Part shown: positions 1-46,952 of the stretch, one piece after another | How the letters are laid out: the number at the start of each line of letters is the position of its first letter | Numbering within the stretch: the first letter of the stretch is position 1 | From: Halalkalicoccus subterraneus | GTDB taxonomy: Archaea; Halobacteriota; Halobacteria; Halobacteriales; Halalkalicoccaceae | Assembly (NCBI RefSeq): GCF_003697815.1 | Contig: NZ_RDQG01000034.1 | Coordinates: 1-46,952 of the forward strand | DNA length: 46,952 bases | Direction of reading: 5' to 3' | Translations under genes and position numbers: made by a program | The notes under the pieces: generated by a model | The model's input: only the letters and a program-made list of their open reading frames with translations | Told to the model about the DNA's origin: nothing | The model's database searches: none

Positions 1-795
1 CTCGCGGCGGTCGTCGGCTTCGCGCTCGCGGCTGCGGGGACGGTGATGCAGGGTTTTTTCAGAAACCCGATGGCCGATCCCTCGATCATCGGCGTCTCCT
101 CGGGGGCCGCACTCGGCGCGGTCGCCTCGATCGTCCTGCCGCTGTCGGTCGGGCTTCGTCCAATGGCGTTCGGCTGTGCGATCGTTACCGCCTTCGGGGT
201 CTACCTGATCGCCAGCACGGGCGGGCGAACCCCCGTTGCGACGCTGCTGTTGGCGGGCGTGGCCGTCCAGACGTTCCTGGGCGCGATGATCTCGTACATG
301 CAGTTGAGCGCCGGCGAGAGCCTCGAACAGGTGGTCTACTGGCTGATGGGGCACCTGCATGCCAGTACCTGGCACGACGTGAGTCTCTCGTTACCCGTCG
401 TCCTCCCCATCTTCGCCCTCCTGCTGATCTACGCGGGCGATATCAACGTCCTCCTGCTCGGCGAGGAGGACGCACAGAGTCTCGGGATCGAGGTCGAGCG
501 CACCAAGCGCCTGCTGCTGGCGGCGGCCAGCGTCATCACCGCTGCAGGAGTGGCTGTCTCGGGCGTCATCGGCTTCGTCGGGCTGATCGTTCCCCACATG
601 ATGCGCCTGCTCGTCGGCCCCGATCACCGGATCCTGCTCCCAACCAGCGCGCTCGCGGGCGCGGTGTTTCTGGTCGCGACCGACACCGTGGCGCGGGCCG
701 GCCCCGCCGAAGTACCGGTCGGCATCGTCACCGCCGCGATCGGCGCGCCCTTTTTCCTCTACTTGCTTCGAACCCGTGAGGTGCACGCGCTGTGA
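1..795 (+). CDS. btuC: Cobalamin/iron-chelate ABC transporter permease (BtuC/FecCD family), 5' partial
   Basis: Membrane permease of an importer for vitamin B12 or a related metal chelate. The reading frame is open from base 1, so the true start lies upstream of the window; about 264 residues are visible. The family signature reading [15 protein letters not shown], followed by a GVSSGAALG stretch, lies near the visible N-terminus and is characteristic of BtuC/FecCD permeases. Several hydrophobic helices follow, with the conserved [12 protein letters not shown] segment near residue 195 that contacts the ATPase. It overlaps the ATPase gene by 4 nt (GTGA), which indicates co-translation. The btuD-like partner favours cobalamin over siderophore, but the substrate cannot be proved from sequence. 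Confidence 0.93.
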
Positions 796-2027
796 TCGAG
801 ATTCGTGATCTCGACGTGCGGCTAGGCGGCATGGCGGTCCTCGATTCGATCAGCGCCCACGTCGGCGAAGGGCAGTTCGTCGGACTCGTGGGACCGAACG
901 GGGCCGGGAAGTCGACGCTTCTGCGCGCGATCGGCGCGGTGTTGAAACCCGAGGCCGGTACCGTACTCCTCGACGGCGAGTCCGTCGAGGACCTCTCGTC
1001 GAGAGCGGCCAGCCGCCGGGTCGCGACCGTCCCGCAGGACACGAGCCTCTCCTTCGACTTCGACGTGCGCGACGTCGTCGCGATGGGTCGGACCCCCTAC
1101 CGGTCGCGCGTTCGCTCGAACGCGGATCCGTCCGGCGAGGAGGCCGTCGAGCGTGCGCTCGCCCGGACGGAGACCGCGCAGTTCGCGGACCGCTCCATCA
1201 ACGCCGTCAGCGGCGGCGAGCGCCAGCGGGTGGTCCTCGCGCGGGCGTTGGCCCAGGACACGCCGATACTGCTGCTCGACGAGCCGACCGCAAGCCTCGA
1301 CATCAATCACCAGGTCCGCACCCTCGATCTCGTTCGCGACCTCGTCGACGACGGCAAGACGGTGATCGCGGCGATCCACGACCTGAACCTCGCGGCCCAC
1401 TACTGTGATGACCTCCTGTTGCTCTCGGGGGGGCGGATACTCGAGAGCGGCCCGCCCGAGGACGTGCTCACCGGGTCGAACCTCGAACGGGCGTTCGACA
1501 CGCGCGCGGTGGTCAGTCGCCACCCCGTGACCGGATCGGTCTACGTCACCGCGCTCCCCGACCGGAGCGACGACCGAGAGGGACACGTCCACGTCATCGG
1601 CGGGGGCGGAACGGTCTCCAGGCTGCTGTACGTGCTTTCGGCGGCCGGCTACGAGGTCTCCGTGGGGGCGCTCGGCGAGGGAGATTCGGACCTCGAAACC
1701 GCCCGCCTACTCGGAATCGAGACTGTCTCCGTCGAGCCGTTCGCCCCGATCGGATCCGAAACCCGGGCGCGCGTCACGGAGCTGGTTCGTGCGGCCGACG
1801 TGACCGTCGTCGGCGACGTCGAGATCGGGTCGGGAAACCTCGCGAACCTGCACTGTGCCGGCGAGAGCGACTCGCTGATCCTCGTCGAGGAGCGCCCGTT
1901 CGAGGTGCGAAACTACGCGGGAAACGAGGCGGCGGCGCTCTACGAGGAGATTCGGGACCGAAGCGCTGTCGTCGAGGGCAGCGAGGTACTGAAGGCGGTC
2001 GAACGTGCGGCGGATCGAACCCGGTGA
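792..2027 (+). CDS. btuD: Cobalamin ABC transporter ATP-binding protein with C-terminal extension (BtuD-like)
   Basis: ATPase subunit that powers the permease encoded just upstream. It starts at a GTG overlapping the permease stop. Walker A (GPNGAGKST) is at about residues 34-42, the signature SGGERQ near 140, Walker B with DEPTA near 158-166 and the H-loop histidine near 196. The ABC domain ends near residue 260. A further ~150 residues follow, beginning with a glycine-rich HVIGGGG stretch that looks Rossmann-like. The 411-residue length fits the haloarchaeal BtuD type rather than the usual ~260-residue FecE type. The role of the extension is not evident from sequence. Confidence 0.9.
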
Positions 2028-2132
2028 CCTCACCCGAAGAGGGCTGATGCCGGTTCGAGCGAACGCGGGCTTCCACCGCCACCTCGGATGCGCGCGATCC
2101 ACCTCGTACTCGTACTGCTCGATGTCGGGCGA

Positions 2133-2471
2133 TCAGGAACTCGAAATCGAGCGCCAGACCTCGTCCAGTTTGTTCGCGACGCTGGCGCGCTCCTCGACGG
2201 TCACGTCGTAGCCACCCCTCTCGAAATCCACGACGACTTGGTCGACGGTGCGTCGATAGACGCTCACTCGGCGGCGGCCCTCCGAGAGCTCCCGTCCCTC
2301 GTGTTCGAGCAGATCGGCCTCCTCTAGCTCCTCGATCCGCCGGTAGCAGGTCGCGATCGGGATGTCGAGCTCGTCGCTGAGCGCCTGAGCGGACCGGGCC
2401 TCGTCGGCGGCCCCGAGGATCGCCGCGTTATACTCGTTGCCCAGAGCGTGGATGACTGCTTCGGAATACAT
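2133..2471 (-). CDS. Small winged-helix transcriptional regulator next to the archaellin genes
   Basis: 112-residue DNA-binding protein. The N-terminal ~65 residues form a winged helix: a helix around ALGNEYNAAILGAA, a recognition-helix region around ELDIPIATCYRRIEELE, then a wing rich in Arg. The remaining half is charged and includes EERASVANKLDEVW. It is transcribed away from the three archaellin genes, with 288 bp between the two starts, so it is a good candidate local regulator of the archaellum operon. It resembles the ArsR-like/EarA-type euryarchaeal regulators in general form, but I cannot assign it firmly to EarA. Confidence 0.8.
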   Translation of the reverse strand: MYSEAVIHALGNEYNAAILGAADEARSAQALSDELDIPIATCYRRIEELEEADLLEHEGRELSEGRRRVSVYRRTVDQVVVDFERGGYDVTVEERASVANKLDEVWRSISSS

Positions 2472-2759
2472 TTATTAGATACTAGGAGATATACGATAAC
2501 AATAAAGATGTTGGCTAAGGAAATAGACGGCAGTTTCTTTCCGAGGTTTGTGGAAAATGACATGTTGTGTGTTAGTAATAGACGTGTTTTGCACGCGAAT
2601 CGAGCAAAGCCGTTGGACGAAATGGCCGGTAGAGCCCCGAACTCGTCGATATCACACCCTCCGCTTCCGAATCATATCTGATAACTTTAAAGATAAATTT
2701 ATAAACATATGAGATCCGATATATATACGGTTCGCCAGCATGGCAGAACCGACAGAATA
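2472..2759. promoter_or_regulatory. Divergent promoter region between the regulator and the archaellin genes
   Basis: 288 bp without a convincing gene, clearly more AT-rich than its surroundings. On the plus side the best TATA element is TTTATAAA at about 2698-2705, which would start transcription near 2730 and give a short leader before the archaellin ATG at 2760. On the minus side, AT-rich sequence about 25 bp upstream of the regulator start would give a leaderless or near-leaderless transcript. Short open frames here have no family features and look like chance. Confidence 0.55.
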
Positions 2760-3278
2760 ATGTTCGAAACACAAACAGAAGACAGGGGTCAGGTCGGTAT
2801 CGGCACCCTCATCGTGTTCATCGCGATGGTACTCGTTGCGGCGATCGCAGCGGGTGTGCTGATCAATACCGCCGGCTTCCTGCAGACACAAGCAGAAGAC
2901 ACTGGTACCGAAAGTACCGAACAGGTCTCCGACCGCGTGCAAGTTCTCTCATCGACTGGGACAGGATTTTCTGCTGGTCAGGTTGACACCGTCGACCTGA
3001 CCATCCAGAAGGCACCCGGCGCGGGTGACATCGTCGTCGAGGACATACTGATCGACTGGGTCGATGGCTCACTAGATCTGAGTGAGGAGACCGGCTACGA
3101 GGATGCCGTCCTCAGTGAGACTACTGACAGGGTGACGATTACCCTTGGAGACGACCTCACCATCCCCGAAGGGGACAGCACAGATCTGACGATCACGACC
3201 GGCTCGGGCGCACAGACGACCCACACCCTGAACGCTCCCAACTACATCTCCGGTGATGAAGTGGCAGTGGGGCTCTAA
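2760..3278 (+). CDS. arlA1: Archaellin (archaellum filament subunit), first of three
   Basis: Major filament protein of the archaellum, secreted as a type III pre-protein. The ATG at 2760 is preferred over an in-frame ATG at 2709 because it gives the standard short leader [10 protein letters not shown], expected to be cut by the prepilin-type peptidase before [11 protein letters not shown] ~30-residue hydrophobic helix then forms the filament core. The remaining ~120 residues are the outer beta domain. The mature protein has no N-x-S/T sequon. The next archaellin starts 2 nt after the stop (TAAGGATG). The number in the symbol marks position only. Confidence 0.95.
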
Positions 3279-3280
3279 GG

Positions 3281-3796
3281 ATGTTCGAGAAAAACAACGC
3301 TGAGAGAGGTCAGGTGGGTATCGGCACCCTCATCGTGTTCATCGCGATGGTACTCGTCGCGGCGATCGCGGCGGGCGTGCTGATCAACACCGCCGGCTTC
3401 CTTCAGACGCAAGCGGAGGACACCGGTACCGAGAGTACCGAACAGGTCTCCGACCGCGTGCAGGTCCTCTCGTCGACCGGGACTGTGACCGGCGGTTCAG
3501 CCGAAGCCGTTGAACTGACCATCCAGAAGGCACCCGGTGCGGGTGACATCGTTCTCGACCAACTCTTCATCGAGTGGGTTGGTGACGTCTCTGGTGAACT
3601 GGACGTGGACTCTGCTACTGAGGATATAGAGGTCCTCAGTGAGACCAGCGAACGAGCAACGATCTCCTTGACGGGTCTTTCTCTCGATCCGGGTCAAAGC
3701 ACAGATCTGACGATCACGACCGGCTCGGGCGCACAGACCGACCACAGCCTGAACGCACCTGACGTCCTCGAAGAGGGCGACACAGTGAGGCTCTAA
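3281..3796 (+). CDS. arlA2: Archaellin, second of three
   Basis: 171-residue archaellin with leader [10 protein letters not shown] and predicted cleavage before [10 protein letters not shown]. The first ~65 mature residues are almost identical to those of the first copy, also at the DNA level; the central outer domain differs, and the segments around [12 protein letters not shown] and [12 protein letters not shown] are again shared. No N-x-S/T sequon is present. It is flanked on both sides by 2-nt spacers with AAGG just before the next ATG, so the three genes are one transcript. Copies of this kind can act as major and minor filament subunits; which role this copy has is unknown. Confidence 0.95.
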
Positions 3797-3798
3797 GG

Positions 3799-4398
3799 AT
3801 GTTTGACGGAAACTCCTCCGAGCGGGGTCAAGTTGGCATCGGCACCCTCATCGTGTTCATCGCGATGGTTCTCGTCGCGGCGATCGCGGCGGGCGTGCTG
3901 ATCAACACCGCCGGCTTCCTCCAGACGCAAGCGGAAGACACGGGTGCCGAAAGCACCCAGCAGGTCTCCGATAACGTCGGCGTCCTCAGCGAGATCGGTA
4001 CTGTCGATAACGAGTCTGGTACCGCTACTGTGGACCAAGTCGACCTCCTCCTCCAGAAATCGCCTGGCGCGGGTGACATCAACCTCGAGGACGCGTCCGT
4101 GCAGTTCCTCGGGCCAGATGGTGCTGAGGACATCGGATTCGCCGAGGCTGCCGGTGACGGCTTCACCGTCGCCGCAGTCTCCGCCGAGAACGGGGACAAC
4201 AGCGTCATGACGGACCGGAGCGACCGGTACCGAGTGAGCCTTAGCCTCTCGGACCTCGACGGTGATATCGGTGCCCTCAGCGAAGGCGACGAGGCCGAAG
4301 TGACGATCACGACGGCATCGGGCGCCCAGCAGATGGTGACGGTTCAGGCTCCCGACACGCTCGCCGGCTCCGAAACTGGCGACTCCGTCCGGCTCTAA
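3799..4398 (+). CDS. arlA3: Archaellin, third of three
   Basis: 199-residue archaellin, the longest of the three, with leader [10 protein letters not shown] and predicted cleavage before [10 protein letters not shown]. The hydrophobic N-terminal helix matches the other two copies; the outer domain is more divergent and about 28 residues longer. Only one sequon (NES) lies in the mature chain; the NSS in the leader is removed. It is the last archaellin before arlF, from which it is separated by 47 bp with no obvious promoter. Its divergence suggests a distinct role such as a minor or terminal subunit, which is inference. Confidence 0.95.
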
Positions 4399-4445
4399 GG
4401 CACGTATCGCTTTCCAACTACTCCACGAATTAACACACTAATCGA

Positions 4446-5231
4446 ATGGGCTTCAGCGTCAGCGGATCCACGGTGGTCATCCTCATCGGCTGTCTGATAG
4501 CGTTCAGTGCGGCCTTCACGGTCGCAACCGACAGCTTCGATAGGACCACGACCGCCCAGGACGACCGCGCTGATCGCCTTCTCGATCGACAGAACACGGC
4601 AATCGAGATCGGTGACGCGACCCGAAACGGGACGACCATCGTTTCGGTCACGAACACCGGTTCGACCGCGTTTTCGATCGATCGCACGGACCTGCTCGAC
4701 GACGGGAACACGACCGGCAATTCCACGGACTCACCCGACGACGGGAACACGACCGACAATTCTACGGACCCACTTGACGACGGGAACACGACCGACAATT
4801 CCACGGATTCACTCGACGACGAAAACACGACCAACGACGATGGTATCTTCGGCGACGACCCGCTCGACGACGGGAACACGACCGACAATTCCACGGACTC
4901 ACCCGACGACGGGAACACGACCGGCAATCTCACACTGATCGAACCGCTCGGCAACGCTACCAACGAGACGACCGTCTCCGTTTCGGTCACGAACACCGGT
5001 TCGACTGCACTCTCGATCGATCGCACGGACCTACTCGTCGACGGCGAGTACGCGACCGACGATCCCATAGTGATCGACGCGACCGGCAACGTCATCGACG
5101 AGACGAACCTATGGGTGCCCGGAGCGACGCTCGCATACGAACTCGAATCGAACGCGACAAGCGTCAAAGTCGTCACCGAGGGCGGCGTCGCCGCGACGGC
5201 CGGCGTCGAGAACGCCTCGGAGGGAGCGTAG
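4446..5231 (+). CDS. arlF: Archaellum stator protein ArlF (FlaF) with a sequon-rich repeat insert
   Basis: Pseudoperiplasmic motor component; in the family it binds the S-layer and anchors the stator. The N-terminus MGFSVSGSTVV plus one membrane helix, a QNTAIEI motif and a beta-sandwich ending near VKVVTEGGVA fit ArlF. The protein is 261 residues; about 148 remain if the insert is removed, which I recall as normal for the family. The extra part is bounded by two copies of the segment VSVTNTGSTA(F/L)SIDRTDLL (DNA copies at 4642-4707 and 4981-5046, 339 bp apart) and holds six 39-bp repeats. There are 16 N-x-S/T sequons in the protein, 11 of them in the repeat tract. It is followed immediately by arlG. 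Confidence 0.9.
   Translation: MGFSVSGSTVVILIGCLIAFSAAFTVATDSFDRTTTAQDDRADRLLDRQNTAIEIGDATRNGTTIVSVTNTGSTAFSIDRTDLLDDGNTTGNSTDSPDDGNTTDNSTDPLDDGNTTDNSTDSLDDENTTNDDGIFGDDPLDDGNTTDNSTDSPDDGNTTGNLTLIEPLGNATNETTVSVSVTNTGSTALSIDRTDLLVDGEYATDDPIVIDATGNVIDETNLWVPGATLAYELESNATSVKVVTEGGVAATAGVENASEGA
4698..4937 (+). repeat. 39-bp in-frame tandem repeat tract inside arlF
   Basis: Six copies of a 39-bp (13-codon) unit begin at 4698, 4737, 4776, 4815, 4866 and 4905. The consensus peptide is DDGNTTDNSTDSP. Copy four is degenerate and followed by a short GIFGDDPL spacer that makes it 51 bp long; copy six is truncated and runs into NLT. Every unit carries one NTT sequon and most carry NST as well. All length changes are multiples of three, so the gene frame is preserved. 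Confidence 0.95.
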
Positions 5232-5702
5232 ATGGGCTCGGTTTCGATCTCCCATCTGATCATCTTCATCGCGAGCCTGCTCATCGCGGCGAGCGTCGCG
5301 GGTACCCTCATCGCGAGCGTCGAGCAAGTCAGCAACTCGGTCGACGAGCAGAGCGAGGACCTCTCACAGCAGGTCGACACCGACCTCACGGTGATCAGCG
5401 ACCCCGCCAGCACGGCGATTTACGAGGAAGAGGACGGAAACGGGACCGTGACCGTCCTCGTGAAAAACACCGGCCGGAGTACGCTCGACGGATCGGAGCT
5501 GGACGTGTTGCTCGACGGGACCTACCGGAACGAACGGACGGTCGATCTCGTCTCGGGCGGGCAGCGGTGGTCCTCGGGGGCCGTCGCGGCGGTCACGATC
5601 GACCTCGACGGTCGCCTCGATGGAGGCGATCACCGCGTGACCGTGATCGCTCACGGCTCCCGGGCGACGTTCGACTTCTATCACGAAACGTCCGGCCAAT
5701 AG
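5232..5702 (+). CDS. arlG: Archaellum stator protein ArlG (FlaG)
   Basis: 156-residue partner of ArlF. In the family, ArlG forms a filament capped by ArlF that links the motor to the S-layer. The sequence starts MGSVSISHLIIFIASLLIAA, a single N-terminal membrane helix with short class-III-like leader, followed by a polar coiled region (SVEQVSNSVDEQSEDL) and a beta domain with the VLVKNTGRSTLDGSELDVLLDG pattern shared with ArlF; I list that stretch by its ends, VLVKNT to LLDG. Its ATG follows the arlF stop directly, so translation is coupled. Length is ordinary for the family and nothing appears damaged. Confidence 0.92.
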   Translation: MGSVSISHLIIFIASLLIAASVAGTLIASVEQVSNSVDEQSEDLSQQVDTDLTVISDPASTAIYEEEDGNGTVTVLVKNTGRSTLDGSELDVLLDGTYRNERTVDLVSGGQRWSSGAVAAVTIDLDGRLDGGDHRVTVIAHGSRATFDFYHETSGQ

Positions 5703-5708
5703 ATACTT

Positions 5709-5733
5709 AGCGTACGCTGACAACACGTGTTGT
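5709..5733. promoter_or_regulatory. Two adjacent perfect palindromes before the che-cluster gene
   Basis: The 31-bp spacer between arlG and the next gene holds AGCGTACGCT at 5709-5718 and ACAACACGTGTTGT at 5720-5733, the latter ending at the base before the ATG. Both are exact inverted repeats with no loop. They could be an operator, a dimer-binding site or an RNA processing or attenuation hairpin. No TATA element is clear in this short spacer. Confidence 0.5.
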
Positions 5734-6207
5734 ATGACGGGGGACGAACCAAACCCGCAGGAAGAAGGCATCCTCTCACCCTCGGAGCTCGATATCACCG
5801 ACAGCGAGTACGTCGACGAGATCGAGGAGGGACGATACGTCGTCTCGACGGATACGACCTCACCCGACATCCAGCCGTCCCGTTCGCCCGAAGACGGCGG
5901 GACCTCGCTGCCCGATACCGCTTCGTCACGGTACGGCGTCGAGATCGAGGCCCGTATCGAGAACCGATCCTCGACGTATCGCACGCAGTCGGACGACGTC
6001 GTGACGGTGTTCTCCGAGCTCGTCCGGTGGTACGCGACGCAGGTCGATTTGGAACTCCCTCCCGGGCGTGTCCTCCAGATCCTCGTCGCCGAATCGGATC
6101 TCCCGATCGGGCCGCGCCGATCCATCGAGACGGCGCTCGACCGCCACGACCTCTCCCCCGACGATTCGATCGCCGACCTCTGTTCTGCCCTCGAAACGCG
6201 GAACTGA
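5734..6207 (+). CDS. Haloarchaeal che-cluster protein of unknown function
   Basis: 157-residue soluble acidic protein. It has a conserved-looking N-terminal motif (GILSPSELDITDSEYVDEIE), a variable Ser/Pro/Asp-rich linker at about residues 40-65, and a C-terminal helical domain around SDDVVTVFSELVRWYATQ and LQILVAESDLPIG. From memory this pattern matches a family of unknown function found in haloarchaeal taxis clusters (catalogued, I believe, as DUF7500). It sits between arlG and cheY in the same orientation, so a link between taxis signalling and the archaellum is plausible, but no activity can be read from the sequence. Confidence 0.8.
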   Translation: MTGDEPNPQEEGILSPSELDITDSEYVDEIEEGRYVVSTDTTSPDIQPSRSPEDGGTSLPDTASSRYGVEIEARIENRSSTYRTQSDDVVTVFSELVRWYATQVDLELPPGRVLQILVAESDLPIGPRRSIETALDRHDLSPDDSIADLCSALETRN

Positions 6208-6252
6208 TGATCGACTCCACCGTCTCATGTGACGGAGAGAGATAACGTATTA

Positions 6253-6615
6253 ATGACACGAAGCGTGCTGATCGTCGACGATTCCGAGTTCATGCGGAGC
6301 CTCCTGCGGGAGATCCTCACGGGCGAACACGAGGTGGTCGCCGAGGCCGAAAACGGCGTCGAAGCCGTCGAACTGTACGCAAAGCACGACCCGGATCTGG
6401 TGATGATGGATATCGTCATGCCGATCCGCGACGGGATCGAGGCGACGAGGGCGATCACGGAGGACGACCCCGACGCGCGAGTGATCATGTGTACCAGCGT
6501 CGGCCAGGAGGAGAAGATGAAGATGGCCGTCAAAGCCGGCGCGAGCGGGTACATCACGAAACCGTTCCAGAAGCCGAGCGTCCTCGAAGCCATCGACGAC
6601 GTCGTGCCCGCATAG
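6253..6615 (+). CDS. cheY: Chemotaxis response regulator CheY
   Basis: 120-residue single-domain receiver that carries the phosphoryl signal from CheA to the archaellum switch, through CheF in archaea. Acidic pocket residues D9 and D10, phosphoacceptor D53 (in MMDIVMP), T81 in MCTS and K103 in TKPFQKP are all present. The ATG at 6253 is chosen because MTRSVLIVDD is the normal family start; an in-frame GTG at 6229 would add eight residues. The gene appears fully intact, in contrast to the cheC and cheD sequences directly downstream. Confidence 0.95.
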   Translation: MTRSVLIVDDSEFMRSLLREILTGEHEVVAEAENGVEAVELYAKHDPDLVMMDIVMPIRDGIEATRAITEDDPDARVIMCTSVGQEEKMKMAVKAGASGYITKPFQKPSVLEAIDDVVPA

Positions 6616-7069
6616 ATGCACGTCGATACCGACGCGCTCGGCGCCGTTCGGACGATAGCCGTCGACGGCGCACGCCACGCCGCCGATTCCCTTTACGAGC
6701 TGACGGGCGTCGAAACGCGCGTCGAGACGACGAGCGTCACACTCATTTCGCGGGAGAGCGCCCGCGAGCGGTTCTCGCGGTCGATGACGGGCGTCGAACT
6801 CGAGTTCGAGGGATCGCTTTCCGGCCAGACGACGCTCGTCTTCGACCGGGACCGCGCGCGCTTTCCTCGCCGAGTGGGCGCCCGAGACGGAGGCCGCGGT
6901 GATCGAAAACGGGATCGAGGAGTTCGGCTCGATCATGCTCAGTGACACGGTCGACGGCTGGGCGGATTCGCTCGAAGCCGCGATCGACGTGCGTCCGCCG
7001 GTCGCGCTCGACGAACTGTTCGTCGAGCGCACACAGGAGACGGGAGCCGACCCAGAATCGGTGTTCTGA
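6616..7069 (+). pseudogene. cheC: cheC, frameshifted (CheY-P phosphatase / CheD partner family)
   Basis: ATG directly follows the cheY stop. The first ~80 codons read as CheC (HVDTDALGAVRTIAV, then a GVELEFEGSLSGQTTLVFDRD block). At a (CG)n run near 6851-6860 the frame is lost. The continuation FLAEWAPETEAAVIENGIEE and DTVDGWADSLEAAIDVRPP is in another frame and runs to a TGA at 7067-7069. Loss of one CG unit from the run would explain the shift. The continuation carries the helix with E..N typical of CheC active sites. The C-terminal part after RPP looks short for the family. Programmed frameshifting is possible but less likely given the state of cheD. Confidence 0.8.
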
Positions 7070-7071
7070 CC

Positions 7072-7487
7072 GTGTCCAAACCAGCCGCTCGGACGCCGGA
7101 CGGAGCTGTTCCCCCGAAAACGCGTCGGGGTGGCCGACTACGCCATCGGACGCGAGTGTCCGCTCTCGACGAGCGGGCTCGGCTCGTGTGTCGCCGTCGC
7201 GATCGACGAACCCGGCGGGATCGGCGGGCTGCTCCACGCGACGTTGCCTCGGGTCCACGGCGCCTGCCTCCCATCCGGCGAAATACGTCGATAGCGGGAT
7301 CAGTGCGCTTACGACGCCCACCCCGACGCCGACGCGAACCGGACCGAACTGGTCGCGAAACTCGCAGGCGGTAGCACGATGCTCGCGCTCGACGGGCCGG
7401 CGATCCGCCACCGAAACGTCGCCGCCACATTCCGAGGTATCGGAGCTGTCGATCCCGATCCGCGGCGAGACGACCCGGTCGTTCTGA
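7072..7487 (+). pseudogene. cheD: cheD, multiply frameshifted (receptor glutamine deamidase)
   Basis: CheD deamidates transducer glutamines and docks with CheC. Recognisable blocks appear in order but in alternating frames: RVGVADYAIGREC and GLGSCVAVAIDEP with GLLHATLP (about 7120-7250), then PAKYVDSGISALTT in a second frame (about 7275-7316), then LVAKLAGGSTMLALDGPAI and RNVAAT back in the first frame, then SELSIPIRGETTRSF in the second frame to a stop at 7485-7487. The first block has no start codon in its own frame and meets a TAG at 7292. At least three indels are needed to restore the gene, and the family's last strands are missing. The cysteine of GLGSC and a catalytic-type histidine in LLHA are still readable. 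Confidence 0.85.
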
Positions 7488-7499
7488 TCTCGCGATTGA

Positions 7500-7597
7500 T
7501 AAAGTGGCCGAAACATTCAATAGTAAATACATATTTTTAGATATATGATGTTAGAAATATTGGGTGTCACGCTGGGTTTTCGATCGGGGTGGTCGGC
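7500..7597 (+). promoter_or_regulatory. Promoter region of the arlCE-H-I-J operon
   Basis: An AT-rich island in otherwise GC-rich DNA lies just after the cheD remains. Candidate TATA elements fall within 7521-7546 (TAAATACATATTTTTAG and the following ATATAT). Transcription from here would give a leader of roughly 30-45 nt before the arlCE ATG at 7598, so motor genes would not depend on reading through the broken cheC and cheD. Confidence 0.5.
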
Positions 7598-8641
7598 ATG
7601 AGCTTGTTCGATCGCCTTCGTAGCGGCGGGGACGAAGAGGGTACTGCGTCCGACCAGCCAGCGACGGACGGCGGGTCCGAGTCAGATGACCCGTTCGACG
7701 AGGAACTCAACGGGGAGATGGACGAGACGGACGGGTTCGACGACCTCTCGATGGGGGAGGACTCCGAGGAGTACGCCGACGAGGAATTCGAACGTCGGAT
7801 CGACGAGATCGAGACGGAGCTCGCGAGCGTTTCCTCGACGGTCAACACCATCCGCAGCGAGAACGAGGAGATGAGCGAAGCCGTCAGCGAGATCGAAGAG
7901 AACATCCGAAAACTGCTGAACGTCTACGAGATGGTCACGAGGGGGATCAACCCGTTCACCGACGACGAGGTCGATATGGGCGGTGCCGGCGGCTCGATCG
8001 GCCTGTTCGACGACGGCGAGGACGACGACCTCGATGCGGACGTCGCCTCGGCCGATGCCGAGAGCTTCTTCGACGACGATCTCGACGACGACGGCGTCGA
8101 TCCGGCAGTCGACGGCAACGAGGAAGACGCGAGCACCGGCTTCGATGACCTGAAAGACGAGTACGAGTCCGGTGATGCCGATTGGGACGAGGCGGTCGAG
8201 GACGCGGAGTCGGAGCGGGTCGAGGGCACCCTCGTCTCGATCGATTCGGAGCTTACGTACGCCGAGCGAACGCTGAGTGACGCCCCCGAAGCCGAGAAAC
8301 CGTACCTTCGGGGAACCGCCGACGGCTACGTCGCCGATCTCCTCATCCTCGAATGGCTCGAACACCTCGTCGAGACGGCCGGGCTCGACGCCGCCGAGGA
8401 CGCCTTCGAATACTACGAATCGATCCAGTGGATCGACGGGGAGGCCGCAGACCAGCTCCGGGCGTTCGTCGACGGGTTCGACGCCGATGAGGACGAGGTC
8501 GATGACGGGAAGGACGACCCGGCGCTCTCGGTCGCCGATCACACACAGAGTCTGCGCTACATCTGCCAGCTGTCGAGTGGCACCTCGGCCTCGGTCGTCC
8601 TCGACGGATGGAACGACGAGTCACGACGGGCCCAACTATGA
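7598..8641 (+). CDS. arlCE: Archaellum switch-complex protein ArlCE (FlaC/E fusion type)
   Basis: Cytoplasmic switch component; in haloarchaea ArlCE binds CheF and thus receives the CheY-P signal. The 347-residue acidic protein begins MSLFDRLRSGG. It has a long acidic linker, a coiled-coil at about residues 70-115 (IDEIETELASVSSTVNTIRS), a FlaC-like hydrophobic LLNVYEMV motif, a second acidic linker and a C-terminal FlaD/E domain from about residue 215 (YLRGTADGYVADLLILEWLE). The ATG at 7598 is preferred to a GTG at 7589. The stop overlaps the arlH start by 4 nt (ATGA). Confidence 0.92.
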   Translation: MSLFDRLRSGGDEEGTASDQPATDGGSESDDPFDEELNGEMDETDGFDDLSMGEDSEEYADEEFERRIDEIETELASVSSTVNTIRSENEEMSEAVSEIEENIRKLLNVYEMVTRGINPFTDDEVDMGGAGGSIGLFDDGEDDDLDADVASADAESFFDDDLDDDGVDPAVDGNEEDASTGFDDLKDEYESGDADWDEAVEDAESERVEGTLVSIDSELTYAERTLSDAPEAEKPYLRGTADGYVADLLILEWLEHLVETAGLDAAEDAFEYYESIQWIDGEAADQLRAFVDGFDADEDEVDDGKDDPALSVADHTQSLRYICQLSSGTSASVVLDGWNDESRRAQL

Positions 8642-9396
8642 GCGCACATGGACGACTCCTCCCGCTCGGACTGGGCGATCACGACCGGCTCGACACGGCA
8701 CTCGGCGGCGGCCTACCACGGGGCAGCATCGTCCTCATGGAGGGCGATTACGGCGCGGGAAAGAGCGCGCTCTCTCAGCGGTTCAGCTACGGCTTTTGTG
8801 AGACCGACCGAACCGTAACGTTGCTCTCGACCGAACTCACCATCGGCGGGTTCGTCGATCAGATGCACTCGCTTTCGTACGACGTGGTTTCCCACCTGCT
8901 CGACGAGCGATTGCTGTTCCTGCACGCCGACTTCGACACCGGACACACGTTCTCGAGCGAGAGATCGGACGGGGAACGCCGAGAGCTGCTCACCCGGCTG
9001 ATGGAGGCCGAAACCATGTGGGAACCGGAGGTCATCATCCTCGATACGTTCGACGCCATCCTCCGGAACGATCCCACGTTCGAGGCGCTCGTCAGACAGA
9101 ACGACGAGCGCCAGGCCGCCTTAGAGATCATCTCGTTTTTCCGCGAGCTGACCTCGCGGGGCAAGACGATCGTCCTCACCGTCGATCCCTCGACGGTCGA
9201 CGAGGAAGCCATCGGTCCCTTCCGGTCGATCGCGGACGTGTTCTTCCAGCTCCAGATGATCGAGGTCGGCAACGACGTGCGCCGCCAGATCTCCGTCAAA
9301 CGCTTTGCTGGTATGGGCGAGCAGGTCGGGGACACGATCGGCTACTCCGTGCGCTCGGGAACCGGGATCGTAATCGAGAACCGTAACATCGCCTGA
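8638..9396 (+). CDS. arlH: Archaellum motor ATP-binding protein ArlH (FlaH)
   Basis: 252-residue RecA/KaiC-fold protein that binds ATP and regulates the ArlI motor ATPase. Walker A is EGDYGAGKS at residues 35-43. The Walker B stretch VIILDTFD is near residue 132-139, as in ArlH, where the usual second acidic catalytic residue is altered. The start at 8638 is chosen because it makes the 4-nt overlap with arlCE and gives the short family N-terminus MSAHGRLLPLGLG. The gene looks intact and is followed one base later by arlI. Confidence 0.93.
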   Translation: MSAHGRLLPLGLGDHDRLDTALGGGLPRGSIVLMEGDYGAGKSALSQRFSYGFCETDRTVTLLSTELTIGGFVDQMHSLSYDVVSHLLDERLLFLHADFDTGHTFSSERSDGERRELLTRLMEAETMWEPEVIILDTFDAILRNDPTFEALVRQNDERQAALEIISFFRELTSRGKTIVLTVDPSTVDEEAIGPFRSIADVFFQLQMIEVGNDVRRQISVKRFAGMGEQVGDTIGYSVRSGTGIVIENRNIA

Positions 9397-9397
9397 G

Positions 9398-11071
9398 ATG
9401 ACCGACCAGGGTACCGTCAAACCGTCGCGGGAGATCCGCGAGCTCGTCGCCGATCAACCCCATCTGCGCGAGCACCTGCTGAAGATGAAACAGATCAGCG
9501 GCGAGTTTCCCCTCCTCATCGAGAAGGCTGACGGCGAGTACGAAACCCACTACCCGAACGTCCTGTACCCCGTCGGCGGGCCGATCTACTGTCACATCTA
9601 CGGCGACGTCGGTAAAGCGACGACCTACCACGTCGTCGAACCGACGCTCTCGGAAACGGATCTCGACCTCTATGAGGACGTCAAAAGCGAGCTGCTGCGA
9701 AAGAGCGTCGACCACACAGCCCCCGAAAACGAAGGCGAGTACGGCGACCGAATCGAGGAACTGCTCGCGGCGACGACCACGACCGAGGACGCGCCGTCCG
9801 GCTGGAAGGAGTCCCTCTCGGGGGTGCTCTCGACGGGCCGGTATCACGTCTCGCCCGAGACGTACGCGAACCTGCGCTACCGTCTCAACCGCGACATCGT
9901 CGGGCTCGGCCCCCTCGAAGCCGTCCTTCGGGATCCCGCAAACGAGGACATCCACGTCATCGGGCCCCACGAGTGTTACGTCGACCACAGCGTCTTCGGT
10001 ATGATGAAAACGACCGTCGATTTCGGCACACCCGAACGGTTCCAGCAGTGGATTCGGAACCTGGGCGAACGCATCGGCGACCCCGTCAGCGACGCCGATC
10101 CGATCATCGACTCCACGCTCCCCGATGGCTCGCGGCTCAACCTGATTTACTCGGACGACGTGAGCATCAAGGGCCCGAGTCTCACCATCCGACAGGGCGA
10201 CGAAGTTCCCCTCTCGGTGGCACAGATCACCGACTGGGGCACTCTTTCGCCCGAGCTCGCCGCCTACCTGTGGCTCTGTCTCGAAAACGAACAGACGGTC
10301 TTCGTCGTCGGCGAGACTGCCTCGGGCAAGACGACGACGCTCAACGCGATCATGTCGTTCATCCCGCGTGACTCGAAGATCTACACCGCCGAGGACACCG
10401 CGGAGGTGCTGCCACCCCACGACACCTGGCAGCAGCTGCTGACCCGCGAGAGCCGCGGCGGCGACAGCAAGGGCGTCAGCATGTTCGACCTCGTGGCCGC
10501 GGCGCTGCGTTCGCGGCCCGATTACATCGTCGTAGGCGAGGTCCGTGGTGAGGAGGGGCGGATGGCGTTTCAGGCCGCCCAGACGGGCCACCCGGTGATG
10601 CTCACCTTCCACGCAAGCGACATCGTCTCGATGGTCCAGCGCTTTACCGGCGATCCGATCAACATCCCCGAGACGTTCATGGACAACGCGGACGTCGCGA
10701 TCTTTCAGAACCGCGTCAAGCAGGGCGACGACGTCCTCCGGCGGGTCACGAGCGTCCAGGAGATCGAGGGCTACTCGAAGGAGATGGACGGCGTCGTCAC
10801 CCGACAGGTGTTCTACTGGGACCCCGTTGAGGACGAGATCGTCTTCCAGGGGATGAACAACTCCTACGTGCTCGAAGAGCAAATCGCCACCCTGCTCGGA
10901 TACGCGAACACCCGCGAAATCTACACCGACCTGGAGTTCCGCGCCGAGATCATCGAGCACATGATCGAGGAGGGGATCACCGAGTACTACGACGTGAACG
11001 AGACGATCGCCACGTTCCAGCGCGACGGTATCGAGGGGCTCCCCTTCGATATCCACCGGACGAGGCGATGA
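9398..11071 (+). CDS. arlI: Archaellum motor ATPase ArlI (FlaI)
   Basis: Hexameric secretion-superfamily ATPase that drives archaellum assembly and rotation. The 557 residues include an N-terminal domain with a LREHLLKMKQISGEFPLL segment that interacts with ArlJ in the family. A long acidic loop lies at about 110-140. The ATPase core has Walker A GETASGKTTT near 304-313, an Asp box around IYTAEDTAEV, Walker B IVVGEVRGEE near 375 and a His box around MLTFHAS. All motifs are intact. It overlaps arlJ by 4 nt (ATGA), and one base separates it from arlH. Confidence 0.96.
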   Translation: MTDQGTVKPSREIRELVADQPHLREHLLKMKQISGEFPLLIEKADGEYETHYPNVLYPVGGPIYCHIYGDVGKATTYHVVEPTLSETDLDLYEDVKSELLRKSVDHTAPENEGEYGDRIEELLAATTTTEDAPSGWKESLSGVLSTGRYHVSPETYANLRYRLNRDIVGLGPLEAVLRDPANEDIHVIGPHECYVDHSVFGMMKTTVDFGTPERFQQWIRNLGERIGDPVSDADPIIDSTLPDGSRLNLIYSDDVSIKGPSLTIRQGDEVPLSVAQITDWGTLSPELAAYLWLCLENEQTVFVVGETASGKTTTLNAIMSFIPRDSKIYTAEDTAEVLPPHDTWQQLLTRESRGGDSKGVSMFDLVAAALRSRPDYIVVGEVRGEEGRMAFQAAQTGHPVMLTFHASDIVSMVQRFTGDPINIPETFMDNADVAIFQNRVKQGDDVLRRVTSVQEIEGYSKEMDGVVTRQVFYWDPVEDEIVFQGMNNSYVLEEQIATLLGYANTREIYTDLEFRAEIIEHMIEEGITEYYDVNETIATFQRDGIEGLPFDIHRTRR

Positions 11072-12816
11072 TGGCGGCGAGCAACTTTCGCGACGGGATC
11101 TCCGAGGCGCTCTCGACGACGATGAGCGAGACCATCCAGTCCTACCGCTATATGGATATGGCTGTCGAGCGGTACGTGATGCTCGTCGTGCTACCCGCCG
11201 GCGTGCTGTTTCTCTGCTCACTGGTGGCGGGCCTGCTCCTTCCGTACCCGTTGTTCGTCCGCCTCCCGATCCCGCTGTTGGGACTGCTCGCGCTCGGCGC
11301 GGGCCTCGTCTACCCGAAACTGCTCGCAAGCAGGCGCAAGATCGAGATCGAAAACCAGTTCCACCTGCTGATCACTCACATGACGATCCTCTCGACGACC
11401 AACATCGATCGGATGGAGGTCTTTCGGATCCTCTCCCGGGAGGATGAATACGGCGAGCTCGCCCGCGAGATGGGCCGGATCGTCCAGATCGTCGATACGT
11501 GGAACCAGAGCCTCGACGACGCCTGCCGCCGGCGAGCGGCCGTCGTTCCCAGCGATGCGCTCGCGGACTTCCTCGACCGCCTCGCCTACACGCTCGGTGC
11601 CGGCCAAGCCCTCTCCGATTTCCTCGTCTCCGAACAGGACGTCATGATCAGCCAGTACACCACCGTCTACGAGAGCACGCTCGGCAACATCGAGGTGATG
11701 AAGGACCTCTACATGTCGATGATCCTCTCGATGACGTTCGCGCTCGTGTTCGCGATCGTCCTCCCGATCCTAACGGGGACGAACCCCACCTATACGGTGG
11801 CGGCCGTGTTACTGATGTTCATGTTCGTCCAGCTCGGGTTTTACTTCGTCATTCGGACGATGTCGCCCCACGACCCGATCTGGTTTCACCCCGAGAAACT
11901 CCGTCCGAGCGGCGAGGGGCGCCTCCTCGCGAGTTTCGTCGTCGGCGGGGCGTTGTCGGTGCTGTTGATCGTGCTGGCGGCGTTCGGCCTGTTCGGGGTC
12001 GGGCCGATCGGCCTGCACACGCTGTTCTTGCGCGACTCGTTTCCCGAGCCGCTGTACCTCGCGCTCCCGCTGACGCCGCTGTTGCTCCCCGGGCTCGTCA
12101 TCCGGCACGAAGAACAGTTGATCATGGGTCGTGACGAGGAGTTTCCGAGCTTCATCCGCGCGCTCGGTGCAAGCGAGAGCGCGAAGCGGAGTACGACCTC
12201 GGACGTGCTCTCGACGCTCCGGACGAAGGACTTCGGGCCGCTTTCGGACGAGATCGACGACCTCTACAAGCGCCTCAACATGCGACTGGACCCCTCGCTC
12301 TCGTGGCGCTACTTCGCGACCGACGCGCGCTCGTATCTGATCCAGAAGTTCAGCGAAATGTACCTCGTCGGCCGGGAGATGGGTGGTAGTCCACGTCGAC
12401 TCGGCGAACTGATCAGTACGAACATGAGCGAAGTAAACCAGCTCCGTGAACAGCGCCAGCAGGCGGCGACGACCCTGATCGGCCTCCTCTACGGTATCAC
12501 CGCCGCTTCGGCCTTCGCATTTTTCATCGGCCTTGAGGTCGTCGCGATCCTTTCGGGGATGGACATCGATATGACGGCGACACAACAGCTCGGGCTGGGA
12601 CAGCTCATTTACACCGACGTCTACGACATCGACCTCATCCGCTACCTGCTGTTGGTCGTCATCCTGTTCAACGCGTTGCTCTCGGCGATCATGATCCGCA
12701 CCGTCGACGGCGGCAACAAGGCGAACTCCTACATCCACTTCGTGTTTCTGACGTGGCTGGGTTGTCTCACCGCCGTCGTAACGACACATCTCGTCGACCT
12801 GTTCTTGGACGTCTGA
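11068..12816 (+). CDS. arlJ: Archaellum motor membrane platform protein ArlJ (FlaJ)
   Basis: Polytopic membrane protein on which ArlI acts during assembly and rotation. 582 residues with hydrophobic segments near residues 30-85, 215-260, 285-320 and 330-350, then a large cytoplasmic domain and C-terminal helices (about 470-580). The two T2SF-like cytoplasmic domains, with the charged MGRIVQIVD and YLVGREMGGSPRR regions, fit the family. It closes the operon; the stop lies 9 bp from the stop of the convergent cheF gene, so the two motility operons run head-on. Confidence 0.94.
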   Translation: MMAASNFRDGISEALSTTMSETIQSYRYMDMAVERYVMLVVLPAGVLFLCSLVAGLLLPYPLFVRLPIPLLGLLALGAGLVYPKLLASRRKIEIENQFHLLITHMTILSTTNIDRMEVFRILSREDEYGELAREMGRIVQIVDTWNQSLDDACRRRAAVVPSDALADFLDRLAYTLGAGQALSDFLVSEQDVMISQYTTVYESTLGNIEVMKDLYMSMILSMTFALVFAIVLPILTGTNPTYTVAAVLLMFMFVQLGFYFVIRTMSPHDPIWFHPEKLRPSGEGRLLASFVVGGALSVLLIVLAAFGLFGVGPIGLHTLFLRDSFPEPLYLALPLTPLLLPGLVIRHEEQLIMGRDEEFPSFIRALGASESAKRSTTSDVLSTLRTKDFGPLSDEIDDLYKRLNMRLDPSLSWRYFATDARSYLIQKFSEMYLVGREMGGSPRRLGELISTNMSEVNQLREQRQQAATTLIGLLYGITAASAFAFFIGLEVVAILSGMDIDMTATQQLGLGQLIYTDVYDIDLIRYLLLVVILFNALLSAIMIRTVDGGNKANSYIHFVFLTWLGCLTAVVTTHLVDLFLDV

Positions 12817-12825
12817 GGTACGGGC

Positions 12826-13698
12826 CTACTGCTCGTTTATCGATTCGCTTGCAACGGTTCGTCCGCGTGCGGTGAGCGAGACGTCCCGACGAAGTCGGAT
12901 CTCTTCGAGAACCCTGAGGTCGATCAACCGCTCGAAGGCCGCCTCGACCACGTCGATCTCCTTGCCGAGGAAGTCCGGGATGTCGAACGGCGAGACCCCC
13001 GAGTAAAGCGCCATCAGGATCTCCCGGTCCTCGTCGCTGAGATCGAGCCCGGACGAGCCCCCGCCCTCGCCGCGTTCGAGGAACGACGCGAGCAGTCCGG
13101 CATGTCGGTCGTTGCCCGAGAGATACGTCCGCACGCTCGCGCCGTCTTCGGTGTGTTCGACCTCGACGACCGCCCGTGTCGAACCCTGGACGGTGCGATC
13201 GACGATGTCGACGGCACCGACGTCGTCGAGTGAGATCGCGACGAACGTCCCGTCCGCAAGCGCGAGGGCGAGTGCGTCGTCGTCGACCTTTACCCGTCCG
13301 TTCGTCCAGTCGGTGTCCCGAACGACCCCGCCTTTGACCGCGGGGTGTTTCGCGAGGACGACCCGTTGATCGAGCAGGGCACCGTAACACGCCTCCTCGA
13401 ACGACGGTTCGTCCTCGTCGGCCTCGACCGAGACGAGAATCACGTGGCCGTCGTACCGAATGGTGACGTACGCCGAGACGCGTGCGACCCGCTGGTTGAC
13501 GTCCTGGCGACCCGAAATCGACCGGACGCGATGCAGCGGGATCGTCCGCTTGCCGCCGTTGCCGACGAGAACCAGGCGTCTGTTCGAGAGCAGGACGCGC
13601 CCGTTCGTCCAGGCGACGTCCCGAAGGGTGTGCCCGTCAGCGACTACCTGTGTGAACCGTCCGCGCGTGTCCGAGATCTCGTGTTCGTCCCCGTTCAT
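12826..13698 (-). CDS. cheF: Taxis protein CheF
   Basis: Archaeal-specific adaptor (DUF439) that links CheY to the archaellum switch proteins. The 290-residue protein has two repeats of the DxxWTNGRVxx(S/D) pattern (residues near 30 and 115), as expected for CheF, then a linker and a C-terminal winged-helix-like region from LSDEDREILMALYSGV. The ATG at 13698 begins one base after the upstream HEAT gene stop; an in-frame GTG at 13710 overlapping that gene would add four residues. It is the last gene of the cheA operon. No damage is visible. Confidence 0.93.
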   Translation of the reverse strand: MNGDEHEISDTRGRFTQVVADGHTLRDVAWTNGRVLLSNRRLVLVGNGGKRTIPLHRVRSISGRQDVNQRVARVSAYVTIRYDGHVILVSVEADEDEPSFEEACYGALLDQRVVLAKHPAVKGGVVRDTDWTNGRVKVDDDALALALADGTFVAISLDDVGAVDIVDRTVQGSTRAVVEVEHTEDGASVRTYLSGNDRHAGLLASFLERGEGGGSSGLDLSDEDREILMALYSGVSPFDIPDFLGKEIDVVEAAFERLIDLRVLEEIRLRRDVSLTARGRTVASESINEQ

Positions 13699-13699
13699 A

Positions 13700-14914
13700 T
13701 CACGTATCACTCCGTTCGAGTTTCGCGACCGCCGAGAACGATTGACGGCGAACCGACCCGGAATCGGTCGTCTCGATCAGCCGATCGAGACGCTCTCTCG
13801 TGCGCTCGCCGCCCACTCGTCCGAGTGCGAAGACCGCTTTCGCCCGGGCGCTCTCGTCGTGTGTCTCATCGAGGACAAACGCCAGAAGCCGGTGTTCGAC
13901 CACCGTTCCGCCGACGGCGACGAGGCTCCGCACCGCGATCTGGGCGCTTATTCCGTCCTCGTCGTCGAGGAGCCCGACCAGCCCGTCGACGACGCGACGA
14001 CTCCGTACCTCCCCGGCGAGCTCCCCGAGCAGCCACGCCGCGTTTCGCTTCCGAACCGACCCCTCGCCCGATTCGACGATCTCGACCAGCGGATCGAGAA
14101 CCGCCGCGTCGACGCTCGGCGACACCGTCTCTGCGACCGTCTCGCGGATCGCGCGGCCCCGACGGCTCGACGCGGCCGAGAGCAGTTCGAGGATCGAGAG
14201 GACGGCCCCGCGCCGGACGAGCGCGCTCGGGTCCGAAAGCGCCCCCGAGAGTGCCGCGACCGATTCGGAACGTGCCGATTCCCCGAGCGCGCCGACCGCG
14301 ACGTACCGGACCGTCTCGCTCGGATCGTCGACTCGCGCGAGCAGTGCATCGAGCGCCCGGTCGGTCGCGATCCGACCCAGTGCCCGCGCGGTTTCGCGTC
14401 TGACTGCCGGCGAGTCGTCGTCGAGTCGGTCCTCGAGCGGGCCGGCGGCCCGCGGGTGTTCGAGCGCGCCACAGGCGCGCGCGACGCGGGCGCGGACCCG
14501 CGGGTCGGTATCCGAGAGCCCCGCTACCAGTGCGGGGACCGCTCGCGGGTCCGAGAGGTGGCCAAGCGTACTCGCGGCCGCCATTCGCGTCTCGGGCGCG
14601 GACGAGTCGAGGAGGGGTGCCACCTCCTCGACGACGGCCCAGCCGGCCCCGACCCCGCCTTCGAGGTCCGCGACCGTCGCCAGATACGCGAAAACGGCGT
14701 CGGTTCCGATGGCGTCGAGGCTATCGATCGCCGCCGCCCGGACGGCGGCCGACTCGTCGGTCCGTATAGCCCCGATCAGCGCCTCGACGGCCCCGTCGTC
14801 GAACCCGCCGAGTAGCTGGGCGGCGCGCTTTCTGACCGTTTCGGTTCCGCTTCGCTCCAGAGCGGCGACGAGCGCATCGAGATCGCCGTCCTTCTCGGCC
14901 TGATAGAGCGACAT
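13700..14914 (-). CDS. HEAT-repeat protein of the taxis cluster
   Basis: 404-residue all-helical protein made of HEAT/PBS-lyase-like repeats, for example DPRVRARVARACGALEHPR and DPSETVRYVAVGALGE, running over nearly the whole length. In Halobacterium salinarum a HEAT-repeat protein encoded beside CheF was reported to interact with CheF and the archaellum switch. The location here, directly upstream of cheF and directly after the cheR remnant (start codon adjacent to that stop), matches that partner. It presumably scaffolds the Che-to-archaellum contact; no enzyme motif is present. Confidence 0.88.
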   Translation of the reverse strand: MSLYQAEKDGDLDALVAALERSGTETVRKRAAQLLGGFDDGAVEALIGAIRTDESAAVRAAAIDSLDAIGTDAVFAYLATVADLEGGVGAGWAVVEEVAPLLDSSAPETRMAAASTLGHLSDPRAVPALVAGLSDTDPRVRARVARACGALEHPRAAGPLEDRLDDDSPAVRRETARALGRIATDRALDALLARVDDPSETVRYVAVGALGESARSESVAALSGALSDPSALVRRGAVLSILELLSAASSRRGRAIRETVAETVSPSVDAAVLDPLVEIVESGEGSVRKRNAAWLLGELAGEVRSRRVVDGLVGLLDDEDGISAQIAVRSLVAVGGTVVEHRLLAFVLDETHDESARAKAVFALGRVGGERTRERLDRLIETTDSGSVRRQSFSAVAKLERSDT

Positions 14915-15058
14915 CTACGCTCGCCCGTAGATCCGCAGCGGCTCGTCGATCGGTTCGAGTCGGTCGGCACACGACCGCGGGACGGTTTCGGTCTTCCCGA
15001 TGACCAGAGGGCCGCTGGGGGCGAGCAGGCGATCGAACTGGGTGGTCGTCTCGGCCAT
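14915..15058 (-). pseudogene. cheR: cheR remnant: internal deletion leaving only the two ends
   Basis: A 47-codon open frame. The last ~35 residues (GPLVIGKTETVPR, then DRLEPIDEPLRIYGRA) match the C-terminus of the CheR transducer methyltransferase, including the LVIGKTE strand and RIY ending. The first ~12 residues (MAETTTQFDRLL) look like a CheR start. The whole SAM-binding domain, about 210-220 codons, is absent. The deletion is in frame, the ATG still overlaps the cheA stop (TGATG), and the stop touches the HEAT gene start. No methyltransferase activity is possible. Confidence 0.8.
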
Positions 15059-16929
15059 CAGAGGCCCCTCACGTCGAGGATCGGGACGGTCTCTCCGTCG
15101 CCGAGCACCGCCGTCCCGCCGACGCCGGCGGTCGAGCCGAGGTCGCCATCGAGGGGTTTGACGAGGACCTCCTCCTGACGGCACACGTCGTCACACCGGA
15201 GCGCGACCGCGCGTTCGGTTCGTCTCACCCGGACGAGCATCTCCCCCGGGTCGGTTCCCTCGACGTCGAGCGTCTCGCGCAGTTCGATCACGGGGTAGAT
15301 CTCGCCGTCGTGCTCGATGACGTCCTCGCCGTTGATGGTCCGGATCCCGTCGGCCCGTCCGATCTCGTCGACCGCCCTGATCGGGATCCCGTAGCTCTCC
15401 TCGCCGACGGCCACGAACAGTACGGTGACGGTCGCGACCGTCACCGGGAGGCACAACCTGACCAGCGTGCCCTCGCCGGGCTCGCTCTCGACGTCGATCC
15501 GGCCGTCGAGCGCCTCGACCGTGCTGTGGACGACGTCCATCCCGACGCCACGACCGCTGACCTCGGTGATCTCCTCGGCCGTCGAGAACCCCGGGTGGAA
15601 GAGCAGCTCGTAGACCGCCTCGGAGGAGTACTCCGCCAGTTCTGCGGCCGTGGCGACGCCCGTCTCGATCGCCTTCGCCTCGATGGTCCCGCGATCCAAC
15701 CCGCGCCCGTCGTCCTCGACCTCGACGATCGCGTGATCGCGCTCGCGCCTCGCGCGCAGTTCGATCGTGCCCGTCTCGGACTTTCCGGCGCGGACACGCT
15801 CCTCGGGCGGCTCGATCCCGTGATCGACGGCGTTTCTGAGGACGTGCATCAGGGGATCGCCCAGCTGCGAGAGGATCGTCCGGTCGAGTTCGACGCCCTC
15901 GCCGGTCATCGAGAACTCGATGGCCTTGCCCTCCTGGTGCGCGAGGTCGCGCACCAGCCGCGGCAGCCTGCTGGCCACCGTTTCGAGCGGGATGAGTCGG
16001 ACGTCCGTGACGACGCTTTGAATGGTCGCGCAGATCGTATCGAGCTCGTCGATCGCGTCGGCCATCGAACCGCCGCCGGTCTCGGCCGCCCGCCTGAGTT
16101 CGATCCGGCTCGTGACCAGCTGCTCGACGAGCCCGTGGAGTTCGTCGAGCTGATCGACGTCGACTCGAACCGTCCGGATCCCGGTCGAATCACCCGTCGA
16201 ATCGGTCCTGCCGGTCGTGTTTCCGTCCTCCGCAGGCGGCTCGCTTCGCTCGACGGTCACACTCTCGATTCGTCCGATTTCGTCGATCGCTGCCTCGATC
16301 TCGCCGATTCCGGTCGCGACGATCCACGCGGAAAACGGCCCCGAGAGGTCGTCGCTCTCGCACTTGAAGGCCACGCGGTCGAACGCCGCCGCGATGGATT
16401 CTGCGGCGAGCATCGACTCGACGCTCGCCATCGCCCCCTCACGCGGGACGACCGCGGCCTCGAAGACCGACTCGTCGTCACCGCAGGCCTCGAACAGCGC
16501 CCGTGCATCCGCCCGTTCCGACGGTTCGAGCTCGGGGTCGGAGACGAGGCCCGTATCGCCGTCGAGCGTCGCACGGATCGCCGCGACGGTCGGCTCGATG
16601 GGGACCGCCTCGCCGCCCGATTCGATGGCCCGGACGCTCGCTTCGATCCCGTCGACACCCTGGAAGGCGAGATCCATCACCTCAGGCGAGGGGTCGAGAC
16701 GCTCGCCCCGGAGCTCATCGAGGAGATCCTCGAGAGCGTGTGCCAGCCGGCTCTGTTCCTCGAAGCCCATCGCCGCGAAGTTCCCCTTTAGGGTGTGGGC
16801 CGTCCGGAAGACCGCGTCTATCGACTCGCGGTCCCCAGGATCGGCCTCGAAGGACAGTAACGACTCGTTCAGCTCGGCGATCCGCTCGTCGGCCTCGACC
16901 AGGAACGCCTCGACGTGGTCATCACTCAT
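15058..16929 (-). CDS. cheA: Chemotaxis histidine kinase CheA
   Basis: 623-residue kinase coupled to transducers through CheW. P1 HPt domain with phospho-accepting H45 in AHTLKGN; a P2-like CheY-docking region at about 130-230; P3 dimerisation helices near 250-310 (VDQLDELHGLVEQL). The P4 kinase domain has the N box HVLRNAVDHGIEPPEE, G1 VEDDGRGLD and G2 SGRGVGMDVV. The P5 CheW-like domain spans about 495-623. All catalytic motifs are intact. It overlaps the cheB remnant by 4 nt upstream and the cheR remnant by one base downstream. No cheW or transducer gene lies in this window. Confidence 0.96.
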   Translation of the reverse strand: MSDDHVEAFLVEADERIAELNESLLSFEADPGDRESIDAVFRTAHTLKGNFAAMGFEEQSRLAHALEDLLDELRGERLDPSPEVMDLAFQGVDGIEASVRAIESGGEAVPIEPTVAAIRATLDGDTGLVSDPELEPSERADARALFEACGDDESVFEAAVVPREGAMASVESMLAAESIAAAFDRVAFKCESDDLSGPFSAWIVATGIGEIEAAIDEIGRIESVTVERSEPPAEDGNTTGRTDSTGDSTGIRTVRVDVDQLDELHGLVEQLVTSRIELRRAAETGGGSMADAIDELDTICATIQSVVTDVRLIPLETVASRLPRLVRDLAHQEGKAIEFSMTGEGVELDRTILSQLGDPLMHVLRNAVDHGIEPPEERVRAGKSETGTIELRARRERDHAIVEVEDDGRGLDRGTIEAKAIETGVATAAELAEYSSEAVYELLFHPGFSTAEEITEVSGRGVGMDVVHSTVEALDGRIDVESEPGEGTLVRLCLPVTVATVTVLFVAVGEESYGIPIRAVDEIGRADGIRTINGEDVIEHDGEIYPVIELRETLDVEGTDPGEMLVRVRRTERAVALRCDDVCRQEEVLVKPLDGDLGSTAGVGGTAVLGDGETVPILDVRGL

Positions 16930-17120
16930 GTCGCGCCCTCGCTGATCGTCCCGACGATCGCGTTCGTAAGCTCCCCGATCGCCGTCCCGCCGTCCGGGGC
17001 CTCAACGACCACGTCGATCCCCTCCTTCCGAAGGGGATCGGCGATCACCGTCCCCATGAACGACGAGTCGTCCACGACCACCGCCCGTGGGATGCCCCGC
17101 TCCGCTGGTTGCGTGCTCAT
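16926..17120 (-). pseudogene. cheB: cheB remnant: internal deletion joining receiver start to protein end
   Basis: 64 codons. Residues 12-44 (RAVVVDDSSFMGTVIADPL and on through VVVEAPDGG) are the first strands and helices of a CheB-type receiver. They then join directly to IGELTNAIVGTISEGAT, which resembles the end of the CheB methylesterase domain. The phosphoacceptor Asp and the entire esterase domain are missing, about 270-290 codons. The junction is in frame, and the TGA still overlaps the cheA ATG. A GTG at 17135 could extend the start by five residues. The N-terminal assignment is firm; the C-terminal match is from memory of the family. Confidence 0.72.
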
Positions 17121-17351
17121 GAGGCTCGTTGTCACAAATACATGCGTTACAAATCATAAGTCTTCGCTGATGATACTCGGAACTGATAATCGGGGGAGGA
17201 CCGAACCGGATATCTCATAGAGAGGAGATATGTTTTCTGATGGTACTGGTGTGTCATACCCCCAGAAGCGTCGGCGGATCCCGCGAAAACGGATCATCGT
17301 TTTCGATCCGACCGCCACCGACACGCAGGGGTGCGATCGGTCACGATCCGA

Positions 17352-17729
17352 TCAGATCACCTCGTACAGATCCCCGAGCGCGCTCACGCCGAGCCCATCA
17401 GGAACCTCGATCGGCGGTCGATTCGCCGATCCGGCCGACAGCGCCTCGAAGCGGGCGTCGATCGCCGCCTCGAACCGTTGGCCTACAATCGCCCGCTCGA
17501 CCCGGCGAACGGTGGCTTCGACTCCATCCCCGAGTTCGATCGCCCGCTGATACCGGGTTGCGCCCTCGCCGGGCGGACTGACGGTGGCGGGATCGAACAG
17601 GACGACGCTCGCCTCCGATCCCGGTCGCGGCCACTTCGTTTCACGCCGACAGACCAGCGGTGACAGTGCGACCCGATAGCGGGCCGCAAGCGCTCGATTC
17701 CTCGTCACGAGCCACACGTCGGAACTCAT
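17352..17729 (-). CDS. Small receiver-like protein upstream of the che operon, function unknown
   Basis: 125 residues, not firmly recognised. The N-terminal third (VWLVTRNRALAARYRVALSP and later ASVVLFDPAT) resembles the first strand, helix and a later strand of a receiver, but the usual acidic pair and the phosphoacceptor Asp context are absent. The second half (VRRVERAIVGQRFEAAIDARFEAL as an amphipathic helix) is reminiscent of a HalX-type helical tail. It could be a decayed or non-phosphorylated receiver/HalX protein. It lies 217 bp upstream of the che operon, same strand, with its own AT-rich promoter region at about 17790-17840. Confidence 0.6.
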   Translation of the reverse strand: MSSDVWLVTRNRALAARYRVALSPLVCRRETKWPRPGSEASVVLFDPATVSPPGEGATRYQRAIELGDGVEATVRRVERAIVGQRFEAAIDARFEALSAGSANRPPIEVPDGLGVSALGDLYEVI

Positions 17730-17858
17730 CCCCTCCTCCGGGGTTCCGCCCGATCTCCGCGTCGGTCCCGACTCCGGTTTCGGTAGATGCAGATAACAAA
17801 CACGTTAACTACAATACACTATTGGCATATATAAAAATTGCTGTACTCTGACAGGTGT

Positions 17859-18581
17859 TCAGAACACGTCCTCGTCGCCCATCAGGGAGAACCCGCTTGC
17901 ACGATCGTGGACGGTGATTCCGCCCTCGCCGATGTCGATGGGGAAGATGTCCGTCTTGATCGGGCGCTTTCGCATCTTCGCGACCCAGACGTATCGGTTG
18001 ACGCCCGAATCGGTCGGGGCCTGAATCAGGGAGATGTTACCGTCGGTGAGGAAGTGTTCGAGACCGACCTCGTGGCCCGGAAACCGGGATCCCTGCTCGG
18101 CGACGAACAGCGTCGTCAGCCCGTTTTCCTTGAGGATGTCCGAGAGTTTCAGCAGGTAGGTCCGCTTTTCGCGCTCGGTCTCGAAGAACAGCGACAGCAT
18201 CGTCAGCGAATCGACGACCAGCCGGTCGTACTGCGTGCGCTCGAACTCCGCGAGCAGTTCCTCGAGGGTCGTCGAAAACGACTGCTCGCGGAGGAGGAGT
18301 CCCTTGTCGTAGACGGCGATGTCGCCGTTTTCGACGAACGATCCCCACTCGTCGAAGCCGAGCGATTCGGCAGCCTCGCGGATATCCGATTCGTCCTCCT
18401 CGAAGGTCAAATAGACCCCCGGTTCGTCGAACTCCTGTACGCCGTTGTAGAGATACTGGATACCAAGGATCGTCTTTCCGGTCCCCGGATTGCCGCTGAC
18501 GAGCACCGTCGAATCGCGGACCAACCCCCCACCGAGCACCGTATCCAAGCCAGCAATCCCCGTTGCAGCGAGTTCAACCAT
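17859..18581 (-). CDS. KaiC-like RecA-superfamily ATPase
   Basis: 240-residue single-domain KaiC/RadA-like ATPase. The N-terminal GIAGLDTVLGGGLVRDSTVLV motif is the usual KaiC entry (I mark it by GIAGLD and GGGL). Walker A is GNPGTGKT at residues 30-37, followed by the paired acidic TFEEDE near 80, and Walker B-like RLVVDSLTML near 140. The C-terminal region has the MRKRPIKTD and DIGEGGITV pattern. Such proteins in haloarchaea act in signalling and transcription control rather than a classic clock. It diverges from an HTR-like gene and sits beside the taxis island. Both starts look leaderless. Confidence 0.85.
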   Translation of the reverse strand: MVELAATGIAGLDTVLGGGLVRDSTVLVSGNPGTGKTILGIQYLYNGVQEFDEPGVYLTFEEDESDIREAAESLGFDEWGSFVENGDIAVYDKGLLLREQSFSTTLEELLAEFERTQYDRLVVDSLTMLSLFFETEREKRTYLLKLSDILKENGLTTLFVAEQGSRFPGHEVGLEHFLTDGNISLIQAPTDSGVNRYVWVAKMRKRPIKTDIFPIDIGEGGITVHDRASGFSLMGDEDVF

Positions 18582-18713
18582 ATCGTCGCTACGTTCGAGG
18601 GTGTTTTAACCGTATTTATTGATATATGAAAATATTAGTATTTGACTATTTATAGCTAGTTTTTCTCTATAAAAAAATGCAAGCTATATACGAATAGTCG
18701 ACCACCACGTAGT
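18582..18713. promoter_or_regulatory. Divergent AT-rich promoter region with two leaderless-type spacings
   Basis: On the plus strand TATATA at 18685-18690 lies 24-29 bp before the ATG at 18714, the spacing expected for a leaderless transcript. On the minus strand TTAAAAC at about 18603-18609 is about 25 bp from the start at 18581. The region between is strongly AT-rich, with several ATATA and TATTTAT runs. Confidence 0.55.
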
Positions 18714-19328
18714 ATGAGCGTTCCAGGACGGGTGGGGGAGCTCGTCGACTCGGCTCCGGATGGCAGCTCGTTTCTGCTCTCCGGGCCGGCGATGACCGGG
18801 AAGTACGAGCTGCTCGTCGGGCTGCTCGCAGGAGCCGACGCGCTCGCGGTGGCGACCGATACGGACGCGGCGACGATCCGCGAGGACTATCGCGCTCAGG
18901 ACGGCACCGGCACCCTCTCGGTCGTCGATTGTGCGAGCCGTCCTCGGGGTGTCGAAACTGCCGACGCGGAGGGCGTTCGGTACGTCTCGGGGCCGGGAAA
19001 CCTGACGCGGATCGGGACTGCCTTTACCGATCTCCTCGATCGCCGTTCCGAGACGGTCGGTCGAGTCGGCCTGCATTCGGTTTCGCCGCTGTTGATCTAC
19101 TCCAAACTCCGGTCGGTCTACCGGTTCCTGCAGGTGTTCACCGGACAGGTCCGGAGTGCGGGGTGGGCGTGTTTCGCGACGTTCGACCCGACCATGCACG
19201 ACGAACGAACGACGAATACCGTCCTCGATCCCTTTGACGTCCGGATCGAGACTCGAGAGAACGAGGGCAGGCGTGAGGCTCGGATCACGGGTCTCGGGCC
19301 CGAATCGAGCGACTGGCTCGCGTTTTAG
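18714..19328 (+). CDS. HTR-like / KaiC-related protein with degenerate P-loop
   Basis: 204 residues with the fold signature of the RecA/KaiC group but poor catalytic motifs. The P-loop reads SGPAMTGKY (K30), where the usual Ser/Thr after Lys is Tyr. The Walker B position (about 117-122, GRVGLHSVSPLL) lacks the acidic residue. The central RSVYRFLQVFTGQVRSAG helix and later FATFDPTMHDE match what is commonly annotated in haloarchaea as HTR-like protein. It probably binds a partner or nucleotide without hydrolysis. It is divergent from a canonical KaiC-like gene, so the two may work as an active/inactive pair, which is inference. Confidence 0.75.
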   Translation: MSVPGRVGELVDSAPDGSSFLLSGPAMTGKYELLVGLLAGADALAVATDTDAATIREDYRAQDGTGTLSVVDCASRPRGVETADAEGVRYVSGPGNLTRIGTAFTDLLDRRSETVGRVGLHSVSPLLIYSKLRSVYRFLQVFTGQVRSAGWACFATFDPTMHDERTTNTVLDPFDVRIETRENEGRREARITGLGPESSDWLAF

Positions 19329-19336
19329 GTCCCGGC

Positions 19337-20209
19337 TTACCGGGCGCGCGCGGTGACGAGGATTCCCGTGAGAACGACGATACCACCGAAAACGGTCGCC
19401 GTTCCCGGCACCTCCGCGAGCAGGAACAGTGCGAGGAGGGACGCACCGACGGGCTCGCCGAGCAGCGAGACGCTCACCACGCTCGAATCGACGTGAGCCA
19501 GCGCCCAGTTCACCACCGTGTGGCCGAACACGCCGGGCCCGACCGCCATCGCGAGGAAGAGCATCCACTCGCGGGGCGGATACCCGAGTAGGGGGTCGCC
19601 GCCCGCCAACGCGATCGTGAGCAGGGTGAGCGTACAGCTCCCGTAGACGACGCTGACGTAGGGCAACAGGGCGATCCGCTGGCGCAGCGACCGGCCCGCG
19701 AGCACGTAGCCGGCGGCCATGACGCCGCCGATCAGCGCGAGGGCGTTCCCATAGAGGGCGGTACCCGCGAAGACCGAGTCGGCCAGCAGATCACCGACGG
19801 ACATCACGGCCGCACCCGCGAGCGCGAGGGCGATCCCGCCCACAGTCCGAACGGTGATCCGCTCGTCGAGCAGCAGGTACGCGCCGATCGCGACGAAGAC
19901 GGGCTGGGTCTGGACCAGAGTGACGGAAGCGGCGACGCTCGTCCAGTTCAGGCTCTCGAACCACGCCGCGAAGTGGACCGCAAGCGCCACGCCCGTGACG
20001 ATCGCCACGCCCGCGTCGCCGAGCGAAAGCGCCCGAAAATCGCCCCGGTTTCGCAGCAGTGCGACCGGCGCGAGAAGGAGCAGGGTAAACAGAACGCGAT
20101 AGAAGGCGACGACGACGCTCGGGGCCGCGCTCCAGCGTACGAGGATCGCGCTCGTGCTCAACGCGAGGATCGACACCGCGAGCGCGCCCGCCGGCGAGAT
20201 CCGAGCCAC
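19337..20209 (-). CDS. DMT-superfamily transporter (EamA family)
   Basis: 290-residue integral membrane protein with about ten helices in two EamA halves of five. Typical elements are the N-terminal WSAAPSVVVAFYRVLF helix, the FAAWFESLNWTSVAASVTLVQTQPV region of the first half (marked here by FAAWFESL and LVQTQP) and the second-half ending with DSSVVSVSLLGEPVGASLLA. Members export amino acids or other small metabolites; the substrate cannot be inferred. It is convergent with the HTR-like gene, with 8 bp between the stops, and no operon partner is apparent. Confidence 0.9.
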   Translation of the reverse strand: MARISPAGALAVSILALSTSAILVRWSAAPSVVVAFYRVLFTLLLLAPVALLRNRGDFRALSLGDAGVAIVTGVALAVHFAAWFESLNWTSVAASVTLVQTQPVFVAIGAYLLLDERITVRTVGGIALALAGAAVMSVGDLLADSVFAGTALYGNALALIGGVMAAGYVLAGRSLRQRIALLPYVSVVYGSCTLTLLTIALAGGDPLLGYPPREWMLFLAMAVGPGVFGHTVVNWALAHVDSSVVSVSLLGEPVGASLLALFLLAEVPGTATVFGGIVVLTGILVTARAR

Positions 20210-20233
20210 GGAGGAGGGTTGCCCGGCGGGCGC

Positions 20234-20580
20234 TTATATCGTCCGTTGTGTGGTCGGTTCGGACTCAGACACCCTGTCCCGAGAGCCAGCGTTCAGACGC
20301 GATTCGAACCCCATCACCTCATGCATCCGCCACTGGACGAGCGAGACGAAGATTTGCACGACCGGGAGCGCCGCCAGGAGCCACACACGGTCGGCGGACC
20401 GTACAGTGCGATCCAAAGACGGTGACGCCAGCCATACTCTGGAGCATCGAGACGGCAGCGTAGTCGTCCACAACCCACCTGCGCGGGAGGTTCCTCCTCA
20501 CTGTAGAGGCCGTTGAGAAACGCCCCGACGCCGCCGACGGCCAGTACGAGCGCGATGAACACGGTAGCGACCTCAATCAT
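20234..20580 (-). pseudogene. Small membrane protein, apparently frameshifted twice
   Basis: Starting at the ATG at 20580, the first frame gives a good membrane helix (EVATVFIALVLAVGGVGAFL and LYSEEEPPAQ), then turns into Arg/Cys-rich nonsense. A second frame then reads DDYAAVSMLQSMAGVTVF. A third gives DRVWLLAALPVVQIFVSLVQ with WRMHEVMGFE, a second membrane helix, and ends at about 20234. Joined, these make a plausible two-helix protein of about 100 residues. At least two single-base indels are implied. No homologue was recognised, so sequencing error or chance cannot be excluded. Confidence 0.4.
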
Positions 20581-20683
20581 GTACCTGATGTTTTTTATTT
20601 ACTACATTTATAATATATCATCTACGGTAATCGCCACGGTAGTGGACGGAACCGATTAGATCCGCCCGCGCGACTCTCAGACC
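20581..20683. promoter_or_regulatory. AT-rich divergent promoter region
   Basis: A T-rich stretch (GTTTTTTATTT) followed by ATTTATAATATAT at about 20605-20617 is the likely TATA region for the plus-strand gene at 20684, giving a leader of roughly 40-50 nt. The same AT-rich block could serve the broken minus-strand gene that starts at 20580. Confidence 0.4.
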
Positions 20684-21097
20684 GTGAACGACCTCGAACC
20701 CCGCGTCCGCGATCATCTACTCACAACTCACTTCGAAACGTTCGAGCGAACCATCGACTGTGCCGACGCCGTCGCGGAGTCGCTTGACGGGCCGGCAACC
20801 CGCCGCGAGGAGATCGTCATCCCCTTGCGGGCGGCGCTGGATCGCGCCGGTATCCTCGAAACCTATCCTACCCTGCTCACGAGTGCCGTCGATGCCCTCG
20901 GGGAGTCGCTTCCCGCGGCGCCGGTCGCCGCCCCGCCGTACGTGACGATCACCGGCACCGGGCCGGTACTGCGCGCGTCGGTTTCGACGGGTAGGCTCGT
21001 GATCCGGCTGGCCGTCTTCGCCGTCGAACGCGATCCGAAACGCTACGTGCGGACCGGCGACGTTCCTGAAGGAATCCTCGTCGTCGAACGGCGCTAA
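20684..21097 (+). CDS. Conserved-looking haloarchaeal protein of unknown function
   Basis: 137 residues, starting at GTG. Two helical stretches (LEPRVRDHLLTTHFETFERT and LRAALDRAGILETYP) are followed by a beta-rich C-terminal half (PYVTITGTGPVLRASVSTGRL as strands, marked by PYVTITGTGP). Acidic and soluble, no membrane helix, no cysteine pair, no catalytic motif I recognise. Its stop codon shares 4 nt with the stop of the convergent SRPBCC gene. Codon use resembles the neighbours, so it is likely a real core gene. Confidence 0.7.
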   Translation: MNDLEPRVRDHLLTTHFETFERTIDCADAVAESLDGPATRREEIVIPLRAALDRAGILETYPTLLTSAVDALGESLPAAPVAAPPYVTITGTGPVLRASVSTGRLVIRLAVFAVERDPKRYVRTGDVPEGILVVERR

Positions 21098-21567
21098 CCC
21101 TCTAGGAGCTCCTTCGTCTTCCGGTGGCGATACCGGAACATGGGTTCGAAGCCGACGACCGCGAGCGGGGAGGTAGCTCGCACCGGATCGGGCAGCTCGT
21201 AGTGGACCGTGTCCCGTATCCTCGTCCCCTCACCCTCGCGGCGGAACTGGTGGACGTGGACCCAGCGGGCGAAGGGCCCACCGCGCATCTCGTCCTTGAA
21301 CAGACCGCGCTCGTCGCTGCTGGTTCGCTCGGTGATCACCGAGGTCCACGAGTCGCCGGGGAGGCCGAGGGGACTCAATCGCATATCGATCTCCGATCCC
21401 GCTTCGAGAACTGCGGGATCGCGCTCGCCGTCCGGGCCCCTGACTTCCTGAACCGAAAGTCCCATCCAGCCGGGTGTGAGGGCTTCGAGACTGTCGATTC
21501 GCGAGTGAAACTTCCAGACGTCTTCCAGCGGCGCGTCGACGTACGTCTCGCGCTCGTAGGTCGCCAT
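21094..21567 (-). CDS. SRPBCC (START/Bet v1-like) family protein
   Basis: 157-residue soluble protein with the helix-grip fold pattern. The N-terminal strand YERETYVDAPLEDVWKFHSRI, marked by VDAPLEDVW, is the usual opening of polyketide-cyclase/dehydrase-like members, with RWVHVHQFRREGEGTRI and DTVHYELP strands and a C-terminal helix ending RYRHRKTKELLEG. Such proteins bind hydrophobic ligands or assist cyclisation; the ligand here is unknown. It is a single gene convergent with the hypothetical at 20684. Confidence 0.85.
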   Translation of the reverse strand: MATYERETYVDAPLEDVWKFHSRIDSLEALTPGWMGLSVQEVRGPDGERDPAVLEAGSEIDMRLSPLGLPGDSWTSVITERTSSDERGLFKDEMRGGPFARWVHVHQFRREGEGTRIRDTVHYELPDPVRATSPLAVVGFEPMFRYRHRKTKELLEG

Positions 21568-21604
21568 GGTGGGGATACGAACCGACCCCGTAAAACTATG
21601 CGAG

Positions 21605-22033
21605 CTACTTGAGTCGCTCTTGGAGGAAGGAGGGGTGGGCGGCGGTCACGCCCTCGACCGAGAGGATTTCATTGCGTATGATATCGCCGACCTCGTTGCC
21701 GTCGGTCGCACGGATCTCGGCCATCAGCATATGGTCGCCCGACGAGGAGTACAGCGCCTCGACCTCCTCGATCTCGCCGAGCGTGCGTGTCGCCTCGACG
21801 TAGCGCTCGCTCTCGACGTCGATCCCCACGAGCGCGATCGAACGCCCCGAGAGCTTCTTCGGATCCACGTCCGCGGAGTAACCCACGATCACGCCGTCGG
21901 TCTCTAGCTGGTCGATGTACTTCCGTACCGTCGGTTTCGAGACCCCCGCGCGGCGTGCGATCTCCGCGTACGACGCTTGCGCGTCCTCCTCGAGGACGGC
22001 GAGGATCCTGTCCGATGTCGAATTGGTCGCCAC
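21605..22033 (-). CDS. Lrp/AsnC-family transcriptional regulator
   Basis: 142 residues from a GTG start at 22033, chosen because VATNSTSDRILAVLEED is a normal Lrp opening; a longer in-frame start upstream would add a basic tail unlike the family. Helix-turn-helix at about residues 18-45 (SYAEIARRAGVSKPTVRKY), then a RAM ligand-sensing domain (SIALVGIDVESERYVEATR, later GDHMLMAEIRATDG). It lies just downstream of porA-porB on the same strand, with a 103-bp gap, so control of 2-oxoacid or amino-acid metabolism is plausible. Confidence 0.9.
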   Translation of the reverse strand: MATNSTSDRILAVLEEDAQASYAEIARRAGVSKPTVRKYIDQLETDGVIVGYSADVDPKKLSGRSIALVGIDVESERYVEATRTLGEIEEVEALYSSSGDHMLMAEIRATDGNEVGDIIRNEILSVEGVTAAHPSFLQERLK

Positions 22034-22136
22034 ATCCCTTCTTTTGCGTCGGAGAAAAAATACCTTGCGAACCGGAAAGCGGTTTGTCTGACGGGCGAAC
22101 GACAGTCCCACGAACTGAAACCGGCGGATCGGTGCG

Positions 22137-23072
22137 TTACTTGTGCCGGTCGAGCAGGTCGTAGCTGCGCTCCCACTCGTAGTCGTCGTCGAAGTACCGC
22201 TCCGCGAGCGGCTCCTCGGGCATCTCGCCGAGCGACTGCTTTTCCTCCTGGTAGGACGGGCGGTCCTCATCGACGTAGAACCGACCCGTGAGGACGGTCC
22301 CGTCCTTGAGGACGTTCTCGGCCTCGTACATCATGTCCTGGGCCTCACCGCGGTCGTTGATGTCGAAGTCGTAGTCGTCGGACTCCTGGACGTCGACGTA
22401 CGGGACGTACTGTTTCGCGTCCTTGTTCCAGGTCGGACACTGGGTCAGGAAGTCGACGTGGGCGAACCCGTCGTGCTCCATGGCCTCCTTGAGGATCTCC
22501 TTGGCCTGATTGGGGTTGACCGCCGCGGTCCGGGCGATGTAGCTCGCACCGGAGGTCAGCGACAGCGAGAGGGGTCGGATGGGGTCCTTCGCCGAGCCGG
22601 AGGGCTGGGTTTTCGACTTGTGGCCTTTCGGGCTGGTCGGCGAGGTCTGGCCCTTCGTCAGGCCGAAGATCTCGTTGTTGAACACGATATACGTCATATC
22701 GTGGTTCTCCCGGGCGGTGTGCATGAAGTGGTTCCCGCCGATCCCGTAGCCGTCACCGTCGCCGCCGGCGGCGATCACTTCGAGACCGGGGTTCGCGAGC
22801 TTCGCGGCCCGGGCGACGGGCAGCGACCGGCCGTGAATGGTGTGAAAGCCGTAGGCGTCGAGGTAGCTGTTGAGCTTGCCTGAACAGCCGATCCCCGTCA
22901 CGAGCAGCGTCTCCTCTGGGGTGCGGCCCACTTCGGGTAGGGCCTGTTTCAGCGATTTGAGCACGCCGAAGTCGCCACAGCCCGGACACCACGTCGGCTG
23001 GGGCTCGATGCCCGGCGTGAACTCCTCGCGGTCGATCTCTCGCTCCTCTCCGATTGCGTTGAATGCACTCAT
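22137..23072 (-). CDS. porB: Pyruvate:ferredoxin oxidoreductase beta subunit
   Basis: 311-residue thiamine-diphosphate-binding subunit. WCPGCGDFGVLKSL near residue 28, GIGCSGKLNSYLDAYGFHTIHGR (marked by GIGCSGK and HTIHGR) and the TPP motif GGDGDGYGIGGNHFMH with FNNEIFGLTKGQTSPTSPKG are all present. The opening MSAFNAIGE, the length and the SLPVARAAKLANPG stretch fit the haloarchaeal pyruvate enzyme rather than the shorter (~286 residue) 2-oxoglutarate enzyme; this is from memory. It catalyses CoA-dependent oxidation of pyruvate with ferredoxin as acceptor. Four bases separate it from porA. Confidence 0.9.
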   Translation of the reverse strand: MSAFNAIGEEREIDREEFTPGIEPQPTWCPGCGDFGVLKSLKQALPEVGRTPEETLLVTGIGCSGKLNSYLDAYGFHTIHGRSLPVARAAKLANPGLEVIAAGGDGDGYGIGGNHFMHTARENHDMTYIVFNNEIFGLTKGQTSPTSPKGHKSKTQPSGSAKDPIRPLSLSLTSGASYIARTAAVNPNQAKEILKEAMEHDGFAHVDFLTQCPTWNKDAKQYVPYVDVQESDDYDFDINDRGEAQDMMYEAENVLKDGTVLTGRFYVDEDRPSYQEEKQSLGEMPEEPLAERYFDDDYEWERSYDLLDRHK

Positions 23073-23076
23073 TGTA

Positions 23077-24981
23077 TCAGTCGCTTACTGCCGGTTCGAG
23101 TCTGGTGTTCGCGGTCGGTGCTTCCTCGTTGCCGGCGATCTGGATCTCGAACCCTTCGACGACCTCCGCGGGTTCGAACGGGTTGCCGTCGTACTTCAGC
23201 AGGCTCGTCAGCTTCTCGCCGAACTGACCGAGTTCGCGTTGGGTGAGCCCACGGAACTGCGCGGTGGCGTTCATCTCGACGACGAGCGCCTCGTCGACGC
23301 TCTCTAAGAACTCCGTGACCTCCTTCTCTGCGAACGGCATCAGGTCGCTGACGCCGATGGCCTTCACCGACTGGCCGTCGTCGTTGAGCCGCTCGACGGC
23401 CTCGCGGACTGCACCCTGGCTCGACCCCCAGGTGACGATGCCGTAGTCGGCTTCGTCGGGCCCGAAGTACGTCTGGCTCGAGGTCTCGGGGTCGCTGTCG
23501 AGGTCCTCCCGGATGGATTCGAGCTTCTTCATCCGCAGGTCCATCTGGGTGATCCGGTTGTCGGGGTCCTCCTCGATGTGGCCCGACTCGTTGTGCTCGT
23601 TGCCGGTCACGAGGAATCGTCCGCCCTTCTGACCGGGCAGCGAGCGCGGCCGGACGCCGTCGTCCTCAGGGTCGTCGTGGCTGAAGCGCTGGAAGATGCC
23701 CGACGGGTCGTGCGGGGCATCCTCGAGTTGTTCTTCGGTGAGCGTCGGGCCCAGCGACGGGTTCGGATCGCGGTCGAATGCGCTCTCGGGGACGTTCTGG
23801 TTCTCGCCCGAGAGCTTCTGGTCGATCACGACGATCGCGGGGATCTGGTAGTCGTAGGCCATCTCGAAGGCCGTCCGGGTCTGCTCGTAGGCTTCTTGAG
23901 GTGTTCCGGGCGCGAAGACGACCCGACAGGAGTCGCCCTGGCTCGTATAGAGGATGTGTTCGAGGTCGCCCTGTTCGGGTTTGGTGGGCAGGCCCGTCGA
24001 GGGGCCCGCGCGCATCGCCTCGACCAGCACGATCGGCGTCTCGCTCATCTCCGCGAGGCCGAGCGGCTCGCTCATCAGGGCGAACCCGCCACCGGAGGAG
24101 CCGCTCATCGCCTTGACGCCGGCGTGGCTCGCGCCCAGTGCGAGCGCGGCGGCGGCGATCTCGTCCTCGACCTGCTCGGAGATCCCCCCGAACTTCGGGA
24201 GGTGCTGGGACATGATCGTGAAGACGTCGGTCCAGGGGGTCATCGGGTAGCCCGCGATGAACCGACATCCCTCGTCGAGCGCGCCGTAGGCGACGCCGTT
24301 CGAGCCCGAAATGAGCACCTGCTCCTCGTCGTGCTCGCCCGTCGGGATCCGGAGGTCGTGCTCGAACTCGTAGTCCTCGACCATCATGTCGTAGGCCTCG
24401 TGCAGGATCGTGAGGTTGGGTTCGAGGATCTTCTCGGGCATCGCGTTCTCCATCAGGTTCTCGATCTCGTCGAGATCCATCTCGAGCAGTGCCGCGGTGG
24501 CACCGACGCCCGCCGTGTTTCGCATGACTTCCCGACCGTGTTCGCGGGCCATGCTTCGGAGATCGAGGTCGAAGATGTGCCAGTCGTTCTCCTCGGCACG
24601 CTCCTCGAAGTCGGGGATCTCGCTCGCATCGAGCAGTCCCGAGTCGTAGATGATGATCCCTCCCTCGCGCAGATCGTCGAGGTTCTCGGAGAGCGGCTTG
24701 ACCTCCTCGTTGCCGTAGTAGGCGTTCTCCTTCGGGTTGCGCGCAAAGGAGTCACCCAGTGCGAGCAGGAAGTTATAGCCGTCCCCGCGCGAGTCGACGA
24801 CCTCGTCGCTCGCCCGGATCTCGACGTACGTGTGGCCGCCGCGGATCCGTGAGGGGTAGTGTCGATGTGTGAATACGTTGAGCCCCGATCGCATCAAGGC
24901 CTTCGCGAAGTTCTGGCTCGTCGAGTCGATCCCGTCGCCGGAACCCCCCGCGATTCGCCAGATGAGTTCGTTGTCTGCCAT
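23077..24981 (-). CDS. porA: Pyruvate:ferredoxin oxidoreductase alpha subunit (gamma-alpha fusion)
   Basis: 634 residues. Residues ~1-190 are the gamma domain (WRIAGGSGDGIDSTSQNFAKA, marked by GGSGDGIDS, and HYPSRIRGGHTYVEIR). From ~205 the alpha domain begins (GSNGVAYGALDEGCRFIAGYPMTPWT, marked by GYPMTPWT), with SGSSGGGFALMSEPLGLAE and STGLPTKPEQGD. The C-terminal third contains GIVTWGSSQGAVREAVERL. This fused gamma-alpha form with a separate beta subunit, without a delta ferredoxin subunit, is the known haloarchaeal arrangement. First gene of the por operon; the promoter lies in the 24982-25098 gap. The sequence is intact. Confidence 0.92.
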   Translation of the reverse strand: MADNELIWRIAGGSGDGIDSTSQNFAKALMRSGLNVFTHRHYPSRIRGGHTYVEIRASDEVVDSRGDGYNFLLALGDSFARNPKENAYYGNEEVKPLSENLDDLREGGIIIYDSGLLDASEIPDFEERAEENDWHIFDLDLRSMAREHGREVMRNTAGVGATAALLEMDLDEIENLMENAMPEKILEPNLTILHEAYDMMVEDYEFEHDLRIPTGEHDEEQVLISGSNGVAYGALDEGCRFIAGYPMTPWTDVFTIMSQHLPKFGGISEQVEDEIAAAALALGASHAGVKAMSGSSGGGFALMSEPLGLAEMSETPIVLVEAMRAGPSTGLPTKPEQGDLEHILYTSQGDSCRVVFAPGTPQEAYEQTRTAFEMAYDYQIPAIVVIDQKLSGENQNVPESAFDRDPNPSLGPTLTEEQLEDAPHDPSGIFQRFSHDDPEDDGVRPRSLPGQKGGRFLVTGNEHNESGHIEEDPDNRITQMDLRMKKLESIREDLDSDPETSSQTYFGPDEADYGIVTWGSSQGAVREAVERLNDDGQSVKAIGVSDLMPFAEKEVTEFLESVDEALVVEMNATAQFRGLTQRELGQFGEKLTSLLKYDGNPFEPAEVVEGFEIQIAGNEEAPTANTRLEPAVSD

Positions 24982-25098
24982 GTGTGAAATCCCGGCCCGC
25001 GTGGGCCATTATAGAATAGTTCGCCGGGGACTTAGTAAAGCCTTTGCCATCCATTAGCAAGGAACGATTGTGAAGGATTCGAGGCCGCTATCGACCGT

Positions 25099-25845
25099 TT
25101 AGCGGCCCGGACGGAACCGCGATTCCCCGCCGCTGCCATCGGCGTCGACCGGAACGTACGTCGAGGTGAGATGTGAGACGATGTAGTCGATCGTCGAGGG
25201 ATCGTAGGTCCAAAAACCGTAGAACTCGCCGGGATCTCGCTCTTCGGCTAGCAGCGCGCATTTCATCTCGTCGATGTCGGCCCCATCGAAGGCGACGAAC
25301 CAGGAGGTGGCGATCTCCTCGGCGCCCTCCGCGTGGATGAGGAAGTCCGTCTGTGTGGGGATCTCGATGTCGGGAGTCCCGTAGGTGTGGACCGTCAGCG
25401 CGTCGCGCGACCCCAGCGCACTGTAGGTCTCCAGTTGCGACTCCAACACTGAAATCCGCTGGAAGCCCGCGTGGAGTTGGCCCTTCCCGACTCGCCAGGC
25501 GCGGTCCTCGATCTCGCGAGAGGCCGCAAGCATCTTCCGACGGCTGTAGGAGGTGAACATCGTCTCGTCGAGGTGGTCGAGGATCGGTCGATACGGGTCG
25601 TTCTCGAAGTTCGTCCGTTCGGAGGGCTCTTTGAGCAGGTCGTCCAATCCGGTCGCGGAAACGAACGTTCCGTCGGAATCGAGAGTGACGAACCGGTCAG
25701 GCCCACTGTCGGCCGCACCGGCCTCGACCGTGAGGTTCCGGTCGGCGAAGCGCTCACGGAGGTCCTCAACCGCCCCGTCGGCGTTGTAGACGGTCAGAGT
25801 CATCTCGTGGGCCTCGACCCCGGAGATGAGTTCGGAAAGTGACAT
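25099..25845 (-). CDS. DICT sensory-domain protein
   Basis: 248-residue soluble protein. It opens MSLSELISGVEAHEMTLTVY and contains the pattern of the DICT domain, including SYSRRKMLAASREIEDRAWR near residue 120, GFQRISVLESQLETYSALG, and DFLIHAEGAEEIATSWFVAFDG (marked by TSWFVAFDG) with FYGFWTYDP near the C-terminus. DICT is a sensory module linked to light or redox signalling in two-component contexts, but here it stands alone with no output domain visible. It is monocistronic, between porA and aroC. Confidence 0.8.
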   Translation of the reverse strand: MSLSELISGVEAHEMTLTVYNADGAVEDLRERFADRNLTVEAGAADSGPDRFVTLDSDGTFVSATGLDDLLKEPSERTNFENDPYRPILDHLDETMFTSYSRRKMLAASREIEDRAWRVGKGQLHAGFQRISVLESQLETYSALGSRDALTVHTYGTPDIEIPTQTDFLIHAEGAEEIATSWFVAFDGADIDEMKCALLAEERDPGEFYGFWTYDPSTIDYIVSHLTSTYVPVDADGSGGESRFRPGR

Positions 25846-25943
25846 CCCGTTACCCGTGAAAACGGCGGTACGGTCTTAGCAGTTACCCTTGAGGATGCCA
25901 CGCATATGAGCGCGGAGATCATCCGAAGATCCGAACGGGCCGG

Positions 25944-27095
25944 CTACTCGTTGTCAGGACTCCGCGGATGGTAGTCGGTGTCGTACTCGCCCGGCCGGTC
26001 GTCCATGCGGTCCGGGTTGATCCGCCCGGAAAGCAACATGAAGTCCACGACCGTGAGCGCGCACATCGCCTCGACGACCGGCACGCCCCGCGGGGGTAAG
26101 ACGGGATCGTGGCGGCCGATCACCTGCACCCGCTTTTCCTCGCCGGTCTCCCAGTCGACCGTGGTCTGTTCTTTGGGGATCGAGGTCGGTGCGTGAAGCG
26201 TCACCTCGCCGGTGATCGGCTCACCAGTAGAAATACCGCCCTGGATCCCGCCGTGGTCGTTGCCCACGGGGACAGGATCCTCGTCCTCGTTGAATTCCCA
26301 GTCCTCGTTTCGCTCCGAACCCGAATACTCGCTTGCCTCCCGCCCGAGGCCGAACTCGAAGGCGGTCGTCGCGGGGACGCTCATCATCGCCTGACCCAAC
26401 CGGGCGGGCAACGAATCGAACCGGGGTGCGCCGAGCCCTCGCGGAACCCCCTGAATCTCGAACTCGATCGAGCCACCGATGGAGTCGCCCGCCTGCTGGT
26501 ACTCCTCGATCAACTCCTGCATCTCTCGAGCGATCTCCGGATCGCCACACCGAATGTCGTTCTCCTCGCTGTGCTCGACCATCTCCTCGAAGTTCACGCC
26601 CTCGGCCTCGACGTCCCCGATCCGATTGACGTGCGCTTTGATCTCGACGCCCCGCGAGGAGAGGACCTTCTTCGCGATCGCGCCCGCCGCGACCCAGTTG
26701 ACCGTCTCCCGGGCGGAGGAGCGCCCGCCGCCGCCCCAGTTGCGCGTGCCGAACTTCGCCGAGTAGGTGAAGTCGCCGTGGGAGGGTCGGGGTGCGGTGA
26801 TGAAGGGCTCGTACTTACCGGATTGAGCGTCCTTGTTCTGGATGACCATTCCGATCGGAGTTCCAGTGGTATAGCCGTCCTGAACACCGGATTTGATCGA
26901 GACGGCGTCGGGTTCGCCTCGGCTGGTGGTGATCATCGACTGGCCCGGTTTGCGCCGGTCGAGGTCGCCCTGGATGTCCCCCTCGTCGAGTTCGAGGCCG
27001 GCGGGACATCCCGATACCGTACAACCCATCGCCTCGCCGTGGCTCTCGCCGAAGGTCGTCACCTGGAACAGCCTGCCGAACGAGTTTCCGTTCAT
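25944..27095 (-). CDS. aroC: Chorismate synthase
   Basis: 383 residues, final step to chorismate: 1,4-anti elimination of phosphate from EPSP with reduced FMN. Signature regions are present: [11 protein letters not shown] near residue 14, the [14 protein letters not shown] region near 118, and [17 protein letters not shown] (about 278) with [11 protein letters not shown] near the C-terminus. Start [16 protein letters not shown] is standard. Its ATG overlaps the aroA stop by 4 nt, so the two consecutive shikimate-pathway steps are translationally coupled. Confidence 0.97.
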
Positions 27096-28411
27096 TGTCG
27101 CTGAATGGTGGCTCCGAGGTCATAAAGCACGTCGAAGAACTCCGGGAACGAGACGTCGACGTGTTCGGCTCCTCTAACTACGGTTTCTCCCTCCGCGACC
27201 AGCCCCGCGAGCGCCAGCGCCATGATGACGCGATGATCGTCGTAGCCCTCGACGGTCGCCCCCGACAGCTCCGAATCGCCACCATGAACCACGAGTTCGT
27301 CCTCGTGTTCGGTGACGCTCGCGCCGAGCTTCTCTAGTTCATTGGCCATCGCGCTCACCCGGTCGGTCTCCTTGTACCGGACGTGTTCGCAGTTCGTGAT
27401 CCGCGTCTCGCCCGCTGCGGCGGCTCCAAGCGTCGCGATGGTGGGCAGGAGATCCGGCGTGTCCCCGACGTCGACCGTCACGCCCGAGAGATCGCTTTTC
27501 GAGACTTCGATCTCGCCCATCTCGCGATCCCATTCGACCGCACCGCCCATGCGCTCGACGATCCCGACGATCGCCGTATCGCCCTGCGCGCTCGGCTCGG
27601 CACCGCGGACCGTCAGCCCCCTCTCGGCGGCGAGCACGCCCGCCGCCAATAAATATGAAATCGAGGAGAAGTCGCCGGGGACGCGGTATCCCTCACCCGC
27701 GGGCTCGTAGGACTGGTCTCCGGGAACCCGAAAGCCCGACGCGCCCGCCGACCGCACGTCGCCGCCGTCGGCGTCTATCGGCTCCGCCTCGATCCCGAAA
27801 TCACTCAGAAGTTCGAGCGTGATGTCGACGTAGGGTGCGGATTTGAGGTCAGTTTCCAGTTCGATCTCGATCCCCTCGTCGGTGACCGCGCCGGCCATCA
27901 GCAGGGCGGTGATGTACTGGGACGAAACGTCGCCGGGGATCGAGACGCGTCCTCCGGAGATCGGCCCCTCGATCACCAGGGGCGCGTGCCCGTCTCCACG
28001 GGTGCTCTCGGCGCGCGCGCCCAACTGCGAGAGCGCGTCCAGAAGCGGCCCCTGCGGGCGCGAGCGAAGCGAGCTATCGCCCGTGAGGACGGTGATCCCG
28101 TCGGCGAGCGCGGCGGTTCCTGTGACGAGTCGCATGGTCGTGCCGCTGTTACCACAGTCGATGACGTCGTCGGGGACTTCGGGTCGGCCCGCGAAGCCCT
28201 CGACCACGAACCCGTCGTCGGTTTCGCTCACGTCGCCGCCGAAGGCCTCGACGGCACGGGCGGTCGCGCGCGGGTCGGCGCTCGTCAGCGGTCCGGACAC
28301 CGTCGCACCCGAGGCGTAGCCTGCCGCGAGGATCGCCCGGTGGGTGTAGCTCTTCGAGGGCGGGGCCCGCGCGCTCCCGCGAAGCGAGGAGCGCGTGATG
28401 GTCACGTCCAT
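27092..28411 (-). CDS. aroA: 3-phosphoshikimate 1-carboxyvinyltransferase (EPSP synthase)
   Basis: 439 residues. It joins shikimate-3-phosphate and phosphoenolpyruvate. The start at 28411 is chosen because [12 protein letters not shown] is the family opening; an upstream in-frame start would add 39 unrelated Arg-rich residues. [17 protein letters not shown] near residue 20, [14 protein letters not shown] near 88 and the [18 protein letters not shown] region near 350 carry the substrate-binding residues. The C-terminal [17 protein letters not shown] is present. First gene of the aroA-aroC pair. Confidence 0.97.
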
Positions 28412-28487
28412 GCGCGAGCGTACATCCCCCGAACTATCACGGTGTCGATGGCGACAGCCCAAAGGCGCTCGGCGCGTAGCCCACAGT

Positions 28488-28907
28488 ATGTCCTCGGACC
28501 CGCGAACCATCCGTTCGATCGCCGTCACCGCCGAGGACGCCGTCTCGGCCTACGAAGCGAGCGAGCGAAGCGCCGCCGACCCCGTCCTTCGGGTCACGCC
28601 GCCCTTCGCCGGCCGGATGCGCGCCCGACTCCACGTCGGCGAGCCCGACGACTCGGGGGCGATCCACATTCCGCCGGCGGGTCTCTTCGATTCCGATCGT
28701 CTGCCCGCGTACCCCGAACCCGCCGAGACCGAAGCCGAGATCCGCGCCGATCCCGACGGGACCTACTCGACCGAACGCCACCACGAGCGCCACGTCGAGC
28801 GGGTGAACGAGTGGCGCGCGCGAGCCGCAGAAGCGTTCGTCGACACCGTCGAGATCGAGACCCCCGACGGGCGCCACGCGGTCGCGGTCAAGGTACTCGG
28901 CAGCTAA
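28488..28907 (+). CDS. Haloarchaeal protein of unknown function
   Basis: 139 residues from the ATG at 28488. Notable stretches are [49 protein letters not shown] and the Glu/His/Arg-rich helix [20 protein letters not shown], ending in a strand pair ([18 protein letters not shown]). No known domain, membrane helix or catalytic motif was recognised. Codon use and acidity match neighbouring core genes. It is divergent from aroA with 76 bp between the starts. Confidence 0.75.
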
Positions 28908-28950
28908 CAGGTCTCGGAACCGATAACGGGGGCTGTCACCTACAGGGGTC

Positions 28951-29880
28951 ATGGCAGCCATCGAAGTGGCCGATCTCACGAAGCGCTACGGTACCGTGGT
29001 CGGCGTCGATTCGCTCTCCTTCGAGGTCCGCGAGGGCGAGGTCTTCGGGTTCCTCGGGCCGAACGGGGCGGGCAAGACCACGACGATTCGGACGTTACTG
29101 GGGCTGCTCTCGCCCACCGAGGGCACCGCACGGGTCCTCGGGGCCGACATCCATGAGGAGGCCGACCTGATCGGGGCCAAACGAAAGGTCGGCTACCTCC
29201 CCGCCGATCTGGGGTTCGACGAGAGGATGACCGGCGAGCAGGTACTAGATTTCCACGCCGCGATCAAGGGTGAGGAGCGCCGGGCGGAGCTGCTGGAACT
29301 GTTCACGCCGCCCGTGGAGCGCGAGATCCGTGAGTATTCGACGGGCAACGAGCAGATGCTCGGGATCGTCCAGGCGTTCATGCACGACCCGGACTTGGTG
29401 ATCATGGACGAGCCCACCTCGGGGCTCGACCCGCTCAAACAGGAGGCGTTTCACGCCTTCCTCGAAACCGAACGCGAGCGCGGGACGACCGTGTTCTTCT
29501 CCTCGCACGTCCTGAGCGAGGTTCGACAGGTCTGTGACCGGGTCGCGATCCTCCGAGAGGGACGACTCGTCGCGCTCGAAGACGTCGAAACGCTTCTGGA
29601 TCGGGGCGGCAAGCGCGTCCGCGTCCGGTTCGCCGAACCCGTCAATAATGAATTTCTCACCGACGGGATGCTCGACGCGCAGCTAACCGACGACACCGCG
29701 ACGTTCACCTACGTCGGCGAGTACAACGATCTCCTGAGACGGCTCGCGGACCACGACGTCCTCGACGTCGATATCGGGGAACCGCCCCTGGAGGACGTGT
29801 TCATGCACTACTACGGCGAGGAACCGACCGCGGAGCGCGAGTCCGCCGATGCACCGCCCGAGGAGGCCACTGATGCTTGA
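28951..29880 (+). CDS. ABC transporter ATP-binding protein (CcmA/NatA type)
   Basis: 309-residue ATPase of an exporter-like ABC system. Walker A GPNGAGKT at 36-43, Q-loop region near GYLPADLGF, Walker B LVIMDEPTSGLDP near 150, H-loop FFSSHVLSE near 187. The ABC signature is atypical, EYSTGNEQM instead of LSGGQ. The C-terminal ~90 residues (RVRVRFAEPVNNEF onward) are the usual extension of this subfamily. The stop overlaps the permease start by 8 nt. The substrate is unknown; haloarchaeal pairs of this kind include drug or peptide exporters. Confidence 0.9.
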   Translation: MAAIEVADLTKRYGTVVGVDSLSFEVREGEVFGFLGPNGAGKTTTIRTLLGLLSPTEGTARVLGADIHEEADLIGAKRKVGYLPADLGFDERMTGEQVLDFHAAIKGEERRAELLELFTPPVEREIREYSTGNEQMLGIVQAFMHDPDLVIMDEPTSGLDPLKQEAFHAFLETERERGTTVFFSSHVLSEVRQVCDRVAILREGRLVALEDVETLLDRGGKRVRVRFAEPVNNEFLTDGMLDAQLTDDTATFTYVGEYNDLLRRLADHDVLDVDIGEPPLEDVFMHYYGEEPTAERESADAPPEEATDA

Positions 29881-30670
29881 GATCGCCCGCTACGAGGTCA
29901 CGAAGCGCCTGCGCGGGACGGCCGCGCTCGTGGTCGGCGTGGCCGTCTTCGCGCTCGTGCTCGTCGCCTTCTTCCCCTCGCTCGCGGGGGCGGACGTCGA
30001 CATCGACGCCATGCTCGAGGCGTACCCGCCTGCCGTGCGGGAGGCGTTCGGGATCGCCACCCTCAGCACCGTCGAGGGTTTTCTCGCCGTCGAGGTCTAC
30101 CAGTTCGTCTGGGTGCTCCTGCTGGGATTGTATTTCGCCTACAGCGCCGCCGGGCTGATCGCAGACGACGTCGAGCGCGACCGGATGGATCTCACTCTCT
30201 CGCTGCCGGTCTCCCGGTCGCGCGTCCTCGTCGAGAAGTTCCTGTCGCTTCTGGTCCCGATCCTCGCGCTCAACGCCGTCGTCGGTACGGTGATCTACGC
30301 CGCCGTACTCGTCATCGGCGAGTCGATCGATCCCCTCGATCTGGCGATGGTTCATACCCTCTCGATCCCCTACCTGCTGGCCTGCGGGGCGGTCGGACTC
30401 GTCCTCTCGGTGCTGGTCTCGCGCGCAGACGTCGCAAAGCGGATCGCCATCGCGCTCGTGTTCGTTCTCTTCCTCGTCGAGTCCGTCTCGGCGAGCGCGG
30501 ACGGCCTCGAATGGATCGGTTCGGTCAGTCCGACCCACTACTACGACCCGACGGCGGTCCTCGTCGAGGGGAGCTACGACCTGACGGGCGCGGCCGTTCT
30601 CCTCGTCGCGACCGTCTTGCTAGCGTTTCTCGCCCGTTTCATGTTTTCCAGGGCCGATATCGGCACGTAG
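29873..30670 (+). CDS. ABC transporter permease (ABC-2 type)
   Basis: 265 residues from the ATG at 29873, which overlaps the ATPase gene. About six membrane helices: near 20-40 (TAALVVGVAVFALVLVAFF), 85-110, 135-165 (LLVPILALNAVVGTVIYAA), 170-195, 200-220 and 240-260. The short polar loop with ADDVERDRMDLTLSLPVSRSR (marked by DRMDLTLSLPVSR) is typical of ABC-2 permeases and contacts the ATPase. It forms a two-gene operon with the upstream ATPase. Confidence 0.9.
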   Translation: MLEIARYEVTKRLRGTAALVVGVAVFALVLVAFFPSLAGADVDIDAMLEAYPPAVREAFGIATLSTVEGFLAVEVYQFVWVLLLGLYFAYSAAGLIADDVERDRMDLTLSLPVSRSRVLVEKFLSLLVPILALNAVVGTVIYAAVLVIGESIDPLDLAMVHTLSIPYLLACGAVGLVLSVLVSRADVAKRIAIALVFVLFLVESVSASADGLEWIGSVSPTHYYDPTAVLVEGSYDLTGAAVLLVATVLLAFLARFMFSRADIGT

Positions 30671-30714
30671 GTCGGACATCGACCGTTTATTGCTCCGCGG
30701 TGCCCAGCGGCCGT

Positions 30715-31869
30715 ATGGACCCGGACCTCTCGGATCTCGATTCGTTCCTCACCGAGGCGGACACCGACGGCTACCTGATCGACGCCGACTCCTCGGACTC
30801 GGATCAACGATACCTCTCGGGCTTCGACGCCCACGACCCGTTTCTCACCCTGTACGACGGCGAGACACACCTCCTCGTCTCCGGGCTGGAGTACGGCCGC
30901 GCGAAAAAGGAGAGTCGTGCCGACTCCGTCTCCCGATACGCCGACTACGACTACCAGTACGGCTCGCCGGAGGAGCGGTATCGAATGCTCGCCGACTTCC
31001 TCGCGGATCACGAAGTCTCGTCGCTCTCGGTCCCTACACGCTTCCCGCTCGCGACCGCCGACGGCCTCCGCGAGCGCGACATCGAGGTCGAGGCCGAGAC
31101 CGACGACGTGATCACCGAGATCCGCGCGGCCAAAACCGACACCGAGGTCGAGCACATCCGTGAGGCCCAGCACGCCAACGAGAAGGCGATGGAGCGCGCC
31201 GAAACCCTCCTGCGGGAAGCGACCGTCGAGGAGGGCGTTCTGTATCATGACGGCGAAGCGCTGACCAGCGAGCGCGTCCGTCGAGAGATCGAGATCACCC
31301 TACTGCGCGAGGGCTGTGCCCTCGACGAGACGATCGTTTCCTGTGGCGCGGACGCCGCAGATCCCCACGACGGGGGAAGCGGCCTCCTCGAAGCGGGCGA
31401 AACCGTCGTAATCGACATCTTTCCCAAGAGCAAAGAAACGAACTACCACGCCGACATGACCCGCACCTTCTCGGTCGGTGACCCCTCCGAACGCGCCCGC
31501 GAGTGGTACGACCTCACCGCACGAGCGAAGGAGGCGGCCCTCGACGCGGTCGAACCCGGCGCAACGGGGGAAGACGTCCACGACGCGGTCTGTGACGTCT
31601 ACGAGGACGCTGGCCTGCCGACCCTTCGAGCGGAGCCCGAGACGGAGACGGGCTTCATCCACTCGACGGGCCACGGGATCGGGCTCGACGTCCACGAACT
31701 TCCCCGATTGGCCCCCGGCGGCACGGAACTGGAGGCGGGACACGTCATCACCGTCGAACCCGGCCTTTACGACCCCCAAGTCGGCGGGGTCCGGATCGAG
31801 GACCTCGTGGTCGTCACCGAAGATGGATACGAGAACCTGACCGACTATCCCGAAGAGTTCGTACTCTAA
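30715..31869 (+). CDS. M24-family aminopeptidase (Xaa-Pro peptidase type)
   Basis: 384 residues from the ATG at 30715. The N-terminal creatinase-like domain spans about 1-125 (DGYLIDADSSDSDQRYLSGF, marked by DQRYLSGF). The C-terminal pita-bread domain carries the dimetal ligands: IDIFPKSKETNYHADMTRTF with its Asp pair, STGHGIGLDVHE with the His, VITVEPGLY with the Glu, and RIEDLVVVTEDG with the second Glu. It removes N-terminal residues preceding proline. All metal ligands are present. Single gene with a 44-bp spacer to the exporter operon. Confidence 0.92.
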   Translation: MDPDLSDLDSFLTEADTDGYLIDADSSDSDQRYLSGFDAHDPFLTLYDGETHLLVSGLEYGRAKKESRADSVSRYADYDYQYGSPEERYRMLADFLADHEVSSLSVPTRFPLATADGLRERDIEVEAETDDVITEIRAAKTDTEVEHIREAQHANEKAMERAETLLREATVEEGVLYHDGEALTSERVRREIEITLLREGCALDETIVSCGADAADPHDGGSGLLEAGETVVIDIFPKSKETNYHADMTRTFSVGDPSERAREWYDLTARAKEAALDAVEPGATGEDVHDAVCDVYEDAGLPTLRAEPETETGFIHSTGHGIGLDVHELPRLAPGGTELEAGHVITVEPGLYDPQVGGVRIEDLVVVTEDGYENLTDYPEEFVL

Positions 31870-31933
31870 CCGACAGTCGAACTGGATCGCGACGAAAATA
31901 ATTTTGTCCATTAGAAAACAATCGAAAATATAT

Positions 31934-32290
31934 ATGAGCTACAGGACTGAGATCCACCGTAACGTCCGAAAACGTCGCGTTTTAGTCCCCTTCACAGTCT
32001 TGTTCCTGTTGTTCCAGCTCTATCTGATGTCCATGGCCTTCAACACGGAGGGGATCACAGGCATCGCTACCAGCCTGATCGGCCCGTATTTCGGCCTCGT
32101 CTTACTCATTGCACTCCTGACGGACACTGTTCGAACCCGGCTGTTCGATCTCGTCGCCACAGCCGGATTCTCCGTCTGTTCGGGACTCGCGTATCTCGTG
32201 TCGCCATCCGTCGGAGCTGCTGCCTTAACTGGTTTAACGTTCCTGTGTACGGGTTATTGTGTGATGCGCCTGCAACACAGCCTATCGTAG
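31934..32290 (+). CDS. Small integral membrane protein, unknown function
   Basis: 118 residues from the ATG at 31934 (a TTG ten codons upstream is in frame but unlikely). A basic cytoplasmic start (MSYRTEIHRNVRKRR) is followed by about four hydrophobic segments: VLVPFTVLFLLFQLYL, a GPYFGLVLLIALL helix, ATAGFSVCSGLAYLVS and AALTGLTFLCTGYCVM. No family was recognised. An AT-rich promoter (about 31890-31930) precedes it. GC is somewhat lower than in the neighbours, as often seen in haloarchaeal accessory membrane proteins. Confidence 0.7.
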   Translation: MSYRTEIHRNVRKRRVLVPFTVLFLLFQLYLMSMAFNTEGITGIATSLIGPYFGLVLLIALLTDTVRTRLFDLVATAGFSVCSGLAYLVSPSVGAAALTGLTFLCTGYCVMRLQHSLS

Positions 32291-32353
32291 CCGCTGAGTT
32301 CGTCGATCGTCGTACCCATCTTTATGGACTGTCGAATCAAGGGGAAGAACGAG

Positions 32354-32461
32354 ATGGACTGTCCGGAGTGTGGCAGCCGACTGGCGAACGTCCAGGGCTA
32401 CGAGACCTGTCCCGACTGTGGGTACGTCGACCCACGCGAGCCGACGCCCCCTACGGCGTAG
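32354..32461 (+). CDS. Zinc-ribbon micro-protein
   Basis: 35 residues from the ATG at 32354, with an in-frame ATG at 32324 that would add ten residues ahead ([10 protein letters not shown]). Two CxxC knuckles, CPECG and CPDCG, 18 residues apart form one zinc ribbon, followed by a short polar tail. A TTTAT element at 32321 is at leaderless spacing to the 32354 start. Haloarchaea encode many one-domain zinc micro-proteins with regulatory or growth phenotypes; this one has no assigned role. Confidence 0.65.
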
Positions 32462-32536
32462 CATCCGCCGTTTTTCGACGGTCGCGAACGACGCGTATGC
32501 GAACGCCTTTTTCGACCGGCGCGTAACGTGGAGGCA

Positions 32537-33265
32537 ATGGACGTACTGATCGTCGGCGCGGGGGCGATGGGTCGCTGGTTCGGCGAGGTGGTCGGCGACA
32601 AAGGACGGGTCGCGTTCGTCGACCGCGAGGAGGAGGTCGCACGCGAGACCGCCGACGCGGTCGGCGGACGGACGATCTCGGAACGGACGACCGAACGGTT
32701 CGGTATCGTCTGTCTCGCGGTACCGATCCCCGCCGTCGAGCGTGCGATCGCGCTGTACGCCCCGCTTGCAGACCGAGCGATCGCGGACGTCAGCGGCGTC
32801 ATGCGCGCACCGGTCGCCGCGATGGAAACCCACGCGCCCGAACGCGAACACGTCAGCCTCCACCCGCTGTTTTCGCCCGAGAACGCCCCCGGTAACGTCC
32901 CGATCGTGGCCGGCGAAGGGCCGGCCGCCGAATGGATCCGTGAGCGCCTCCGCGGAGCCGGCAACGCCCTCGTCGAGACCACGCCCGAGGAACACGACGT
33001 GGCGATGGAGACGATCCAGACGAAGGCCCACGCGGCGGTGCTCGCCTACGCGCTCGCGGCCGACGACGTACCGGACGGCTTCGAAACGCCGGTCTCGCGC
33101 GAGCTCGACGGGTTGGTCGAGACCGTCACCGACGGCAACTCGCGGGTGTACGCCGACATCCAGTCGACGTTTCCGGGGGCCGAGACGGTCGCGGAGGCCG
33201 CCATCGAGATCGCCGAGGCCGACCGCGAGTCCTTCGAGGCGCTGTACCGCGAGGCGGGCGAATGA
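32537..33265 (+). CDS. tyrA: Prephenate/arogenate dehydrogenase-like protein (TyrA family)
   Basis: 242 residues. It opens with a Rossmann NAD(P) motif, MDVLIVGAGAMGRWFGE, followed by an LAVPIPAVE strand, the DVSGVMRAPVAAM region and the HPLFSPENAPGNVPIVAG block, matching the archaeal TyrA-type prephenate dehydrogenases that make the tyrosine precursor. The C-terminal helical domain is present (HDVAMETIQTKAHAAVLAYA). ATG 32537 is preferred; a GTG at 32528 adds three residues. The stop overlaps the Rsm22-type gene by 4 nt. It connects functionally with the aro genes elsewhere in the window. Confidence 0.88.
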   Translation: MDVLIVGAGAMGRWFGEVVGDKGRVAFVDREEEVARETADAVGGRTISERTTERFGIVCLAVPIPAVERAIALYAPLADRAIADVSGVMRAPVAAMETHAPEREHVSLHPLFSPENAPGNVPIVAGEGPAAEWIRERLRGAGNALVETTPEEHDVAMETIQTKAHAAVLAYALAADDVPDGFETPVSRELDGLVETVTDGNSRVYADIQSTFPGAETVAEAAIEIAEADRESFEALYREAGE

Positions 33266-34674
33266 GCGAGCGGGCGATCCTCGACACCGCGAAATACCTC
33301 AGGAACGTCCGCCCGATCGATCCCGAGGAAGTCGTAGAATACGTCGAGGGCGTCACACACCCCGCGGTCGTCAGCCAGACGCTTCGGGACAACGCCCTTT
33401 CGCTCGAACTGGTCGAACGCGAGGACGGCACGTTCGTCCCCGCAAGCGACGAGCCGATTTCCACCGATTTCGACGGGGTAAGCACGATTCCCGACCGGTA
33501 TCACACCCGGTTCGAGGACCTGCTGGTCGAGCATTTCGGCCCGGACTGGGCGGACGGAGAGAGTGGAGCAACGCTCAGGACGGAGATCCGCCGGCTCAAG
33601 GAGCGCTACTACCGCCAGGAGGCCGTCGAGTACTCGTACGAGGCGGCGCTCGGTTACGCGATCTACCACCTGTCCGACTACTACGCCGCGGGCCAGTACG
33701 TCCTCGACGAACTGGGCTCCCGAGGGCTGCTCCCCGCGAGGCTTCGGGTGCTCGACGTGGGTTCGGGTGTCGGCGGCCCGGCACTCGGCCTCGCCGAGTA
33801 CGCCGAGGACGCGCTCGTCGAATACCACGCGGTCGAACCGAGTGCGGCCGCAGACGTTCTGGAGGACCTCTTCGAGGAGGCCCCACGGAACTTCCACCCG
33901 ACGGTGCACCGAAGTACCGCCGAGGCGTTCGAGCCCGAGGGCGAGTACGACCTGCTCCTGTTCGCGAACGTCCTGAGCGAGCTCGCGGAGCCGGCCGCGG
34001 TGCTCGAAAACTACCTCTCGCATCTCGCGTCCGACGGCTCGCTGATCGCGATCGAGCCGGCCGATAAGAACACCGCGACCGGACTGCGGGAAGTCGAACA
34101 CGAGGTGGTCGACGGACGCGAGCAGACGGTGTTCGCGCCGACACTGCGGCTCTGGCCCGACCGGGAGCCGACCGACCACGGCTGGTCGTTCGACCGGAAA
34201 CCCGATTTCGACGTTCCGGCGCTCCAGCGGCATCTCGACGAGGGACGGCGCGCCGATGGGGAACGCGACGAGCGCGACGCGGCGACCGGCGAGTTCCTCA
34301 ACACGGACGTCCAGTACGCCTACTCGATCCTCCGGCGGGACGGCCAGCGGCGCCTCGACGCCACTGCCAGCCCCGAGCGCTTCGCTCCCTTCGCCGACAG
34401 CGAAGCCCACGTCACCGACCGGGTCGACTGCATCGCGGTCAAGCTCAGTCACTCCCTGTCGGAGGGGAACCCCCTCTTCTTGCTCGGCGACGGCAGCCAA
34501 TCGGAGAGCCATTACGCCGTCCTCACCCGCGAGACGGCGCTCAACCGTGCGCTGGTCGAGGCCGACTACGGCGACGTCCTGGTCTTCGAGTCGACCCTCG
34601 TCCTCTGGAACGACGACGAGGGGGCGTACAACCTCGTGGTCGACGATGAGAGCGTGGTCGATCGGGCCGGATAA
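33262..34674 (+). CDS. Rsm22-type SAM-dependent methyltransferase
   Basis: 470 residues. The central YYRQEAVEYSYEAALGYAIY segment with YHLSDYYAAGQYVLDEL, followed by the SAM-binding motif VLDVGSGVGGPALGLAEY (about residue 168) and DLLLFANVLSELAEPA, matches the Rsm22 family linked to small ribosomal subunit assembly. The N-terminal ~80 residues form a small helical domain, and the C-terminal ~130 a beta domain with FLLGDGSQSESHYAVL. The protein has essentially one cysteine, so the Fe-S cysteine set reported for mitochondrial members is absent. Coupled to tyrA by a 4-nt overlap. Confidence 0.82.
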   Translation: MSERAILDTAKYLRNVRPIDPEEVVEYVEGVTHPAVVSQTLRDNALSLELVEREDGTFVPASDEPISTDFDGVSTIPDRYHTRFEDLLVEHFGPDWADGESGATLRTEIRRLKERYYRQEAVEYSYEAALGYAIYHLSDYYAAGQYVLDELGSRGLLPARLRVLDVGSGVGGPALGLAEYAEDALVEYHAVEPSAAADVLEDLFEEAPRNFHPTVHRSTAEAFEPEGEYDLLLFANVLSELAEPAAVLENYLSHLASDGSLIAIEPADKNTATGLREVEHEVVDGREQTVFAPTLRLWPDREPTDHGWSFDRKPDFDVPALQRHLDEGRRADGERDERDAATGEFLNTDVQYAYSILRRDGQRRLDATASPERFAPFADSEAHVTDRVDCIAVKLSHSLSEGNPLFLLGDGSQSESHYAVLTRETALNRALVEADYGDVLVFESTLVLWNDDEGAYNLVVDDESVVDRAG

Positions 34675-34708
34675 CTGCGTTTTTCGTCCCCCGGTTCGAG
34701 ACGGACGT

Positions 34709-35479
34709 ATGGACACGGATCTGGAGGTCCTACTGACCAACGACGACGGGATCGACAGTCCCGGCTTTCGCGCGCTCTACGACGCCCTCTCGGCGGTGGC
34801 GAACGTCACCGCCGTCGCGCCCGCAAGCGATCAGAGCGCCGTGGGCCGGGCGATGTCGAGCGAGGTCGGCGTCGAGGAGCACGAACTCGGGTTCGCCATC
34901 GCGGGCACGCCCGCCGACTGTATCGTCGCGGGCCTCGAAGCGCTCGGGTCGTATCCGGACCTCGTCGTCTCGGGCTGTAACACCGGTGCGAACCTCGGGG
35001 CCTACGTCCTCGGGCGGTCGGGCACCGTCAGCGCCGCCGTTGAGGCCGCCTTCTGCGGGGTGCCGGCGATCGCCGTGTCCCTCTATATCCCCGAGGACGA
35101 GTGGCCCCGCGAGACGGGCGTCGAGGAGTACGAGGAGGCCTGCCGCGCCACCCGATACCTCGTCGAGTGCGCGCCCGTAAACGGCGTCTTCGAGCACGCC
35201 GAGTACCTGAACGTCAACGCGCCCCTTCCCGGCGACGAGTCCGCACCGATGCGGGTGACCCGCCCATCCACCGTCTACGAGATGGCCGCGACCCAGGACG
35301 GCGACTCGATCACGCTGCACGACCTCTCGTGGGAGGCGATGGCCGAGGGGGAGATCGAGGACCCCGAGGGGACCGACCGGCGGGCGGTCGTCGACGGCGC
35401 TGTCAGCGTCTCCCCGCTGACCGCGCCCCACACGACCGAGCACCACGAGGCGCTCGACCGGCTCGCGGCGGACTACTAG
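34709..35479 (+). CDS. surE: 5'/3'-nucleotidase SurE
   Basis: 256-residue metal-dependent nucleoside monophosphate phosphatase. LLTNDDGIDSPGFRAL near residue 8 carries the Asp pair for the metal. ASDQSAVGRAM near 47 and VVSGCNTGANLGAYVLGRSG near 88, with the conserved Asn and the Ser/Gly loop, complete the active site. GTVSAAVEAAFCGVPAIAVSL is typical of the fold. Starts 34 bp after the methyltransferase gene. Its TAG shares four bases (CTAG) with the stop of the convergent J-protein gene. Confidence 0.95.
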   Translation: MDTDLEVLLTNDDGIDSPGFRALYDALSAVANVTAVAPASDQSAVGRAMSSEVGVEEHELGFAIAGTPADCIVAGLEALGSYPDLVVSGCNTGANLGAYVLGRSGTVSAAVEAAFCGVPAIAVSLYIPEDEWPRETGVEEYEEACRATRYLVECAPVNGVFEHAEYLNVNAPLPGDESAPMRVTRPSTVYEMAATQDGDSITLHDLSWEAMAEGEIEDPEGTDRRAVVDGAVSVSPLTAPHTTEHHEALDRLAADY

Positions 35480-35973
35480 ATCGACAGCGCCGAGAGGACG
35501 ACCGCGAGGGCGAACAGCGCGAGGAGTATCAGTCCGGCCCGGACGAGCACCGACCGATAGGTTCCGAGGGCCACGGCGGCGTCGGCCGGCCCGTTCGACT
35601 GCTCCCGGCGCTCGCGTCGCTCCCCGTTCGGCCGCCGCCGTCGCGTCCGTCGTCGCCGAGGTCGGGATCCGGTTTCGCCTCGCCGGCGTGACCGCGACCG
35701 CCGTCCGGATCCCACGGCACGCGACGGGGCCTCGGCCGGCCATTCCTCGCCCAAGTGGTGGCGGGCGTACCGGCGGTGACCGAGCGCGTCGTAGCGCTTC
35801 CGTCGAGCGTCGTCGAGCAGCACGTCGCGGGCGGTCGTGATGCGGCGAAACGCCATGGTATCGCCGTCGGGGGCGTCCGGGTGACGACGCTTGGCCCGCT
35901 CGCGGTAGGCCCGGCGGATCGTCTCGGGGTCGGCGTCCGGAGCGACGCCGAGGACGTCGTACAACGTCTCCAT
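35476..35973 (-). CDS. Membrane-anchored J-domain protein
   Basis: 165 residues. A J-domain fills residues 1-65: METLYDVLGVAPDADPETIR, then the HPD tripeptide at 31-33 that stimulates Hsp70 ATPase, then DVLLDDARRKRYDALG. A strongly basic Arg/Ser-rich linker spans about 90-125 and a single C-terminal membrane helix about 143-163 (VLVRAGLILLALFALAVVL). There is no zinc-finger or client-binding domain, so it is not DnaJ proper; it may recruit DnaK to the membrane. Convergent with surE. Confidence 0.88.
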   Translation of the reverse strand: METLYDVLGVAPDADPETIRRAYRERAKRRHPDAPDGDTMAFRRITTARDVLLDDARRKRYDALGHRRYARHHLGEEWPAEAPSRAVGSGRRSRSRRRGETGSRPRRRRTRRRRPNGERRERREQSNGPADAAVALGTYRSVLVRAGLILLALFALAVVLSALSI

Positions 35974-36024
35974 CCGCCTGTCGGTAGGAAACCCGGCGAC
36001 AAAGCCGCTCGGATCGCGGGTCGG

Positions 36025-37608
36025 CTACGTCCCCTCGTCCTCGTCACTCGGGCGGGAGATCTCGAAGTACGGCTGTTCGCCCGACTCCTTGTACTCCTCG
36101 CGGTAGATGCGGCGCGCAGTGATGTAGCTCGTGTACATCAGCACGACGAAAAACAGCGTAAAGGGCAGCCCCATCACCGGGGAGAACGACTCCATCGCGC
36201 TAAAGGCGGGCAGGTTGAGCGTCATAACCCCCATCAGGGTCAGCAGAGCGCCCCACCACGCCCGGTTTTTGGCGTTGGGATCCTCCTCGCCGAGCGTGAT
36301 CGCGCTGAGCATATACACGGCGGAATCGAGCGTCGTGAGCACGTAGCCCGCCATGATGAGGACGAGCAGGACGCCGAGCACCGTACTGTAGGGCGTCAGC
36401 GTGATCGCGGTCGCGACCGCCGTGGGGATGTCGTTCTGGGCGAACGCCTCGCTTACGGGCCCGATGTAACCCGGCGCGAGCACCCAGCCACCGATAATGC
36501 CGTGCTGGAGCCACGTCAAGAGCGTCGGCGCGGCGACCAGCGCCACGAAGGTCTCGCGGATCGTCCGGCCCTTCGAGACGCGGGCAACGAAACTTCCCAC
36601 GAACAGTCCCCAGGCGGCCCACCACGCCCACCAGAAGCTCGTCCAGCTCTGGGGCCACTGTGCGCCCTCGGTCGGGGCAGTGTACAGCGCGAGCCGCGGG
36701 AGGTTGTTGAGCCAGATTCCCGTCGCGTCCAGCGTGATGTTGAGGATGAAGAGTGTCGGGCCGACGACCAGCAGCACGCCCGAGGTGATCAGCATCAGCA
36801 CGAAGGTGGCGCGTGCGGCGTTGCGGATCCCCTTGTGGAGCCCGAGCCAGACGTCGCCGAGGAAGACGAGTCCGATGAGCGCGAACAAGCCATACGTAAC
36901 GAGGTTCGTCTCAGCTCCGAAAACGTCGCTCAGGATCGTCGCGAGCTGCTGGGCGGTGAACCCGAGCGTGGTCGCGAGCCCGCCGACGATGGCGATCAGC
37001 GCGGTCAAGTCGACCAGCCAGAACAGCCAGCCGTGGTCCTCCCGGTCGAGGACCACCGACATCATCGAGCTGATGCGGTAGTCGTCGCTCCCGCTCGTAT
37101 ACGCCATCAGGCCGAAACCGAGCGCGAAGGGGAGATACCACATCGCCATCCCGGGGAACGACTCGTGGAGGAACATGAAGGCAAGCGAGAGCGACTCGAT
37201 CGACGCGCCCGGAACCGGCGAGGACGGCGGCGGCTGGGTGACGATCGAGATGGGCTCGCCGACCCCCCAGACGATGATCGAACTCCCGAACCCGACGGTA
37301 AAGACCATCGCGATCCACGAGAACGTATCGAACTCCGGTTCGGCGCCCTCGCCCCCGATCCGGATCCGGCCGTACCTGGAGAAGGCCATGAAGAACGTAA
37401 AGACCACCAGCGCGACGCCCAGCGCCATGAACCACCAGCCGAAACGGTACATCACCCATTCGAACGCGCTGTTGAGCACGTTCTCCAAGAGAGTGGGGTA
37501 CAGCAGTCCGACGAGCACGAGCGCCGCGAGTGCGGTGATCGTCCCGAAGAAAAACCCCTTGGTCGCCCGATCGGTTCCTTCGAGTCCGAACGGTGCCCAC
37601 GGATCCAT
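36025..37608 (-). CDS. BCCT-family transporter (betaine/choline/carnitine type)
   Basis: 527-residue secondary transporter with about twelve helices, used for compatible-solute uptake in saline habitats. The FWWAWWAAWGLFVGSFVARVSKGR signature (marked by WAWWAAWGLFVGSF) near residue 320 is the BCCT hallmark. The GEPISI loop near 120 and LTALIAIVGGLATTLG with a FTAQQLATIL helix in the middle also fit. It starts MDPWAPFGLEG and ends in a short acidic cytoplasmic tail (SRPSDEDEGT). Single gene, with a 461-bp gene-poor region upstream. Betaine is the most likely substrate, not proved. Confidence 0.93.
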   Translation of the reverse strand: MDPWAPFGLEGTDRATKGFFFGTITALAALVLVGLLYPTLLENVLNSAFEWVMYRFGWWFMALGVALVVFTFFMAFSRYGRIRIGGEGAEPEFDTFSWIAMVFTVGFGSSIIVWGVGEPISIVTQPPPSSPVPGASIESLSLAFMFLHESFPGMAMWYLPFALGFGLMAYTSGSDDYRISSMMSVVLDREDHGWLFWLVDLTALIAIVGGLATTLGFTAQQLATILSDVFGAETNLVTYGLFALIGLVFLGDVWLGLHKGIRNAARATFVLMLITSGVLLVVGPTLFILNITLDATGIWLNNLPRLALYTAPTEGAQWPQSWTSFWWAWWAAWGLFVGSFVARVSKGRTIRETFVALVAAPTLLTWLQHGIIGGWVLAPGYIGPVSEAFAQNDIPTAVATAITLTPYSTVLGVLLVLIMAGYVLTTLDSAVYMLSAITLGEEDPNAKNRAWWGALLTLMGVMTLNLPAFSAMESFSPVMGLPFTLFFVVLMYTSYITARRIYREEYKESGEQPYFEISRPSDEDEGT

Positions 37609-38069
37609 CTCAGTCGTCCCCGATAGTCATCCGAACTCGATCGGCGGATCCACCCCAGAATCGGCGGCAGGTCCTCGACCACTGCCTGCTCATAGCGACC
37701 GCTCCCCGTGAGTTGACGCGTATATGAACCACTGTACTTCATCGTACCGATTCGCCCGTTTGAACGTGTCGGTCTCGGTCGATCGGATCTCATGCCGGGC
37801 GTTCGATCGGCTTCCGATCGAGCCCGTCGCTGGTTGCGTCCAAATTCCAGAACGGTCGCGTCGATCCGGTGGACCCCTCTGTTCCATCGGAAACGAGGAT
37901 CAACGACGCCCCAAGCCAACCTACCCATTCGATAAAAGGCGAAGCTCCCCCTCAGTCACTGACTCCCCAGGGGAAACAACGAGTGGGATTCGCAAAGTAC
38001 ACCTGCGGGCTTACTGCGAGTTTTACCCTCAAATCTGAATGAAAGAACTTCTCATCGACTACTGCTGAC
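37609..38069. other. 461-bp region without a recognisable gene
   Basis: Upstream of the BCCT gene. Only short, overlapping open frames without domain features are present on either strand. The GC content falls toward 38 kb. I see no inverted terminal repeats, target duplications, tRNA-like sequence or CRISPR repeat. The promoter of the BCCT gene should lie in the first ~150 bp, but no TATA element stands out. It may include decayed coding sequence. Confidence 0.4.
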
Positions 38070-38564
38070 TTAGGTTCTCTCGTTATTGAATCTTCTATCC
38101 GTTTCAAAGGGGTACTTCTGAAGTTCGGCCTGTTCTGTCGCATCCTCCGTTATACGGTAGGTCACTGAGTAAGTGAATTCCTTCGACTCGGGCAGTTGCG
38201 ATGCGTCGGTAACCCCGCCTCCGCACTCTAAACGGACGCGGAACCCGTCCGTATCCGTGTTTGAGACGGAGATGTTGGTACAGTCGGCTACCACCCGCTC
38301 ACCGCTATCGAAACGGTGGTTATTGCTCGCAAGCAGGTCGTTATAGAACAGGCGCTCCTCGTACGTAACAGTATAGTTTACGGCACTCGAGGAATTCAAC
38401 GGACTCGGTTTCTCGGGACCAGATGGATAGGACTCAATATGCATAGTCTCCCCGTTCGGCGTATCTGGCGGTGGCTGAGACACGATGAATAGGGCGATTC
38501 CAACAAGCAGCACCACAGCAAAAATTCCGAGTTGGATTCCAATCGATTTACGCCTGGAGGACAT
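38070..38564 (-). CDS. Membrane-anchored extracytoplasmic protein, unknown function
   Basis: 164 residues. A basic start (MSSRRKSIG) precedes one hydrophobic helix (IQLGIFAVVLLVGIALFIV), after which the chain is polar and probably outside the cell. Two sequons (NSS and NYT) lie near 57-64 and NIS near 97. Two cysteines (around 95 and 115) could form a disulfide. No family was recognised. Its DNA is visibly lower in GC than the flanks, suggesting accessory origin. Single gene. Confidence 0.65.
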   Translation of the reverse strand: MSSRRKSIGIQLGIFAVVLLVGIALFIVSQPPPDTPNGETMHIESYPSGPEKPSPLNSSSAVNYTVTYEERLFYNDLLASNNHRFDSGERVVADCTNISVSNTDTDGFRVRLECGGGVTDASQLPESKEFTYSVTYRITEDATEQAELQKYPFETDRRFNNERT

Positions 38565-38794
38565 TACATAAAAAAAGAATAGTCAGGAGATATCTGTCTT
38601 GTCCCTCTCTGGCTGTTGGCCATTCTGTAGTTCGCCTCTACTGAACAGCCAGTCAGCGAGAAGAGGTTGTGAAAGAAAGGCCGCTGTACCGCGTAATCCA
38701 AGCGATTATTTCTGACGTGCCTGTGTTCTACTTGTGGAAACCATCAATCAGTGATCGGTTTCAGGAACCGTGCTACAGACATCGCGCGTCTCGG

Positions 38795-39598
38795 TCACAA
38801 CGTACCGATAAAGTCGATGAGAACTTGGTTGAACCGCTTGGGCTCTTCAACCGTGAGACAGTGACCACTATTTTCGAAAAGTTCGAACTGAGTGTTCGGT
38901 ACGAGTTCTGTGACATACTCGACGGATGCAACGCTCCGCCACGTTTCATCTGCTCCAGCACACACTAACGTTGGTACGTCGATCTTCGGAAGTACATCCC
39001 GGTAATCACGCAGGTACAGTAACGCAAAGAGTAACGCCCCTTGGATTGATGCGGGCGATCGTGACCCTTCGTCGAGTATTAGATTGTGGAGTTCCCGCGA
39101 TGGCGGATCTTTGAGCATTGCCGGCGCTTGCTGGTCAAGCAGTTCGAGAGGAGACGTCTGAATCTGACTGATGGCCTCCTTGAGGTCATCGATGCCATAG
39201 CTCCCGTAGTCGTAGTCCTCTCGTTTCACCGGCGAGGGTTCCATGTCGATATCTACGAGCGCCCGAATCCGATCAGTTCCGAACTGATGGACATACTCCC
39301 ACGTAACGATAGCTCCCATCGACCAGCCGACGAGAACGACGTCGTCGAGTTCGAGTTGTTCGAGGAACGCTTCGATATCCTCAGCATAGTGCTGTAGGGT
39401 GTGACCGATATCGGTCTTCTCGGATCGACCATGACCTCGAAAATCGACTCCGATCGTCCGATATTCGCCAGACATTCCTGTTAACTGCGGTTCGAAGTAT
39501 CGAAGACCCGCTGTGGCTCCATGAAGGAATACGATCGGTTGCCCCTCACCGTGGTCTTCGTAGTAGAGGTCTGCCCCGTTGCACTGGATCACTGGCAT
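38795..39598 (-). CDS. Alpha/beta-hydrolase
   Basis: 267 residues with an intact alpha/beta-hydrolase core: oxyanion strand PIVFLHGATAGL near residue 20, nucleophile elbow VGWSMGAI with Ser near 93, an acid on the strand VPTLVCAGADETW near 216, and the catalytic His in ENSGHCLTVEEP near 246. The lid region spans about 120-185. Substrate unknown; relatives include esterases, epoxide hydrolases and lactonases. GC is lower and codon use less biased than in the flanking core genes, consistent with later acquisition. No partner gene is adjacent. Confidence 0.88.
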   Translation of the reverse strand: MPVIQCNGADLYYEDHGEGQPIVFLHGATAGLRYFEPQLTGMSGEYRTIGVDFRGHGRSEKTDIGHTLQHYAEDIEAFLEQLELDDVVLVGWSMGAIVTWEYVHQFGTDRIRALVDIDMEPSPVKREDYDYGSYGIDDLKEAISQIQTSPLELLDQQAPAMLKDPPSRELHNLILDEGSRSPASIQGALLFALLYLRDYRDVLPKIDVPTLVCAGADETWRSVASVEYVTELVPNTQFELFENSGHCLTVEEPKRFNQVLIDFIGTL

Positions 39599-39936
39599 AG
39601 ACCGATCGTAGGTGAGGGTCGGTGAAAATACCGCGCGATCTTTCGCGACGTGTTGAATGTAGTCTCTATATGCAGCACACGACCCGTTATCTAACGGACT
39701 ACTGAACGCCGATTATCGATACGCATCGACGGAGTAGCGATTTCCAGCAGTAGACTGCCTCGTGAACGAACGCGTCGAATATCTCCTCACTTGCCGTAAG
39801 GTTCCGTTTTGAATCAGTGTTCGTGGCTCCTGCGAATCGATACTATCGTTCACCGATTCGGGAACGAAAGAGCAACTACCGGAAGAAACGTTTGCAATCC
39901 GAACAGCAGTAAAATCCCTGAACTGCCCGAATCCGG
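39599..39936. other. 338-bp intergenic region, no gene seen
   Basis: Lower-GC DNA between the hydrolase start and the chorismate mutase stop. The first ~80 bp should contain the hydrolase promoter; AT-rich CTCTATATGCAG occurs near 39664-39675. The remainder has stops in all frames and no terminal repeats or RNA gene that I can recognise. Confidence 0.4.
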
Positions 39937-40242
39937 CTACCTGTTCTCCCGCTGTTCGACCTTGTTCAGTTCGATCAGGAGCCGAAAGATCGCCTTCACG
40001 AGGTTCGAGTCCACCTCGAACTGCTCGGCGTTCGCGCCGGCGCGATCCATCACGCGCTGTTCTTGACCCTCGTCGGTCGTCGGCAGGTCGCGTTCGTCTT
40101 TCACCTCGGCGATGGTGTCGGCGACGTAGGTCCGCCGAGCGATCAGTTCGACGAGATCGCGGTCGATCTCCTCGATCTCCTCGCGTAGTTCGTCCAAGCT
40201 CACTCCGTCCGCGCGCCCTCGGTTCGCGTCGTTGTTAGCCAT
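39937..40242 (-). CDS. Chorismate mutase (AroQ type)
   Basis: Up to 101 residues, an all-helical AroQ chorismate mutase converting chorismate to prephenate. The LDELREEIEEIDRDLVELIARR helix (marked by EEIDRDLVELIARR) carries the first Arg. Further elements are YVADTIAEVKDERDLPTTDE and QRVMDRAGANAEQF, with the final LVKAIFRLLIELNKVEQRE helix. An ATG at 40242 would overlap the shikimate kinase gene by 43 nt. A GTG at 40203, starting MSLDELREE, would give a 4-nt GTGA overlap and an 88-residue protein, equally credible. Confidence 0.9.
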   Translation of the reverse strand: MANNDANRGRADGVSLDELREEIEEIDRDLVELIARRTYVADTIAEVKDERDLPTTDEGQEQRVMDRAGANAEQFEVDSNLVKAIFRLLIELNKVEQRENR

Positions 40243-41057
40243 GTGGTTCCGTCCCGTACCTCCCACTGTTCTCGAAGTTCGGCTAAAACCTGTCGTTCGC
40301 CGATCGCCACGTAGCTCGGGCCGGTGCCCGACAGCGAGACGCCCCGAACGTCGGGCAGCCCGTCGAGCATCGGTTCAGTCGGGAAGCCGAGCGCGCCACA
40401 GAAGGCAAAGCCATTGACCGTCATCGCCCGCCCGTACCGACCCTGGAGGGCGAGATCGCAGACCACGTCGGCGACCGGGGCGACCTTCCGACAGCTCGCG
40501 ACGTCGGCGTCGGCGCTGAAGGCCTGTTCGGGGGGTGCCCACACGAGAACGTCCCACTCGACGGCCTCGTTCGCGAGCAGTTCGTCCTCGGCGTTATCCG
40601 TGACCGTCACGCCGCCGAGCATCGACGACGAGGCGTCGTCGAACGCTCCCGTTACCGTGACCCCGACCTCGCGGGCCCCCCGCACGCCCAGCCGGCAGGC
40701 GTCGAGGAGATCGACGTCGACGCCGAGCGCGGCGCAGGTCGCGAGCACCGTCGCGTTGGCGGCGGCGCTCGAACTCTTCAGCCCCGCGGCGAGGGGTACC
40801 TCGCTTTCGGTTCGTACCGTACCGCCGAGCGAGCGCTCGCCGCAGTCGCCGTACTCCTCGATCGCGAGTTCGACACAGCGCTCGATCAGCGCCGTGTCAG
40901 CCTCGGGTGCGCCGTCGATCTCGCCGCGTACCTCCCGGGAGTCATCGAGCGAGACGGTCGCGGTGGTTTCGAGATCGATCGCGAACGCCGCGCCCCGCTC
41001 GTTGGCCAGGGCGTTGAGGATCGTGCCCGCCGCGGGCGCGTGTGCTCGGCCGTCCAT
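40200..41057 (-). CDS. Shikimate kinase, archaeal GHMP type
   Basis: 285 residues. This is the archaeal non-orthologous shikimate kinase of the GHMP superfamily, not the bacterial P-loop AroK. The start MDGRAHAPAAGTILNALA at 41057 is the family opening. Motif 2, VPLAAGLKSSSAAANATVLA near residue 90, binds ATP phosphate. The motif near VSLSGTGPSYVAIG at about 245 is motif 3. The TEGART ending is typical. It phosphorylates shikimate ahead of the AroA step encoded 12 kb away, and pairs with chorismate mutase downstream. Confidence 0.93.
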   Translation of the reverse strand: MDGRAHAPAAGTILNALANERGAAFAIDLETTATVSLDDSREVRGEIDGAPEADTALIERCVELAIEEYGDCGERSLGGTVRTESEVPLAAGLKSSSAAANATVLATCAALGVDVDLLDACRLGVRGAREVGVTVTGAFDDASSSMLGGVTVTDNAEDELLANEAVEWDVLVWAPPEQAFSADADVASCRKVAPVADVVCDLALQGRYGRAMTVNGFAFCGALGFPTEPMLDGLPDVRGVSLSGTGPSYVAIGERQVLAELREQWEVRDGTTWLTTTRTEGARTE

Positions 41058-41132
41058 ACCGGATCCACTCGGAGACCCCATTTATCGGCTTCGAACGCGG
41101 CGCTTTTCCGCCGAGGCACGTAGTGACAGGTA

Positions 41133-41567
41133 ATGAGCCAGCGAAGCAACGTCTCGCCATCGACGCTGGGAATCGAACTCGCCGACAGCGGGATCGCAGT
41201 CCGGTATACCGACGGCCGTGAGGTGTTCTACCACGGCATCCCCGAGACGGTCTCGGAAACCCTCAGAACGCCACCCGGAAAGGAAGTCCACGTCCTCGTG
41301 ACCGATCCGACCGAAACCGAGGGCGTGATGCTGTACGTCAACGACCTGAAGACCCATGACGACGTGCTCGAATCGACCGGCGTCGGGCGGGTGATCGTCG
41401 AACCCGGCGAGCGCGAGGAGGCCTTCCCGGGCGTCGAGGTCCGCGCGGAAGGCCATCGAATCCTCGTCGATGCCGATCCTCAGGTCGCCCGCGGGCGGGT
41501 GTTCGTCTTCGCCGAGGACGACATGAGCGAACACTCCTACGAACTGGTCAACGACACCGAGGAGTGA
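41133..41567 (+). CDS. DUF5796-family haloarchaeal protein
   Basis: 144-residue soluble beta-rich protein. SPSTLGIELADSGIAVRYTDG, marked by LGIELADSGI, and VFYHGIPETV, KEVHVLVTDP and MLYVNDLKTHDDVLESTGVGRV blocks are what I recall of the DUF5796 family, which is restricted to haloarchaea. No catalytic or metal-binding motif is evident. Divergent from the shikimate kinase gene with 75 bp between the starts. Function unknown. Confidence 0.82.
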   Translation: MSQRSNVSPSTLGIELADSGIAVRYTDGREVFYHGIPETVSETLRTPPGKEVHVLVTDPTETEGVMLYVNDLKTHDDVLESTGVGRVIVEPGEREEAFPGVEVRAEGHRILVDADPQVARGRVFVFAEDDMSEHSYELVNDTEE

Positions 41568-41579
41568 ACGGGCCGACGG

Positions 41580-41714
41580 CTACTGGATGTATGAGGGGTC
41601 CTCGGCGTCGCAGTTGTCCTCGTGCTGGCGGGCGTCGTCTCGCTCGTCGAACATGAGTCCACAGGCCTCGCACTCGTACCACGTCCCGTCGTCGCGCTCG
41701 GTCTGTACTACCAT
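41580..41714 (-). CDS. C2H2/C2HC-type zinc-finger micro-protein
   Basis: 44 residues, read from 41714 to a TAG at 41580-41582. WYECEACGLMFDERDDARQH marks the finger: Cys-x2-Cys, twelve residues, His-x4-Cys (HEDNC). The remaining tail is acidic (DAEDPSYIQ). I recall near-identical small proteins widely conserved in haloarchaea (DUF7128-like). Likely a DNA, RNA or protein-binding micro-protein; no target known. It is convergent with the DUF5796 gene, with 12 bp between the stops. Confidence 0.82.
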   Translation of the reverse strand: MVVQTERDDGTWYECEACGLMFDERDDARQHEDNCDAEDPSYIQ

Positions 41715-41812
41715 AGCACATAGTCCGCTAGGACGAACCAAATGCGTTACGTCGATCCCAACGACGGCGGCGAGCCCGAACGGTAAAGACGGGCCGACTC
41801 CCAGATCCCGCC

Positions 41813-43918
41813 ATGAGCGACTCCGACGTGACCCTGACGGTCCGCGGCGCCGAGAAGCGCGACGCGGGTCGCGGGGTCGCCCGTCTGCCCGAGGACGCCC
41901 GCCAGGTCCTCTCAGTTCTCAGCGGCGATACCGTCCTCATCGAGGGCGAGCGAACCACCGTTGCGAAGGTCTGGCCAGCCGGCCCGAGCGCTGAAGGCGG
42001 CACCGTCCAGGTCGACGCCGATACCCGCGCGAACGCCGGTGTGAGCATCGGCGATACGGTGAGAGTACGAAAACAGACCGTCGAGGACGCCCGGTCGGTG
42101 ACGATCACGCCGCCCGTCTCGATCTCCGCGGAGGACGCCGAAAGCGTCCAGCGGGCGGTCAAACGCGACCTGCGCGACCGGCCCGTCCGAACCGGCGAGC
42201 GCGTGCGGATCGAACGCCTCGGGGTCGGCCCCTTCTCGATCACCGACACGAATCCGGACGGGACGGTCAGAATCACCGGCTCCACCCGAGTGACGGTACC
42301 CGCCGACGTCGAGGCCGCAGAAACCGTCGACGGGGCGTCGGACGGCCGGATCAGCTACGAGGACATCGGCGGGTTGGACGACGAACTCGACCTCGTCCGG
42401 GAGATGATCGAGCTACCCCTTTCCGAACCCGAACTCTTCCGACAGGTGGGTATCGACGCGCCGAAGGGCGTCCTCCTGTATGGCCCGCCCGGTACCGGCA
42501 AGACGCTGATCGCCCGCGCGGTGGCAAACGAGGTCGACGCCAGTTTCCACACCGTCTCCGGCCCGGAGATCATGTCCAAATACAAGGGCGAGAGCGAGGA
42601 ACAGCTCCGGGAGGTCTTCGAGAAGGCTCGGGAGAACTCGCCGTCGATCGTCTTCTTCGACGAGATCGATTCCGTGGCGGGAAAGCGCGACGACTCGGGC
42701 GACGTCGAGAACCGCGTGGTCGCCCAGCTGCTCAGCCTGATGGACGGGCTGGACGCCCGCGGGGACGTGGTCGTCATCGGCGCGACCAATCGGGTGGACT
42801 CGCTCGACCCGGCGCTGCGCCGGGGCGGGCGCTTTGATAGGGAAATCGAGATCGGGGTACCCGACGCCGTCGGCCGCCGGGAGATCTTCGAGGTCCACAC
42901 CAGAGGGATGCCGCTCGCGGAGGACGTCTCGCTGGATCGGCTCGCCGAGCGCACCTATGGCTTCGTCGGCGCGGACATCCACGCGCTGGCGACCGAGGCG
43001 GGCATGAACGCCCTTCGGCGCTTTCGCTCCGATGGTGGCGCTCTCGCCGATCTCATCGTCACTCGCGCGGATTTCGATGGAGCGCGGGCCGCGGTCGATC
43101 CCTCGGCGATGCGCGAGTTCGTCGCCGAGACCCCACGGACGAGCTTTGCGGACGTCGGCGGGCTGGACGAGGCGAAACAGACGTTACAGGAAGCCATCGA
43201 ATGGCCGCTCTCGTATACCGAGCTGTTCGAGAAGACCGCAACCGAACCACCATCGGGTGTCCTTCTCTACGGGCCGCCCGGAACCGGAAAGACGCTGCTC
43301 GCGCGCGCGATCGCCAGCGAGAGCGGGGTCAACTTCATCCACGTCGCCGGCCCCGAACTGCTCGATCAGTACGTCGGCGAGAGCGAGAAAGCCGTCCGCA
43401 AGGTGTTCGAGCGTGCGCGCCAGACCGCCCCGTCGATCGTGTTTTTCGACGAGATCGACGCGCTGGCCGCCGAACGCGGGCAGGGCCACGAGGTGACCGA
43501 ACGAGTCGTCTCGCAACTGTTGACCGAACTCGACGGGCTGGCGGACAACCCCAACCTCGTGGTGCTCGCCGCAACGAACAGGAAAGACGCGCTCGACCGG
43601 GCGTTGATCCGCCCGGGCCGCCTCGAAACGCATATCGAGGTGCCCGCGCCCGACGAGGCCGGCCGGCGAGCGATTCTGGAGATCCATACCCGCGAGAAGC
43701 CGCTGGGCGAGGACGTGGATCTCGACGAACTGGCGAGCGAACTCGACGACTTCACCGGCGCGGATCTGGCGGCGCTCTGTCGGGCCGCCTCGATGCGCGC
43801 GATCCGGGAGATCGCAACCGAGTACGGCCCCGAGGAGGCGATCGAACGCGCCGACGAGATCCGGATCAGGAAGGAACACTTCGAGGCCGCACGCGAGGGG
43901 ATCGAGCCCTCCCGTTAG
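41813..43918 (+). CDS. Cdc48/VAT-family AAA+ ATPase
   Basis: 701-residue double-AAA unfoldase, the archaeal p97/Cdc48 counterpart that extracts and unfolds proteins. N-domain at about 1-175 (double-psi barrel, with [20 protein letters not shown], marked by ARLPEDARQ). D1 has Walker A GPPGTGKT near 223 and Walker [14 protein letters not shown]2 has Walker A GPPGTGKT near 486, Walker [13 protein letters not shown] and an arginine-finger region [11 protein letters not shown]. Somewhat shorter than the ~740-residue main haloarchaeal form, and it ends EPSR without a HbYX proteasome-docking tail. Its stop shares bases with the convergent gene. Confidence 0.95.
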
Positions 43919-44598
43919 TCGGCCGGCTCCGCACTCTCGTCCGTCTCGTCCGCCTCGACGGTTCCCGCGCTGTCCGTGCTTTCGGGCCACTCCCACTCGT
44001 CGTTCGCCCCCGGTTTGCTCGCGATCTTCGTCTCGCCCGCCGTGAGTTTCTCGCCGCGCTCGACCCGCAGGTCGGGATAGCGTATCTCCGGTGGAAGGAG
44101 GACGTCGACCCGACTCCCGAAGGCGATGTGGCCGAGGCGGTCGGCGCGTTCGAGTTCGTCGCCCGCCTCGACGTAGGGCGTGATCCGGCGGGCAAAGGCC
44201 CCGGCGATCATCGTCACTTCGCTGTCCGGAAACCCGATCCGGACCTTCTCGTTTCTGTCCGACTCCTTCGAGAACGCGGGGCGATAGCCGCCCGACTCGT
44301 GCTCGACGTGCTGAACGACGCCGTCGTCGGGCGCGCGCACGACGTGGACGTCGTGGACGTTCATGAAGATGCAGACTCGCAGCTGGTCGCCCTCCGTTCT
44401 GATCTCCGAGATCTTGCCGTCGGCGGGCGAGACGATCCCCGTAAAGGGCGGCGTGCGCTCGGGGTCCCGGAAGAAAAACAGCGTCCCGGCGGCACCGATC
44501 ACGAACAGCCCTCCGAGCATCGGGCTGACGACGAACGCCGGAAAGGCGAGCAACAACAGGGGCACGACGTACCACCACGCTCCCGAGGCGAACTTCAT
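43915..44598 (-). CDS. Archaetidylserine decarboxylase (PSD family, short form)
   Basis: 227 residues. It converts archaetidylserine to archaetidylethanolamine and, in haloarchaea, supports ArtA-dependent C-terminal lipid anchoring of surface proteins. Two N-terminal membrane helices ([16 protein letters not shown] and [17 protein letters not shown]) precede RDPERTPP, the [10 protein letters not shown] block and the [16 protein letters not shown] block. The self-cleavage site is [14 protein letters not shown], where the Ser becomes the pyruvoyl group. An acidic tail of ~30 residues follows. All key residues are present. Confidence 0.92.
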
Positions 44599-44744
44599 GG
44601 CTCGCGATTCAACCCCCTGTCATACGGGTCTTTCGCTTGCGCTAAGTGCTGTCTGAGGCCCTTTTCAGCACAGCATCCGAACCGACCGACGGTCGCCAGC
44701 AGATATATATGTATGTTGTATGATGATACTACACCGAGTCTCAG

Positions 44745-44990
44745 ATGGATCAAGAGCATGATATCGTCGAACGAGTCGTCGAAGACGTCCTCAGGGAGAC
44801 GGCGAAATCGAGCCTCCTCACCGTTGTTTTCGCGTTTTCGTCCGTCTTCGGACTGCTGATCGTCGCGTCCTCGTTCAACAGAGGTGTCCTCCTCATGGCG
44901 CTCGGCGTCGTCTTCGGTCTCACCATCGTCGCCTCCAGTCTCAGATATCTCGGGCGGAACGTCTCGGTCCTCGTCGGCTATCGTCCCTGA
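44745..44990 (+). CDS. Small two-helix membrane protein, unknown function
   Basis: 81 residues. A charged amphipathic start (MDQEHDIVERVVEDVLRET) is followed by two membrane helices, LLTVVFAFSSVFGLLIVAS and VLLMALGVVFGLTIVASSL, and a short tail. TATA-like AGATATATATG at 44701-44711 lies about 35 bp before the ATG, so the transcript has a short leader. No family recognised; the downstream Lhr gene is convergent, with 6 bp between the stops. Confidence 0.68.
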   Translation: MDQEHDIVERVVEDVLRETAKSSLLTVVFAFSSVFGLLIVASSFNRGVLLMALGVVFGLTIVASSLRYLGRNVSVLVGYRP

Positions 44991-44996
44991 ACGAAG

Positions 44997-46952
44997 CTAC
45001 CAGAACGCCTGCGTCCGGGCGTACTCGCGTTCCTTCTCCAAAATATCCCGGTAGAAGTCGTCCTCGCTCTCGCGGTGGTTGTTGATGATGTAGGCGGCGT
45101 TACGGGGCCCGACTCCGCGGGCCGCCAAGGCGATCACGGCCTGCTTGCCGTGGCCCTGAACGAGGCTCGCGGCTTTGTACGCCCGTCGGGTGGCCTTCTC
45201 CTCCTCGGCGTCCTTCTCGTTTTTCCGGACGGCCTGGACGACCTCTTCGGCCCACGGGTTGAGCGCGGCGACCATCGTCGATCCACACTTCGGACACTCG
45301 GGCTTCTCACTCACTCGCTCGACCGTCTGGGTCCGGTCCCACTCCTTACAGTGCAGGCAGGCCAGCAGCACGCGGTCCTCCTTGATCCGCTCCCTCACGG
45401 TTTCGATCACGCTCGCGTCGGCGTTCTCCGGCGAGAGTAGTTCCGTACTCGACGAGCGCCCGCCGATTCCCAACGGGGTTCGCTCGCCGACGCGCGAGAC
45501 GGCGAGGTCGCCCGACTGGATCCGCTCCAGCACGCGAGCCGTTCCGGGCACGTCCAGATCCTCGTGAAAGACTTCCCTGATGGCTTCCTCGTACATCGGG
45601 GTGTCCTCCAGGGCACCCAACAGACGATCCATCGAGATCGAGCCCCGCGAGCCCTGCCACGACTTGAGCGCGCCGAACTTCGCGGCGACCTGCGCCAGAC
45701 GGAACTTCAACGCGTCCGACTTCTTCAGACTCAACTCGATCAGCGCCTCGACGTGCTCGGGATCAGTCTCCTCGAAGACTTCGATCACGTCGCGGGCGGC
45801 GATCCGCGAGGGAACGGTCAGCTCGATCCGATACGGGTCGGTTTCGAGCCCTACCGAAGAGCCGGTACGCTGGCCCAACAGGGCCGACAGCAACCGTCCC
45901 AAAGTCTCGTTGACCTTGTGGCCGAAACAGGCGTTCACTACTACCGTCCCACCTGAAAACTCGATCAGGAGGCGGTCCTCTGCGGGGATCGGGTGGCCGG
46001 CCTCGACGTGGCGCTCGATCGGTTCGAGGGCCTCGCTGGCGGTGTGGCGATCGGTCGGGTATCGGGAGACGAACTCGCGGGCGACCGACTCCCGGGTCGC
46101 GCCGCCCTCGAACTGCGGGGCCGCGACCCGCCGGAGTTCGCCGACGTTCTCGGCGACCGCCTGGGGGACCGGGATCTCCTGGCCGACCCACGAGGGGATC
46201 TCGCCGGTCGGGTTCTCGACCGGGCTCACCCGAACCTTCTCCTCCTCCTCGTCGATCTCGACGATCCGCCACATCTCGCCCCGTTGGATGAACGTCGCGC
46301 CCGGTTCCGCAAAGGTAGTGACGAAGCGCTCGTCGAGGGTGCCGACGCCCCTGCCGCTCGCGACGTCGCGGACTTCGAAGGTCGCCTCGTCGGGGATCAT
46401 CGAGAGGTTCGCATATACGTACTGCCACGTTCCGCCGGATTTCTCCAGGCTGTCCGCTTCCTCGTCGAGCCAGAGGACTCTGTTACTGCTCAATTCCCGC
46501 ACTACCTCCCGAAAGGTCTCCTCGGGCAATTCGGCGAAGGGCGCCGCGCGGGTGACGATCCCGTACGCCTCCCGTGCATTGATCTCCCCGTGGCCCATTA
46601 CTATCCCAGTGACCTGGTTCGCAAGCGTGTCCAGGCTGCCGGTGTGGATCTCCGCGGGTTCGACGTCTCCACGCCGGGCGCGATCCACGATCGCCAGCGC
46701 CTCCAGCGCGTCGTCGGGGCTTGTGGCTATTACCGTACCCTGCGAGACTTGATCGCTTCGGTGGCCCGCCCGGCCGACGCGCTGGAGCAGCCGCGAGACT
46801 TCACGGGGGCTCGCGTACTGGACGACGTGGTCGACCTGCCCGACGTCGATTCCCAGCTCCATCGAGGAGGTACAGAGGAGGCCGTCGAGATCGCCCGCCT
46901 TGAACGCGTCCTCGACCTCGATCCGGGCCTCCTTCGAGAGCGAGCCGTGATG
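44997..46952 (-). CDS. Lhr-type ATP-dependent helicase, N-terminus outside the window
   Basis: C-terminal ~651 residues of a large DNA helicase; the frame is open to the window end, so the Walker A/B half is missing here. Motif V (TSSMELGIDVGQVDHVVQY, marked by MELGIDVG) and motif VI (QRVGRAGHR) of the second RecA domain lie at the visible start. The Lhr winged-helix and beta-barrel core follow (FAELPEETFREVVREL, WVGQEIPVPQAVAENV). A late zinc ribbon CLHCKEW...CPKCG is present, then a C-terminal helical region with GVGPRNAAYIINNHRE. Role: DNA repair helicase translocating 3'-5'. Confidence 0.93.
   Translation of the reverse strand, partial: HHGSLSKEARIEVEDAFKAGDLDGLLCTSSMELGIDVGQVDHVVQYASPREVSRLLQRVGRAGHRSDQVSQGTVIATSPDDALEALAIVDRARRGDVEPAEIHTGSLDTLANQVTGIVMGHGEINAREAYGIVTRAAPFAELPEETFREVVRELSSNRVLWLDEEADSLEKSGGTWQYVYANLSMIPDEATFEVRDVASGRGVGTLDERFVTTFAEPGATFIQRGEMWRIVEIDEEEEKVRVSPVENPTGEIPSWVGQEIPVPQAVAENVGELRRVAAPQFEGGATRESVAREFVSRYPTDRHTASEALEPIERHVEAGHPIPAEDRLLIEFSGGTVVVNACFGHKVNETLGRLLSALLGQRTGSSVGLETDPYRIELTVPSRIAARDVIEVFEETDPEHVEALIELSLKKSDALKFRLAQVAAKFGALKSWQGSRGSISMDRLLGALEDTPMYEEAIREVFHEDLDVPGTARVLERIQSGDLAVSRVGERTPLGIGGRSSSTELLSPENADASVIETVRERIKEDRVLLACLHCKEWDRTQTVERVSEKPECPKCGSTMVAALNPWAEEVVQAVRKNEKDAEEEKATRRAYKAASLVQGHGKQAVIALAARGVGPRNAAYIINNHRESEDDFYRDILEKEREYARTQAFW

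Follow-up and report, generated by a model that had tools for sequence, protein, structure and literature searches.

Halalkalicoccus subterraneus encodes what appears to be a functional ArlF, a stator protein of the archaellum, in which the turn of the beta1-beta2 hairpin has been expanded by intragenic duplication into an arm that possibly bears glycans; we assign this reading a probability of roughly 0.6. The protein is a real, well-delimited and lineage-specific ArlF variant, and it was found in one genome. In Sulfolobus, ArlF is a component of the pseudoperiplasmic stator and is required for motility (PMC8667602, PMC8978795); there it caps ArlG filaments and binds the S-layer, as has been shown for S. 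acidocaldarius (PMC8667602).

Genomic context of arlF

The window analysed here is the whole of contig C34 (NZ_RDQG01000034.1; 46,952 nt) of the H. subterraneus assembly GCF_003697815.1, a 3.61-Mb draft in 101 contigs. The archaellum cluster that surrounds arlF in the window is complete and intact:

2709..4398, plus strand: three tandem archaellin genes, all three with the archaellin N-terminal domain (TIGR02537)
4446..5231, plus strand: arlF, archaellum stator protein with an expanded loop, 261 aa (NCBIfam NF052590)
5232..5702, plus strand: arlG, partner stator protein of ordinary length, 156 aa (NF052591, 180.5 bits)
5734-6207: DUF7500 gene (PF24332, 147 bits)
6229-6615: cheY
8608..12816, plus strand: arlH, arlI and arlJ, the remainder of the archaellum motor cluster (NF052589, 324 bits; NF058587, 860 bits; NF004704, 733 bits)

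The initial annotation had named the gene as arlF, and this is borne out by the ArlF profile NF052590, which the encoded protein matches with 145 bits against a curated cut-off of 110. The match falls in two stretches, one on each side of the insert. The gene is present as a single copy in the host genome and its reading frame is intact; arlG begins immediately after its stop codon, and arlH, arlI and arlJ follow downstream.

Several observations concern the neighbouring genes. The N-terminal third is almost identical among the three archaellins (2709-4398). In the first of them (2709-3278) the first-ATG call includes 17 additional N-terminal residues, and the ATG at 2760 fits archaellins 2 and 3 better. 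N-x-S/T sequons are absent from archaellins 1 and 2 and number one or two in archaellin 3, versus 16 in ArlF; the archaellins of several congeners are likewise sequon-poor (0-2). The DUF7500 gene sits between arlG and cheY, a similar-looking gene was seen by eye after arlG in another genome (G004, locus L008), and it is possible that the DUF7500 gene encodes an unrecognised archaellum-associated protein. Antisense to the whole of arlF runs an open frame of 327 aa (4430-5413, minus strand), which probably results from high G+C codon usage.

Repeat structure of the insert

The insert consists of tandem in-frame units bearing N-x-S/T, set between two copies of a native segment, A, with the last unit passing into a diverged copy of a second native segment, B:

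4641..4697, plus strand: copy 1 of native segment A, VSVTNTGSTAFSIDRTDLL, residues 66-84, identical to copy 2 at 52/57 nt
4698..4736, plus strand: unit 1 (u1), 39 bp, DDGNTTGNSTDSP
4737..4775, plus strand: unit 2 (u2), 39 bp, DDGNTTDNSTDPL
4776..4814, plus strand: unit 3 (u3), 39 bp, DDGNTTDNSTDSL
4815..4865, plus strand: unit 4 (u4), degenerate, 51 bp, DDENTTNDDGIFGDDPL
4866..4904, plus strand: unit 5 (u5), 39 bp, DDGNTTDNSTDSP
4905..4979, plus strand: unit 6 (u6) passing into the tail, DDGNTTGNLTLIEPLGNATNETTVS, a diverged copy of native segment B
4980..5036, plus strand: copy 2 of native segment A, residues 179-197, in the beta-sandwich according to the model
5037..5111, plus strand: native segment B, VDGEYATDDPIVIDATGNVIDETNL, aligned to the ArlF of four congeners

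Units u1 to u3 were placed by TRF together with a unit alignment in register, and u4 and u5 by the unit alignment. TRF reported a period of 39 at 4695-4832 (score 220), together with a compound one of 78 across 4681-4929, and the 39-bp array is by far the strongest tandem array in the window. Two near-identical copies of about 66 bp, described earlier as lying 339 bp apart, were confirmed as a direct repeat at 4640-4705 and 4979-5044 with 91% identity and a start-to-start spacing of 339. The same account had six 39-bp repeats between them: the count of six stands, but u4 is degenerate and 51 bp long, and u6 merges into a non-repeat tail. Units u1 and u5 differ by a single codon. The distance from copy 1 to copy 2 is 113 codons, and their removal from the 261 residues, which had been said to restore the ordinary size of the family, leaves 148 residues, exactly as many as in the ArlF of the nearest relative (G001).

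The insert is strongly acidic, with 28 Asp/Glu and 1 Arg in 113 residues. The 11 sequons that had been counted in about 80 residues are all present, within residues 88-161, and two further sequons in the tail (170 and 173) bring the insert to 13 and the whole protein to 16, versus 0-3 in the ArlFs of congeners. Shuffling the insert yields 4.4 ± 1.7 sequons versus the actual 13, a difference which shows only that the unit is sequon-dense, since the repeats make the 13 sequons non-independent.

Origin of the insert

We regard the mechanism of origin as firm on the evidence of the nucleotide sequence, and distinguish three steps. First, about 135 bp of arlF, comprising segment A and segment B (about 45 codons), were duplicated in tandem and in frame. 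The first B copy then acquired point changes that turned native codons into sequons, with TAC GCG ACC (YAT) becoming AAC ACG ACC (NTT) and GAT CCC ATA (DPI) becoming AAT TCC ACG (NST). Finally, a 39-bp piece of one copy expanded to six units, giving the in-frame insert of 113 residues. That duplication, codon change and 39-bp expansion all took place is in our judgement highly probable; the relative order of divergence and expansion is one that we infer.

The tail (4902-4978) is identical at 54 of 77 nt to the native sequence 135 bp away (5037-5113), versus a mean of 27 and a maximum of 42 for same-register codon shuffles. Compared codon by codon, the tail and native B are mostly one base apart. 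The tail also matches the native segment of G001 at 46 of 69 nt, more than at any other in-frame position (shuffles averaged 32.7 and reached at most 42); the ArlF of this nearest relative is 148 aa long, and the DNA flanks of the insert are 91% and 87% identical to it. Judged from divergence, the age of the insert is only loosely set, as the A copies are 91% alike and the B copies about 70%.

Since the 39-bp unit and the tail that precedes copy 2 both derive from native ArlF codons, no foreign sequence was inserted. A foreign or mobile origin was considered and is ruled out by the lack of a genomic counterpart (elsewhere in the host genome the best match to the repeat DNA is 34 nt, and no other protein matching the insert was found there) together with the match of tail and units to native arlF codons. 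This native-codon origin of the unit and the tail was absent from the initial annotation.

Distribution among haloarchaea

The class-wide sample comprised 391 genomes, of which 300 had a match to the ArlF model. Match spans were inspected in all 300, with 113 intermediate and 32 weak matches besides about 150 others; among the weak matches, three were other archaellin-type matches only and one was cut by a contig end. Full-length ArlF matches span 384-504 nt versus 783 nt in H. subterraneus, and none of the other 296 haloarchaeal genomes in which ArlF was matched has an insert of such size. The ArlFs of four congeners are 145-150 aa long and without insert, and in the second genus of the family one species has a 161-aa ArlF with a C-terminal tail. 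The length comparison thus upholds the expectation that the insert is not common in haloarchaeal ArlFs. It had further been stated that no ArlF of this kind was described, and none comparable was found in the literature searched.

With 261 aa, the protein exceeds the usual range, from about 137 residues (the profile) to about 150, a range that is common rather than defining, since ArlFs of up to 206 aa exist. The longest other ArlF read (L103; 1288-1905, minus strand), one of the 32 weak matches, is this 206-aa protein, with a long acidic insertion in a loop further along the chain and an acidic extension at the C terminus, and ArlF loops therefore expand independently in another lineage. Short acidic inserts of about 10-25 residues occupy the same turn as the H. 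subterraneus insert in L102, L090, L155 (Natronorubrum texcoconense) and L148 (Halorubrum sp.), and their presence in other haloarchaea indicates that the beta1-beta2 turn tolerates length change.

Two other matches from the survey were of a different kind. In G388 a second ArlF-like match of 103 bits (C57:177406-177810) lies within a 636-aa open frame, alongside a normal ArlF. A candidate truncated ArlF in G004 was actually ArlG at a contig edge.

Predicted structure

Structure prediction of the contact between ArlF, ArlG and the S-layer, with and without the tract, had been suggested at the outset; the H. subterraneus ArlF and the ArlF of an insert-free relative were modelled. Comparison of the insert-bearing and insert-free AlphaFold2 models places the insert exactly in the beta1-beta2 turn and predicts it to be mostly disordered. 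In an insert-free ArlF (L126; mean pLDDT 76.6) a helix at 6-47 is followed by beta1 (53-61), a two-residue turn and beta2 (64-71), and the modelled fold matches S. acidocaldarius FlaG/FlaF structures (5tuh, E 7e-5; 6pbk, E 8e-5; 4p94, E 4e-4). The H. subterraneus model likewise has a helix (5-48) and an archaellin-type beta-sandwich, formed by beta1 (53-61), beta2 (176-183) and strands onward to 253. Residues 64-172 are mostly below pLDDT 50, the model as a whole has 93 residues below that value, and the blocks of residues 181-260 reach about 79-90, as confident as the native model. The pTM of the whole protein is 0.45. A fold search with the full-length model returned 0 PDB matches at E<=0.001, as is expected with 93 residues below pLDDT 50, and a PDB sequence search with the H. 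subterraneus ArlF alone returned nothing relevant.

Based on these models, we believe that copy 2 of segment A probably enters the ArlF sandwich and that residues about 64-172 would form a mostly disordered, strongly acidic loop on the extracytoplasmic domain. The choice of copy is biased in the prediction, as the alignment fed to AlphaFold2 put the relatives on copy 2, and copy 1 could pair instead. The claim that the insert is outside the membrane agrees with the model and with homology to S. acidocaldarius ArlF/ArlG, for which the topology has been described (PMC8667602).

Function of the expanded turn

The host genome encodes the oligosaccharyltransferase AglB/STT3 (TIGR04154, 866 bits, contig C79), which makes glycosylation of the insert possible, and some of the 13 insert sequons may carry glycans. 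Haloarchaeal archaellins are N-glycosylated, with glycosylation required for motility (PMC6591318, PMC8241124), and a use of N-glycans in the binding of ArlF to the S-layer has been speculated upon (PMC11607397). In the last step of our model, AglB would glycosylate some of the 13 sequons to give a flexible, hydrophilic and possibly glycan-bearing stator arm, which may serve to shield the stator, or to widen or soften its contact with the envelope, while lying outside the torque-bearing core. We put this step forward tentatively. It is unlikely that a densely N-glycosylated disordered arm, evolved in one species from its own codons, serves as a physical link or tunable coupling between stator and envelope; if it did, the contact between the two would be glycan-mediated.

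A separate observation concerns a member of the same genus (G006), whose 97%-complete genome holds zero AglB candidates by TIGR04154; at its locus L002, ArlF is without a sequon and ArlG has two.

A functional-looking ArlF with a possibly glycan-bearing arm has to be weighed against neutral expansion, in which the insert in a length-tolerant surface turn is functionless and its sequons simply follow from the Asn/Thr/Asp-rich composition of the unit. We place this explanation slightly below even odds and keep it as a near-equal rival, since nothing beyond their youth points to constraint on the units and the sister species is without the insert. Haloarchaea differ in the length of the turn, and of about 297 genomes with an ArlF only one has the insert. 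Secreted proteins of halophiles typically have acidic disordered loops. Moreover, retention of the sequons among the units is no sign of selection, given that the units are too young, that the NTT codons are identical across all six of them, silent sites included, and that several of the differences between units are non-synonymous. However, the gene, its frame and its partner genes are intact despite about 30% nucleotide change in the tail copy, and both unit sequons required coordinated changes in adjacent codons.

The remaining explanations fare less well. The array could be a length-variable contingency locus, with the number of units shifting between cells in 13-residue in-frame steps and changing the stator surface but never switching it off. 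A 39-bp period preserves the frame, and near-identical units such as u1 and u5, one codon apart, permit slippage or recombination; however, the degenerate u4 interrupts the array, and an array of six copies whose longest exact repeat is 38 bp is modest, which makes such a locus improbable. That the insert breaks the fold, in an organism that is non-motile or losing motility, is suggested by the duplication of part of the beta-sandwich within a tightly packed domain, but we consider a damaged stator quite unlikely given that the frame is intact, that the core is predicted with the same confidence as in the native model (pLDDT about 79-90) and that the complete arl and cheY cluster is retained.

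The initial annotation had proposed a spacer tuned to S-layer thickness or surface chemistry. Its premise of a stator that binds the S-layer comes from Sulfolobus biochemistry (PMC8667602), and the insert is extracytoplasmic by homology. Against the proposal, the congeners do without the insert and have an ordinary ArlF, nothing indicates a different envelope in H. subterraneus, and only minor differences emerged when ArlF from archaea with and without an S-layer was compared by AlphaFold (PMC12448462). The S-layer model TIGR04216 was above cut-off in 0/7 family genomes but also in only 3/35 control haloarchaea, so that it is unusable as a marker. The idea of an S-layer spacer thus found no support, and we hold it to be very unlikely. 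Finally, although tandem repeats are error-prone and the unit count rests on a 101-contig draft, an artefact of short-read assembly is highly implausible, since the longest exact repeat in arlF is 38 bp, the copies are mutually diverged and the insert is in frame; misassembly could at most alter the number of units.

Comparison with known systems

The H. subterraneus ArlF, one loop of which has 13 additional sequons, and the loop-free ArlF of a sister species make a ready-made comparison that bears on the anchoring of the archaellum motor by ArlF outside Sulfolobus and on the proposed role of glycans in its binding to the envelope (PMC11607397). The insert also clearly illustrates, on a small scale, how duplication, codon change and slippage have produced a new protein segment in a part of a conserved machine.

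The H. subterraneus protein resembles ordinary ArlF (FlaF; NF052590; 4P94, 5TUG and 6PBK of S. acidocaldarius) in its N-terminal helix, its beta-sandwich core, its position between the archaellins and arlG, and its score, and differs from it by the 113-residue repeat-built insert in the beta1-beta2 turn. It shares with the ArlFs of L102, L090, L155 and L148 an acidic, extra-long turn with the same insertion point, whereas their inserts of 10-25 residues are not repeat-built and have few or no sequons. The Sulfolobales archaellin ArlB offers a parallel in its glycosylation sub-domain, in that all of its N-glycans are on an added part of an archaellin-fold protein (PMC11607397). In that case, the sub-domain is folded, belongs to a filament protein and bears proven glycans, in contrast to the stator tract of H. 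subterraneus, which is predicted to be disordered and whose glycans are putative. Similarly, intragenic tandem repeats of microbial surface proteins (for example, PMC2996958) consist of in-frame units in an exposed region of the protein; unlike these, the H. subterraneus insert lies in a motor component and has been built from the host gene's own codons.
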